The notes beneath the pieces are model-generated. The model made no database searches and was not told the DNA's origin. It saw only the letters and a program-made list of their open reading frames with translations. The position numbers and the translations under genes were made by a program. Of a DNA stretch of 64,000 bases, positions 1 to 64,000 are shown one piece after another (the stretch's first letter is position 1; every line of letters starts with the position of its first letter). Origin of the DNA: Siderastrea radians (taxonomy: Eukaryota > Cnidaria > Anthozoa > Scleractinia > Rhizangiidae). The stretch lies in the NCBI GenBank assembly GCA_964017195.1, contig OZ024895.1:20547034-20611033 (forward strand), read 5' to 3'.

Positions 1-126
1 GTAAGTAGTCTAAGTTGTCGGTAACAAATTTTGTCGCGCACAGTAATGTATCGTATCGTGTATTGTATCGTGGCCCTTGTATCGAGATATGTATCGCATC
101 GTAGGAAAATATATAATTGCAGCCCC
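1..126. mobile_element. hAT-like MITE, right end of a truncated copy
   Basis: Matches 1981-2106 of the complete copy (GTAACAA.TTTTGT.GCGCACAGTAATGTATCG) and ends in the GCAGCCC terminus. The rest lies left of the window. Confidence 0.75.
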
Positions 127-179
127 ACTGGAAGTATAGTACAACCATTGTTTTAGGCCCTTCAAGACTGGCACCTCTA

Positions 180-720
180 TTAGGGGGACACCCACTGTTA
201 GGAAATGTCTCCAGGAGCCCGTTTCTCGAAAGTCCCGGAAAGCTATTTTATGAGCGCAAGGTTTACGTTAAAGATTCAAAATTTTGTTGAGTTTTAAAGC
301 TAAGCATTAAAGTTGACGAAACACGTTGAGCTGGTTTGCGGGCTAAAAGCTACGCCACTATTCAATAGATTTTGATTTTAAAATATAACTTCGGGCCCGA
401 AAAGTTACCGGGACTTTCGAGAAACGTACCCCTCTAAGGGAATACCTCATGTTAGGGGACACTATCTACTAGGGAAGACCTCCGTTCCGGGGAAGCCTCC
501 TGAAGGGGTCACCTCCGATAAAGAGACACGAGAATATCTACCATGAAGAGTGTTTACTGTATGAGGGCAGCTCACATAAGAGGATACTCCCCATTTACTA
601 GCAACTCCCGCAAGGGGAACACATGGGGGGACACCTGTCACAACGGAATACTTCAAGAACGGGGACACCACTTTTAAGGATTCATCGTCTGTATGGTAAA
701 ACTCTAGTAAGGGAATACAA
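180..720. repeat. Degenerate GGGGACACC minisatellite split by a MITE
   Basis: Diverged units around GGGGACACC recur at irregular ~20-30 base spacing in 180-208 and 437-680. The MITE at 210-436 interrupts them. Confidence 0.5.
210..436. mobile_element. GCCCGTTTCTCGAAAGTCCCGG MITE family, copy 1
   Basis: Inverted ends GCCCGTTTCTCGAAAGTCCC and GGGACTTTCGAGAAACG. The body matches the second copy at 34876-35118. Confidence 0.8.
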
Positions 721-1400
721 ACACTCAAAAAAGTAAACAAAGACTGTACACATGGCCCCTACAGTGTCATCTTGTGAGAGTTTAGCCTACAAAAAAATGT
801 TGTGTAAGAGAATTGGTAACAGCTAAATTAAATCAATAATATCCATGATACACGCTTACGATTTAAAAAAAAATACTACTTACAAGGCTAAAAAGGTTCG
901 TTAAGAAACCAACCGAACGTTTTCAACTAATTAGATCTATAATTGAGCCATCTTTAAGATGACTTAATTAGTCGAAAACGTTTGGGGATTTTTTTTTTAC
1001 CGTACCCTTTTGAACCATGTAAATAGTACTTTTTCAAATCGATAATCGTCGTCACATTTGTAGGAACATTTGTCCTTGTGCTTTTCCCCAATGTTGATAA
1101 CAACGACTTGCAACACCAAAAACTGCTTCACTTAACAATGAGGGGAAGGGATGCCGTGATATGTAGGTGAATTATGAACTTGAGGCAAGTGTTCAAACTA
1201 ATTGTGTAGAATTTTACCTTCACGACCTACCTGATACGACTTTGATAAGACTTTCAGGTGAGCTCGGGTGTCTGGGATAACATTATCCACAAACTTTACC
1301 GATCTTTTCCTCTCTTCTTCTTCATCCCACTCTGTCATGCCCCACTCACCCTGTCAACAGACAGTTTTCAGTGTTTGGTGAATACTTGCAACGTTCCTGA

Positions 1401-2110
1401 TAGGGCTGCAACGATACACTGACGCATCGGTGAACCACGATATTTTTCCCAACGATACGAATATCGATATTTAAATAAGATATCGCGACATTACGATACA
1501 TAGAGGATATTACACGGCGGCGCGAAGATATGAATTTTATTTTCGAGTGGTAAAAACAATATTTTACGAACGAGCGCAGCGAGTGTGTAAAATATTGTTT
1601 TTTACCACGAGAAAATAAAATTCATATATTCAAGCCGCTGTGTAATTTTCTTTTTATTATATAGACAAGAGTGTTTTTGCACAAACATCAGCCAGTGAGT
1701 GTAAAAGCGAGAAATGAAGTCATCGATATCCTCACTAGTGAGGATATGGAAAATACGCCACTCGAGTCCCGGATGTAGTTTCGTATGAACTTTACGAGTG
1801 GTCTATTTTCCACTAAAACACTCTTGTCTATATAATAAAATAAAATATGCTACATCAACAAATTTGGGAAATTACTGTCTTTAATATTCCTTATCCAAGC
1901 TCTACATTTTAGCCCTTGAAAGGCGATTTGATGTTGCGTTATTACTGTGTTAAATTTATTATCATGCAAATAAATTATTTACAAGTAGTGTAAGTTGTTG
2001 GTAACTAGTTTTGTGTCGCGCACAGTAATGTATCGTTTCCTGTATCGTATCGTGGCCCTTGTAGCGAGATATGTGTCGTATTCGTGGGAAAATGCATCGT
2101 TGCAGCCCTA
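1401..2110. mobile_element. Non-autonomous hAT-type transposon, complete
   Basis: Inverted termini TAGGGCTGCAACGAT and ATCGTTGCAGCCCTA are flanked by a perfect 8-bp duplication GTTCCTGA (1393-1400 and 2111-2118). An 8-bp duplication is diagnostic of hAT elements. Inside are two nested inverted repeats: 1531-1632 around GAACGAGCGCAGCGAGTG, and ATTATATAGACAAGAGTG (from 1657) with its complement (to 1835). Confidence 0.88.
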
Positions 2111-2532
2111 GTTCCTGATTGCCAAGTCCTCATTTGGCTCTCACGTTAGAGATTACCAGGAAAAGGGGGACTACTTTTTACTTACACAATCATACTGTCA
2201 ATATGTTATTTCGGAGGTGCTTGTTGCCTCAGCTTTACATGGGGTGAGGTGAAAAAAAAATGTCTCTTATGAATTTTATTATTTCATTATTTTATTATTT
2301 ATTAATAAAACTCATTTTCATGTGCAATTTGGTTTTAGTTACGGTAGTATTACCTTTTGTATTAAGGATTTTTTCAAGTTTTAGACCTCAGAAAACGGGT
2401 TCATTCTTCAACATTTCCATTCAACACCATGTTGAACACGTTTGACCACCCTATTGAATGATGTTGATTCAACTTTTCGTTTGTTCTTGGGTGTGAACAA
2501 CAATGTTGAATTCAGAAGAGATGGGATATTCA

Positions 2533-2655
2533 ACATGTCGCAAGCGTGGGGCAAAGAAAAATTCTGAGTCCCCGACGGGAATCGAACCCATGACCTTCCG
2601 TACACCGGTCGGACGCTCTAAGCACTGAGCTACTGGGAGATTCCTGGCGAGCATA
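2533..2655 (-). repeat. tRNA-related repeat (SINE-like), copy 1
   Basis: On the minus strand, AGTAGCTCAGTGCTTAGAGCG resembles a pol III A box and GGTTCGATTCCCGTC a B box. The cloverleaf is imperfect and copies recur at 2780-2885 and 36280-36355, so it is a mobile repeat, not a tRNA gene. Confidence 0.75.
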
Positions 2656-2699
2656 GGTCATATTTAGTGACACGCGTCCTGCATACTGCTAGGATCAGC

Positions 2700-2885
2700 A
2701 ATGTCGAAGTGCCCTATAGGTGATAAATAAAGAAAGATGGTGAATTTTAAACTCGGAGAAGAAATAAGAAAAGATGGGATATTCAACATGTCGCGAGCGT
2801 GGAACAAAGAAAAATTCTGAGTCCCCGACGGGAATCGAACCCATGACCTTCCGTACACCGGTCGGACGCTCTAACCACTGTCCCA
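2700..2885 (-). repeat. tRNA-related repeat (SINE-like), copy 2
   Basis: Same B box GGTTCGATTCCCGTC and the flanking GATAAATAAAGAAAGATGG segment. It is cut in the A box by an inverted copy of the flank (2882-2965), suggesting rearrangement. Confidence 0.7.
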
Positions 2886-3871
2886 CGCTCGCGACATGTT
2901 GAATATCCCATCTTTTCTTCTTTCTTCTCCGAGCTTAAAATTCATCATCTTTCTTTATTTATCAATGTTGAATTCATAGGTCGGTAAAGTATGATTATCC
3001 GGGTAAGTGTAGTCCTGAGAAGGACTGTTTGTGATGACATTGACTGACGTTTCGACAACCTGAGCGGAAGTCACCATCACAGTCAAGTGAACTGTGAATC
3101 GTCAGTAGATGAAGTCTCTGGTCGCTGTCCTGATTGGTCGACGATCTCGTGATGTTATTGGTCGTCTGTCAGTTAAGCGGTGATGTTACTGGATGTGAAG
3201 ACTGCAAACCGTGATTGTTGCGTTTCGATCCGTCTTTTTTTGGTCAAATGTCCGTTGGTCTATTGCTAGTAAAAATTAGTCGGTTTGTCTATTGTTTGTC
3301 TGTCTCGTTATTGTCGTCAATAAGTGGCTTGGAAGGTGCAGCTAGCTGTTGGCAACGGTTCAGTAGTGTCTGTTCTAAGTTAGTAAACCAGCATTCCAGC
3401 TTAGTTCAACATCGTGTATTCAACAATGTTGGATAATATCGAATGAGGCCAGCATTAACGCTACTATGTATTAGCAGCTACTTTTTACAACTTATTGTCA
3501 CTTGAGACTGAATGAGTTCAAACAATAATACTTAAACTGTCCCATTTTATTCTATTCACCGCATTTCTTCCCACACTTTTTCCGTGTCGATGATATCTAC
3601 GATCTCTATAATTTTATCCCCAATCCTCCTTTTCTCAGTTTTAGCTGTATACTGAACCAAAATTTTACAGCGTCGAATTATTTCTATCGTCCTTTTTTAC
3701 AAGGAAGTTCTTAAGCGCTACAGTCTGTTGTTCATCGTCCGCTAACCCTTTGGCAAATTGCTAAATATAGTTGCTTGCTAAATACAAAATCTTCCAAATT
3801 GCTAAAATTCTAAGCATTGCTAAAGCTTCGTCAAACGGAATCAACATCATTCAACAATTGTTGAATAGAAC

Positions 3872-4067
3872 TATACACCTTATTCCAGAATGGCGGAAAA
3901 TACATTATTCTTCTGTCTCCATGTTAATTGGCTCTTGTTGCCTCCTTTCAGCCCAAATATTCCATTGAATTCTTCAGATGGGATCGAGGCAACAAGGGCC
4001 AGTTAACAATGAGACAAATTAAAAGAGTAATGTATTTTCCGCCATTTTGGCCGGAATAAGGTGTATG
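3872..4067. mobile_element. MITE with ~80-bp inverted arms
   Basis: ATACACCTTATTCCAGAATG at the left pairs with GGCCGGAATAAGGTGTAT at the right. The inner segments around GGCTCTTGTTGCCTC also pair. Confidence 0.8.
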
Positions 4068-4681
4068 ATGCACTGCTGGCCAAGTTTATTCAACACTGTT
4101 GTTTAAATCTGAGAAAAAAACCGTTGAATCAACATCATTTCAACATGTCACGTGTTGAGTTCAACAACGATGGAAACGTTTGAACCCGTTTGTCTGACGC
4201 CTAAGCTTATTTCCCTTTCTTAAACGGTCGATGCCATCATTGGTAATCAGGCCTTTCGTAATGCTCGATGTCATTTCTGCCCTAGTTTATGCCTGGATTA
4301 GGACGAAATGAAGTTATTATTATCAGATAAAATAAGGCCTAAATAAAACGATTCGGTTAGACCTAAGTCAGGGATAGGAATAGGGTCACCTGTTCTAGAT
4401 CTACCATTTAAGAAAAGCAAATAATATAATTAACATTTTCATGGATTTGCCGGATAAACGTAGTGGTGTAGTGGTGAAGGAGGGATGATTTGATGATAGC
4501 ATGGAAGAGGTTCCAGGTTTGATGTTAGGTCTAAGTAGTTAATTGCATTTTTCTTTGCTAATAGAAAACATTTCGATGACTGGGGAAACATTTTCCAAGT
4601 GTCACTAAAATGGCATCGACCGTTTACGAAAGAGAAATTTGATTCTTACGTGGGCTTTTGAATACACAGTGCTTCACTAAC

Positions 4682-4822
4682 CTCATCTGTTCTCTTTTCA
4701 ATGGTTTTCTGTAATCTCTGCCTGGTCTGCAGTTCAGTGGTTGCAGCAGAAAAGAATGACTCTTGAGCATTTTGGAACTGGATTATCAGGTCGAAAATGG
4801 CTCTCAGCTGAGTCAGCATTTT
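4682..4822 (-). CDS. TUBGCP3: TUBGCP3 exon 20 (last coding exon in window)
   Basis: Encodes [20 protein letters not shown] and a coiled-coil-like polar helix (residues about 790-836). The donor GTTAGTG shows that at least one more coding exon follows beyond the left edge. Confidence 0.88.
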
Positions 4823-7800
4823 CTGTGGCCGGAGAAATTAGAAAGAAATTGAATTAGCACATTACTAGGGAAATTACCGCAGCAACTCTTCAATGTATAA
4901 AGTGCGCCTGCTTAAAAAGTGGCCCTTACTCGTCAAAGTGTAGATGAAATCCTAAGGTGTAATACGTTCAACGTAATTATTCAGATGAAATCTAGTGAAC
5001 AGCACCATGCTGTACAAGGTAGTGCCAGCGACCTTTTAGCCTTAGTCTGAACGAAATCTTTTGTGTAACCACTAAAATGAAAGTTATTGAACAGTATTGC
5101 TAATTCCTGTGTTACCTTCACAGCGTTACAAAGTGGTTCTAAATTTAAGTCAGTGTGTTAAATCAGAAAGTGTGGCGCAAATAGTAAGATTATTCAAGTA
5201 AAGGCTATCAAGCGTCGTTTTCCTGTGGAGCTGTTCACTACGCTGCCACTGTGGCTCTGACTTTAACTCCGCGGATGAAATTCTAAAGCAAGGCCAGATC
5301 ACAGTGATTCACCCTTTGAGCCCCTACATGTATATCAGCATGTATTTTCTCCTCACTGTTCTTCGAATATTTCTTATGGTTCTTGCAGGGAGAATTTGCA
5401 CAAAAATCAAGATATCTTATCACTGATGATCATTTCCTTCATTGTACATCAGCATTCATTTCTTCTCACTGTTCTTCATGCATTTTCTCCTCAATGTTCT
5501 TCAAATATTTCTTATGGTTCTTGCTGGGATAATTTGCACAAAAATCAAGACATTTTATCACTGATGATCATTTCCCTCATTCTATATCAGCATGCATTTT
5601 CTCCTCACTGTTCTTCAAATATTTCTTTTGGTACTTGTTGGGAGTATTTGCACAAAAATCACGATATCTTATCTTTGATGACCACTCCTTCATTCCCATA
5701 ACCCGATCAGCAGTAACATTTTGAGGAAAAGTTAGATGCTTGTCACTTAATTGGGGCTTAAAGGGATACGCTGCTAAGCTATTGAGCAGTACTTTCCAGT
5801 TGTGCTGTACGAGGTGGTTCTAACTTTTGAGTCTGTGGATGAAATCCTAAAGTGTGACCATTCAAATGAAAGCTACTGAGCAGTACTTTCCTGTGGCACT
5901 GTTTATTATGCTGTACAAGGTGGTTCTAACTTTTGAGTCTGTGGATAAAATCCTAAAGTGAGACCATTCAAATGAAAGCTACTGAGCAGTACTTTCCTGT
6001 GGCACTGTTTATTACGCTGTACAAGGTGGTTCTAACTTTTGAGTCTGTGGATAAAATCCTAAAGTGTAACCATTCAAATGAAAGTTACTGAGCAGTACTT
6101 TCCCGTGGTCTGTTTATTATGCTGTACAAGATGGTTCTAGCATTTAAGTCTGTGGATGAAATTCTCAAGTGTGACAATTCAAATGAAAGGTGTTGTACAG
6201 TAATTTCCATTGGTACTGTTTATTGCGTTCTACAGGGTAAACGTTTGCGTCTCTGGATGAAATCCTGGAGTGTGAAACTTCAAATGAAATATTTTAGGCA
6301 ATAGTTTCATGTGCTACTACCATTCTGAAATTTTTACGTTAGTTTATTTATTTATTTATTTATTTGTTTATTTTTGTAGAATTGACTGTTGAAACTCTTG
6401 GTCTAACAAAGGTTTGGCAGTACTGGAATTGTACGTACCCTTGACTCAGCATCCAGCAAACACCGGTTTAACACCTGGTCAAGGAAAGTTTCATGAGCAG
6501 CGATAATATGATCCAAGTCACTGGCTTCTGCTACTTGTTTCTTTAGGTCTGCCCAGCAACATTCCAGAACCTGACACCAACAATAGGAGAAGAAAACTTT
6601 CAAGAGATTTTCTCAAGGGGAGACCAAACCACAGTTAGCTTTGAGCAGTTTCCACAAGGCACAAGGCAAGGACTTGCAGAGTACAGTTGACTCCCAACAA
6701 CTCGAACCAAAAAAGCTTTGAGTTATTGTGAGTTCGAGTTATCGACTATGACATAACGGGGAAAATCATTCACTTCGAGTTACTAAGGGTTCGAATTAGC
6801 GGGAGTCAACTGTAATTTAAAACAAAACTGAACGGTTATGTGGTGGTTTGCTTTGATTCCAATATGCCCTATAGCTTTTTTAAGTAACATAGTCCTTTTA
6901 ATTTGTGAATGAGGAGTGCATTTCTTACCTCAAAAGTGATGTAGTACTGCATTTGATGAATGAAGTGTATCATTTCTGTTCCCAACATGTGGCACATGTG
7001 GAGTATTGGTGACACCTCTGTAGAGGGATTTAAAAAGTAAAAGTGGAGCCTCACACCTGAATGAGTCACCTTTAAAATAGAGCTACATATTACATTATTT
7101 TCCATTTCATTTTGTCACAAAACATGATTGAAACAAAACGTAAAAACACCGAAAAGAAGCTGACAGAATAATGAACTAACTACTAACGTCTAAAGAATTC
7201 AACCATTTCACTCCCAGAGTCAGTTATGGAGACATTAAGGTGACTCTTACTTCTGAGTCTGTGGTTGAAATCCTATGGTGTGACCATTCAAATGAAAGCT
7301 ACTGAGCAGTACTTTCCCGTGGTACTGTTAATCATGCTGTACAAATTGATTCCAACTTTTAAGCCTGTTGGTGAAATCCTTAAGTGCGACCATTCAGATG
7401 AAAGCTATTGAACAGGACTTTCCTGCGGTGCTGTTTATTATGCTGCACAAGGTGGTTCTAATTTTTGAATCTGTGGTTGAAATCCTATGGTGTGACCATT
7501 CAAATGAAAGCTTCTGAACAGTACTTTCACATGGTACTATTTAAATTTTTTCCAAAATGAATTTTCCAAAATGAAATGGAATTCATCTTGAATTCGTCTT
7601 GAATTTTGATTTTAGGTACTCTAGGGAGTGAAAGTGTTAAAGAGTAAAAGCTGTTCTTCCGATCACTGGTACACAAACCTATGCAATCCAATACACCATC
7701 CTGTCCACAACTTGATGTAAACAATGTACATTTACCCGGAAAAGAAACAAAGACTGCTGGGTTGAAAAAGAGCCCACTGGAAGATTTTGTCCTACAACGT

Positions 7801-10800
7801 TCTAGCTGAAATTTGACTCTTACATTTGTGTGTGGCAGTGTAGTGGTTAGCACATGGACAGGACTTTCAAACAGAAATCGTAGGGTCGGTGGTTGGAGGC
7901 TAGGCCAGTCCGTTCTTTGTCAGGTTGTTTCCTTAGACAAGAAACTTTACATTGTCTCTATCTCGAGGTGCAAAAATGGTGTCATAAAAAAATGTTGTGG
8001 ATAGTCCTTAACCCATTCAGTTTTTCTTTGTGTAACTCTAGTCAATTTTAAGTGATCGCTTCAGTTTAGGCACTTTTCGTTAGAAGTGTGCCAGGAACAT
8101 CAATTGGTTATCAAAAACATCTGCTATCACTCAAAGTAATGACTGCACAAACTGAACAAGGGCCATGGTCCTTTACGGGCAGTTTTGGGCCGCACGGGAA
8201 TCCATGGGTCAACCTTTTTCCTTTTTTTCTCTTTTATTTCCTTAAAAAACTAGGAACAAAAAGCGGCACAAGATGATCAATCAAAAATCTTGTTTTATTT
8301 ATCATAATTTATTATTTTACCTGGCAAAGATTTCAACATCCTGCGAGTTGTCATTTGCTGCTTCCACATTTCGGTCAAGCAGTATTCCATCCTTTTTGCT
8401 CTCCACAGAAAATTAAATATTCTCAAGTAATGAATCATGCATTCTGGTGTAAACACCTGGAGAGAAAAGCAGAAAAAAATAATTTATATTCCTGTTTGTA
8501 GTAGATAATGTACAATGATGCAACCAACCAGAACCACTACCAGCTTCTAGTTGCTTTGCAAAAGTGAGGTGAACTTCATGCAGGCAACATAATCACCATT
8601 AACCCTTTAGCCCCAGTTAACATCCATATTCTCCTCACTATTCTCCTTATATTTTCTTTATGTTGCTATTTGGGAAAATTTAATGAAAAATCAAGAATTT
8701 TGATCATTGATGATTATTTTCTTCATTCTCATAACATGTATGTTCGAACAAGTTGTAATACTGTAATGAGAAATTACATGCTTGCCACTATTGGGGCTTA
8801 AAGGGTTCAGGCCGCGCAAAACGGATTTAACCTTTTCACAATGATAAGGGGAGAGCTTCTGGTGGGTTGTGACTAATCCCTCTGTGGTTCTGTGCAAAAG
8901 TAATGAGGGAATTTTCACTAATTTGGACGATATTCAGACGAAATGGACAATATTTCAAACAAAACGAAACTTCGACGACATTTCTACCAATTTTCAAAGC
9001 TGCTATTGTACTGGCGTGTTCGACAGTTTGCTAACTTGCAAAATACTGCTTGATAATAGCCATAAAGTAAAATGCAGAAGTGATGAGAGCAACTTTCAAC
9101 TAATTCCAACGAAATTCAGTGAAAACGGACAATATTCAGAAAAAAAAAGAAACTTTAAATATAGTTTGAAGAATTTTCAAAGCTGTAATCGTTGACTTTC
9201 TAAAAATTTTACTGACTTGCCACATGTTGCGTGATAATTCGAACAAAAATTCGTTGCGGATGGCAAACTTACGAAGTGTCAAAGAGTCTAACAAATACTT
9301 GCTACACTGTAGATCCTTCATGCCACAGAAAGTGCGCGATAACGATTATTTTCAATTTAAAGACACTGTTACACGTAACAACTTTTCGTGCAACTTGCCT
9401 CGCGTTAAAAATTGCGTAAGTTCGGAAAAATGACTGGTTGACTGTAGAGATCACGGCAAAACAGGTTGCAAGAGCCACGTAATTCTGTTGTGCAACCTGA
9501 AGAAATTTGTTACAGAAAGTAGAAAACGATACACCTTTTCGTGTAACTTGAAAAAACAAATTTCAGTTGCACGAGGGGGTGTTACGCGTTAAAATCATGC
9601 GTACAACTTGCAACAGTATTTTTGGGCGAGACAAGTTGCACGAAAAATTGTTACCTGTAACAGCACCATAATTAGAATGCCCTTGTACAACTTTTGACTA
9701 ATGTTTTTTTAATTATCAGGGTTCCCACCCTTTTTCAGAAACAATTTTCCAGGACTTTTCCAGGACTTCTCCAGGACTCACATAGATTTTTCCAGGTCTC
9801 CCAAATGCAAAATAATTGAAGCAATAAACCTTACGAAATAAAAATCCAAAAACAATACTGCAGACAAGAGTTCATAGATTTCCAGGACTTTCCAGGACCT
9901 GCATTAATTTTCCAGGATTGAAAATGCCAGAATAATATTCCAGGACTTTCCAGGATTTCCAGTACCCGTACGAACCCTGATTAATGTACCGCTGGAAGGA
10001 AAAAAGTTAACATTACTTACTGTGCTGATCGGCCCGTCAACATGATAATCCAAACTAAACACATCCCAACCTGTATCGCCAGGAGAAACCTTCAAAAAGA
10101 GTAATTACGAACTGATAAGTACTCACTGAGTGAGAGGTAAGGCTGAACTGGAATGTTTGGCTCAAGGTCATGGCTTAAGGCTGGTTTCCTTATGATCGCT
10201 ACGATCGCTACCAAAAAAGCTGAGCGGTCGTTGCAACTTTGATCGCTGAGTAGTTTCCGTAGAGGCTGGTTTCCATATGATTGCTGTGATCGCTATGAAT
10301 GCTAAAAAGTGGCTTTCACTTGACCGTTCATAAACGATTGTTGAACGTTTTTTCCAACGATCGCAGTGATCTTAGTGATCATATGGAAACCAGCCTTTAT
10401 GGACTAAGCGCATCTGACCTGACCTAACTTAGTCAATAAGCATTTTATCATATGACCAATTTAAACCTATTTCTTGCCCTTTCAGTAGTAGAGTATGATT
10501 AACATTACTTACTGTGCTGATCGGCCCGTCAACTTTACTGGTCACAAATTTCCAAAGTAAAATTTGCTTTTACGTCGTTTGCTATTACTGTTCTAATTGA
10601 AATCAAACTTCAGATGTTTATATGCAGCGAAAAATTGCTATAAATTTGGCAAGAACGTCATGCTAGCCCACATATAAGGCACTAATAACGTTACAATCCT
10701 ATATGAATATATACACCAACTGATTAACGCACCTACCTCCACTAACACACACTTTACTTCACTTGTACTCACTTTCCTTCATTTCTACTCACTTTCCTTC

Positions 10801-13800
10801 ATTTGTACTCACTTCCCTTCACATTAGTGCCTTATAGGTGGGTTACCATGACGTTCTGGCCGTAAATTTAATTGCATGTGGCTGCACATACAAATTTCTA
10901 GCAGGACCATAGGGCTTTTTCCAGCCCCACTTGAATTTATGCATATGGCCATATGAAAAATTAAAATACTGGAAATTTTTTTTTTACAGAAATAATAATA
11001 AGAAAAATACTGTAAATATAACATCACCTCTCAATACCCCCCGACAAAATAATCATGAACAGATTCTACTTTGAAATTACTGTAAATTAAGTGATGGAAT
11101 CACTTAACCATAATCTCATTTTAAATGTTAATTGGTTCAATTACAAAGTGAGTTCCTGCATCACATTGCTGCTGGCAACACAGCTTAAAAGTGCTGCTGC
11201 TGCCCCAAAAGAAAGGGAAATTGTATCTCTCGTTTTACAAAGAGATTGCTACAAAAAGCAGCGCGTACTAGACATTTATCATTTAGATAAAATTTGAAAT
11301 CTTTTAAACTTTCTCTAGCTTTGCATCAGGTTACAACAACACGCATTCTCTATTTTTCTCTCTCTCCATTTTCATTCAATCTTTCTCCATTTTCCATTTC
11401 TTAAACTTAACTCAAAATTCGCTATCCACCATGATAAATGAAAGTTTGCCGGAATAATGAGCAGAACACGCTCAGTATTTTGACAGTAAATCATTAAGTC
11501 GCACACAATTGGCATTCCAGTAAGTCAAATTTATTTGCCATACCTCAAGCAGTCGACAGTCCAATCGTTCAATAATCTCTGGGTCATCGTACTGAGCATT
11601 AGTTGCCCTTATTGCTGTTTCTAACACACCGGTGAGATTGTGCATGTACAGCGTACTGGCTGCCTTGGCTAAGTCAGACCTGTAAGGAAAAAAAGAGCAT
11701 TAAGCTAGCTTAAAGGAACTATGTAACGGAGTTTTCATTCATTTTTCTGATCTGACAAAATTATTTTCTCATTAACGGAAACCTCAAAATAATAGTTTCC
11801 TAAGATAGAAAAACACCAAAGAAGTAATGATCAACCAAAACTAAACAAGGATGGTTACGACTGAGGGAGATTAAGACGGATTACGAATGACAAACTTGAA
11901 AAAACTTGCCAGCTTTTTCAAGTTGCGTTATCCGTGACGTAGCTCCTTTAAGACATTTACAGTGCTAAAATAACAGCATTAAGCTACCCCATTACTTACA
12001 ATAAAACTCTTATGAGTGATGAATTCCTTATATACTATTCGCTGGAATATTTCTTGCAACTATCAAAACTAGTGAAGTAATATGCAACAGCAATTTTTGC
12101 AAACAACTATGTGCATGTACTTGTGTATAAACCTACGGTAGATGAGGTTGAGAATGATAGAGAAAATTATCAAGCCTTCACTTTCAGCTACATTTGAAAC
12201 ACTTTAACTTTGAAACTTCCAAAATTCTAATTCAGTCTTTTTTGCAACCTTATATAGCTGCTGAAGGACCATTGTTTATTTAACAACTGGTTTTGATTGT
12301 CAAAGTTTCTGTTATTTTGGTCACACAATGTTTTGTAAATTAAAACCCACTGGAACTTATCTTATTGTAACTGCACCAGTCTACTGAAGAAGTCCTGTGT
12401 AAATTGCAATTGTTGCACAGTGAAGTAATTTATCAAATATTTTTTGGATTGTTAATTTTAATGTTTGCTCAAGATTTACATGTAACCATGCAGACAATGT
12501 GAAAGCATGTATGTAAAAAAGTTATAGTCATTTTATGACGGTCTTTCCATTTACACAATTATGAAGTTACTTACTCACTACTAGTCAGACCAGAGATACA
12601 ATAACCTAAAGCCGTATGATGTTGTTGTTGTGGTCCTGGCCTCTGTTCTTTTCATTTATCCAAATGATAGGTACGATCATAGTAAAAATTGGTATAAATA
12701 AAATAGTTATCTGCCCAGTAAAGAACCAGAGCCTGCCTGAAAACTTGGACAATGACGGCCTGCCAAGCTACACGTACATTATGTGGCCCGTTACGTTGTT
12801 TGGATATATTTTCCTCACACCACAACCTTTCTTGCATACATTCCTTCACGCTGTCTACTTAAAACTTAGACTCTGATGAAAACTTACCTCCATGTTTTTT
12901 TGAACTTAAATGCTGACACTGTTTAGAAAAACGCTAGCAAAAGCCTAGTCATGGTCCATTTTTGTGCATTTTTGGTGGAGTCCAGTCAGGCAGACGTCTT
13001 GCAACTTCACTGTTTATGTTTTATAACTCGCTTAAACAAATTAATGTTTTACGCATTCAAGAGAAAATAAGGCGACAGAGAGGGACTCTGAGGGCGTTGG
13101 CTGGGATATGTCAATTCCACAAAAGTTATTTATAGATTGGCTTTTGAAAGGAAGTCTGTTTTCCGTAACGTCCGCATAAATACCATTTCCCTTGTTTTTC
13201 GAAGTCGTTTTCATCGACAAAACGTAACACCACTTGATCCGCCATTACAAGCAAAATTTTGAATGGTTCTTCAAAAACCAGATCGAGGTTGCCTTTCTGC
13301 GGACGTCTTGAAAACAGACTTCCGTTCCAAATGGCCGTCTAAAAAAAGCTTTACCGAACTTGACATATCCCAAAGCCTGGACTGGCAGTGTCCCTCTCTG
13401 TCCCCCTATTTTCTCTTGACGCATTTTATTGACAGTCAAACATTAAGATTGACAATCCAAAAAAATGTTTGATAAATTACTACACTGTGCAACAATTACA
13501 TTTATAGGGAGTTTAACCAACCATGGCAACAAAGGCAACAACAACGTGAACAAACAATAGGCTTTAATGTGCAAACAATGGTTCTGCACGTGCGTTCTAC
13601 ATTTTAGTACATTTCTATGCCGTGCTCTGCAAAACAACAACGTGAAATGATCAGTTTTAAGGTTTTAGGTAGAACGGGAACACATGACGGTGAATTTTTG
13701 TTTCTCTAACTGAACTTGAGTGGCGTCCCTATGAAATCAGCTCCCGGATGGCTTCGCCACACTAGACAATTTACAGGAACAGGAGTTGGAATAATTGTGA

Positions 13801-16742
13801 AGTCGAATAAAAGAACTGAAATACACAAATTTAATGACGTTCTCCTTTGCGTTGCCGTCGTCGTTGCTCAAAGTCCCTATCGTGTGGCTTGTTAAGTTGT
13901 TTCAATATATTTTCCTAACAGCAAAACCTGATGAGAGTCACCAGTAATAACAAATGGTTGGAATTTTTACAAAAACTTACTCAAGCAGGTCCATTAGATG
14001 CCTTATAAAATCTCCTTGTCCAAGAAGAAGATATAGTCGAAGCGCCTAAAAGGAAAAAAAAAGTGTTAGCTCTATTTTAGCAAGCACCCACCCACGAGTT
14101 CCCACTATCATCCCCTTGTCTACTTGAAGAGCCAAATTAGAAACAAATGAGACCACAAGAAAGTACAGTGTGCAGTAGCCTTCATTTAAATGGTCACACT
14201 TTAGGATTTTACCCACGGTCTCAATAGTTAGAACCACCTTGTACAGCATAATAAACAGTGCCACAGGAAAGTACTGCTCAGTAGCTTTCACTTGAATGGT
14301 CGCACATAAGGATTTTATCCACAGACTCAAACGTTAGAACCACCTTGTATAGTATAATACAGTACCACAATAAAGTACTGCTCAGTGGTTTTCATTTGAG
14401 TAGTCACACTTCTAGTTAGGATTTCTTCCACAGACTCAAAAGTTAGAGCCACCTTGTACAGTACAATAAACAGGAATAAACAGGAATAAACAGCACCATA
14501 GGAAAGTACTGCTCAGTAGCTTTCATTTGACTGGTCACACATTAGAATTTCAGAACCAGGTGATTTCTTTTGACTCCCATTAAGTAATTTAAAAAAACTC
14601 CTTGGCCATACCCTAAATCCATGCATGGTGAAAGCTATCTGACTACCTTTTCCACTTGACTGTAATCATGATGTTTATCTTACCCTCAAATGATCAAGGA
14701 ACTTGTACTTAGAGAAGAAAATTTCCAGCAGTCTTTTGCTTGTTATTCTGTAAGCAGTGTCTACTATTTCCTGCAGAGCTGCACCTCCAAAGTCTTCATC
14801 AGCTGTCAACTGGGCTGCAGCTAGAATTATCATGTAAGATGGAATCCATCAGGAAATTGTCTGGAGTAATTTTAATTTTCAGTAGACAAAAACCTTGTAC
14901 CAGAATAATTTAAAGCATGTCGCATTCTTTTTTACACTTTTTAAGAGCTATAGATGTAATTTGTTATCTGTAATAGCCCCAAAGACAATTTCTTATGGCA
15001 GCCCAAGAAAACAAATTTCAAATTTCACAAAATGAAATCTTATGCATAAAACTTTACCTGTGCTTACACAATTCCTGTGAAATTTGAAATTTAATTTCTT
15101 GGGCTCCCATAAGAAATTGTCTTTGGTGTTATTAAAGATAACTAATTACATCTATAGCTCTTAAAAAGTGTAAAAAAGAATGCGATATACTTTAAATTAT
15201 TCTGGTACATGGTTTTTGTCCACTGATTACTCAATTTCCTGATGGATTCCGTCTTAACAACATTCCATTATTGTGATCTGTTGACTGTTCAGGGTCCTAA
15301 GGGGGTTTAGTGCTTCAGGGCTCCAGACTAAAAAATTCAGGGCTCCTGGCCTCCAAGAAAGAAGAAGGCTCCATTTATCCAGAATCATCATATATTTGTC
15401 TGGGCTCCAAATAGGAAAATGCTTTGGGCTCTGGGTTCCAGTGCAAAAATTTCATGGCACCAGCACTTCAAGGACCCCGCCTTTGAGACCCTGATTCTTC
15501 TGACTGCATTTAAAATGGCATTATATGCGTAATGTTGTAATGTTGTCTCACATGCTGGCTTGAGGTTGGTTCAAAAACTGTAATAAGGAACTTAAGCACC
15601 AATGTTTGCAAGCCATGGATGGCAACTGGAGGCCAAGTGTTTTCAAACACCAAACCAAGATTTTGGCAGCCTAAATTCCAAGAAATTCGCTCTCGTTACT
15701 TTTGCACAGTACTGTAAAAACTGAAACTACTCAAGCAAAGTACAAGTGATTTATTTGTTATCTGTTTGAGCCAAAACGAAAGAAATCAACCAAGCATTGT
15801 CTCTGCTTTTATTTTAATATAACCACTTTTTATTACAAAGTATTTTAGGATAGTAATAAAAAGTACATAATTTCTGGGAAACAGTTAACACAGTCATGTA
15901 CCTGATGCTTCTTGTGATCTGTTGTAATCCAAATCTTTCTCTTCACCTCCCCTGATGGGGCTACGATCTTGGCAAACACGTCGGATGAAGTTGATGGACT
16001 TTCCGATGTTTAAAATCTGAAAGTTAAGGTTTACAAAAATTTAACCCATAAAAATCAATCAAAAGAACATGTAAATTAAAGCATTCTACATGCAATTGCC
16101 AGAACACAGATGTACAGTCAATGCTATTTTACATGTAATAAAATGTATTATTTAACTAATTTTTTTCATTTTTTTATTATTTAACTATAAAGCTCTATTT
16201 TTTTTGGACTAAAAGCCTTGAACAACTCAGCTGTTGTATATGTAAATCACTAAATATCCCAAAGTTTTGCATCCAATTTTGTTGAAAGTTTAGTAAATTC
16301 GAAATCCAATTAAACTGAAAAGCATTAAGATATTCTTTCCGCAACTTACTCAACTAACAGTGCTAGTACAAAACTGAGTTGACAAGGTAAATTGGCCACC
16401 GTAAAGAAATTGAAAGCTGACGTTTCGAGCATTAGCCTTTCGTCAGAGTGAATTGGTGGCCAATTTACCTTAACAACTCAGTTGATAAGTCCAAAGTTTT
16501 GTGTTTCACTTCCCAACCAACGCAGCACCTCAGTTTCTTTAGAAACTAACCCCTTGAGACCTATCTTTTTAAAAAAGCTTATCATTCTTAGTAGGGTTAA
16601 TTTTTGTTTGTACATTAATTTAGCTTTTTATTTATTCTTAACCATCTGTGAAGTGCCTAGAGCAGAACTGGATAGGCACTATATAAATTTTAATTATTAC
16701 TATTACTATTACTATTACTATTACTATTACTATTACTATTAC

Positions 16743-16776
<34 letters not shown>

Positions 16777-19700
16777 GTTGTTGTTGTTGTTGTTTAACAG
16801 TGCTAGTACCTTGGTCCCAAGCTCCATGGAGATGAATGATGGCAGCATGGGTTTTCTGATGCTGTACTTCTCATACCACAAGCGATCATCTTTGGTGTCA
16901 TAGTCCACAGCAACAAAAAACTGAAAACATACAAAGGTAGCAGGTGAAAGGTACAGTTTAATTAACAGGGAAAATGAATTCCCAAAGGATATCATATCCT
17001 TACATGTGTATCACCATTCCAGCATGCCTGTTCCTTACAACAGGAAATTTTGGAGACAAATGTAACAACTGCTGTGGGTGATTACCTAAGGGATCATTGC
17101 AAGGGAAAATGACCCTCTCAAGAAACGAATTAGAGAGGCCATCAAAATACACTGCCAGGCCCCAACAATGAATTGAGACAATGGATACAAGCTCCTGGCG
17201 AGCTACCCGGATGTTTTGTGAATTTATCACCATCCTAAAGCACGTGACAAAATGTCAAACTCCATCACATTTTGTAAAATTCTGTGACGGAGTCGAAAGC
17301 TTGTGGTTCACAGAAAGTTTGGATCCTGAGAAAGAAACCTGATTTGTTTTGAATAACATTATTATTCTCAAAGGGCCATTAAATTTACACAATAATTGTG
17401 TAAATTTAATGGCCCTTTGAGAATAATAATGTTATTCAAAACAAATCAGGTTTCTTTCACAGAATCCAAAATTTATGTTTAATAAGTTGTTATTTATAAT
17501 GATTAAAGATCAATTATCTATCTTTAATCATCATAAATACATGTAACAACTTATTAAGGGAACCTCCACTGTTACAACAAATTGACGTTAAGTTGTTCGA
17601 AATAAAGTCTAAATTTTAGTTCTTTAAGTTAACAAGTGAAAAGAAAGTTCTAGTGTACCAAAAAGTTAGATATGAATATCACCTATTTTTGCTTTTGAAT
17701 TTCCAGTACACTACCATTTTGAATTTTGATGATGTCAACAATAGTATGCAACAACAGTGGGAACCATATGTCATCAAAAACATTCAAAATGGCAGTGCTC
17801 GGGAAATTCAAAAGCGAAAATAGGTGGTATTCATGTCCAGGTTTTTGGTTCACTAACCAAAGACTACAAAGGCATTGAATTCAAGACCATAGTACTAGAA
17901 AATGACCCCTATTTGAAGCATTTTACACAAGGAAATAGAAACCTACCCTCAACTCCCGAGAGGTTTGCAGCAAATTCGCAGACCTCTTGCTCTAGTGACT
18001 ATTTTAACAATATTATCTGGATAGACCCTTTGTGCAATGACACTCGCTCATTAGACCATTTTATTCATTCCTTATTCATATTATTTTGTACCTATTGTTT
18101 TATACATTTTACATACTTGCCGCATCCTTACACTTTTTACACATCTTACTTTACATTTGTATACAGGCCTACATGGAATATTTTCTTATCCCTGATGATG
18201 CCATTTATTGGTGAAAGCTTGGATTTCAGACTTTAATTTTTACAGTAGCGTTAGGCCTCATTTGAACCTTTATATTATAATTTATTCAAAAATAATTATT
18301 CTAGCTACTAGTCAACCTTAGTACTAAGTATGTTACAGCACTTAAAAACCCTACACTTTTTAAATTTAAGTTGGCCAGGTGCCCACACTGTACCTCATTA
18401 TACAGATCATCCAGTTCACCCTCATAAATCCATCTATCAAGAATAACACGGATTGGACGAGCAACCTGCAAAAAAATACAGCAACATATAACTTTGTGTA
18501 CAAGTACATGTAGGTGAGGCATGCAAAGAAGCAGCCCAGTGTACAGTATTTACTGAAATGCAAGTTTTAACCAGTTTTGTTTCAGATCTTTGTAATATGT
18601 GCACTGCACGATGTTGGTAACATCTCGACAGACCCTCCCACTTTCTCAAGTTTTTTGACGTTTTAATAAACTTGCTTTTATCATAATCACCAAACAACTG
18701 CTCTTACCAGATTAAGAGTGTGCCTGACAAGGGACTTGACAAATGGATCACCATGTTGCATGTTCGAATGAAGGGCAGATAACAGGGCACCTCCTTTTTT
18801 TCCTGCAGAACATCAAGGGTTGAGAAATGTAGGGTTACTTGAATAGCATCTACATGTACAGGTACTTGTACTATTTCAACTTGGTTAAATGTCACGAGCT
18901 TAGGAGTCTCTTTCAGTCAGTGGTCAAGCCCACATGTGCAGGCTCACATGGATCGTTGTTGCTTTGTTACGGCTGGGATCTTCGAGTTCTTGAGCGGTTT
19001 TTAGCAGTTGTTTTTCAGCGGTCCTGAATGGTTTTCTAGCAGCTGTTTTAAGCCTTCCCCCATCCCATCCTCTATTTTTTGTTCCACTGATTCATTCAGT
19101 GTGACAGGTGCCTGGAATGGAGGCTCACGGCTGGGTTGCAGGCATTTGCCAGCTAAGGGGGCAGGGTTGTCCCTAACAGCCGGCAGCTGGCAGAATTAAC
19201 CGGCTACTTGGGTTGTTTGTGCCGGCTACTTTTGTGATATATGTATTTTTTAAAGACAAATTATTTGTTCCTTTACTGGCGCGTTTATATGAAAATGCAA
19301 CTTATTTCCCATTGCAGTTTATTGACTTAAAAATAATCTGGTTGGCACAGAGATACACGATTATTCGTTCTTTACATTGAGATCTGGGAATTACATGTAG
19401 AAAACCACTGAAGGCATGAGTTTATACAAATAAAATTGAAAAGGTACGATTACTTTTGGAACTGACGTTATTGGAAATTTGTGCTCAGAATCAAGGAAAT
19501 TCCGTTTCTGGGGACTTCAAATGTAAAAATTTCCTGGGGGGGCATGCCCCCAGACCCCCCCTAGAAGGGATCGCCTTCGGTGCTCCATAATCACTATCCG
19601 GCTACTTAGAAATTTTTGCCAGCTACTTGAAAAGTTGTGGACAACCCTGTGGGGGGGGGGGGGGTATTCTATCTAGGGGCTGGCTGGCCACCCACCTTCC

Positions 19701-22700
19701 ATTTAAGTGAGGCAGTCGGTTAAGTTTTTGTTAACCACAACTGCCTCAGTACACTCAACACACTCAAAGAAAAAACAAGTTGCAGAATGTCACGCATGGG
19801 TGACATTGGTGTACAAGCAATGGGTTAGGTTTTTTTTTTCAGCAAAATAATCCCAGCATTTGGGGTCCTTCTAAGACAGGCACCTCTCTAGGCCATACAA
19901 AAGCTCTATGCTGGTACCAGAGGTGAGCATTTCGAAGAGAGCTCAATCTTCCAAGATACATGAAATTGTATCTTCAAACAAAGGGCTCAAGGGGGCTCTG
20001 AAAAAAGGTACCAGTACTTTGTTATTTGATGAGTGTTTCGTTTCTGCCCCTGTTTTATATCTGTGCAAGAGGAAAAGACTGTAAAATGTCCTAATAGCCA
20101 GGCCAAAACCTTCCTATTCATACATTTTTAGAGGACGGGGACTTGACTGACGATCCAGAACGCTAACATATGACAATAAATAGCCAAACATGCTTAACAC
20201 AGTTTTGCCCAGAGGGCTTCCTCTTTTTTCTTTTTTACAGCAATCAAAATACTATTAATGAAATCGAGAAATCTGGGTGTCTTTTAGCATTTCCCAAAAA
20301 TTTTAATAACACTATTAAAAGAATACCGTAAACTGCTGCTTATCAGCCCTGGGCTTATATAACTTCATAAGGGGTTTTGCGTGGGCTTATAAATGGAGGG
20401 GCTTGTATCGGGGGGGGGGGGGGGGGCTTGTAAGCGGAATAAAAAGACGGTTTCAAAATGAGCCACAGCAGTGTTGATCGAAAGACGTTTTTAATTTACC
20501 AGTTTTTAATTAACCTTTGACATGTGCTAATAAATTGAATTCATTTCAATTTTAACAACAAAATCACTGTAACAACAACTCGAACGCAACGAGCGTAACC
20601 GGAACATAACAAAACAGAAGTTCAGAGTTCATCTTCGCAGTGTTCGGTGAGAGTGCTTGATAGGAAAACTAGAGGGGGGGCTTACATCTGGGGGGCTTAT
20701 AACCGGGTGTATTTTTTTGTTTACAGGTAGATGGGCCTATAACTGGGGGGCTTATAGGCGGGGGGGGCTTATAAGCAGCAGTTTACGGTAATGTAATTGA
20801 AATACTGTGGAGGAACAACTAGGTGTGTAACCCTCACCTTTACAAGCATCAACCAGTGCAGCTAGAGTCCTCAGCCTCATCAATGGGTCATACGTCCACA
20901 CCATCAGCCTGCGTAGAGTCAAACTTCCACTGGCACCCTCCCCCACAAATCCTGCATCTCCAACTTGTTGCTGCCCCTCCAGAACAGCCAACAGTCTGTA
21001 GTATTCAGTGAGCTCCTGCTGCAGTGCTGCACAGAAACTCTGACCAACCAGTCCCATGGCTTTGTCCCCTGTGTGACAAGATTTTGCATGTAACATTAAC
21101 CCTTTAAAACCCAATAGTGACAAGCATCTAATTTCTCCTTACAATATCCCTACTTGATTAAACATATGGGTCATGAGAATAAAGGATGTGATCACCAAAC
21201 TTAAAATATCTTGATGTTTGTGCAAAGTCTCCCAACTGGTACCATAAGAAACATATGGACAACAGTGAGGAGAATACGCATGTTGATACTGGGGCTTAAA
21301 GGGTTATGGGAAGGTCAAACAAACACAGCGGCACAAAACTTCAGACTTTCAGTTGTCAAGTTATCATTTCACAGCCTGTTAGGAATCCCTCATTTTTCAT
21401 AAATCAATAACTTTGCTATGTGGAAAAATCAAAGGCTCCTATGAGCTAGCTCGTGAAGACAAAATGATCTTAATAAGTAGTCTGCAGAGATTATTTTCCA
21501 CTCTTTGATCAGTTTTGAAGTTTAATTTTAAAAAATGTTCCTTCATATTTTGAATAATTTCAAAAAGTTTTGAAAACATTTTGTATTATTTGCTTGTTGC
21601 TCCATCGCAACTTTGGTAATAAATGATTTCTCTAGTCTGCTTTTTTTCTGCTGGTTTGTATATGAACAATTTCTTCACATGGGGTAATTGTTTGTCGGCG
21701 AGTTGGTTTAGTGGCACAGTGTAAGTTAAAGGGGCTATGTCACAGGTATTTTTGTCACCTTGGTGTCAAATTCTGCTTAAATCAAAACTAAGGAGAATAA
21801 AAATTAATCAGTGAATAATAGTTTTTGCTAGACAGCAGGGAAAACTTGAAAAACAGCGGCCCAATTTCCTGACCATCCGTGGCCAAAGGCACTTATTTGC
21901 AGTTTGAGTGTACTAGTAGAGTTGTTTTAAAGTGCCACTGGGACGAAAATTCATAGGCTTATTTCGGCCAAATTCTGTCGCAGAATATCGCGCTTTGTTC
22001 ATATTTCCCCAGAAAACTGAACAACAAACCTTCCATCCAAGTATTTTTTAGCTCCAAAGTGGCGTAAAATGTGTCCGCCATTACTGAAAACGTGTTCCTT
22101 GGTGATTGCGCAATTTAATAGCTCGTGACGTCAGAGGCTCACCTCAGTCGCGTTTCCTTGTGTTTTGACTGAAGATATCTACCGTCGACTGCGAAACCTC
22201 CGAAGAGTATTTCTACGATTCGGAACAGTCTTTAGCTTCCGAAGCATCTGAGGATTCGCTTCATTTGGCAAATGAAGAATTTTTCTTACCGTACGATGTA
22301 AGAACTGATGTGAGGTTTCAACTAATAATCTTGTCAGTCAACAAACTGTTTAAAGTTTTTTTTCTCGCCATATTATTTGAGTTATTTGGCGGGAGTTCAA
22401 AACATAAGCGAAATATGCTTATACAATGATTGTAGTTCAGGCCCCAGTTGCTCAAAAGTGGATAACTCTTTTTCAACAGATAAGTTGCCGTCCGGCGGGA
22501 TAAAATTTATCGCTTGCTTCATCTCGGTTGTTAAGTTTAGATAGCGCTATCAAGCCAGCTGTTCAGCCGCTATCCAGCGGATAAAGTTGTCCATTCCAAG
22601 GTACACATGTAGGTTGTGTAACTTTTATCCACTGAATAAACCCGTAGCAAAATAGACATGGCTATTCGAAGAGTTGATCTTTTAAGCTGTGGAAATTTAG

Positions 22701-25700
22701 ACAAAACACCTATAAAAACTTAATAGACTTTGATGCTCGCGAATTCTTAAGCATGGGTCTATCGATGTTATGGTTGGTGTGGGAGAAAATAAAAGAAGCT
22801 ATACTTTGTCTGCCGTTGTTTATGTTCATTATATATTATAAAAGAGTATTGAGATTTTTGGCCATTCTTGGCATAGTCTGGGAAACCTTCTTGAAAAACC
22901 GTAACTGTTGTAGTCAGCTGCCAGGCAGCTTATCGTGTCTATCACAGTGCTCGCTTGGCGCTGCTAAATATTGTAAACAGTTTTTATAGAATTCCTTTTC
23001 TGAGCCGAAAGAAGTGGAATAAATCAAAACCTTTTTTTCAAGAACTGGAGGCCTTGTGTGACCGGAATCTAAATATTTGTAGTCAAAATTAAAAGCCACA
23101 AGGAAAATTTTCCGCTGCTCAACAACAACATGCGGACCGCCAAGAAAACGAAGCTTTCGCTTGCCTTATTCGCTGCGTAAAAATAATAACTTGATATTTC
23201 ATGATTTTTCTTAGTAGTTCATTTACTAAGATTGCTATGACAGTAAAAAGAAATAACATTGTTAAACCCTTAAGCAAACGGTGGTGTGTGATATTTTTTC
23301 CCAACTTCAATTTCCACGCACCGACGATCCGATCTATTAAAGCCTTTATCTCGAACAACAACAACAACATTTTATTTGCATTCCCAATTACAAATGCCAT
23401 TGCACATAGAAAAGAGAAAGAAAAAAAGTTGCGAAATCGATTAATTTACAATTCCTGTATCTATTGATCCATAAGCATTTCTTAATGCAAAAGCTTCGTA
23501 AATGAAGTAACCTAATTTTTTACAAGTGAAAGCGTCAATGCAATTTTGTCATGAGCATTTAAGAATCGAAATCAGAATATTTACTAGGAATATCGTCCAT
23601 TAAAGATTTTCTAATTGCATCATCTCTATTGCAAGATAAGAGAAAGTGTACTTCGTTTTCAATTCTCAGATGCTCAGGAAGTTTAGGGGTGGAATGTATT
23701 CCACTTTCAATTCTTAGGTTGTAATTACCTAACCTAAGTTTTGCTACTACCCGAACAATAATGTCAATCGACTGTTCACCGACAGGAAATAAAGAGAGAA
23801 AAGTTCCTCCACATTCAGGATGGTATGTTATAAAATAAATGTCCATGCTTCTAAGCGATTACTGCTCTGAAATTAACACACGCGCAATTTAAAAAAAGCA
23901 AAAGATAAGCAGTACAAACTATATCGGCTTAATCACGGCGGTCAGGACTGCAGACACCGAAGATCTTCGCGCTAGCAGACGGCAGAACTGAAAGGGTTTT
24001 TCCACGACGATAATAAATTTTAAAATACGTTAAAAGAAAATCAGTTTTGCACAATCGTGGATGCGTTGAAAAAGAAACAAACTATCACTTGAACTACGTT
24101 ATAAGATTAGGTACAGTATGTTGCCCAGTTTTCGTACGGGCCCAGTTTTCGTACAAAAAGAACTTTATTTGATTATTTTCGTCGGTCATTTAAATCTTCG
24201 TCAACCGAAGAATTCCAAAAGTAAAAGGAACATCTCAGCTATAAATTGCCGGTTTTGCCGGGCTTTTTGACGAAGAGGCAGGTCAGTGGGGACAATTTCT
24301 TTCGGGGTGAGTAAAAGTTTAGCGGCTAATATTTGCCCTTTTCACTGCACAGTAAAGGTATTGTAGATGAACAAATAGCCCATTTTGCTGGTAATTTTGC
24401 AAGGAACTTCATGATTTTTGGACAGATGATAGACAAAAGAAGAAAGTGAATGGAAAAACTTTCAACGCCAGCTTAAATTTAACTCCTGAATTCTAGCGGT
24501 GAGAATCTTCGCATACATTTTGACCTACTGTGCCAGTTTTCGTACACTTAGCTGCGCCTTTCTCAAAACCTCTTTTTAGATAAGTTAAAGAACTGAATTT
24601 TAAACTTTACTGTTCGAAAACTAATAGGTCGCAAGTGCAGCAAAGATTACACAACAATCCTTGCAAAGTACGATACACTACATGTATTTGTTGTGGTATA
24701 ACAGCGACGCTTTACATCCAGGTCACGCAAAGGTCACGAATAATAATAAATGTAATCCCACGCAAACAATCTAAATCGTCAAATAATTAACTAAGGTAGA
24801 TGTGTATGCATACAATGTTGACATACACCGTGAAATATCGTTAGCTTACCGGTTTTACTGATTTTTTCACTCCGTTGCGATTCTAATTAACATTTACAAA
24901 AGTAGGTAAGAAAAGCAAGCGTAAGCGGAAACGGAAGTAAAGAGTTTGCTATTCCAAAGGCGTATTAAAGCGGAAACGGAAGGAAAACGTCGAATCTTAT
25001 ACAGGCCTTTTCTTAAGAGTTGTAATACGCAGAATAGTAACCTGTCAACTACCTTTACCAAGGCAGTAAATGACGTACGAGACAGTGGATTGAGCGTAAG
25101 AAAAGCCGCCCAAAAGTGAGGGACCAAAAAAATCAACACTGCAGGATGGATTAAACATCCACCCCCCAAATAACCATTTGCTTTGTACGCAAAATTTTGG
25201 TCGCTAAGCCGATATTTATTCACAAACCGAAGAGAAAACACGATAAGCACTCAGCAGGGTGGCTGACACATCAGTTTGCGTCGAGCGTTTTCGTGGAGAA
25301 ATGTTGTTTTGTCGATGTAAGAAAACTGGGCCAGGTGTACGAAGACTGGGCAACTTAGGAAAAATGGCATAATTTTGAACGTACGTCGATCAAGCGGCCA
25401 ATCGTTTTAGATATTGAAGGTGAGTAAATGGGCTATCTTTAATAGAAAATTCTGAAATTTTCGTCTCACAGACGAAAAGATATAGCGATTACAAACTAAA
25501 GTGTACGAAAACTGGGCAACACACTGTACCTTTCGTCTTGTTCGCGCAGATAATGTTTTTTCCGGTCTTTTTTTCCATATAGTTGGAATGGACAATGGAA
25601 TGATCGACCTCTGGGATCTTGCGACATGAACGGCCCTCTTGAAAAACTCGTCCGTGAAGTGATCAAAATGCCTCTCGGGTTGAAATTCGCACTGTGTGTG

Positions 25701-28700
25701 AGTACGAACATTGTCCTTTTTTCCATCGGGTCCGCTCGCAGGGCTTCGATGAAGCGAAATACTAGCTCGGTGGTTGGATTTATTGTTGTAGCATCGTACA
25801 GCACAAGTACTACCTGTCATAACTGCTGCAGCAAGGAAAAATTCAAAGTCGTGCAATAAACAGTTGGCAAGAAATCTTTCCTCGAGGCAAGTAACCATGT
25901 AAAGGCGATTGTAAAGGCACTAGTTTTGAGGTGAGCCTCTGACGTCACTTCCGCTCATTCGCAAGCCAGCTTCCGGAACAAGGGCCAGTAATGGCGGCCG
26001 CAAAATCTCGCCAAAAACCGTCCGAAAAAAGCGACTTCTAGTCGTCGTAATGAATTCAAATTTGGCACGGTGACTAAGAACCACAAACTATGTTCGAAAA
26101 TGTAAAAACATGGAATACCAAAATTCTGGTCCCAGTGGCACTTTAAACAGAAGTAGACCATTATTTTGGGTTTTCATCATTACAAACATGACTTTTGGCT
26201 TCTCAAATTAATGCTAAAAATTAGTGACATAGCCCTTTTAATCACCTTAAAGTGACAGTATCAGGTTTTTATCTCGGGAAGGAGCTCCTCTATATTTTCC
26301 CCTTTTATAAAGGTTCTATAAATGCTTTACATTATGTAACTCTGTACATATGCCTTGGGAAATCACAAGAAGCACTGAAAACAACAAAAACGATAGAAAC
26401 TTCCTTTGGGCTTGTCAAAGGAAGACGCAGAAAACAGTGCATGGCGATCCAGAAAAGCATCTGCCTAGCAGGCAAAATAAAATATATAGGTGCCTGCAAT
26501 ATTGTGTAGTGTTGTGATTTCGCAAACCAGCAGTAGTCAGCAAAACTACCAATAAAATTTCACGCAATATCGAGCAACCAACCAACTGCCCAAACTTCCC
26601 TCATGCTATAACCCGTTTCAATGCTACACATCTTCACGAGTTAAAGACTAAGAGCATTTAAACAAAACAAACTGTACAAGTAATTAAAGTGCAGTTAAAA
26701 TGCTTGGTGGAAAAAGAGCTGTAAGAGAGGTTAAATAGAACAAAAACTGACAAACCACTCAAACCAAACTCTACGCACAGACATTCACTGCTAGTTAATC
26801 GTGTGTCCTTAGAAACACACAAGGTACATGAAACATTGAGGCACTTTTACCACCAGTACACTTTTACCACCAGTACAACATGTCAAAAGCAACAAGGAAA
26901 TTCTACCTGCATGAGCATCTAAATACTTGCGTATCTTGCGGAACAGCCATCCAAGTTCCGCGAGTTTGTTTACAAGATCACGCACAGCTCTGGGAACTCC
27001 AAGTTTGGAATCAATGCGATATGCGTCACTGGACTGGTCAAGCTTGATAACTTTTCCTTCAATTCCTTGAAAGATGTAGATGATTTCTCGAAGCAGAGCA
27101 GCTTCAGAGACTTCATATGAGGCTATAAATGCAGAGATATGTTTTTGTTTGGGGTCAGAGATAAGCTTCTTCAACTGGCCCTCAACAGTTTCATTAGAAG
27201 ATGGCTACTGGTGAATATTACTCTGTACTGATTTCTTACTCAAATCCTCATAACAATTTCTCATAAAACTACCTATTTTGGCTAGATCCAACAAACACAC
27301 CTACAATTAACAACTTCAGAGAGTTTCCCAAAGTTGTGGCCGTAAATTATTTAGCTACAGTTAGTGACACTTAGTTGATTTCTTTTGTGTAAAACAAAGA
27401 AAATAAATGAGGCCTTATGTGCCACTCAGCATGAAGAGGTTGAGTGAGTGAGTGAGTGAGTGAGTGTAAGAAAATAATAGGAGACACTCAGTTGTTTAAT
27501 AAGAATCAATCACTTACTGTTTTGTGTGTCACTTCCATAACTCATGAATCGCACTGCAGGTGTCACAGCCAAAGACTGTCCAGTACTCGGTACCCTGTTC
27601 TGAGTCACACTTAGTGACTGGGAAACAAGGCTTGCCAGACGAGATCCATCACTGGCCTCACGTGCCATTACCTCATCTGCAAAGTGAACTGAGGGTGTCG
27701 GTCCATAATTTGGGGCAAATGATGAGGGTGTAGGAGTGGGGTCAGATGATCGTGATGGTATACTACTTATGCCAGAACTACTCTCAGAGGCATGTGTCAT
27801 GGACAGAATGCCAGGAGTGTGGCTGGAGGGACGGTTTGATGCCTGTGCAGATACAGCAGGTGTGGATGTTAGGTAAGTTGGCAATCCACGGCCAAAAAAA
27901 GATGGGGGTCCCGCAGGCTGTAAAAGAATCGTGTAAAATAATGAGCTTATATAATATACACCTTTTTATAAGTGTTGAGTTGCGAAGTTGAGAGAGGCAG
28001 CCAAATGGTATTTAAAACATATTCTTCCAACATAATGTTAGATAAAACTGTTTGATCATGTACACGTACACTGGGGATTAACAAGGGAATGAAAACTAAA
28101 TATTCCCTCCATGAGGAAAACCAGCTTTGGTATCCTATTTTCCAAGTAGGTGCATCTAGCAGTTGCCTCGTGATTGGACTACCTGATAGAACCAGAAAGT
28201 CTGTCTTCATGGAAGGTTGGATGGACAGACAGACAGTGCAATTGGTTTTCCAATTGCACCTTTGTGACCTCATGATACAGCCAATTTAGATTATGAATAT
28301 AACACCACAAATATTAGATAAATTATGCATTTAGAACTGTTGATACCAGGTCCTTTCAATAATGTTAGTACAACATTAGAAGGGTCTATATCTATAATTA
28401 TAGTATCTTTGCTGTCACTGAATATCCATGAGGGCTTAACCCTTTAAGCCCTAAGCCCCGATGAAAATGAAATTTCTCTGTACATGATCACGACTTGTTT
28501 GAACATTCAAGTGATGAGAATAAAGGAAGTGATCACTCATCACTGAGGATAGGATCTCTTGATATTTAGACAAATTCTCCTTATTAGTTTCATAATAAAT
28601 GTATGGAGATCAGTAATGAGAATATGCATTTTTATATCAGTTCCTAAAGGGTTCACAGGTCAGTCACAGAAAGTTGTCTTAGCAGGATAACTCAACACAG

Positions 28701-31700
28701 CTCTGTTAGGAAGAGCTAAATACGGTGTATTTTGGAATCTACACCTTTTTCATATTTTTTCATTTTATACATTATATTTTATTTTTAAGGTGATTGTATC
28801 ACACGAAATTTTTTATTCAGTTACAGAACTCAATGTTTACAACATGCAGCTGTTCAGTTCTTTACTGGTATTAAAATGACCACAGTGAGGTTTATTTTCA
28901 TTTGAAGCATCTGACAGCTTTAGAACTTTAGTATACATGTAGGTTACAAAGCATGGTCACAATGGCCGCCCATATTAAATAGTGAATTCTACCAAATCAC
29001 CTCCTTCCAAAACCTTTGCCCTTCCCCCTCACCAATACATTTTCTTAAGACACAAATTTAAATACCCCCCAATAATGAGGTTATAGTAGTTTTGTCCAAA
29101 TACCTGGCCATGTGAACTTTCAGTCACGGAACCTTCACCAACACTCATCAAAAAATAAAGTATTGCCCATCTGTTTTGAAGAACAGCCTGAAAGAAAAAT
29201 GAATCAGTTGAAAGCTGAATCAGCTAAAGGAAAAATGAATCAGTTTTTTACAAGTTGTTCAAGGTTCAATAATTGGTTCTGTTTTATGTCGCTGTCAAAT
29301 ACATTATCTCAAAACTTGCTTAACCTGAACCTCTCATTGTTTTTTTTTTTTGCTAGGCCCAAAGTACTTTCACCAGTGCAACACTATTATTTTACCCTGG
29401 ATAACTCTAAACCTTTGATATTTCAAAAACCCTGTTAAGTTGAACCATATTACAGCCACTCAAGCAAGCCTTCCAACAGTTTTGAAATTGTCGTCCACAT
29501 CTTGAAAGGACATTAACTACTGTAGGTAGGATAATTATTATCCTATTATTATTTACCGTTATTCTCAATACCAGTAAAGCTCTACTGTCATCCATTAAAG
29601 TAGTCTCAGTTTTGTTCTCTCTAGAAAAATATGTACTATGTTCACATGGTTTTGTGTTCAGGAAATAGTAAGATACAGTATTGGCTTCAGGTTTGAACTT
29701 GCCATATCATATTTGAACTTTTGTTTTGTTCTCAAACTAAGAACACCACAAGAACCAAAAAATAGCACAGTGCAGTGTTCTCCCTAGTTTTCAGGGTAAC
29801 AGGTAAGTAAAGTAGTACGCGTAAAGCAGCTCTGTTGAAAATCTTGTTCTCACTCTGGTGTGGAATTGTCGTCATGAGACCCAGAATGTTGCCGGCATGA
29901 CACTAGGCTAACACATGTCTCGAAAACCCTTCAAAATGGTTGACATTTGTAATTCCTGTCACGTGGAACGTATTAACGTACAGATAAACGTTGAGAAGAA
30001 AAAGCTTACAGCAACTTAAAAAACGTACTGAGAAACGTCTAGAAGATGAGACATACTCCTGACAAAGGTACAAACGAAGAACATCGAGGAGAAGACAACA
30101 CTAAGAGTAAATTATGAACAAACCTGAACAAACCAAAGTACGGATATGGACGTCAAGAAGATAACACTAGTATCTCACGACAATGCTAACATACGAGAAA
30201 TGTTAAGGAGATACAACTAACAACATCTAAATTACGAATATACTAGCACATGGACAAATGTTGAGAAGATAACAATATTTTTCAAATGCTTTAACGTACA
30301 GAGAAATGTTGACTGTCGAGAAGATAAGACCATGCCTTACACCACTGATGAACACACTATCGCACAGAAAATGTCCACTGCAGAAGACTAATACCTTAGG
30401 AATGTACTGGCATACGGAGAAACGTTAAAAAGATACGACTAACATCTTACTAAGGTAGAAAGGTGCAGAGAAATGAAGAGAAGATGAGACTATTATCTAA
30501 CGAACTTAGAAATGTCGAGATGATAAGACTACGTCTAATATTGTACAAACGCGTGGACAATCAGAAAAGTTACTAAAACTAGACTTACGTGGTACACAAT
30601 AGCCTGCGTCGGAGACGAAATTTAACGGTCATATTCCATCTGCAGCGCAGGCTAGGTGTGCAGTACGACGGACATAAATCTTTTCATAATATAATCTGAT
30701 AATAAATCTTTCACAATCCCAAACTGTTGGATGTTTCTAATCCAGGCCTTTATCTGGTTCCGGCTAACCGGTAACAAGCGGTGCTACAAGCGGTAAATTT
30801 TACCGGTTACCGCCTGATAAGGAGAACACTGCAGTGGCTTTGTTTAACATGTTAGGTACAAACTACAGAATTGTTGATAAAGACGTCTGTAATTTGACAA
30901 GTTTTTTGTTACCTAGGACCCCCATTACTCAAGATACCAGAAGTCTACTGTCTTAGCCCTTTCATTCCCAGAGTCAATTATGGAGACTTTAAGGTGATTC
31001 CAACTTTTGAGCCTGTGGGTGAAATCCTATGGTGTGACCATTCAATCCACCGTACCAAAATAAAATGGCGACTGGTACATTTACCCAAAAGTTCTTAGTG
31101 AAAACTTTAAACTTAGCATACAGAATGTTGCTAGCACAGGGACAAATTTGTGGAGAAAAAGCAAGGTATTGTGGTAAAATGTACAGCCGTCATCTTTTTC
31201 CATACGGTGGATTAAAACCTCTTCAGCAGTACTTTCACATCGTACTATTTATATTTAAATATTTTACGTAATGAAATTTGGGATTTTTCTTGAATTTTGA
31301 TTCTAGGCACTCTTGGGAGTGAAAGGGTTAACAGATGCCTCATGAAGTGACAAAATTTACTTCATTTATCCGATTCATCCACGTGCCACTCCACACTGTG
31401 CGATGGGAATAAAGGGATCCACCCTCATAGACACAAAATGCTGATAAATGTAACCCCAAGCAATAAGGACCATACTATGTGGCATCACCTCAAATTCTCC
31501 TTGGAACAATTTGGTGAAGTACCCCCTCCCAACCCCTTTGCCAAGATGATCAAAGAATACTAAACAGAACTCAGTTTCAGTATTAAAGTAGGCTTAATTT
31601 TATGATAATTTATAAACCAACAAGAGCAGGAGTTATAACTATTACCTGAGAAGCAAGTTTACGATACAACTCAGAGAATACAGCAATGTCTACCTCCCGT

Positions 31701-34700
31701 TTCTCCTTGAGTACTACATGTAAAAACAATCAAAAGAAATGATGGAAAATAAATTGTAATGGAACAAAGGTAACAAATTAAAAGGAATTTATCAACTTAA
31801 GCAGTTGAAAAAAAGGACCTCGAGAAAGTTGAGGCTTGAGGCTTGAGGCTTGAATGAATTTACATCCATAACATTGCAATACCAGTGCCGTGTTCTTGCC
31901 ACGTGACCAGCTTCTAGTTGGCTTGGGAGCTAGGAATAATTAGTACCAGCTTCCAGCTGGCTTGATTGGTCATTTGGAAAGACCACTGCACTGGTACTAT
32001 GGGGTTCAAATCCTGTTCAAGCCTAATATTTTTCATGTTTTTAACTCTTTTAATTGATAACTTCACTGTGAAGGTCGTCGTCATTTCTTATTTCCTCTGT
32101 CGTTCATAAAAGTGACAAAAAATAACTTTTGCTGTGACTAAGGTAAAGTAAATAAGAATATAAGAGTTGTGCTTTATCGCCTTTCTTGGAAAATGCTTCG
32201 TGGTCAAGTTCTGTGTTATGTATGGTATCGGACTGCCTTTCGGCAGTTTTAATGTTTGCAATAATTGTTTTCCTATCTGTAAAAACAATTCCTGCAAGAG
32301 TTTAGTTTCTGCAAGATCATAACTCCACCAATACTCAAAACCAAATAGAGTATGTCAGAAAATCAAATGATTTTAAAAGAAAAATTGAAACAGAAACGTA
32401 CATTTTCTTTTAATCCTTTCCACTACTCTGAACTCATCAGAGGCCACAGTTGGAGCAAAACGACTAAAAAATAAAGCACATTATAAACATCAATGTTTCT
32501 AAAGATGAGAATAAAACAATTTTTCAATAAAAAATACATGAAGCCACTGTAGTCAACAAATGTTGTTGCTGTATACAGCTCACAAACACCTCCCAATATC
32601 TCTTGTGTTCCTTATGTCACTGGGCAATAATTTTCAGAACTTAGTCCCAGTTTTGGACCACTAGCAAGTCCCTGTCATTGGAATTCAGAGAGCAGATGTA
32701 CACACACACTATCTTTAAAACAGGACCTCAGGTGTATCACACTGTCCACTGAATAACCTCTATATGACAATCCAGAGGCTGACATGAACATTATTGATGC
32801 TGATGATTAATGAACTTTATTTATGATATGTATGATCATAATAGGTTCATTTATTTGTTTCAAGCATTTATCCCACTCTGAAAAATCCACGACAAGCCAT
32901 GTCAGACTAATCTCATTAACTGTGTGATTCACAGTTGCTAGAAAAAATGTTTTATCACTCAAGGTAATCTGTTAACAGAAAGGAGTCAATTTCAGTACAC
33001 TATTGATTGAACTTTGTCCGTTACTACATGTAGATGTGCTTGCATACAGTAGCTGTTGACAGACTGGTTGACCTTCGGTTAGTCAATCCGTCTCACACGC
33101 TAGACAATCCGACTCATACTGGGTGTATTGAACAACTCTCAGAGAAACCTAACAATTTTCAGTCACAATCTCCATTTGGCTTTACTATTTGCCTCGGCCA
33201 AGACTGAGAAAACAATGGGAAAGGTTTCAAAAGCCAAGTGAGAAAGAAAACCAAGAGAACAAACTGCTGATGAAACCAACCTATGAGTAGCGTACTGTAA
33301 ACACTACTTTCTGAAATGAGCTGGAGCTCTCGGGTATTTGAGTTTCTCTATCACTTTTATCTTTTCCTGCTCCGACCTCTTTCCAAGATGATAGCTGCTT
33401 TGGTCCTCATTCGCATGAGAAGTCACCAGGCTAGTCAACCAAGATTTCATTCCTTGTGCGAAGGAAAAGTTTCTTGTACTTTTTTCTCAGGGCAAGTTTT
33501 CTTTTTGGTTTTTAGCCAAGGACTTCTTCCCTGTTTTTCAATTTTCCATAGATCACGAGAAGAATACTGTATTTACTCAAAAGACCACCAAGGCGCTTAG
33601 TAAATTTTTTGAGCTGTCGGTGCAGTGCTTATTTGAGGGCTGCACTTATTTGGGGGCGGTGCTCATTTAAAACTGTCTACTTGCAAATAACAGTCAGATG
33701 TAATCATTCTTAATCTTTGTCCTGTTCATAAACAATAGTATAGGAAGGACGCAATAAAGAGCTAGTTTTAAGGTCTATATCCCTTTCACATCCAAATAAA
33801 TAACAATAACAGCAATAACAATATCAGCCGTATTAGCATTTTGGCATCAGCCATGTCAAAAATCATTATGTGCCGCATTCCTGCTGGAATCATGTGGCGC
33901 TTATTCGGGGGTGGCACTCATTAATGTTGCTCCTAAATGCAGCGCTTATTCGGGGTGGTGCTTATTCAAGGGCGGTGCTCTTTCAAGCAAATACAGTACT
34001 AGGTAGGTGTGATTTGCCAAAATGTGCGAGGTAAACAACACTTGGCGAATTCGTTTAAAATGCTTAACTGGAGTTATTTGCTGTAAAAATTCCTCAGGGT
34101 GTCAAGGCATTTTGGGGGATAATAACACCGTGGTTACCAAACTTGTGCTAAAAAATACATTTTCCTCCAGAGCTCGCGTCTCTATGATCTAAGATTTTGA
34201 AACCTTCTTTTCGAGAACTGTTAGCTTAAATAAGCTTAATAAACTTTAATTTTTTTTTAATTTTTCATCATTCTTTCCTTGGTTGTAACCTCAAAAAATA
34301 TCTGCTTGTGCAGTGATGGGTATGCCATTGCGGATTAAGTACATAAAAATGCAGAATAAAAATGAGATGTTTGTCGATTGCAGATGATAACTGATATTAT
34401 GGCAATCAATTAGCTTCCAATTCCACAAACGAAGTACGTACCTTCCCAGCAGTTTGAGAGCATACTGGAAGTGCTCAGATATTTCCGGTGGCTTGTCTAC
34501 GTAAAGGGGTTAGGAGATAAGAGACAAAAAGTAAAAGAAATTAAACTATATTAAAAAGCGAGCAATATCCATAGTGACAAAAATACATAAAATTCTTTCC
34601 CCTGATTGTACCTTTCGAATCATTTCCTTTTCCCAGAAGTCGACAGCATAGCTTGTGAAGAAGTGCTGTAGGGGAGTTCGGATCTTCAATGTGAGATTCT

Positions 34701-34705
34701 ACCAT
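4682..34705 (-). CDS. TUBGCP3: Gamma-tubulin complex component 3 (20 exons, 3' end outside window)
   Basis: GCP3 is a core subunit of the gamma-tubulin small and ring complexes that nucleate microtubules at centrosomes and spindles. Twenty minus-strand exons with AG/GT borders join in phase to about 836 codons: 34612-34705, 34442-34496, 32402-32463, 31646-31713, 29104-29187, 27518-27917, 26907-27122, 20838-21068, 18708-18802, 18394-18465, 16810-16920, 15902-16016, 14684-14820, 13981-14045, 11544-11679, 10021-10089, 8321-8456, 6929-7017, 6439-6570, 4682-4822. Hallmarks recalled from animal GCP3 are [11 protein letters not shown] (exon 8), [10 protein letters not shown] (exon 10), [19 protein letters not shown] (exon 16) and [12 protein letters not shown] (exon 18). 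By family knowledge the N-terminal GRIP1 half starts near residue 255 and the gamma-tubulin-binding GRIP2 half near residue 560. Animal GCP3 is about 900 residues, so the last 75-90 are missing; I found no candidate exon in 1-4681. GCP2 is a paralogue, but the N-terminus and exon 16-19 motifs fit GCP3 better. Confidence 0.95.
4900..5270. repeat. Degenerate 106-bp-family tandem repeat
   Basis: Faded units resembling GAGCAGTACTTTCC...TGTACAAGGTGG...GTCTGTGGATGAAATCC. See the sharp array at 5775-6300. Confidence 0.55.
5311..5767. mobile_element. AACCCTTTAAGCCCC-family MITE, copy 1, internally expanded
   Basis: Ends ACCCTTTGAGCCCC and TTGGGGCTTAAAGGG. Unlike other copies (~210 bp) its interior is a threefold tandem repeat of about 120-125 bp containing TTTGCACAAAAATCA. 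Confidence 0.7.
5775..6300 (+). repeat. 106-bp tandem repeat array
   Basis: The CAGTACTTTCC landmark recurs at 5881, 5987 and 6093, an exact 106-base period, with diverged units on each side. Related arrays occur at 4900-5270, 7240-7560, 14140-14555 and 31000-31260, all in GCP3 introns. Confidence 0.85.
6341..6376 (+). repeat. (TTTA)n microsatellite
   Basis: About nine TTTA units, slightly interrupted. Confidence 0.9.
6439..6570 (-). CDS. TUBGCP3: TUBGCP3 exon 19
   Basis: Encodes VLECCWADL and [14 protein letters not shown], the conserved [10 protein letters not shown] motif. Forty-four complete codons, phase 0 at both ends. Confidence 0.96.
6684..6812. mobile_element. pogo/Tigger-type MITE
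   Basis: Termini CAGTTGACTCCC and GGGAGTCAACTG flanked by TA on both sides, as in Tc1/mariner-pogo elements. 129 bp, no ORF. Confidence 0.82.
6929..7017 (-). CDS. TUBGCP3: TUBGCP3 exon 18
   Basis: Encodes [20 protein letters not shown], a hallmark of the GRIP2 domain. Acceptor CTCTACAG, donor GTAAGAAA. Confidence 0.96.
7207..7641. mobile_element. Element with CACTCCCAGAGT ends enclosing 106-bp units, copy 1
   Basis: TTTCACTCCCAGAGTC at the left and ACTCTAGGGAGTGAAAG at the right are inverted. Between them are about three 106-bp units. The same organisation is seen at 30957-31331. Confidence 0.75.
8321..8456 (-). CDS. TUBGCP3: TUBGCP3 exon 17
   Basis: Encodes [16 protein letters not shown], the conserved GRIP2 motif. 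Acceptor CTCTCCAG, donor GTAAAATA, one base left over for exon 18. Confidence 0.95.
8599..8807. mobile_element. AACCCTTTAAGCCCC-family MITE, copy 2
   Basis: Ends TTAACCCTTTAGCCCC and GGGGCTTAAAGGGTT; body shares AATTACATGCTTGCCACTA-type sequence with other copies. Confidence 0.8.
8925..9245 (+). repeat. Diverged tandem duplication in intron
   Basis: Two ~170-bp units share ACAATATT.CA, AAACTT, ATTTTCAAAGCTG, and TGATAAT. No gene in it. Confidence 0.45.
9365..9663. mobile_element. MITE with GTTACACGTAACAACTTTTCG ends
   Basis: The left TGTTACACGTAACAAC and TTTTCGTGCAACTTG pair with the right CAAGTTGCACGAAAA and GTTACCTGTAACA. Confidence 0.78.
9717..9982. mobile_element. MITE rich in TTTTCCAGGACT
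   Basis: Ends TCAGGGTTCCCACC and GTACGAACCCTGA are inverted. The interior holds about eight TTCCAGGACT-type subterminal repeats. Confidence 0.78.
10021..10089 (-). CDS. TUBGCP3: TUBGCP3 exon 16
   Basis: Encodes the diagnostic [19 protein letters not shown] stretch of GCP2/GCP3, in phase 0 at both ends. A 33-base copy of its 3' end and donor lies 480 bases upstream at about 10498-10533. Confidence 0.96.
10268..10398. mobile_element. MITE with GGCTGGTTTCCATATGAT ends
   Basis: GGCTGGTTTCCATATGAT and ATCATATGGAAACCAGCC are perfect inverted ends. A half copy (GGCTGGTTTCCTTATGATCG) lies just upstream at 10181-10200. Confidence 0.82.
10498..10534 (-). pseudogene. Copy of the 3' end of TUBGCP3 exon 16 with its donor
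   Basis: AACATTACTTACTGTGCTGA followed by TCGGCCCGTCAAC repeats 10011-10043 exactly. It includes 21 coding bases and the GTAAGTAATG donor, then diverges. Without an acceptor it should not be spliced as an exon. Confidence 0.8.
10637..10868. mobile_element. MITE with GCAAGAACGTCATG ends
   Basis: The left arm GGCAAGAACGTCATG...CACATATAAGGCACTAAT pairs with the right ATTAGTGCCTTATAGGTGGG...CATGACGTTCTGGCC. The interior has tandem CACTTTCCTTCATTT units. Confidence 0.78.
11544..11679 (-). CDS. TUBGCP3: TUBGCP3 exon 15
   Basis: Encodes [20 protein letters not shown] and ERLDCRLLE. The exon completes a split codon from exon 14 and ends in phase 0. Confidence 0.95.
11700..12400. other. TUBGCP3 intron 14 sequence
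   Basis: No gene or repeat recognised in this stretch. Confidence 0.4.
12401..13505. mobile_element. Nested inverted-repeat elements
   Basis: 12401-12466 and 13440-13505 are inverted (ATTGTTGCACAGTG with CACTGTGCAACAAT; GGATTGTTAATTTTAATGTTTG with its near-complement). Inside, 13041-13446 has its own ends TTAATGTTT...AAGAGAAAATAAGG and CCTATTTTCTCTT...AACATTAA. Confidence 0.65.
13981..14045 (-). CDS. TUBGCP3: TUBGCP3 exon 14
   Basis: Encodes [20 protein letters not shown], nearly invariant in GCP proteins. Acceptor CCTTTTAG, donor GTAAGTT. Confidence 0.95.
14140..14555 (-). repeat. 106-bp tandem repeat array, minus orientation
   Basis: About four units recognised by GAAAGTACTGCTCAGTAGCTT and the complement of GTCTGTGGATAAAATCC; opposite orientation to 5775-6300. 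Confidence 0.75.
14684..14820 (-). CDS. TUBGCP3: TUBGCP3 exon 13
   Basis: Encodes [19 protein letters not shown] and the KYKFLDHLR motif at the start of the GRIP2 half. The acceptor is ATTCTAG and the donor GTAAGAT. A 400-bp foldback begins about 20 bases upstream in the intron. Confidence 0.92.
14841..15255. mobile_element. Foldback element, ~170-190 bp arms
   Basis: GGAATCCATCAGGAAATTG near 14850 pairs with CAATTTCCTGATGGATTCC near 15232, and pairing continues with few mismatches to a loop near 15040. It starts about 20 bases from GCP3 exon 13. Confidence 0.85.
15270..15900. other. TUBGCP3 intron 12 sequence
   Basis: Short imperfect GGGCTCC repeats at 15300-15480; otherwise nothing recognised. 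Confidence 0.4.
15902..16016 (-). CDS. TUBGCP3: TUBGCP3 exon 12
   Basis: Encodes [17 protein letters not shown], equivalent to the conserved IGKSINFLHQVC motif, followed by a polar stretch. It ends with one leftover base before GTACATG. Confidence 0.93.
16366..16487. mobile_element. Inverted repeat with GACGTTTCG core
   Basis: AACTGAGTTGACAAGGTAAATTGGCCACC pattern at the left (16373-16400) pairs with GGTGGCCAATTTACCTTAAC at the right. The core GCTGACGTTTCGAGC resembles the terminal repeats of Penelope-like elements. Confidence 0.65.
16694..16795 (+). repeat. (TTACTA)n/(TTA)n/(TTG)n microsatellite
   Basis: A perfect compound triplet tract 15 bases downstream of GCP3 exon 11, inside the intron. 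Confidence 0.95.
16810..16920 (-). CDS. TUBGCP3: TUBGCP3 exon 11
   Basis: Encodes [19 protein letters not shown] and [16 protein letters not shown]. The donor is GTACTAGC. A triplet microsatellite starts about 15 bases inside the downstream intron. Confidence 0.94.
17317..17471. repeat. Perfect 129-bp palindrome with imperfect extensions
   Basis: 17330-17393 and 17395-17458 are exact reverse complements (64 bases each) around one central base. Flanks pair less well to 17317 and 17471. It should form a cruciform or hairpin. Confidence 0.9.
17479..17556. repeat. Second palindrome next to the first
   Basis: AATAAGTTGTTATTTAT and TGATTAAAGATCAATTATC pair with GATTAATCTTTAATCATCA-type sequence ending AACAACTTATT. 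Arms of about 35 bases. Confidence 0.75.
17647..17866. mobile_element. MITE, ~220 bp
   Basis: AGTGTACCAAAAAGTTAGATATGAAT at left and ATTCATGTCCAGGTTTTTGGTTCACT at right are near complements. CACCTATTTTTGCTTTTGAA pairs with TTCAAAAGCGAAAATAGGTG. The open frame 17757-18236 crossing it is not credible. Confidence 0.7.
18394..18465 (-). CDS. TUBGCP3: TUBGCP3 exon 10
   Basis: Encodes [15 protein letters not shown], the conserved RWIYDGEL motif of GCPs. The acceptor is TTTTTTTGCAG and the donor GTACAG. Confidence 0.93.
18708..18802 (-). CDS. TUBGCP3: TUBGCP3 exon 9
   Basis: Encodes [20 protein letters not shown] and the following [12 protein letters not shown]. It completes the codon left by exon 8 and ends in phase 0 at GTAAGAGC. 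Confidence 0.92.
18915..19750 (+). repeat. Dispersed repeat related to 46620-46920, interrupted by a MITE
   Basis: ATGGAGGCTCACGGCTGGGTTG and GGCATTTGCCAG match GGGGCTCATGGCTGGGTTC and GGCATTTGCCAG at 46785-46815. GAGGCAGTCGGTTAA at 19718 matches GAGGCAGTAGGTTAA at 46901. Confidence 0.6.
19162..19649. mobile_element. hAT-like MITE with CAGGGTTGTCC ends
   Basis: CAGGGTTGTCCCTAACAGCCGG and its partner TTGTGGACAACCCTG are inverted. It splits the repeat at 18915-19750. Flanking G runs obscure any duplication. Confidence 0.72.
20324..20790. mobile_element. MITE with TACCGTAAACTGCTGCTTAT ends
   Basis: TACCGTAAACTGCTGCTTAT at left, ATAAGCAGCAGTTTACGGTA at right. Internal GGGGGGCTTATA motifs repeat. 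A related element is at 33569-33999. Confidence 0.88.
20838..21068 (-). CDS. TUBGCP3: TUBGCP3 exon 8
   Basis: Encodes [20 protein letters not shown] and [14 protein letters not shown], two of the most conserved stretches of GCP3. Acceptor CACACAG and donor GTGAGGG. A MITE begins 28 bases upstream, inside the preceding intron. Confidence 0.95.
21097..21306. mobile_element. AACCCTTTAAGCCC-family MITE, copy 3
   Basis: Ends TTAACCCTTTAAAACCC and GGGGCTTAAAGGGTT. It lies 28 bases upstream of GCP3 exon 8. Confidence 0.8.
23559..23800 (-). pseudogene. LINE reverse-transcriptase C-terminal fragment
   Basis: [25 protein letters not shown] and [18 protein letters not shown] resemble the C-terminal region of animal non-LTR retrotransposon polyproteins (LRLG..xL.iE.Gr....p...R.C..C....E.HFL..C). 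The cysteine pair before VHFLLSC is deleted. Confidence 0.6.
24114..25526. mobile_element. Tc1/mariner-like 1.4-kb element with TA duplication
   Basis: Ends CAGTATGTTGCCCAGTTTTC and GAAAACTGGGCAACACACTG are inverted and flanked by TA (24112-24113, 25527-25528). CCCAGTTTTCGTAC occurs again at 24140, and related copies lie at 24534 and 25318-25350, forming subterminal repeats. The size suits a mariner, but no transposase reading frame was recognised. Confidence 0.72.
25496..25898 (-). pseudogene. Decayed THAP-type zinc-finger domain
   Basis: Two overlapping minus-strand frames share the signal. One begins [14 protein letters not shown] (C-x3-C) and later has EFFKRAVH and LSIPTIW. The other continues [16 protein letters not shown]. 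Together they resemble a THAP C2CH finger (CxxxC, F.FP/F.F, ...HF..dF, final .PxIF) broken by at least two frameshifts. It is probably the N-terminus of the Kolobok-like transposase. Confidence 0.5.
26250..26900. other. TUBGCP3 intron 7 sequence
   Basis: No gene or repeat recognised here. Confidence 0.4.
26907..27122 (-). CDS. TUBGCP3: TUBGCP3 exon 7 (start of GRIP1 domain)
   Basis: Encodes [19 protein letters not shown] through [13 protein letters not shown], the beginning of the Spc97/Spc98 N-terminal fold. The open frame continues upstream, but only the acceptor ATTTATAG at 27123-27124 fits the phase left by exon 6. Confidence 0.9.
27439..27468 (+). repeat. (TGAG)n microsatellite
   Basis: Seven TGAG units about 50 bases downstream of GCP3 exon 6, in the intron. 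Confidence 0.9.
27518..27917 (-). CDS. TUBGCP3: TUBGCP3 exon 6 (Ser/Pro/Thr-rich linker)
   Basis: The largest exon, 133 codons of Ser/Pro/Thr-rich, low-complexity sequence (residues about 122-254). It corresponds to the poorly conserved linker between the N-terminal region and the first GRIP domain. The donor GTAAGTG leaves one base, which fits exon 7. Confidence 0.88.
28437..28654. mobile_element. AACCCTTTAAGCCC-family MITE, copy 4
   Basis: Starts TTAACCCTTTAAGCCC and ends CTAAAGGGTT; the body is the reverse complement of 62787-62999. Confidence 0.8.
29104..29187 (-). CDS. TUBGCP3: TUBGCP3 exon 5
   Basis: Encodes [18 protein letters not shown] and a short polar tail. It follows a strong pyrimidine-rich acceptor (TTTTTCTTTCAG) and is in phase 0 at both ends. 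Confidence 0.88.
29774..30829. mobile_element. 1.06-kb element with CAGTGTTCTCC ends and tandem core
   Basis: CAGTGTTCTCC at the left and GGAGAACACTG at the right are inverted. The interior from about 29960 to 30560 is a degenerate tandem repeat around ACAGAGAAATGTTGAGAAGA, with roughly 55-65 base spacing. ACCGGTTACC segments lie near the right end. Confidence 0.7.
30957..31331. mobile_element. Element with CATTCCCAGAGTC ends enclosing 106-bp units, copy 2
   Basis: CCTTTCATTCCCAGAGTC and GGCACTCTTGGGAGTGAAAGGG are inverted; one to two 106-bp units inside. Same design as 7207-7641. Confidence 0.75.
31646..31713 (-). CDS. TUBGCP3: TUBGCP3 exon 4
   Basis: Encodes [18 protein letters not shown], matching the conserved FSELHRKL segment. 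The exon ends in phase 0 before GTAATAG. Confidence 0.9.
31730..33300. other. TUBGCP3 introns 2-3 sequence
   Basis: Apart from exon 3 (32402-32463) and a tandem GAGGCTTGAGGCTTGA near 31831-31853, nothing was recognised. Confidence 0.4.
32402..32463 (-). CDS. TUBGCP3: TUBGCP3 exon 3
   Basis: Encodes [20 protein letters not shown], close to the conserved FAPTV..DEF motif. The acceptor is TTTTTAG and the donor GTACGT; phase fits both neighbours. Confidence 0.9.
33569..33999. mobile_element. MITE with TACTGTATTTACTCAAA ends
   Basis: TACTGTATTTACTCAAA and TCAAGCAAATACAGTA are inverted. Internal GTGCTTATTCGGGG motifs repeat, resembling the family at 20324-20790. Confidence 0.75.
34442..34496 (-). 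CDS. TUBGCP3: TUBGCP3 exon 2
   Basis: Reads [18 protein letters not shown] in phase with exon 1. Acceptor ACGTAG and donor GTACGT flank it. It matches the FQYA segment of animal GCP3. Confidence 0.88.
34612..34705 (-). CDS. TUBGCP3: TUBGCP3 exon 1 (start codon)
   Basis: Encodes residues 1-31, including [17 protein letters not shown], which resembles the conserved GCP3 N-terminus. The ATG at 34705-34703 is the start because it directly precedes this conserved stretch. The donor is GTACAATC. Confidence 0.88.
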
Positions 34706-34860
34706 TTTACAACACAATCAGTCGCTTGTTTCTCCTTCTTCTCGGTTTGTTGTCGGCCATCTTGAAAACTGCCCGCCAAATCATTATGCGCCACGCATTG
34801 CCTTCTAAGGATTACCGCTGAGTCAGCACCCAAGGGATCGCTGTCTCAACAGCCATACCA
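34706..34860 (-). promoter_or_regulatory. Putative TUBGCP3 promoter and 5' leader with upstream ORF
   Basis: Read on the minus strand, a GGCGGG-type element resembling an E2F site (34771-34780) is followed by CAAGATGGCCG, which resembles a YY1 element (about 34755-34764). The ATG within that element opens a 17-codon reading frame (34707-34760) that stops one base before the GCP3 start codon. The transcription start was not determined, so whether this upstream ORF is transcribed is inferred. Confidence 0.5.
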
Positions 34861-34875
34861 CCTATGTCGATCCTG

Positions 34876-35118
34876 GGGCCCGTTTCTCGAAAGTCCCGGT
34901 AACTTTTCGGGCCCGGAGCTATATTTTAAAATCAAAATCTATAGTACGTTGGCGTAGTTTTTAGCCTGCACTTCAGCCTGACTTGTTTAATCAACTTAGA
35001 ATTTTATTGCTCAGCTTTTAAAACCAACAAAATTTGAGTCTTTAATGTAAACATCGTGCACATAAAATAGCTTTCCGGGCCCGAAAAGTTATCGAGACTT
35101 TCGAGAAACGGGCCCCTG
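34876..35118. mobile_element. GGGCCCGTTTCTCGAAAG MITE family, copy 2
   Basis: Perfect outer ends GGGCCCGTTTCTCGAAAGTC and GACTTTCGAGAAACGGGCCC. It lies about 170 bases upstream of the GCP3 start codon, between the two divergent genes. Confidence 0.88.
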
Positions 35119-35179
35119 GACCCTATACTGAGTCTCGATCTATATGGTACAAAACAAGTTTGAAATAAATATTAACTGG

Positions 35180-35256
35180 GTTACTTGCGCTGATTTTTCG
35201 TCATTCCGGGGCGTGTAAAGGGTCGAGATCAATACCGGAATGACGAAAAATCACAT
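35180..35256. repeat. Short palindrome
   Basis: GATTTTTCGTCATTCCGG and CCGGAATGACGAAAAATC form an 18-base inverted pair. Confidence 0.85.
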
Positions 35257-35348
35257 TTGACACATTATCATAGCCCGTCAAAATGCAGATTTAATCAGTT
35301 TATCGCGTTTCAAAACAGCCATCTATTGTTTTCTTTTATTTTTCCATC

Positions 35349-35379
35349 TTTTTATTTATTTATTTATTTATTTATTTGT

Positions 35380-35410
<31 letters not shown>

Positions 35411-35412
35411 TG
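35349..35412 (+). repeat. (TTTA)n microsatellite
   Basis: About 15 TTTA units with one TTTG, at the left edge of duplication unit 1. A shorter T/A tract occupies the equivalent place at 38823-38875. Confidence 0.93.
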
Positions 35413-36241
35413 AAACTAAATTGAGCGAGCCGACAGTGCGTAGGGACACTTTCACAGGTGGTTTGTATGGCCGTAGTTTTTATACAGAGATTCTAATTTG
35501 CCGTGGCTGTTTAATACACATCCAAAATGATGAAAATAAAATTACACCTAAACTCTTAGACAAACTTTCAGTTAGAACAAATACTCTTAGACCTACACTC
35601 TTAGACAAAACTGAACTGCTGAACTGAAATTAGACCTACAGTACTCTCTTACACCAAAACTCCTTTAGAGTTTTTGTAGTGTCAATGCACCCTGATTAAC
35701 ATTAATTACATTGTAAGAACTTCAGAGCATGTTATTATTCCGCCCGAACGACAACTAAAGATTCGTTAAGCATTTAATTCATTTTGGAGACGTCTGAACG
35801 GCACGGATCAATACAGGTCGCCTTTGTCGTTGAGAATTGCCAAGAAAGGGCTCTTTCTGTTTCAAGCAATTTTTGTGCGCTTAGGATGCCAGACTCAGTA
35901 ATCAATTGATAAGTGAAAACATTACGTGCAACTTTCTTCTGATAATGGCAAATATTAAAGCCAGGACCGATAACTGTGTTGCTGTGTAGAAAAGAACATA
36001 CTACGTATTAAAAATCCCCTTGTATCTCTTACTAATACGTTAAACATTTTTGTGAACTGAAATTCTCACAGCTTGTCATTTTGGTGTTTTCGTAATTCTA
36101 GACACACTTGAACGATTGTGCTAACTGATCTGTACGTTTACATCACGTTGTAAAATTAGCAACATTGATCGTACTGAACACGAGATCAAAACAGGTGGGC
36201 GTATTTGCAAACAATGTCAATAAATAAGAAAATATGGAATA

Positions 36242-36480
36242 ATCAACATGTCGCGAGCGTGGGACAAAGAAAAATCTGCGTCCCCGACGGGAATCGAACC
36301 CATGACCTTCCGTACACCGATCGGACGCTCTAACCACTGAGCTACTGGGAGACTCGTGGCGAGTTCGTGGTGACACGGTCCTGCATACTGCTAGGATCAG
36401 CAATGTCGAAGTGCCTTATAGGTGATAAATAAAGAAAGATGGTGAATTTTAAGCTCAGAGAAGAAATAAGAAAAGATGGA
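36242..36480 (-). repeat. tRNA-related repeat (SINE-like), copy 3
   Basis: The best preserved copy. On the minus strand it has AGTAGCTCAGTGGTTAGAGCG (A box, about 36329-36349) and GGTTCGATTCCCGTC (B box, about 36285-36299). A partial inverted copy follows at 36480-36585. Confidence 0.78.
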
Positions 36481-37524
36481 ATAATCACAATGTCGAGAGC
36501 GTGGAACAGAGAAAAAAATCTAAGTCCCAGACGGGAATCGATTTTTTCGATTTATTCTTTGTCCCCCCGCTTGTCCCACGCTCGGTGTGCCATTTTGGAA
36601 AAAAAATAGTCTACTAAAGGGTGACGGTTTGAGCCTCCAGGCGGGGCCTCCCAGTATAAAACGCTATTGAGTACCTCCCCCCCCCCTAGTTAATAAGAAC
36701 AACTGGTACAAAGACAAATAAAGGAGTGGTAATCTAGAGATTCCAGGTTTGCGCTCTATGTCAATATTTGTAACGTTGCAAGGTTAATTGTCGCAATTTC
36801 CTTTCAAAATGGATATAATTATGTTACTTATCGTGAAAAAGCCTACAAGTACAAGCGTGTTATTCAACGGACCAAATGGTTAACGCTTGGAATTGTTGCT
36901 CAGTCCGATGAGACATGTCATGGCACGAAGCCCTGCATAACAGGCGTTTACTTATACAGCTTCGCGCTCGGCTAAATAAACGCCTGTTACGCAGGCTACA
37001 TGACCCGCTTCTTTCCAACTGCGAACTGGGGCAGATGTTGGTTACCTTCATCCCTCATCCTTATTACTGACATTACTGTAGGTTAAGCTCTAGTAACTAC
37101 GGTTTGATATGAAATTAATTTTTGCAAGTTTTTGTTTTCGCGATATGTAATCTTTGCACCTCCGAAAAACAGATTCCACAAAATTTATTACGTAATAGGT
37201 AAAGATAGAAAAATGTTCCGACCGACTTCATGAACTTCTAGTTGCTCATAACTGTTGGGAGCCTAACTCCAAGCCTGCATGGGCCCGTCTTTACACAACC
37301 CACTCTGGGCTGGAGTGATCTGATTAATTTTAGACTGAGCAAAGATTAGTACACACTCAGCAAAAGATCTAGTATAAATGGACTTTAATAAGCCGCGTGA
37401 TGGAGGAGACGTTTAGACGAACAAGGCTGTTGGTCTGTCATATTAACATCATGTGTCGGGCAAGGCTAGACATGAATTACCATTAATGCGTATAAAAATT
37501 TATTGTTTTCTAAACCTTTTGCAG

Positions 37525-37581
37525 ATTCAATTGAGATCCATCCTAACAAGGATTATCGTGAAAATTTACTTCAGACAAAAG
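37525..37581 (+). other. Putative non-coding 5' exon (copy 1)
   Basis: Flanked by a good acceptor (CCTTTTGCAG) and donor (AAAAG/GTATGT). A diverged copy with the same borders is at 40344-40406. The reading frame is not conserved between copies, so it is probably 5' untranslated sequence of the granulin transcript, whose next exon opens at 42556. Confidence 0.45.
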
Positions 37582-37712
37582 GTATGTACTGCACGTTACA
37601 CATGATTAATTAGTTATCCCTAATTTAGATCGAGGAAATTATTTCAAGTTATTCTTTTTGTTGTCATGGGTCTTTTCAACGCATTTTTAATCGTCCACCA
37701 AAATATTAATGA

Positions 37713-38655
37713 AAAGCGATTTGCTGAAGCAGAAACTTGCAAAAATAAATGTATAGAGCCGACGTTTCGGCGTTCCCATGACACCATTATCAAGACTAAG
37801 AAAAAATTATGCGAGGCAATTTAGAATCAAACAAGTCACTCTAGAGTGTTTTCACAAACCCCGATTCTTATATGCTAATAAGAATCGTTAAATGTTAATG
37901 CGAAGGAGAATGAAAAACGCACACACCAAAGTTAAAACAGTTGTCGGTTTCAAATTGTTAATTGTGCACATTCTGGTGCGCTGGTGTGTAGAAATATCTG
38001 AATGTTTTCCACAATTAACGGACAACAAGCCAATGTCCTTGTTTAGGAACTTAGCTTTTTCAGCGAACTGTCTATTTACGTACGAAAATTTTGAAATGTT
38101 AAGCCTGGTTTAATTTTGGGAAAAAATTGTTCCAGTTTGAGCATGTTTTGCCACGTGTCCTCAGAAATCTAACATTTGCGATATCGAAAAGTAAACGTAT
38201 GTTTTTACAACTAGGTACAAGTCTTAGTCCTGTATTCCATTGGGTAACGTTTGCCCGCAACATTAGAACAGTTAAAAAGATCATTCCCAGTTACAAAAAA
38301 AAGAGTTAATCACATGTCTTTGTCTGTTGTCTGTGTAAACCATTCAGATATCACACACCAGCATGTACGCAATTTAAAAATTGAAACAATGGTGTTTAAC
38401 TTTGGTGCGTGCTTTCCTTATTGTTCTTCGCATTAGCATTTAACGGTTCTTATTAGCATATAAGAATAGGGGTTTGTGAAATCACTCTAGTACTGGCAAA
38501 AGCTCTACAACAATACTTTTAAAACTGGTTCTGTCCGCACGAAAGTGTAGAGCTTTTGTTAGTATGCTAATTCTTTAGAGACTTGTCTCCTAATTTCGCT
38601 TAGCTAATTTTTTCCGCGGATGCCGAAACGTCGGCTTTTTATATTTATTTTTACA
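37713..38655. mobile_element. Foldback insertion with 13-bp target-site duplication
   Basis: Flanked by AAAATATTAATGA at 37700-37712 and 38656-38668. The ends are inverted (GCCGACGTTTCGGC near 37757; GCCGAAACGTCGGC near 38617), with a second inverted pair inside (37852-37910 with 38428-38480). A retroposon-length duplication and the GAAACGTC motif suggest a non-autonomous Penelope-related element; this is inference. Confidence 0.65.
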
Positions 38656-38919
38656 AAAATATTAATGACCCAATCATTAGACCCTTTTGAGATGACACTT
38701 TCTTAGACCGTCAGAGTGCGTCCAGTTTAAAGAACAGACGCTGCGTTTTCAGTTGTGACGAAAAAGCCAATTATTTCAAGGTTCTATCCTCTTTGCTCTG
38801 TTTTATTTCTCCAGTTATTTTTTGTTTTATTTATTTATTTATTATTTTTCTTTATTTTGGTTGATTTATTTATTTCCCTCTTTGGTATTACGTTTTGTTA
38901 AATGAACTAATTTTCACCA

Positions 38920-40660
38920 TGCAGCCGAGAGTGCGAACGGACACTTTCACAGGTGGTTTGTATGGCCGTAGTTTTTGTACAGAGATTCCAATTTGCTGTG
39001 GCTGTTACATATCCAAAATGATGAAAATGAAATTAGACCTACGCTGCTAAAAAAAGAGTACTTGTTAATTTCCGCATCAGATTTTTACGAAAGCAAAATA
39101 TGCTTTGAAAATGAATATTATTATATTGCTGCACTTAAAAAAGCCTGCAAGCGTGTTATTCAACGGACAATGGTTAACGCCTGAAAATTTTTGCTCTTTG
39201 GTGAGATGTCATGGCACGCTTCTCTTCAACCACAAACTGGAGTGGATACATGTATTCGCCATGAAACGATCTTTGATCCCTCGATCTCGCTGAGCGCGAT
39301 CTAACTTTATAAAACGCGTGCCGCTTTATTTTACTCTACTGAAAAATATTGAAAATCTAAGCATTGTAGGAGACTTCAAAAGGTTTAATTCGATAGCAAC
39401 AGAACTACGATACAGTTTTTGTTTTTGCGATAGGTATTTTTGGCAAATTTTAAAATCACATTCCGCAAAATTATTACGTAATGGATAAAGTTAGAAAAGG
39501 TCCCGGCTTCGTGAACTCCCGATTGCTCACAACTGCTGAGGGTCTCACTCCAAGCCTGCAGTTGTCCGTATTAGTCAAACCACGGGTTTTCTAGCTTGCG
39601 AAGCAAGCTTTTCGGTAGGTTTACAGTATGCTTTGGACGAGGGTGCACAATAGGTATTTCGGGATGAGAGATTGGGGCTTTTTTAAAGGAAAAATTCGGC
39701 AACAAAGGATAAATAGGGAGCGACCTCGTCACGATCAGAATGCAGGGAACGACCATATCACCATTCCAGAGGTCTACAAATCTCTGGCTCGCGCTTGTCC
39801 CGCGATACGTTTGAAACATTACGCGCAACTTGTCAACAACTTTCTAGCACCCGCATGCACGTGCAATAATTTTAAATCACGCGTAATAACAATCTCTGTT
39901 TCAATCTGATGAAACGTCTTCTACCAAGTATTAAAAACAACTCAAAGTCAAACCCTTTCACCGCTTCGTGTTATACCCAAAAGTATGGTCACGTATCCTT
40001 TAGACTGCGAGCAGTCGTCTTATTTTCCTCAAATCCTACGCGCGATTGGAAATGAATAAATTATGCAAAATAACGGTATAAACGAGGAGGGATTGGGTGA
40101 GAGGAAGGAAATAGGGCTTCTTCCTTTTTCCTCAACCCTCGCTACTCGCAGCTCGCCGCTTGCGTGCCTCAATCTTTTCGCGTCACTCTCACTATTGTAG
40201 CGCTTTCGCGATATCTGTTAGGAGGGTCAATACTGATCGCAGTGATGGCCACGACGTCGATTGCGTGCTAGGGCTTATCATCAGTCACCATTAAAACTTA
40301 ATGGAGAGAAAAAAAATTCATCGTTTTCTTAACTTTTTTGCAGATCCCAGGCCATAGAGATCCATCCTGAATAGGGATTATCGGGAAAGTTTACACCAGT
40401 CAAAAGGTATGTACTGCACTTTAGACGATATTTGTGAATCTTTTTCTAGGCAATAGGCCGGCACCACAACTTTTCATTTTAAAAACCCTTTTGAGATCAC
40501 ACTTTTGTCAGTATGGCGTTTCAGGAGCCCTTCAGATCCTGCCTTTTCAGGTTGTGACCAAAAACATTTTGGGAACCACTGTTCTAAGTATGAAAAAGCG
40601 ATTTATTTCAAGGGTGCTATTTTTGGTATCGTTCTATCCTTTCTTTGACACAGATAATTC
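38920..40660 (+). repeat. Tandem duplication, unit 2
   Basis: The compact copy of the duplicated block, probably closer to its original organisation. It carries putative leader exon copy 2 and sits 1.9 kb upstream of the signal-peptide exon. Confidence 0.75.
40344..40406 (+). other. Putative non-coding 5' exon (copy 2)
   Basis: Acceptor TTTTTTGCAG and donor AAAAG/GTATGTACTG match copy 1 at 37525-37581, including bases beyond the donor. It could be an alternative leader exon for the granulin gene. Confidence 0.45.
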
Positions 40661-40986
40661 AAAAACCTTTACGGGTTTATAAGAATAAATATGAACACTC
40701 ATATACTTTCTTTCTTTTTTTTTGGGGGGGGGGACGAGGGGGGAGGGGAAATGAGGCTTTTTAACTCACAGTTAAATTTATATCGGGTTTGTAATTGTTA
40801 CTTCAAACCGGAAACGTCTTATATAATCGATTTATTGTTATGATGTTTTTTGTACTCCAAGTGAACATGAACTTTGATCGTGATTGACATTTTTTGCAGG
40901 TGATTGACTTTTTGTATCATATATCTTTATGTAGTTCTAAGCCTTCTTTCAGAGTATTCGATTTTTCTGCGTTTTTGTTCGATTTA

Positions 40987-41810
40987 TGCACCTATCAATG
41001 GTTTGCCCCAGGATGGGGCGGGGCAACCCACGGGAATTTGATTTTGTGAAACTCTACCTGGGTAGGGATTTTGACATCCACAACGGCCCCCTGGCTGGGT
41101 GAAAAATTTGACTTGGTCGCCATCTTGGAAAATAGAGAGGGCCTGGGAGTGAGTGGTCCGCCATCTTGGAAAATGCCCAGAAGTCATTTGAATGAGCTTT
41201 CCACGTTCTTTGCTCGGCCTTTCTCTTCATGAGCGATATTAAGGAGCATCTTGATGTTTTTGAAGCAAACAATTGTTGTTTTTAACATCCATCAGTTGTG
41301 TATCTTTAAAGTTTCATAACACATAGTGTTATATAGAGAGGGCAGCAAAAGCAACTCAGACAAGGAAAAAGAAAATAAAGCAATTCACAGGTCATGACAG
41401 GTATTGACAGGAGTACAAAATGTGTGTTAAATTGCCAGCAATGCTAAAATATCTCATGACAAAAATACACGCAGTACACACATAATGTTAACGGCAGTGT
41501 ACAATTTGAACAGCTAGAATATGCCCTCTACATTTGGGGAAATTTGGGGAATTGCACGCAGTTGGTGGCACCATTTGTCACCAGGATATCTTCTGGAGCC
41601 GCTGAGTTCTGCAATTAAGTGTTGTGAGTGCCTGAGTTCGTCTACATTACTGTTCAAGCACTGTGATGCCCGGGGGTAGGGATATGACTCTTAATGGGGA
41701 CCCAAGGGTGGGGAAATTGACACTCAAAAACCTGAAAATGTCAAATTCCCCTGGGGTTGCCCGTCCCCCCCCCCCCCCCCCATCCTGGGGTAAACCATTG
41801 ATAGGTGCAT
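40987..41810. mobile_element. Inverted-terminus element, ~824 bp
   Basis: GCACCTATCAATGGTTTGCC and GGTAAACCATTGATAGGTGC are inverted, as are the adjacent GGGGCAACCC...GGGAATTTGA and TCAAATTCCCCTGGGGTTGCC. Confidence 0.82.
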
Positions 41811-42555
41811 TACGACAACACGGAATCAAGGGACATCATCCATAAAATGAAGGATTCTGTCCAGCAACAAGCACTTTTTCCCTCAAGTTCACAATTAAGA
41901 ACCTTAATTTGAGATTGACTTGGTGCGTATACTTTGAAGGCTTTCCGGGAAAAAAAGTAATGCGTTATGAGTATGTTTGCCTGAGCACGCTTGTCCACAC
42001 AAGAGCGTTAACTAAAATATCAAGATGCTCATAGCATATTTCATGGTACGAAACTCGAAACCATTTTACATATATTTTACCCAATGCCAGTCTTGCAAAG
42101 ACACGACATACCACGCCATTTCAGTAAAAGAGATTTATTCCGAAGAAGGAATAAATTGTTTTATGTAACTGTCACGCAATCAGTTAATCTGTAACCAGCA
42201 TCCGGGCATGCTGCCATCCGGGGGCACAACAGTGCAGTCTTTATAAAGCATACGAGGATAGCGAACTACCTTCTGTCGGTTCAAGATCATTTTCACACCC
42301 TCCCTCCCTCATTGTTTCTCATTTTCCAGCCTCTAGATGGCGGGTGTCCCCTCCCTTTTGCTGGGATTATGCCTGTATGCTTGGATATCTAAAGCTTTCT
42401 ATGATTAACCGCACCAGTGGCCAAATTCATCCATAAAGGATGTGTCATGTATTTCTGTCCCAGCAAACGGAGCTCACCCAAAGCAATACCCCACGCCATC
42501 ACCAACATACTTTTGGGAGACCTGAACTTCTAAATATTATGTTGTTTGGTTTTAG
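41811..42555. other. Spacer upstream of the granulin signal-peptide exon
   Basis: No gene or repeat recognised; presumed intron between a leader exon and 42556. Confidence 0.4.
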
Positions 42556-45344
42556 GTGACCCTACTTCGCAAGCCTCTTCACGAATTCAAGAAAAAAAAT
42601 GCTGCTGTCTCCCGAGATAGTAATCCTTGTTTTCACGTGTTTGGCAGCTGGCGCATCCACAAAAGGTACATAATTCTGGTGACGAAATTTAATATTCATC
42701 TCTAGGCAGCTTTAGCTATGAGTAAAAAACAGTCAACGAAACAGCAGCATTAGTTCTAACTTTATTTTGAAAGAGAAGATTTATCTTTTAACGCTATAAC
42801 CTAAACTTAATACACACTTTTTATCGTTAATAAGATTCATTGTAATAGACCAATTCACACTCTTAGTTGCATCATGGGTAATCAGGGCAAGCAGGCAGGA
42901 AATTCAAAGGTTTGTATGGGATTTCAAAGCCAACTAATTTTTCCTGAATTAATATATTTGACACTTTCTCTTTGAAAAGTGTAACTTATGAATTCAAAGA
43001 AACAATACACTAAACCTGGAGTTCATAGAAGTCCATGATCAGTTTTTCGAAAACTTGATTTCTCCCATACATTTTCTGTAATTTTTGTACTGTCGAATAA
43101 TTTATAGAAAATGTATGGGAGAAATCAAGTTTTCGAAAAACTGATCATGGACTTCTATGAACTAATACCCGTTCTAAAAATGGAGATAATTGCAATAGCC
43201 AGGTTTTTTTACGTTATTTCTCTGTTTTTTTCGACTTATACAACCAAATACAACAATTCTTCTTCTACACAAATCAGCTATCAGTATTTTTTTAGTTTCA
43301 GTTAAGAAAACTCTCTATTAATAATTTCAAATGGCTGCTGACAATTTTAAACTTTCGTGCGTTCGAATATTATACCCCGTTCCAGGAAACATCTCTAAGA
43401 TGGATACCCCGTTCTAGATCAGGAGTCCCAAAATCACGACCCCGCCGGGCGGCACATACCCGTGTAGGTATTGTGGGGGAGTACCCCCCCCCCCGGGGTA
43501 CTGGCGCAATTTCCCGCCATTTTATTTCAGTCACATGCTTGTGCGGGCGTCCTCTCGGCTTGTCGCAGGCTTCATGCCAATTTATTGCCCTCGGTTTTTG
43601 GAACTGTTTGCCTTCTACTTTTGGCGTTCCACATGGCCGCTCCGTATTTCGTTTCTTTCCTAGTGGCATTGCTGAGTTCGGATAGTATTTTCAAGCGGGG
43701 ACTCGGCGCTTATATCAGCAAACCGCGTCTGTGCTAGCTTTTTCTCGCCACTGCCCAGCTGTATGTTCAGCAGATGTTGTGGTTTAGTTTCTTCGTCTCG
43801 CTTCAGCTGCAGTGTCCTTTTTACTGCAGAGTTTAATGTAATTCTACGTAGTTTACGTGTGGAAGCGAGTCAGCTTAGTTTATGGCGTGGCGTTAGCATT
43901 AGCAATAGCATTCGTTGGGGTACTGCAGCATATTGGCGTTCTGTGATGTAGCGTTTTAGCGGTAGCCTTGTTTTTATAGCGCTTTGTAGCATTGGCATCT
44001 TATAATAATAATAATATTGGCTGTTTATCTTTTATTGCTATTATTTTTGTTTTGTTTTGTTTTGTTGTTGTTGTTTTTTTGTTTTGTTTTGTTTTGTTTT
44101 GTTGGTGTTTGGGGTTTTTACTGTCCCCTTGCCTGTTAGGGTTGGCGGCGGTTTTAGTAGGTCAGCAGCTTCATTGTGTAGCAAGGTGTATTTCATGTAT
44201 ACATCATATATCATCCCTAGGGCATATGTTGTGTCAGTAGCTGGTTTATACAATTGTGGTAATGGGGGTAACGGCAGTATATTACCTGTACGTAGTACCA
44301 TATTGCAGCATATCGGCGTTTATGTAGCGTTTTAGCAGTTGGCCTTGTTTTTATAGCGCTTTATGGCATTGGCATCTTCCGTTTTAAGTTTTTGTTTTGT
44401 TGGTGCTCGGGGTTTTTCTGTCCCGTTGCCTGTTCAGGTTGGCGGCGGTTTTAGTAGGTCAGCGCCTTCATTGTGTAGCAGGGTCTATCTCATGTATACA
44501 TCATATTTTTCCCAAGGGCATTTGTTGTGTCAGTAGCTGGTTTTTACAATTGTGGTAGTGGGGGCAGTGGCAGTATAGTACATGTACATAGTACCTTGAT
44601 AACTGTAGTAGCTTTGACTGCAGTTGCTGTAGTTGTGGTGGCATGTGTAGCATCCGTAGCAGCTGTAATTTCTGCAGTTGCTGTAGTACCCATAGTTGCT
44701 GTAGTAGTAGTGGCTGCTGTGTGCGTTATCTGTAGTGGTTGTGGTAGTGGGTGTGGCTGTCTTAGCTCGAGTTGCTGTCGTAGCTGTTATTGCTGTACAG
44801 AGAGTTGTTATAGTTGTGCTAGGCTGTGTTTGCCGTTGTGGCGGTAGTTGCTTGGGTTGCCATAGCGGCTGAAGTTGCAGAACCTGCTACATTGTATAGT
44901 AGCTGTAGTTGCAGTAGTGGCATGGTGGCTCCAGTGGCTGGTGTTGCTGTAGTGGCTGTCGTTGCTGCAGTCAGGGCAGTTCCTGTTTATTCATGTAGGT
45001 GCGGGCAGTAGGAGCTACAGTATTTGCCGTTGGTGTAGTTGCAGTTGTGGCGGTCATTGGTGTCCTTGTGGTAGTTGTAGTTTCCGTTGTTGCTGTAGCG
45101 GCTGTATTGGCTGTCTCGGCTGTCATAGCTTTACTACCCGCAGTAGCTGTAGTCTGCACTGTAGTTTCTGTAGCTGTAGGGGTTGCGTGTGCGACACTGG
45201 CTGTAGTCACTAGGGTTGTAGTGGCTATTGTGATTGTAGTTGCTGTTGCCGTGGTGTAGCTTGCGTAGTTACTGTGGCTTGTTTATTTTTTATCTATTAT
45301 TATTCTTTTTTTATTGCTATCATGTATTTACAGGTATCTTCTGG

Positions 45345-45380
<36 letters not shown>

Positions 45381-47020
45381 TATTACTATTATGATTATCA
45401 CTACATATTTACTATGTATTTATTGGTATTTTTATCCAAGCATGGCGTCCATAGCGTGTTCGCTTTGCTTCTTGGGTCAGGAGCCAGAGTGCTTAGTTGC
45501 ACTTGAGGAATTGGAGAAGCATGTTTACAGTAGTTTTAGACATTGTTACATCTTTACTGGTATCACCAGGCCTTTGCTCCTTTGGCTAGAAGCCAGAGTG
45601 CCTAGTGGCTCTTCAGGCACCCCAGTACTCACTGGCGTTTTGTAGCATGTTAGCTGTCACAGTTGCTCCTTGGGCCAGGAGCTAGAGTGCTTAGTTGCAC
45701 TTAGGCGTTGGCGTTCATCAGCGTTTTGTAGCGTGTTAGCTATTAGGGTTGCTTCATGGGCTAGGAGCGAGAGTGCTTAGTTGCACTTGAGGACCCTTGA
45801 GGCGTTGGCGATCATTAGGGTTTTTGTAGCGTGTTAGCTATTAGGGTTGCTCCGTGGGCTAGGAGCTACAGTGCTTAGTTGCACTAGCATTTTCTAGCAT
45901 GTTAGCATTGCTCCTTGAGCTAGGAGCTAGAGTGCTGTATCCTTTTATTCACAGAGTGTTGCTCAGCATTTGCTCCTTCTGCCTGTGTTTTTTCAGGGTG
46001 GTTCCTTCTTCCTTTCGTGTACTAGTGTAATTGTCCAGTGGAAACTTCCGTCACATGCTTGTGCGGTGGGCATCCTTTCGGCTTGCCGCAGTCTTCATGT
46101 CAGTTGCGTTTACCCTCTTCTACTGGCTTTCCTAGCAAGTTGGTGCTTCGTTTCTTCCCCAGCAGCATTGCCGCCTCCGGACAGTGTTTTCAAGCCCGTT
46201 CTTGGCGCATATATCGGCAAACCGTGTCCGGGGTGCGCTAGCATTTTCCTGCCTTTGCCCAGCTATATGTTAAGCAGATGCTGAGGTTTATTTTCTTTGT
46301 CCCACTTTAGCTGTATCCTTTTTATTACAGAATTATATGTTATTCTACCTGGTTACATTTGGGACCAAGTCAGCTTAGTTAATGGCATGGCGTGACGTGG
46401 CGTTAGCGTTCATTGGCGTATTGTAGTATACTAGCGTTTGTGTAGCGTTTTAGCAGGTGGCATTCCGGGAGCGTTTATAGTTGTGGCATTAGTGTCATTG
46501 CTTGTGGGGCGTTGGCGTTCATCGTGTAGAGGGTGTGTTGACAATCATTGATGGAGGGGCAGTTGTTGCTGTTGTGGCTGTGGTAGCTGCAGTTCCTTGC
46601 ATGGCTGTGACTATGGTCACTGGGTTGGACGCAGTGTTGCTGTGATGGTGGTTGTTATTTGTGTGCAGTCCTGCAGCTGCTGTTGCAGGGGTTGGGTGCC
46701 TCGGGATTTGGGCAGTTCGGGGTCATGGCTGTTCCCATCCATGAGCCCCTTTCTCCAATCTGACCTCCCTTCAGCTGGGCGTGTGGGGCTCATGGCTGGG
46801 TTCCGGGCATTTGCCAGTAATGGAGTAGTCCATCTGGGGACCGGCTGACCGCAGTGGAGGCCCCTGGATATCCCAGGCACCCAACCTCCATTATGGTATG
46901 CGAGGCAGTAGGTTAATCTCACTTTAACACTATATATTTGTAATGTAGTCAGAGATCCCCTAAAGGTAGAGGGGTTTTTTAACCCTCGGCTATGATGTAT
47001 GGAGACACGTTAATAAAGTT

Positions 47021-47064
<44 letters not shown>

Positions 47065-50000
47065 TATTATTATTATTATTATTAACCTTGAGCGACTGCA
47101 AGTTCTATAAGAGTAGATGAAGGTACCTGCCTTCTAATGTGAGTGCAGTGACGAAATCATCACCGTCGTGGTCATCGTCATTTCTTTTTACCTCCAGGGG
47201 AAATAATAATTTACAATTTAGCGTTGGTTCGATTATTTAATTGTCCTTTAATGCTGTAGTCCAGTTTCGAGTCTAATGAAGTTGCATTTTTACCCGGTTA
47301 GTGTCAGTCTGAAGTAAAATATACACAAACACCAGCAGGAAAGTGCTGAATGATAAAATAAAACAATATGCAATGTCTTACTGGTACTTGGGAATATTTC
47401 ACTTAAGATTGAGACTGGCTCTGTAAAATCGCGTCTTTTATCTTTTTATCCAGCGGACTTGGTCAGAACTCGAAACTGTTATTTCTCCTCACTATTTTCA
47501 GATGTGTTTGGACCCAATACAATCTGCCCTGATATGTTTCATGACTGTCCAGAAGGAGACCATTGTTGCTGGGTACCGAGCGTTCATTCGTGGTCAAGTT
47601 GCTGTAAACGCTTCACCGAGAAATGCTGTGGAAGCGGAAGGCATTGTTGCCCACGAAGAACGAAGTAATTTGTTGTTGTTGTTCTTGCTGTTTATGTTGT
47701 TGGTATTGCTATAAATTAATTGTTTTTGTTTTTGCCAAACGTTAATGCTATGGTTGTCGTTGTTAACGTTACAGCTATCGTTATTGATGTTTTGTTTCAT
47801 CGATGTTGTTTTTATTATTTTATTGTTGCTGATGTTAATGCTGTTTTCGGTGCTGTTCCGTTTTCGCTGTTTCTGTTTTTGTTGTTACTGAAGTTGCTGT
47901 TGATTTTTTGGTATTGTTCTTCTCGCTCTTCTCTCAAGTCGAGCACCAGACTATGGCATGTAAAGTGGAGATTCAAGTATCAATAATACTTTCACTTTTG
48001 TTGAAAACTATGTTTTACCAACCTTTTAAACGTTTATCTTTATTATGTCCACATTTCATGCAGTTCACGTGACTACGTGACTTGCTGTGCGATGACCCAT
48101 AAATCTGTTGAATTTCATCACGATTATTTCGACCCAGGACGGAGGACGTACGTAGGCGTAGGCAGCCTCGTCCCCAGGCCTTAATGCGCTATCGAGTGAC
48201 TGAAGGAGGCTTGGAACGAACGCGATAGCGCGAGGCGTTCTAGGCGAATATACCGCCGAGCTCGTCGGGTGAAGTCACATATTGATATTTCGCCGAGGAC
48301 GACTGGGAACGAGGCTGAGCCGTAAGGTTTTCCTCCGCGATAGCTTTCGATTTTTTTCTCCAAGATTTTTGTCCGCAATCGGCGTTTTCAGTATCTGTTC
48401 TCAAATCCCTTATCGTCCTTACCAAGATCTTGGGAAAAGTTGTAGAGAATCCTTAGCTGAAGTTACCGTACTAAGTACAATGTCTTAGTAACGTCTTAGG
48501 TTAATCCATGTTTGATTTTAAAAAAAACTGGTTAAAAATGCTTGTTTTTCACCTTTCATCGGTAAAAAAACTGTCTACATAATCATATTCTACAAATCTA
48601 AAATGAAAAAAAATTCAATTTGTGCTCTTTTTCGATGAATTTTATTTAGTTTGGGCAAAAATCCAAGGTGGCGATTACTTTGGCCGCCTTTCGTCATTAT
48701 CATATACATTCCCCAAAATCGATGACAGCAGGAATTTTGGCTCTACAGACAACGTTTTTCGTCGATAGTTTTTGCCCGCCTTGTTGGCATATTGCTTAAA
48801 TAAACAAGTTTTCAAATTATGATTTTAACTGATGCAACTCGAAAAATAATGGCTTTCTTGAAAAGGTACTGTTCCGCGAGCTTTATTGTTTTGTTCCTCT
48901 TATCGCTTTAGGAATAAACTCTGAATACACCTAAAGGAACTTTTATTTAGGCCGAAATCAAAAATAAGAACAACCATGTCTGAATTCGGAACAAAGGGTT
49001 CCTTTTGACATAAATGTGAACACGAAGTTCCTTTTTTATTTAGAATAAAGGGAACTCTTTGTTCCGTTTTGTTCTTTTTAGGAACAAATGGTCCTTTTTA
49101 AATGGTTCCGATTTTATCGAGTGTTCTCCTTCAAACAATTTGTTCCTTTTAACCAGTACATTAAGTTCCGGAGTTCAATAATGAGGAACGATTGTTCCGC
49201 TTCAGTATTTTCTTATGAACAATTAGGAACGTGCTGTTCCTAATCGTGGCTTGTCGTTCCCAAATGTATTAAGTGGTTCCTTTCCAAAGCAATTTTTTTC
49301 GTAAGGAAGTTGTTCCTTTTCCTGCTAAATGGGAACAATTGTTCCGTTTTCAGACTGGAGCTAATAAGAACCGCTTAAAGTTAAATAGGAACTAGAATTC
49401 CCTTTTCACTTGGTTCACTAAATGGGAACGATGGTTCCTATTTAGGTTTCGTCAACAGGAACGCAAGTTCTGATTTTAGTTAGTCAGTCTAACATGCTCA
49501 AGGGCAAATTTAATTTTTAGCCTTGGCTTGCCTGATACATGTTTAATCACGTTAGGGCAGGTTTTGAACAAGATGAGACTTGTCCCTTTGTTCCTTTGTC
49601 TGCTCCTTTGCTTGGTTTTATTGTGTAGAAAACGGGCCAGACATCGAGTGGATACCAAGTCAGCTATTTGGTATAAATACAGTAGTCTCGTGAGAAACTT
49701 CACAATATCAGATCTTAAAAGATGAGTAAAAGAGGAGTGGAAATCGACTGGTCAAAACTACCAAACGCGTCGCCTAAACCCAAAAGGCTTCACTTAGAAG
49801 AAGACGACTCTGATGGTCTTTTTCACTGCCCAGTGCAAGGCTGTAAGCATGATGGATTTACCACACAAAGAGGCTGCAGAAAACACGCCAAGAACAAACA
49901 CCGTTGGTACTTTTATTTCGACAAAAAGCCAAACATTACTCAGATCGAAGCATGCCAAGAACAAAGCAACAAAAATGACGCCAATGATGACAAGACTTCA

Positions 50001-53000
50001 CTTAAAATCAGACGAGCTCTCTCTTTTGACAAGTCAAGCAAAATTGCTCAAGATTTTTTGTCCTGGCTTACCGGCAGTGGTGGTGGTTGTAAAAGCGATC
50101 GGCAAGCACACCAAATTGTCAGCAGGTGTTTGAAATTTCTTAAATTCTGTTGCGAAGACGACGAGGATCTCACATTTGAAATCGTTGACTTTAGTCTATG
50201 TTCGCCTAATCTCCTTTTCAAAATTGTTGACGTGATGCAAGATGAGTGGAATCTCGGGCATGCAGGGCACATAGGCTACTTGGACGCCATTGCAGAATTG
50301 GGGGATTTCAGAAAAGTTAATGGAGCTTCGGAATCGGTATTAAGAGGGTTATCTTGTACAGAACTGTACTTGAAAAAAGTGCGCAAAACCGTCTCCAAGA
50401 TGATGCGATTACAATGGACGAGCGAACTCGATATCGACGCCTTAGAAGCCAAGGGACACTGGGCCACCCTCGAAGAGCTCTTGGAAGTCGTGGGGCGATA
50501 CTTGCCGCGCTACGAAAGCGTGCTGAAGTCATGCAAGGATAATCCAGGTTCGATATCCCCACTTGACTAATCTTTTGCTACCAAATTCTCGCCGTATATT
50601 TGTTCATCAAGGTTAAAGGCTCGCGCCCGATGACATATTAGTATTTAACTGTTGAAATGGTGAACAAAGCTAAAACTAACAGTGGATTTATTGATCAGAA
50701 AATGTTCAAAACAGCAGGAAAATATGGCTTTGATTCTCTTTACCTGACCGAGACTAGCATACAAGTGTTAGATGGCTACATCGAGCACATTCGCCCTCCG
50801 CTCAAGCCGAACTGTGATTATGTTTTAGTGACGAGAAATGGAGGACAACACAACAAGCTAGGAGAACTAATGAGTAAACTGGTCTTCGATGCAACAGGCA
50901 AGTACGTTCATCCGACTCGCTATCGACAAATAGTCGAGACGGCAAGTACTAGACATCTTAGCAGCAGTGCTCAAAGCACAGTTTCCGAAGACCAGAAACA
51001 CAGCTCTGTCGTGGCAAAGGTTCACTATCAAAAACAACGATCGCGCGAGGTCGCTAGTAAAGCGCACAAATGTTTGAAAAAACTACACGGCGACAAGGGA
51101 ACAGAGCTAGAAATGGAAGTGCGCTCGAGACTTTCAGACAAGTCAACTTCTTCACAAGAGCACAGTGCTGACAAAAGCGATAGTTCTCTAACCGACGAAG
51201 ACGAAACGATCACTAAAACAGACAAACAGACAAACAAGAAATTGGCGCGAGAAGAAAAAATGTGATGTTCACTCCAGAGGAAGACAAATATCTGCAAGCT
51301 GGACTTAAGCGATACGGCTTCGGTCAGTGGAAAGCGATTCTCAGAGACCCCGATTTTCATTTTTACGAGGGAAGAACACCTAACTCTCTCCTGAGCAGGG
51401 CAGCAAGAAAATTTGGATCCTATTCTAAACGATAGAGCATTATCCCAAGTTAGCAGTGATTGGTTATGGCCTGCCAATCACATACCGTTTTCGCTTCCAA
51501 GAGCATGCTTGGAAATGTTTCTTAGCTACAAATTCTGACGACATAGAGCATTTTGCCTCTTTCTCTGCTGCGCCGAATGAGTAAGATGAACAGGATTGCA
51601 GAAAAACATCCCGCCCTGTCTTTGAGCGATCTAAAATTTGCTGGGGAATATTTGGAAGAAATTTGTGCCTGTGACTACCCGAAAGAAACGGCTTTGTTGG
51701 CGGAAAGTCTACTTTGGCGACACTTGAACAAAACTTCAAACAGGAAAAGGTCTACATTTAGAGAGCTGATCCTGGCCTGTCTTTTTATCGCCATAAAACT
51801 GGAGGATCGCGATATTGCGAGAAATAGCCTATTTCTAGACACGATCTCGTCGCCAGTTCAACGATCGGACATTCTTCGAGAAGAACTTGATGTGCTACAA
51901 TCGGTGAACTGGAGGCCCTTGGAACATTGCCACATGATCGCGAAAGATTGTCCTTAGCAATTCAATTCTACCGATGTGAACACTGAGAATGATAAGACCA
52001 TAAGTTTGCTGCACACTTGACGTTTATTAATTACCGTAGAACGTAACATAGGTATACATATTTCAATAGAAAATGTAACGGTCCTACCCATGAAATAGCC
52101 TTGTTGTCTTCTTTACAATTCAATTGACTTACATAAATGCCTGTTTCTACTCGTTTTTATTGAAATCTGATCTAGAACAATACAAATGGGCTGGATTCAC
52201 AGCTGTGAGCTAAAGAACTTCGTAATCTTTATCTGACGATTCGGCTGCTGGGAGAGAGTATTCTTGCGCTTTTTTCCTCTACCCTTGTGAACCAGGAATG
52301 GACGCTGTTCGGGCTCGTCCTGCATGCGTTGTGAAGAGGGTACTTGCGTGAAAACTATCTGCCGTTCATCTTCCTCTTCTCGGCCACTCTCCCTAACACA
52401 GCAGCTTTCGGGAGTGCTCTCGACGGTCGCGCCCTCATTCGTGTCGTTACTGCCACTAGCTGGGACGTTTGCGTTTTCGGCAGGCCAGTCCTTCATTGGT
52501 AGGGCCTCGTTTGTATGTTTCGCGCCTCTGCGGGACTGACAAGTCCCAATTTCACACAGGCCAGTCGTCTTGCTTTCACAGCAAAGTTGCACAGGGTGCC
52601 AGAATCCTCGTGCAGTGTTTTTAATGCTTCCTGCAGCACCTCGATGCGGTACTTTACTGCCATTTGGTCAATCCGAGGATCTTGCCCTTCCACGAACACC
52701 TTTTGCAGCTCATGCATCTCTTTCTCTCGTTCCAATATACGCTCGTCTTCAAACATCCTTCTTACAGCCAACCTTTGCTCTCTCTCTTTTCTCTCTTCCT
52801 CTTCTCTGCGACGAGTCGACAAAGCTTCTCGCTGTCTTTCGACGAGGTCCTCCGGGAGGGTCCAAGGATTGACCATGATACGTGCCCGATCGTCTTCTGA
52901 GAGCTCACCAACTACCCTTTCTAAACTGCAAATTACGAGAAAAAAAAAGATACATTTCAGGTGACGCTATGGCAAGGCGTTTTTACACACTGTATGTATT

Positions 53001-56000
53001 GTATATTGTGAGCGCTGTTCCAGTCTTTTCTTAGAGATTGCATCGTCCCATGTTTTATATAATCATGGCAACGTTTTTCCGGTGCTTTTGTAATGGGTAG
53101 ATTGTGCTAATGTGCCTTACTAAATGTGTTTAACGAAAAATACCTTTCAATCGCCTTTTCCGCAGAATCTTTCAGCCACATCTCTCTTGCGCTATCCCTT
53201 GTTTGGAGGAGTGCCGTCAGCTGACGTGATTCTAGGCTGCCTTCACGAGTGTGCTCAAGGTGTTGCTCCAACGATTCCATGTCACATGAAACATACTGCG
53301 ATGCCTGTCGCAGTGGACTAGCAGGAGTTTCGTCAACCAGATCTTCGCTCAAGTTAAATTGAAAAAGTTCTTTGATCTCGTCATCGTTAAGCTCTCCAGC
53401 TAAGGTCGTTGATGTCTTGCCACCCGTTGAATTTGGTTGACTGGCCATTTGAATTGTCGCCCAGTGGATACAATCCATGGGATGCTTTTCTAACCACCCA
53501 ATTGCTGCTGGGTTCACGCTTGGTAACGTTTTGAAGATGTACTTATTGAGTCTGGAATCCATGGCAGCCTGGTGATCTTTTCCAAAGTCCATTGGCGTCT
53601 GGCATGTAATCAGCATTGGAATTCTGTTCATAAACCCCTTTGGCGACTTGTACTTGCAATCGTTTGCCGTCCACCCTCCTTGAGTTGCCACCTGTAATGT
53701 AACAAAACCAGAGAACAAAACTAGTTTTCCATTAGCTGAATGACCGTATTGAGCGTTGAAATCTTAAACTGTGTTGTGCTTGTCAAAAAATTGTCTCTTA
53801 ATACCTCTTATTTACAGTCGATCTGAAATATCTAATGTTAAGTGTAAATATTTTTGGCATGTACGTGCGCATTTCTGAACGTAATCTGTTAAGTTACCAG
53901 AGAAAGGATCTTACCTTCCAGTCGTCGACGTCCATGAGATCAGCTGTTGCTTCGTCGAGGAACATTACTTCGCAATCTTTCTTCATCATTGATTTGTTAA
54001 AGTGTCGCTGTTTGGTTATCTTGCCAATGCGGTGTGTAGGGACAATTCCTCTTATTGGCGCGAAAAGGCTTGTTTTGCCGCTATCGGCGCTTCCAATGAG
54101 ACAAGGAACCTATAAGGGAATAGCATTGCCATATATGACTTTTGCGGTTCTTATTACTAAGGTTTTCATTTTTACTTAGCTAACGACAAAACGCGTAAGC
54201 AATTTATCTTATGATGGGGTGAGATCTAAACCGCTGTAAATACTCACAGCATGAAAATGGAGTTTTACGGAATAATAAAAGTTGCTTAAATCTCCTTAAA
54301 GTTGGTTATCCACATTTAAGCTATGAATTAAATGTTCTTAAAGGCCGTTAAACCTGAAGTTGGCATTTAAGAAACTTTACACGTTACACCACAGTAAGTT
54401 CTGTTTTCATGCTTTGAATACACATGTATACTATACCTTTTGCTTGGGCGTTTTCTGGTTAAATCTGAGGAGGTTGATAAAGCCGTGGCAGAAAAGCTGT
54501 ATTTCGTGCTTGTCTAGGCTGTTCTGTAGAATTTGTTTAAAGTAGCGCGGATTTGGTCCGTTGAAATGGTCGTACTCCACAAAGGCTCTAGGAGAGACTT
54601 TCCCAAATTCACTCTGTTCAATGGCATCTTGAATGGATGTTTTTGAATTAATCGAAAAACACCAACCATCTTTTACTTCGATTAAGTCGAAATTTACGAC
54701 AAGCTGTCTAATCGTTTGGCTCTCGGGTCTTGATAGCCGTTCTCTCACTTGATCCCCGTGCTTGATAAGGTCTTCCCGAAAATTTTCATTGCCCTCAAGC
54801 GCCCTTAACCAATCCACCACACTACATTTATATCTGTAGGTGTATTGTGATTCTTTTACTTTCTTGTACATTGAGCCTCGATACAGCTTGTAGCCCAGAC
54901 TTTCCATAGCCCTCTCTAGTTTTCCAAATAGCACAACTTTTGGATCACTTGTGATGCACTTGTGTGGTGTGTTGGTTGTCAGCATTTCGTTTGAATCGGC
55001 GTCAAAAATGTCCACGCGAAGACCGGCCTTTTTCATTGCCTCCAACGCATTGGTGATCTGGTTCTTCTTTTTTGATGATGCGTTCATGTGACAAAATACC
55101 ACTTTTTCCGTTGAGCGGTTTGTCGACGATGAAAGCAGATCTTGACAGGACAGTTGGTCTGCAAAATCTCTCATGGTTGCTTGAAAAGAAGTTTCAACCA
55201 GCTCAATCACATAAGATGAGCTGTGATCCTTTAAGACGGGAAATAAAGAGTTGATGGATTTCTCCACCGTCTTTTGAATCTGGACATTAATTTCCAGCTC
55301 ACAGGAAAGGAGCACTTTTTTGATTGGAAGCAATGAAACAGGAGCTCCTGTAGAACTTGTGAACGCCATCCAAAACGAAAACGAGGGAAACCGTTTCTTC
55401 TCGGCTGCCATTGCAAAGCTTCTCTCAGTTGCCTGAGATATTTGCGAGCTTTCTGAAACTCCGCTGTCTTCATTTTCATCACCATCTTCATCGTCGTTAC
55501 ACTCTTCAGAATTGCTCTTCTCTTTATCTTTTTTGGGGGGTTCTTTAACTCCTATTGCCGAAAAAAAGAATTCTAAGCCTTCGAGGGTCAACAAGGACCG
55601 ATTACATTCTTCTCTCTTCTTGCAAACTAGCTTCCACGCCTCTGTCAGATCTTTTCTTTGGACTCTCCATACACATGTTGCAGTCACGACGGATAAACGA
55701 CTTCGTATTATGGGGGACAGGAAACACGATGCAGCGTCTTTGATTGCTTTGCTGTTAAGCTGTCGAGCAGGATTTCTTGCTGATCTATACATCTCCCTGT
55801 CTTGCACGTAACTGAGGCAGAGACACGATTTCGTTTTTCTTTTATAGTTATCCGGGCACATTCCTCATACATATCGGCGCACCCACGCACGCACGCACGC
55901 ACGGAATTGTGCAATTAACTTGCTGATTACACAATTGTGTTACCTTTTTATCGAATTCCAACCTTGTGAAAGAAATAGTTGTACAATTAACTTGCTGATT

Positions 56001-57910
56001 AAACAATTGTGTTACCTAACCATCGAATTCCAACCTTGTGGCAGAAATAGTTGTTTCATTAGCTAAGGCTAGGAGAGACGTGGTTCTCAAAGTTGAAGAA
56101 TTCTATTGTCCAGAACACTACAAATAAAATGTCATTTGCACGATCTCGTTCAAGAAGAATGCACTCTCATCAATACAAATTCAAGCAATAAGAACATTGT
56201 TTCCATAACAATCCTCTAGCTTGATGATGGCATTGTCTTATTGAAAATTCGCTGTAATTAAAAATGTGTCGATCCGTTCTCTCTGGAGTCGAAAGTTGAC
56301 AATAAAGCTTTGTTGGGTTTATTACGTAAAGAATAATGGGGAATCCGTCAGTCCGCCGATTCGTCATGTCAAAGAATTTATTTTATTCCGTCACTCTGAA
56401 ATATAAAATGCTTATTCCTTGTCGATTTAACTGTATCTATTCAAGACTGGAAGTACTGTCTCCGTGGATCCGCTTATCCGTCCATGTAATAAACTTTTAT
56501 CGGGGCTAGGTTGGTAATCAGATTTTTTTTTCAGATGGACGGAACCACGGATTCACGGATTTCTCCCCTTAAAGCTCTATAATGTTGAATCCGTAGATCC
56601 GTCATTTTGAAGTAAAAAATGCATATTCCTTGTCAATTTAAAATGTATCTATTCAAGACTGGAAGTACTGTCTCCGTGGATCCGCTTATCCGTCCATGTA
56701 ATAAACTTTTATCAAAGCTATGTTGGAAATAAGATTTTTTATACTTTTTTTTTCAGATGAACGGAAGGGCGGATTCACAGATTTGTTCCCTTAAAGCTCT
56801 ATAATGTTGAATCCTTCACACTGACTTTGGCAATCAGAATTTTTTCTAAGATGGACGGAAAGACGGATTTACGGATTTTATTTTAATAAGCTAAATATTT
56901 AAATAAATAAATAAATAAATATATATATATATATTTATATATATATAAGTAATATGTTAATACTATTAATATATTAATAATACTAATATATTAATAATAT
57001 TAACATATTATATATATATATATATTTATTTACTTATTTATAAGCTAAATATTTATATAAATAAATATATATATCCACGGATCCACGGAGACAGTACTTC
57101 CAGTCTTGAATAGATACATTTTAAATTGACAAGGAATATGCATTTTTTATTTCAAAATGACGGATCTACGGATTCAACATTATAGAGCTTTAAGGGGAGA
57201 AATCCGTGAATCCGTGGTTCCGTCCATCTGAAAAAAAATCTGATTACCAACCTAGCCCCGATAAAAGTTTATTACATGGACGGATAAGCGGATCCACGGA
57301 GACAGTACTTCCAGTCTTGAATAGATACAGTTAAATCGACAAGGAATAAGCATTTTATATTTCAGAGTGATGAAATAACAAAGCTGAAGTATATGATTGC
57401 CAGCCTCATTTCGGTAAAAATAAAGGTGTAGATGGACAAATAGAGGGATCCACGGAGACAGAACTTCCAGTCTTGAATGGGTACACTTCAAATAGACAAG
57501 AGACAAGCCTTCAATATTTCAGAGAACATTTCAAACTCTATCGCAAGTAATCGTATATTATACCCACGCGTTCCAGTTCTTCGCTTCGCAGTTGTCTTTA
57601 ATAGAGGGAAATTTTTCTAGCTACGAAAACGTGAACATATGTTCACTTTGAAAGCGTTCGTCTTTCTTGTGACCCGTCTTGACATTTAGAGGAACATTTG
57701 AGCCCCTTTATTGCGTTCCCTTACCTCAGATGACAAACTGCCACTTTATACTTTGAAAAAGGGGAAGCTAGTTCGCTTTTACTCAGAAACCGTCATCCGC
57801 CTTATTAGAAAAAAGCATTTAAACCAGAATCTTATGGCTTATTGCAGTAATGAAGTTCAAGGTTTGTAAGGGAACAAAATTTTTGGAAAACGATCATCAT
57901 CATCATCTTC

Positions 57911-57963
<53 letters not shown>

Positions 57964-57966
57964 TAC

Positions 57967-58006
<40 letters not shown>

Positions 58007-58611
58007 GTCCACGACATTCAAAGCGCAAAAAATTGGCGTCAGGCGCTGGTATGGTTATACTGCTCACTATCAAGTCTGGCGACCGCAGACAGAGAGCACT
58101 CTCCTCAATATATGAGTTGTCCCAGGAAATGCTGACCTCTGCAAGGTGTTGATATTAACTTTGATTCCAAGTTGTGTCACATACTTCTTCAGACTCTTCG
58201 GGATACCGCCTAGAACACCGATAACCACCAGGACCACTTTGGTTTTCAACTTCCTTGTTGTTGTTGTTGTTGTTGTTGTTCTTCTTCTTCTTCTTCTTCT
58301 TCTTCTTCTTCTTCTTCTTCTTCTTCTTCTTGTTATTGTTGTTGTTGTTGTTGTTGTTCTTCTTCTTCTTCTTCTTCTTCTTCTTCTTCGTCTTCTTCTT
58401 CTTTCTCTTTCTCTTCCTCTTTCTCTTCTTCTTCTTCTTCTTCTTCGTCTTCTTCTTCTTCTTTCTCTTTCTCTTCCTCTTTCTCTTCCTCTTCTTCTTC
58501 TTCTTCTTCTTCTTCTTGTTATTGTTGCTGTTGTTGTTCTTCTTCTTACTATTATTATTATTCTGATTATTATGATTATTATGATTATTATGATTATTAT
58601 GATTGTTATTA

Positions 58612-58663
<52 letters not shown>

Positions 58664-61600
58664 ATCAGAGACTCCCAACAGCGACTTAAACCCAAAAATT
58701 TACCTCATCTTGTCGAGCACGTCACAAATTATCTATCAAGGATAAAATCTTTACTACCACGGAGGGATGTCAGTTTGTATGTAGAAAAAGGGTCGAATGT
58801 TATGGAAATTGTTGAGAAATATTAAGATTTAAAGGTGATATGCCTTAAAGTTCATATTAAATATGATGGAGACCAAAACAGTTTGCTATCAATTCAAAAG
58901 TACTCTTGTGTGATTACGGCTGTTTAACTAGTTGTACGTAACATTTCGCCATCTGTCTTGCCTGTGGCATTTTATCGTGTTGTTTCTCTTTCCTATTATC
59001 AGTAATGTTTAACAGTTATTCTTATATCACTGAGTCGATGTTGTTTTTGTTGTTAACAGGTGCTGTAGAGGTGAATTAATTTGCTGCATGGCAGTAAGAC
59101 AGATGTAAGATTGAAATTGGTTCTCTCTTTTACATTTGCATTTCTCTCTAGTCTTTCAGTTCTAGTTAGCAATCAGTTCTAAGCAATCGTTCTCAACGAT
59201 TCTGGTCATAGGACCAGGCCAGCTTGTATTAGAAGATCAGTCATTACATCTGAAGCAGTCATGAAAACGTGGTAAGGAAACAAGTGAACGGATACTTGTA
59301 CAAAAAAGACTTTTTGGACAGTATCTCGATAAGTTAAAACTAAAGCTCTAAGCAATTTGAACTCAATCCGAAAGACTTGCAAATTAAAACTAGCAATTTT
59401 GCTTTTCCGACTGTATTATGGGTCGTTTTTTTGAGTGGGCGAAAAGTCGAGCTAAGAACAGCACCATCGCAACAACAGAACCCGACTTCCATCCACCTAA
59501 GAAATGTTCTCAAATCATCTTCTAGTCATAATGCATCAAATTCGAGCAAATGTTCTCACACCCGTAACGAGCTTTTATATTCGCATCAATTTTTTATGGC
59601 TTATACGAAAAACATCAAACACCTCAAAGGCATCTAGATCGAACTGCGACTAAATAACATATCACATTCTATCTATTTCTTAAAAATCAAACTGTAATCT
59701 CCCCTTGAGTTAATCACCTTATGTTCATGAAATTGTCTTGCGCGCCTTTCATTTTTTACCCTGGTATTTGGTATTGTTTCTTTCCTAATGTTTTAATACT
59801 GTATGATATTCTTATATCGTTAATTACATTCCGTTGTCGCTGTTATTACACAGATGCTGCGGTGAAGGTGCCACTGCCTATTGCTGCCCCAGCAGTCTCA
59901 GGTAAGATTAAAATCAATTTCTCTTTAAGGTGATTCCCCAGAAAAAGAATCTTCCATAAATTTGTAATGAAACTTGGCACAAATATTCAACAAGTCATGT
60001 AGGGTCTAAAATTGCAATAAAAATGGGTCTCACCGTGCTCGTTTTAGTGGTATCCTGTAGACGAATACAGCGTTTAAAGGCATTTTCAGGCAATAAACGC
60101 GCGAAGCCAACATGCTCAATATTTCCACTGCAGATTGATATTTCATGTGTAGGTTGACTTTGTACATATGTATAGTCATCTGTGTCATACAAAACATGGC
60201 CGATAAGCTTCAAATTTACTGGACACTCAAACAGTAGACGGTGACGACGGTAACTTGATGTGCGGTCCTCTACCCTAAATGGCTTTTTTCGTAGGATTTT
60301 TTAAACTGTGCAAAACTGATCTGATCATAGATTTTTGCTGACTTTGTTATTTGGCTTTGGGAACACTGTCTTGATTGAGTTTATACAATAAAAAAGGGGG
60401 TCACCGTGCTCAATTAGGAGAAAACGACCATTTATTTCTCTGAACAACTCAGTTTTCATAGAAAACCTATCAAGTTCCATCCTCGGAGCTAGTCGGGACG
60501 ACGGGATTTTCATGGGCGAAAGTTTACAACAAGAGCGGGAGAGCCCCTGGACACTTACTCTTACCACTTCCAGAAGCGTTTGAATTCTCTCCTTCTGATT
60601 GGCCAGAAAACTATTTTTCGACTCTCATGTCTTCTTACACGAGGTTGTTTTCCTCATCGATCGCCGTAGTAGCGTGGCCCGTTCAACGGGAACATTTTTG
60701 AGGAGAGCTTCAGAAAAAAAAACAATAATAAATAAACGAAGTCGAGGAAATCGCAAACTATAACGTGGCCGCAAGAAAACAAACACTCACAGGGAATTTT
60801 TCACGGCGGATTTATCAAAGGTATCGCAAATTTTTAGAGCTAGCGACTTCCCCTTTCTCCAATGTAGCTTATTATTTCTTCTTCTTCGTTGATCTTCGTC
60901 TGAAACTTTCCATCTCTGATGTACGGGCCACGCAACTATGTTGATCGAGCGTGTCATGTCACGTACCAGAGAGAACTAGTTCTCTCTGGTACGTGACATG
61001 ACGTCGCATCGACCGTTAAGCAGAAAATCGCCCAGATCGGCCTCCAGAAGCTCGGAAAAGCAATAAAAACACAGCAAACACACAGCAGGTAATGTTTTTC
61101 AAACTGTATTTCCATTTTAATGCATTTATTATTTCGATCGAATTTCAGCTCCATACAAACACTCATATTACGCTTTGGTTAACTGTGGTTCCCACGCTCG
61201 ATCGACATAGTTACGTGTCCCGTGCATCGGAGATTCCCGTGGAGAGTTTCAGACGTAGTTCAACGAAAAAGGAGAAATAATTAGTAGCATCGTTTACTCG
61301 AGTAGCTATTAGCCTCATGCAACACTTGAGAAAGGGGAAGTCGTTAGCTCTAAAAATTTACGATACCTTCGATAAGTCCATCGTGAAAAATCCCGGTGAG
61401 TGATGTTTTCTTCTGGCCACGTTATAGTTTGCGATTTCTTCGACATCGTTTATTTATTAAGTTTTTTTTTTCTGAAGCTCCTCAAAAATGTTCCCGTTGA
61501 ACGGGCCACGCTACTACGGCGATCGATGAGGAAAACAACCTCATGTAAGAAGACATGAGAGTCGCTCGGCTGTTCCTCTTCGCTGATTGGCCAGAAAAAT

Positions 61601-62528
61601 AGTTTTCTGGCCAATCAGAAGGAGAGAATTCAAACGCTTCTGGAAGTGGATCGGTAAGAGTAAGTGTCCAGGGGCTCTCCCGCTCTTGTTGTAAACTTTC
61701 GCCCATCAAAATCCCACCGTCCCGACTAGCTGCCTCCGAGGATGATCAAGTTCTGAACATACGCGAGCTCGTGCGCGCGCGCTGATCACGCAAAAAATCA
61801 TGCGCAGAAAGGATGCGCAATGCAATTGAATGGAATCACCTTAATTTGCGTTTCTGTCCAGTCTCCTCCCCGTTTTACCGCTTGACTTTTTTCCATCTCA
61901 ACGGTTGGAACAGGCTCGCTTGCAGTAGAGGATCATGGATAGCATCTTAGTAGTAGGAGAAAACGTGGCAGGGAAACAACCAAACGGGCACTTATGCAAA
62001 CAAATAAAGGCTTAGTAGAAAGTTTTTCGAGACAGTAAAACAAGTTGAGCCAAGAGAGGATCTCTATTGGTTGAACATTCTCGCGAAGGCGAAATGTCGA
62101 GCTATGAACAACGATCACCACCACCACTTCAAACAACAAAAGCACAGTTACGTCCAAAGTGCCTTTCACCTCTCAGTAAAAGAAAACACTCAAAAGGCAT
62201 CTAGTGCGAATTGCAACTAAATAACGCCCTTATTTCGGGTTGCTAAATATTCTGGAATTACCGGGAAGGCACTCCCTTCTGTGTTTGTTCGGAATCCGTA
62301 ACAAAAACAGACCACTTATGCACCTAGAAAATGATGTGGTCAGTGTTGATGCTTTGTTTTCGTTTGTTATGCAGATGTGGTATACGTCACGGAGAGTGTC
62401 GTTCTTCCTCAGGAAACGTCATTCCGTGGCCGCTGATGCCGGGACGAGTCCAGGCCACCCAAGCCACTGCTGCAGTGGCAAAGGATATTCTTGTTGCCTC
62501 AAAACTCAGCCAAAGTAGCGATCCTTAA
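42556..62528 (+). CDS. Secreted granulin with expanded cysteine ladder (5 coding exons)
   Basis: Exons 42556-42665 (CDS from 42599), 47502-47664, 59060-59104, 59854-59901 and 62375-62528 join in phase (1,2,2,2) into a 158-residue precursor. Residues 1-22 are a hydrophobic signal peptide. The cysteines then run single C31 and C38, eight CC pairs (44, 56, 64, 71, 78, 85, 93, 102) and single C109 and C116. Canonical granulins are secreted growth-factor-like modules with two single cysteines, four CC pairs and two single cysteines, folded as a ladder of hairpins. The YCCPSSLRCGIRHGEC end matches the usual HCCP..xC.....C terminus. A 42-residue polar tail follows. Intron 2 (11.4 kb) houses the recombinase/helicase element. 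The exon joins are my inference from phase, splice signals and cysteine pattern. The exact function is unknown. Confidence 0.75.
42599..42665 (+). CDS. Granulin coding exon 1: signal peptide
   Basis: Starts MLLSPEIVILVFTCLAAGA, a classical hydrophobic secretion signal ending in small residues. The ATG follows an A-rich leader within an exon whose acceptor (GGTTTTAG) lies at 42554-42555. The donor AAAAG/GTACAT leaves one base. Confidence 0.75.
43019..43162. repeat. Long palindrome, ~64-base arms
   Basis: GGAGTTCATAGAAGTCCATG at the left pairs with CATGGACTTCTATGAACTA at the right. The pairing is nearly perfect through GAAAACTTGATTTCTCCC to a short loop near 43090. Confidence 0.88.
43480..47087 (+). 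repeat. Composite repeat ending in a (TCA)n(TTA)n tail
   Basis: The block 43530-43860 recurs diverged at 46050-46350 (TCACATGCTTGTGCGG..., CGGCAAACCG). Units around GCGTTTTGTAGC and GTGTTAGC recur at 45630-45960 and 46380-46560. The right end reads GATGTATGGAGACACGTTAA followed by TAAAGTT(ATC)n(ATT)n, a tail typical of non-LTR retroposons. No credible ORF, so a non-autonomous or rearranged retroposon is inferred. Confidence 0.55.
44590..45260 (+). repeat. GTAGTTGCTGT minisatellite, three-base periodic
   Basis: Diverged GTTGCTGTAG/GTGGCTGTAG units keep a strict three-base period over about 670 bases. Several frames are open on both strands as a result. Confidence 0.8.
47502..47664 (+). CDS. 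Granulin coding exon 2: N-terminal granulin half
   Basis: Encodes residues 23-76 with CPDMFHDCPEGDHCC, WSSCC and GSGRHCCP, the granulin spacing C-x6-C-x5-CC-x10-CC-x6-CC-x5-CC. The donor AA/GTAATT overlaps an in-frame AAG TAA stop (47663-47668). Failure to splice would therefore give a truncated form with 10 cysteines. Confidence 0.82.
47669..48165. other. Start of granulin intron 2
   Basis: T-rich with imperfect TTGTTGTT runs; no gene recognised. Confidence 0.4.
48166..48318. mobile_element. MITE with CAGCCTCGTCCCCAG ends
   Basis: CAGCCTCGTCCCCAGGCC and GACTGGGAACGAGGCTG are inverted. Internal GCGATAGCGCGAGGCG palindrome. Confidence 0.75.
48871..49459. promoter_or_regulatory. Cluster of 25 GGAAC/GTTCC pentamers
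   Basis: I counted 25 occurrences of GGAAC or GTTCC on the plus strand within about 590 bases. Roughly one would be expected by chance. They occur in both orientations with irregular spacing and stop about 260 bases before the recombinase ORF. This could be the subterminal or origin-like binding array of the element below, perhaps for its zinc-finger or Myb protein. Confidence 0.6.
49722..51265 (+). pseudogene. Zinc-finger tyrosine recombinase of a mobile element (broken)
   Basis: Two open segments, 49722-50570 (282 codons) and 50657-51265 (202 codons), are parts of one gene. The first has a C2H2 finger (C36, C41, H55, H60) and a helical region like a core-binding domain. The second has the tyrosine-recombinase signature HPTRYRQIVE (H85, R88), then QKHSS (H115) and HY (Y124, the probable nucleophile). 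The first catalytic arginine lies in KGSRPM at 50615-50632, which is readable only through the gap. The gap holds a TAA at 50568-50570, a frameshift near 50590 and a TAG at 50639-50641. An intron is a weaker alternative. Expected role: site-specific integration and excision of the element. Confidence 0.8.
51265..51435 (+). pseudogene. Myb/SANT-like DNA-binding fragment, likely recombinase C-terminus
   Basis: A 56-codon frame beginning MFTPEEDKYLQAGLKRYGF and containing QWKAILRDPDF has the spaced aromatics of a Myb/SANT helix-turn-helix. It overlaps the recombinase stop codon in another frame (TGATG). It therefore looks like the original C-terminus separated by a one-base indel in the AGAAAAAATG run, although it could be translated separately. 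Confidence 0.6.
51577..51957 (+). CDS. Small cyclin-box protein of the mobile element
   Basis: A 126-residue ORF with LAESLLWRHLNK, then TFRELILACLFIAIKLEDRD and ILREELDVLQSVNWRP. The pattern of a helix, ACLFIAIKLE and a final VLQSVNW resembles the first cyclin fold, where cyclins read xCLFIASKxEE and xLxxLNW. It lies 140 bases after the Myb fragment, on the same strand and between the recombinase and the convergent helicase gene. The ATG at 51577 is chosen because an in-frame stop lies upstream. Binding to a host CDK is inferred. It is shorter than a normal two-fold cyclin. Confidence 0.55.
   Translation: MSKMNRIAEKHPALSLSDLKFAGEYLEEICACDYPKETALLAESLLWRHLNKTSNRKRSTFRELILACLFIAIKLEDRDIARNSLFLDTISSPVQRSDILREELDVLQSVNWRPLEHCHMIAKDCP
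52197..52592 (-). pseudogene. Frameshifted C-terminal extension of helicase with PIP box
   Basis: This frame overlaps the end of helicase exon 4 (52493-52592) and has no good ATG. It is polar, and its C-terminus has QIKITKFF, a full PCNA-interacting (PIP-box) pattern Q-x-x-I-x-x-F-F six residues from the end. The likely explanation is a one-base indel in the overlap, so that the ancestral helicase ended in this motif. Confidence 0.55.
52493..55861 (-). CDS. SF3/NS1-like helicase gene of the mobile element (4 exons)
   Basis: Exons 54437-55861, 53915-54109, 53144-53691 and 52493-52925 join in phase to about 860 codons. Exon 1 (475 codons) has an acidic linker and a domain leading into the ATPase. 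Exon 2 carries Walker A GSADSGKTS and Walker B VMFLDEA. Exon 3 carries KYKSPKG and the motif C-like MLITCQTPMDF, the order A-B-B'-C seen in superfamily 3 helicases such as the NS1 class. The remainder is charged, ending in a long Glu/Arg coiled coil in exon 4. Expected role: replication of element DNA. The start may instead be the internal MYRSARNP methionine. It converges on the recombinase/cyclin genes. A frameshifted extension carries a PIP box. Confidence 0.78.
55905..56055 (+). repeat. Two tandem copies of a ~75-bp unit
   Basis: Units share CAATTAACTTGCTGATTA, ACAATTGTGTTACCT and TCGAATTCCAACCTTGTG. They lie just upstream of the helicase gene start (minus strand) and may be its promoter or the element end. 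A (GCAC)n run precedes them at 55878-55902. Confidence 0.6.
56395..57370. mobile_element. Long inverted repeat (foldback), ~976 bp
   Basis: The left arm from about 56395 and the right arm to about 57370 are reverse complements for several hundred bases, including TCCGTGGATCCGCTTATCCG on the left and its complement on the right. The left arm itself repeats a ~240-bp block twice. The centre (56880-57075) is AT-rich with (AAAT)n and (AT)n tracts. Confidence 0.75.
57371..57908. other. Granulin intron 2 sequence after the foldback
   Basis: A partial extra copy of the GGATCCACGGAGACAG block is seen at 57445-57480. Otherwise no gene or clear repeat. Confidence 0.5.
57909..58006 (+). repeat. (TTA)n microsatellite
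   Basis: About 30 nearly uninterrupted TTA units with one CTACTA interruption. Confidence 0.95.
58252..58662 (+). repeat. Compound (TTG/TTC/TTA)n microsatellite
   Basis: Alternating blocks of TTG, TTC (with TCTTTC interruptions), TTG and ATT. A duplicated TTC block occurs at about 58380-58505. All three-base periodic, so every frame is open without being coding. Confidence 0.95.
58663..59059. other. Granulin intron 2, distal part
   Basis: No gene or repeat recognised. The 3' end supplies the acceptor tract before 59060. Confidence 0.4.
59060..59104 (+). CDS. Granulin coding exon 3: extra CC-x5-CC module
   Basis: A 45-base exon (acceptor TTAACAG, donor GTAAGATT) encoding CCRGELICCMAVRQ in the phase left by exon 2. 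A weaker donor exists at GCA/GTAAGA, but it would break the frame with exon 4. Confidence 0.62.
59854..59901 (+). CDS. Granulin coding exon 4: CC-x7-CC module
   Basis: A 48-base exon (acceptor TTACACAG, donor GTAAGATT) encoding CCGEGATAYCCPSSL. The YCCP motif corresponds to the HCCP near the end of a normal granulin. Phase matches exons 3 and 5. Confidence 0.72.
59926..61845. mobile_element. Inverted-repeat transposon in granulin intron 4
   Basis: Ends are AAGGTGATTCC at the left and its complement GGAATCACCTT at the right. Subterminal arms match over hundreds of bases (about 60470-60860 with 61330-61740). A perfect 50-bp palindrome sits at 60953-61002. No intact ORF, so non-autonomous. Confidence 0.65.
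62375..62528 (+). CDS. Granulin coding exon 5: terminal cysteines and tail
   Basis: Acceptor TTATGCAG. Encodes RCGIRHGECR, supplying the last two granulin cysteines, then a cysteine-free tail starting SSSGNVIPWPLMPGR and ending at TAA (62526-62528). Another frame of the same DNA contains HCCSGKGYSCC, but it does not fit the exon 4 phase. Confidence 0.68.
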
Positions 62529-62786
62529 GAAGCTGCCTCGCTGACAGGTAAGTAGATTTGGTGAATTTTAACCGTCTACTTAACCAAAAACGTTTTTGCG
62601 CGAACATTGCATTGAAACGTAAGATTTCACAAATTTAACACAGGCGTAAAGAAACTGGCTTGTAACCAGAGAAAACTTTGTTCTGGCAAAATGGTTTTCA
62701 TGGCAAAGAAACCTCAAACGAGGAAATATGCCAGTTGGCTGTCATAAAATTCGATCCTGGGTTTCATTCTTCCTTCTGCGACTTGT

Positions 62787-62999
62787 TTAACCCTTAAGCC
62801 CTGATACAAAAATGCATATTCTCATTACTGATCTCCATACATTTCTTATGGAACTAGTAAAGAGGATTTGTCTAAATATCAAGATATCCTATCCTCAGTG
62901 ATCACTTCTTTTATTCTTGTCACTTGAATGTTCAAACAAGTAGTGATCATGTAAAGAGAAATTTCGTTTTCATCAGGGCTTAGGGTTTAAAGGGTTAAA
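62787..62999. mobile_element. TTAACCCTTTAAGCCC-family MITE, copy 5
   Basis: Inverted ends TTAACCCTTAAGCCC and GGGTTTAAAGGGTTAA. The body matches the copy at 28437-28654 in the opposite orientation. Confidence 0.8.
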
Positions 63000-63284
63000 C
63001 GGTTATTCGTCCGACAAACTCTTTTGTTACATCCTTTGATCACCTCTGTCTACCTGGTCAGTGAAAACGATCGGAAAATAAAGCTGAGAAAGATTTCTGA
63101 ATAGAGCGCACGTGCAATTACACTGTTAGAGGGACTTGGAATTGAACTGTTTGAGCGTGAACCCGTGGAGCTTAGTACCCAAACTCAAAGCATAATGTAT
63201 GTATCAGCCCGCCACGGGGGGGGGGGGGGGAGGGACTCGACTCATGTTTGGGTATCAGGATGCTGCTGAGGGTTGAAACACTGA

Positions 63285-63412
63285 CCCTGTTTAGGACAAA
63301 AATTGGCCTAAAATAGTCTAAACTATCTACCCTGTTTAGGACAACATTCTTCATTTCAGGTCCCTGTTTAGGACAAATGACAAAATACACACCCTGCTTT
63401 AGGACAGTTACA
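63285..63412 (+). repeat. CCCTGTTTAGGACA short repeat, 4 copies
   Basis: CCCTGTTTAGGACA or close variants at about 63286, 63330, 63362 and 63393. Probably part of a dispersed repeat; no gene seen in 62529-63490. Confidence 0.55.
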
Positions 63413-63493
63413 TAACATTTATAAATTTTCAAGGTTTAGACCACTGCAAAACCGTGTACGATCAAAGCTTGCTCTACGTTGGATCACTAGATC

Positions 63494-63969
63494 GTGGCCA
63501 GTCAAAAGAAGATAAAATGCAAAAATAATGCAAAGACTGGTCAGACAACGTGCAAGAGGCGTAAATACAATATTTCGGCTGGCCAACACCAACGTTGTAA
63601 AAACATTAGTGACATTCTTGTTAGAGCTAAGTTACCGGAACCTGTCAACACTGACAACTCCCGGATTCCTCCCGGCTCTTTTCGGTGCAATAAAAATAAT
63701 TGTACCACCTGCCCTTATATCGAAGATGGCCGCACGCAATATACTTTAATAGGAGTGGACAAATGTATCAAATCAAATCGCACATTACTTGTGAAACGTC
63801 TAATGTTATTTACATGGTTCAATGTACTAAATGTAATCTTCAATATATCGGAGAAACTAAACGTCGCCTCAAAGAACGCTTTAATGAACATAGGCCCCAG
63901 TGTTTGAGCCAGCTCAACTGCCTCAGGAGACAATTTGTCCCTCTGTTGCCTTTGCAAAGGGACAAATAG
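63494..63969 (+). pseudogene. Penelope-like element, GIY-YIG endonuclease end (frameshifted)
   Basis: The first frame (63494-63760) has a cysteine cluster, FRCNKNNCTTCPYI, typical of the linker before the endonuclease. The second frame (63700-63969) has NVIYMVQCTKCNLQYIGET followed by RLKERFNEHR, the GIY-YIG nuclease core with its catalytic Arg and Glu. A frameshift near 63760 separates them. Penelope-like retroelements carry this domain after their reverse transcriptase. Neither the reverse transcriptase nor the 3' repeat is in the window. Confidence 0.8.
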
Positions 63970-64000
63970 GCAATAGCAGGGGACAGAGCATAATTTATTA

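Follow-up and report, generated by a model that had tools for sequence, protein, structure and literature searches.

A 9-kb mobile element of the stony coral Siderastrea radians joining a tyrosine recombinase to an SF3 helicase and, in some lineages, a cyclin

Animal DNA transposons are mostly thought to depend passively on host replication. SaPI islands integrate at att sites by means of a recombinase, encode their own replicative helicase and hijack packaging; replicons of the SV40/papillomavirus type pair an SF3 helicase with host polymerases and manipulate the cell cycle. Members of the tyrosine recombinase superfamily share the catalytic signature R...HxxR...H...Y. PMC3212892 gives this R-H-R-Y signature, states the rule for the sites of such enzymes (11–13-bp inverted arms and a 6–8-bp core), and describes Cryptons as present in cnidarians and thought to move as circles, fungal Cryptons being bounded by direct repeats of 4 or 6 bp; animal Cryptons are described there as encoding the recombinase only, and the word “helicase” is absent from its main text. 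Among Polinton-like viruses, according to passages of PMC4642659, some carry a tyrosine recombinase and some have a primase–SF3 helicase.

The locus described here lies in a 64,000-nucleotide stretch of the S. radians genome (assembly GCA_964017195.1, contig OZ024895.1, positions 20,547,034 to 20,611,033 of the forward strand), called the window below and used for all positions without a locus name. Window 48699–57897 is a single copy, core to core, of a multi-copy ~9-kb element, which we take, with a probability of roughly 0.78, to be an autonomous mobile element of animals that lives in the manner of an integrative plasmid. Among the matches listed in a literature search of open papers (subscription papers, Repbase and Dfam lay outside it) there is no account of this gene set, and no open paper searched combines “Crypton” and “SF3 helicase”. 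The features of the window copy are as follows.

48699..57897, no strand: whole element, lineage A; ends common to other copies, and a tail–head junction at locus L021
48699..48718, plus: left end, 8-bp core ATCATATA and inverted arm CATTCCCCAAAA; left end recognisable in 15 of 20 A/B loci
48701..49600, no strand: GGAAC/GTTCC array, several as GGAAC-N4-5-GTTCC palindromes; 26 sites where shuffles average 1.88
49722..51435, plus: recombinase, comprising C2H2 finger, tyrosine recombinase and TRF-like Myb; from frame, fold and Myb match
51580..51957, plus: small one-box cyclin, nearest solved structure cyclin E1; from PF00134 (E 1.6e-9), PDB matches and purifying selection
52197..55864, minus: SF3 helicase gene in pieces ~55864–54431, 54109–53894, 53763–53107 and 52966–52197; from predicted exon ends and relatives
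52197..52230, minus: PIP-like motif QIKITKFF at the helicase C-terminus; from sequence and homologue tails
56383..57378, no strand: large origin-like foldback with CGGAT repeats and AT-rich centre; two arms (161 and 148 nt) with 99% complementarity
57880..57897, plus: right end, arm TTTTTGGAAAACG and core ATCAT; from comparison of copies
57898..58010, no strand: target, short (ATC)n and then (TTA)n microsatellite; from sequence

Copies, ends and insertion sites

Alignment of 20 fetched loci to the window places a common left end at ~48699 and the right end at 57897, such that the span 48800..56060 proposed in an earlier, sequence-only reading is too short and its right limit of 56060 has been abandoned. 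In the 805-Mb genome a 1-kb recombinase probe has at least 41 matches (the best candidates scored), 24 of them near full length at 90–100% identity, 13 at 82–83% and 4 partial. We distinguish at least five lineages: A and B (window type), C, D and E. Lineages A and B share ~95% DNA identity across the left half and have helicases that are just 39.5% identical, and the halves have therefore been exchanged. (Loci L012-L028, compared with the window, display a half-element exchange directly behind the cyclin gene, with a boundary near window 52029.) Judged by near-identity between copies, the element is recently active: two lineage C copies on separate contigs are 99.9% identical, and many lineage C recombinases are 99–100% identical to each other.

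At L021 the tail of one lineage A copy is directly joined to the head of the next, and the joined ends read GAAACG-ATCATATA-CATTCCCC; those of lineage C (L029) read GGGAAACG-ATCATCTA-CATTCCCC, and those of lineage D (L032) GGGAAACG-ATCTTATA-CGTTTCCC. The lineage D site has near-perfect ~13-bp inverted arms flanking an 8-bp core, in agreement with the site rule of PMC3212892, and the arms of A and C are imperfect. Comparison of copies thereby shows a discrete 9-kb unit with conserved ends, whose joined ends read as a site of the tyrosine-recombinase type.

Joined ends were read for lineages A, C and D, not E, and A/B flanks were read by eye. Direct repeats occur at both junctions (TCAT in lineage A, ATCAT(C) in lineage C). 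In A/B, all 15 left ends that could be located have TCAT at the end itself or directly ahead of it, mostly within (ATC)n; these 15 include L028 (a loose motif match) and L021 (the tandem junction), the other five of the 20 loci (L016, L022, L024, L025 and L026) having no recognisable left end. Lineage C targets are (ATC)n. Seven of 11 lineage D left ends sit directly behind another copy's right end and four are single; the single ends (two ATCTTA, two TCCTA) match the cores of tandem copies of the same sub-lineage, ATCTT having been predicted before the flanks were read and the TCCTA group recognised only afterwards. Lineage E has CCACCA ahead of the left end in 9/9. All 12 right ends read (window, L010, L014, L018, L034, L056, L058, L060, L062, L063, L064 and L065) enter trinucleotide repeats within ~30 bp; L065 has ATCGT in place of ATCAT.

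For the copy at ~C12:3461850-3470834, a paralogous site that is empty lies at C12:3460900-3461110; its flanks match at 90–97% with only an (ATC)n stretch in between, as expected of a clean insertion. Only L067 is counted as an empty site; L066 was rejected as being without a left flank, and L068 as having its left flank present and its right flank shortened. Read from these junctions, insertions sit where the target repeats part of the core, and copies chain into tandem and mixed arrays. The suggestion that the element inserts by its recombinase gains from all of this: the att arms, the core–target match, the tandem junctions and the paralogous empty site together lend good support to insertion by the recombinase where the core is matched.

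By eye, L042, one of the seven lineage D left ends behind another copy, directly follows an apparent lineage C right end, a mixed tandem array. The last 1.5 kb of L031 holds a lineage C copy preceded by a short remnant of another copy's right end; this lineage C copy seemingly adjoins cytochrome P450-like sequence (also by eye).

Genes and origin-like sequences

Across 34 aligned homologues of the recombinase, the four ligands of the C2H2 finger never vary, and each of the catalytic residues R314, H409-x-x-R412, H439 and Y448 is invariant or conserved to at least 90%, bearing out both the finger and the recombinase motifs first noticed in the window; the predicted fold is that of the tyrosine recombinase superfamily. 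The window copy is broken, being disrupted near 50570 (stop and frame change) and again by a second frame change ahead of the Myb part. Intact copies are present elsewhere in the genome, and L029:905-2698 carries the recombinase as one 598-aa frame including the Myb. A Myb-like fragment had been listed as a separate piece; the Myb is present (PF00249, E 5.5e-7), and this single frame identifies it as the recombinase C-terminus and rules out a gene of its own. Foldseek returned zero significant matches with the recombinase model as query, the VIA-align matches listed include no Crypton or T-antigen structure (which excludes neither), and a PDB sequence search with the recombinase profile found Myb-type proteins only. 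At E up to 1, neither DUF3504 nor any Pfam recombinase model matches a single one of the 34 members; DUF3504, whose model describes domesticated relatives, is a weak Crypton test. In PHROGs, the main genes of the element match weak families only.

The cyclin-box frame behind the recombinase was rightly recognised, with matches to PF00134 (Cyclin_N) above the curated cut-off in both lineage A and lineage D (E 2.6e-9 in the latter); in the PDB, every one of its 10 matches with E of 0.01 or lower is to cyclin E1, the best having E 0.0012. Among 75 scored recombinase matches, a cyclin lies behind the recombinase in 39/39 A/B/D rows and 0/36 C/E rows. Viewed from the cyclin, 54 of 71 loci have a same-strand recombinase <3 kb upstream, and the remaining 17 lack one among the 73 recombinase candidates scored out of 748. 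On this distribution the cyclin is a conserved but optional module; because it is missing from lineages C and E, it is not essential to the family. Between A and D, 80 of 122 cyclin residues are identical (pS 0.74, pN 0.21), giving a dN/dS of ~0.08 with dS near saturation. A further cyclin-like match (64% over ~50 residues), which may stem from capture or fusion of a copy, lies at G000:C4:7586054-7586206 within an open frame of 1735 aa.

Convergent to these genes, on the minus strand, is the helicase, in which GSADSGKTS forms Walker A and VMFLDEA Walker B, as originally described. Its earlier label of “SF3/NS1-type” holds in its first part (Walker A/B, profile matches), and the second part is probably wrong because the predicted fold is closer to D5-type helicases. 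At E up to 1, 23 of 31 homologues match DUF5906 (best 1.3e-6, the L029 helicase itself falling under the curated cut-off), 17 match Parvo_NS1 and 9 match papillomavirus E1. The best PDB match to the predicted fold is the SaPI5 primase-helicase; other matches are D5 proteins and, at a weak level, the SF3 helicase of mavirus. A PDB sequence search with the helicase profile has no SF3 helicase among its matches. Parvovirus NS1 kinship was dropped as the best label on profile counts and predicted fold, and the helicase is probably closer to D5/primase-helicase SF3 proteins than to the NS1 type.

PCNA-interacting proteins carry a PIP box of consensus Qxx[ILM]xx[FY][FY], and the window helicase does end, as claimed, in the full consensus. 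The looser [ILMV]xx[FY][FYLI] is found in 73 of 78 selected helicase C-termini, with Q in 17 of these 73 (counted by eye); the 78 tails are a selection from 120 homologues, 42 having been set aside because their end is not of SQ/QK/QQ type, and 8 of those 42 carry the motif anyway. Ahead of the PIP-like tail an F-[IV]-T-P-x-P-S-like segment recurs in the alignment (by eye), a possible CDK site that is of interest next to an encoded cyclin.

Recurrence of the same genes in the same order at unrelated loci with common ends had been named as the check on the proposed element; order, orientation and ends are indeed fixed in many copies and five lineages. A helicase match lies within 6 kb of 39 of the 75 scored recombinase matches, always convergent and downstream (C 25/26, D 8/31, E 6/10, A/B 0/8), the low D and zero A/B figures accompanying a lineage C helicase query with just 56 scored candidates out of 663. 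Behind the cyclin, 8 of the 20 fetched A/B loci carry on with the window-type helicase half, L012 and L016 have the diverged type B helicase in that place, and the D locus L032 also carries a helicase, such that each of the five lineages A–E has one. Beyond S. radians, relatives of the two enzymes occur in other stony corals, and those of the recombinase also in Nematostella: named recombinase relatives come from Porites, Oculina and Nematostella (best 120 of 847), and named helicase relatives from Porites, Oculina, Acropora, Montipora and Desmophyllum (best 120 of 162). Four contigs, one of just 21,646 bases, are taken as common to both sets of best 120 because their lengths agree exactly. 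With synonymous sites saturated, pN is 0.20 between recombinases of C and D, 0.22 between those of C and E, and 0.34 between helicases of C and E; on these substitution figures and those of the cyclin, all three genes are under purifying selection, now or long in the past.

Outside the genes, the left 900 bp hold 26 GGAAC/GTTCC sites in A, 31 in C, 38 in D and 17 in E, against maxima of 6, 7, 7 and 8 in 500 shuffles (counts begin ~135 bp inside the unit for C and ~195 bp inside for D). Six GGAAC-N4-5-GTTCC palindromes were located in the window array, which represents possible regulatory or replication sites. Near the right end lies a foldback with arms of 161 plus 148 nt in A, 314 nt in C and 382 nt in D. 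The densest 1500 bp hold 21 CGGAT in the window (shuffle mean 2.99, maximum 9), 12 in C (maximum 8) and 16 in D (maximum 11), excesses that are somewhat flattered by picking the densest stretch before shuffling. In lineage E (L033:600-5000) there is no such foldback, and its 5 CGGAT equal the shuffle maximum. By their sequence, the foldbacks of A, C and D and the palindrome arrays look like origins.

Two further features lie outside the element in the window. Just beyond it, 60487–61731 forms a second large foldback (arms 56–103 nt, 87–100% complementary), possibly a separate foldback transposon; at 44000–46000 there is strong strand asymmetry (GC skew 0.26, AT skew −0.39), accompanied by short repeats of GTTGCTGTAGT and TTGCTCCTTGGGC type.

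A plasmid-like model and its alternatives

In the model we favor, the recombinase would circularize the element and integrate the circle by crossover in the core, a step for which the junctions argue strongly. The SF3 helicase, probably D5-like, may then unwind an origin, for which the foldback and the GGAAC array are candidates, and the circle would be copied by the host replisome, with the C-terminal PIP-like motif helping to recruit PCNA; host enzymes are invoked because no polymerase was recognized and because of the PIP-like tails. More speculatively, in lineages A, B and D the cyclin might partner a host CDK and favor S phase at the time when host polymerases are needed. Episomal replication, PCNA contact and the pushing of cells to S phase are thus what we infer, and the element may behave as an animal-borne, plasmid-like parasite.

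We would give even odds to a broader proposal, namely a new superfamily of self-replicating integrative plasmids of cnidarians with their own origin, a PCNA-hook helicase and an S-phase cyclin, in which the 8-bp att core sets the target, lineages shift target by changing the core, and insertion into simple repeats or each other is harmless. If true, an element with helicase, origin-like sites and cyclin would represent a postulated plasmid-like stage between transposons and small DNA viruses, and a further source of cyclins besides cells and viruses. With core and target so matched, the choice of target by the recombinase can be put to a direct test, and the near-identical open copies are a source of natural recombinases that act on simple repeats of an animal genome.

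The cyclin and PIP-like tail could instead act off the cell cycle, the cyclin being a CDK adaptor for phosphorylation of the element's own proteins and the tail binding something else. We consider this doubtful, but it would account for the recurrent FITPxPS-like segment, for a cyclin with a single box that is absent from C and E, and for tails mostly without Q (17 of 73 selected tails have it); against it, the nearest solved cyclin is the G1/S cyclin E1, as S-phase control would predict, by a similarity that is weak.

An unlikely origin for the element is a degenerate virus, that is, a virophage- or Polinton-like lineage with tyrosine recombinase and D5-type helicase whose capsid genes are lost or elsewhere. 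The fold matches to D5 proteins and, weakly, to the mavirus helicase are in its favor, as is the occurrence of both enzymes among Polinton-like viruses in passages of PMC4642659, which also report the recombinases of that group to be of several unrelated kinds, a point on the other side. No capsid, packaging ATPase or polymerase, and no other viral morphogenesis gene, was recognized in the nine leftover frames of the complete units L029 (C) and L032 (D), for which the best and single Pfam match has E 0.04 and PHROGs gives zero; two one-protein scans of viral contigs found no relatives; and the same two or three genes recur across five lineages, the small gene set therefore being stable.

Equally improbable, in our estimation, is a plain Crypton, a recombinase-only DNA transposon that has captured a helicase and a cyclin. 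Cnidarian hosts, presumed circles and terminal direct repeats are shared with the Cryptons of PMC3212892. The recombinase-only character of animal Cryptons is not found here, with a helicase in A–E, of a kind that viruses and bacterial islands are known to carry, and a cyclin in A, B and D; the lack of DUF3504 and Pfam recombinase matches points the same way, weak as DUF3504 is as a test.

A chance juxtaposition of separate repeats is suggested only by the exchanged halves of A and B and has been dismissed as wildly improbable, since a fixed gene order and orientation recur beside common ends in many copies and five lineages, the recombinase probe alone has its many genome matches, and recombinase and helicase relatives from other sources lie on four apparently shared contigs.

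Comparison with known systems

The integrative, plasmid-like element resembles Cryptons (CryptonA/I/F/S), as PMC3212892 presents them, in its tyrosine recombinase, presumed circle, short terminal direct repeats and cnidarian hosts. Unlike them it has a helicase, sometimes a cyclin, and an origin-like foldback, gives no DUF3504 match, fuses its recombinase to a C2H2 finger and TRF-like Myb, and uses core-matching, often microsatellite, targets. With Polinton-like viruses and virophages it shares a recombinase and a probably D5-like SF3 helicase, both kinds of gene occurring in that group (passages of PMC4642659); it differs from these viruses of about 20–30 kb in its 9-kb length, its residence in animal chromosomes, its cyclin, and the lack of a recognized capsid, ATPase or polymerase.

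By analogy, bacterial integrative plasmids and SaPI islands likewise appear to combine recombinase integration at a core-matching att site with their own replicative helicase, whereas the coral element has a eukaryotic host, many copies, tandem arrays, a cyclin and a PIP-like motif, with no packaging hijack seen. From SV40/papillomavirus-type replicons it is set apart by a helicase that is probably D5-like rather than T-antigen/E1-like by predicted fold, by integration through its own recombinase and by having no recognized capsid; the analogy with them would lie in an SF3 helicase that works with host polymerases and in the cell-cycle manipulation proposed here.
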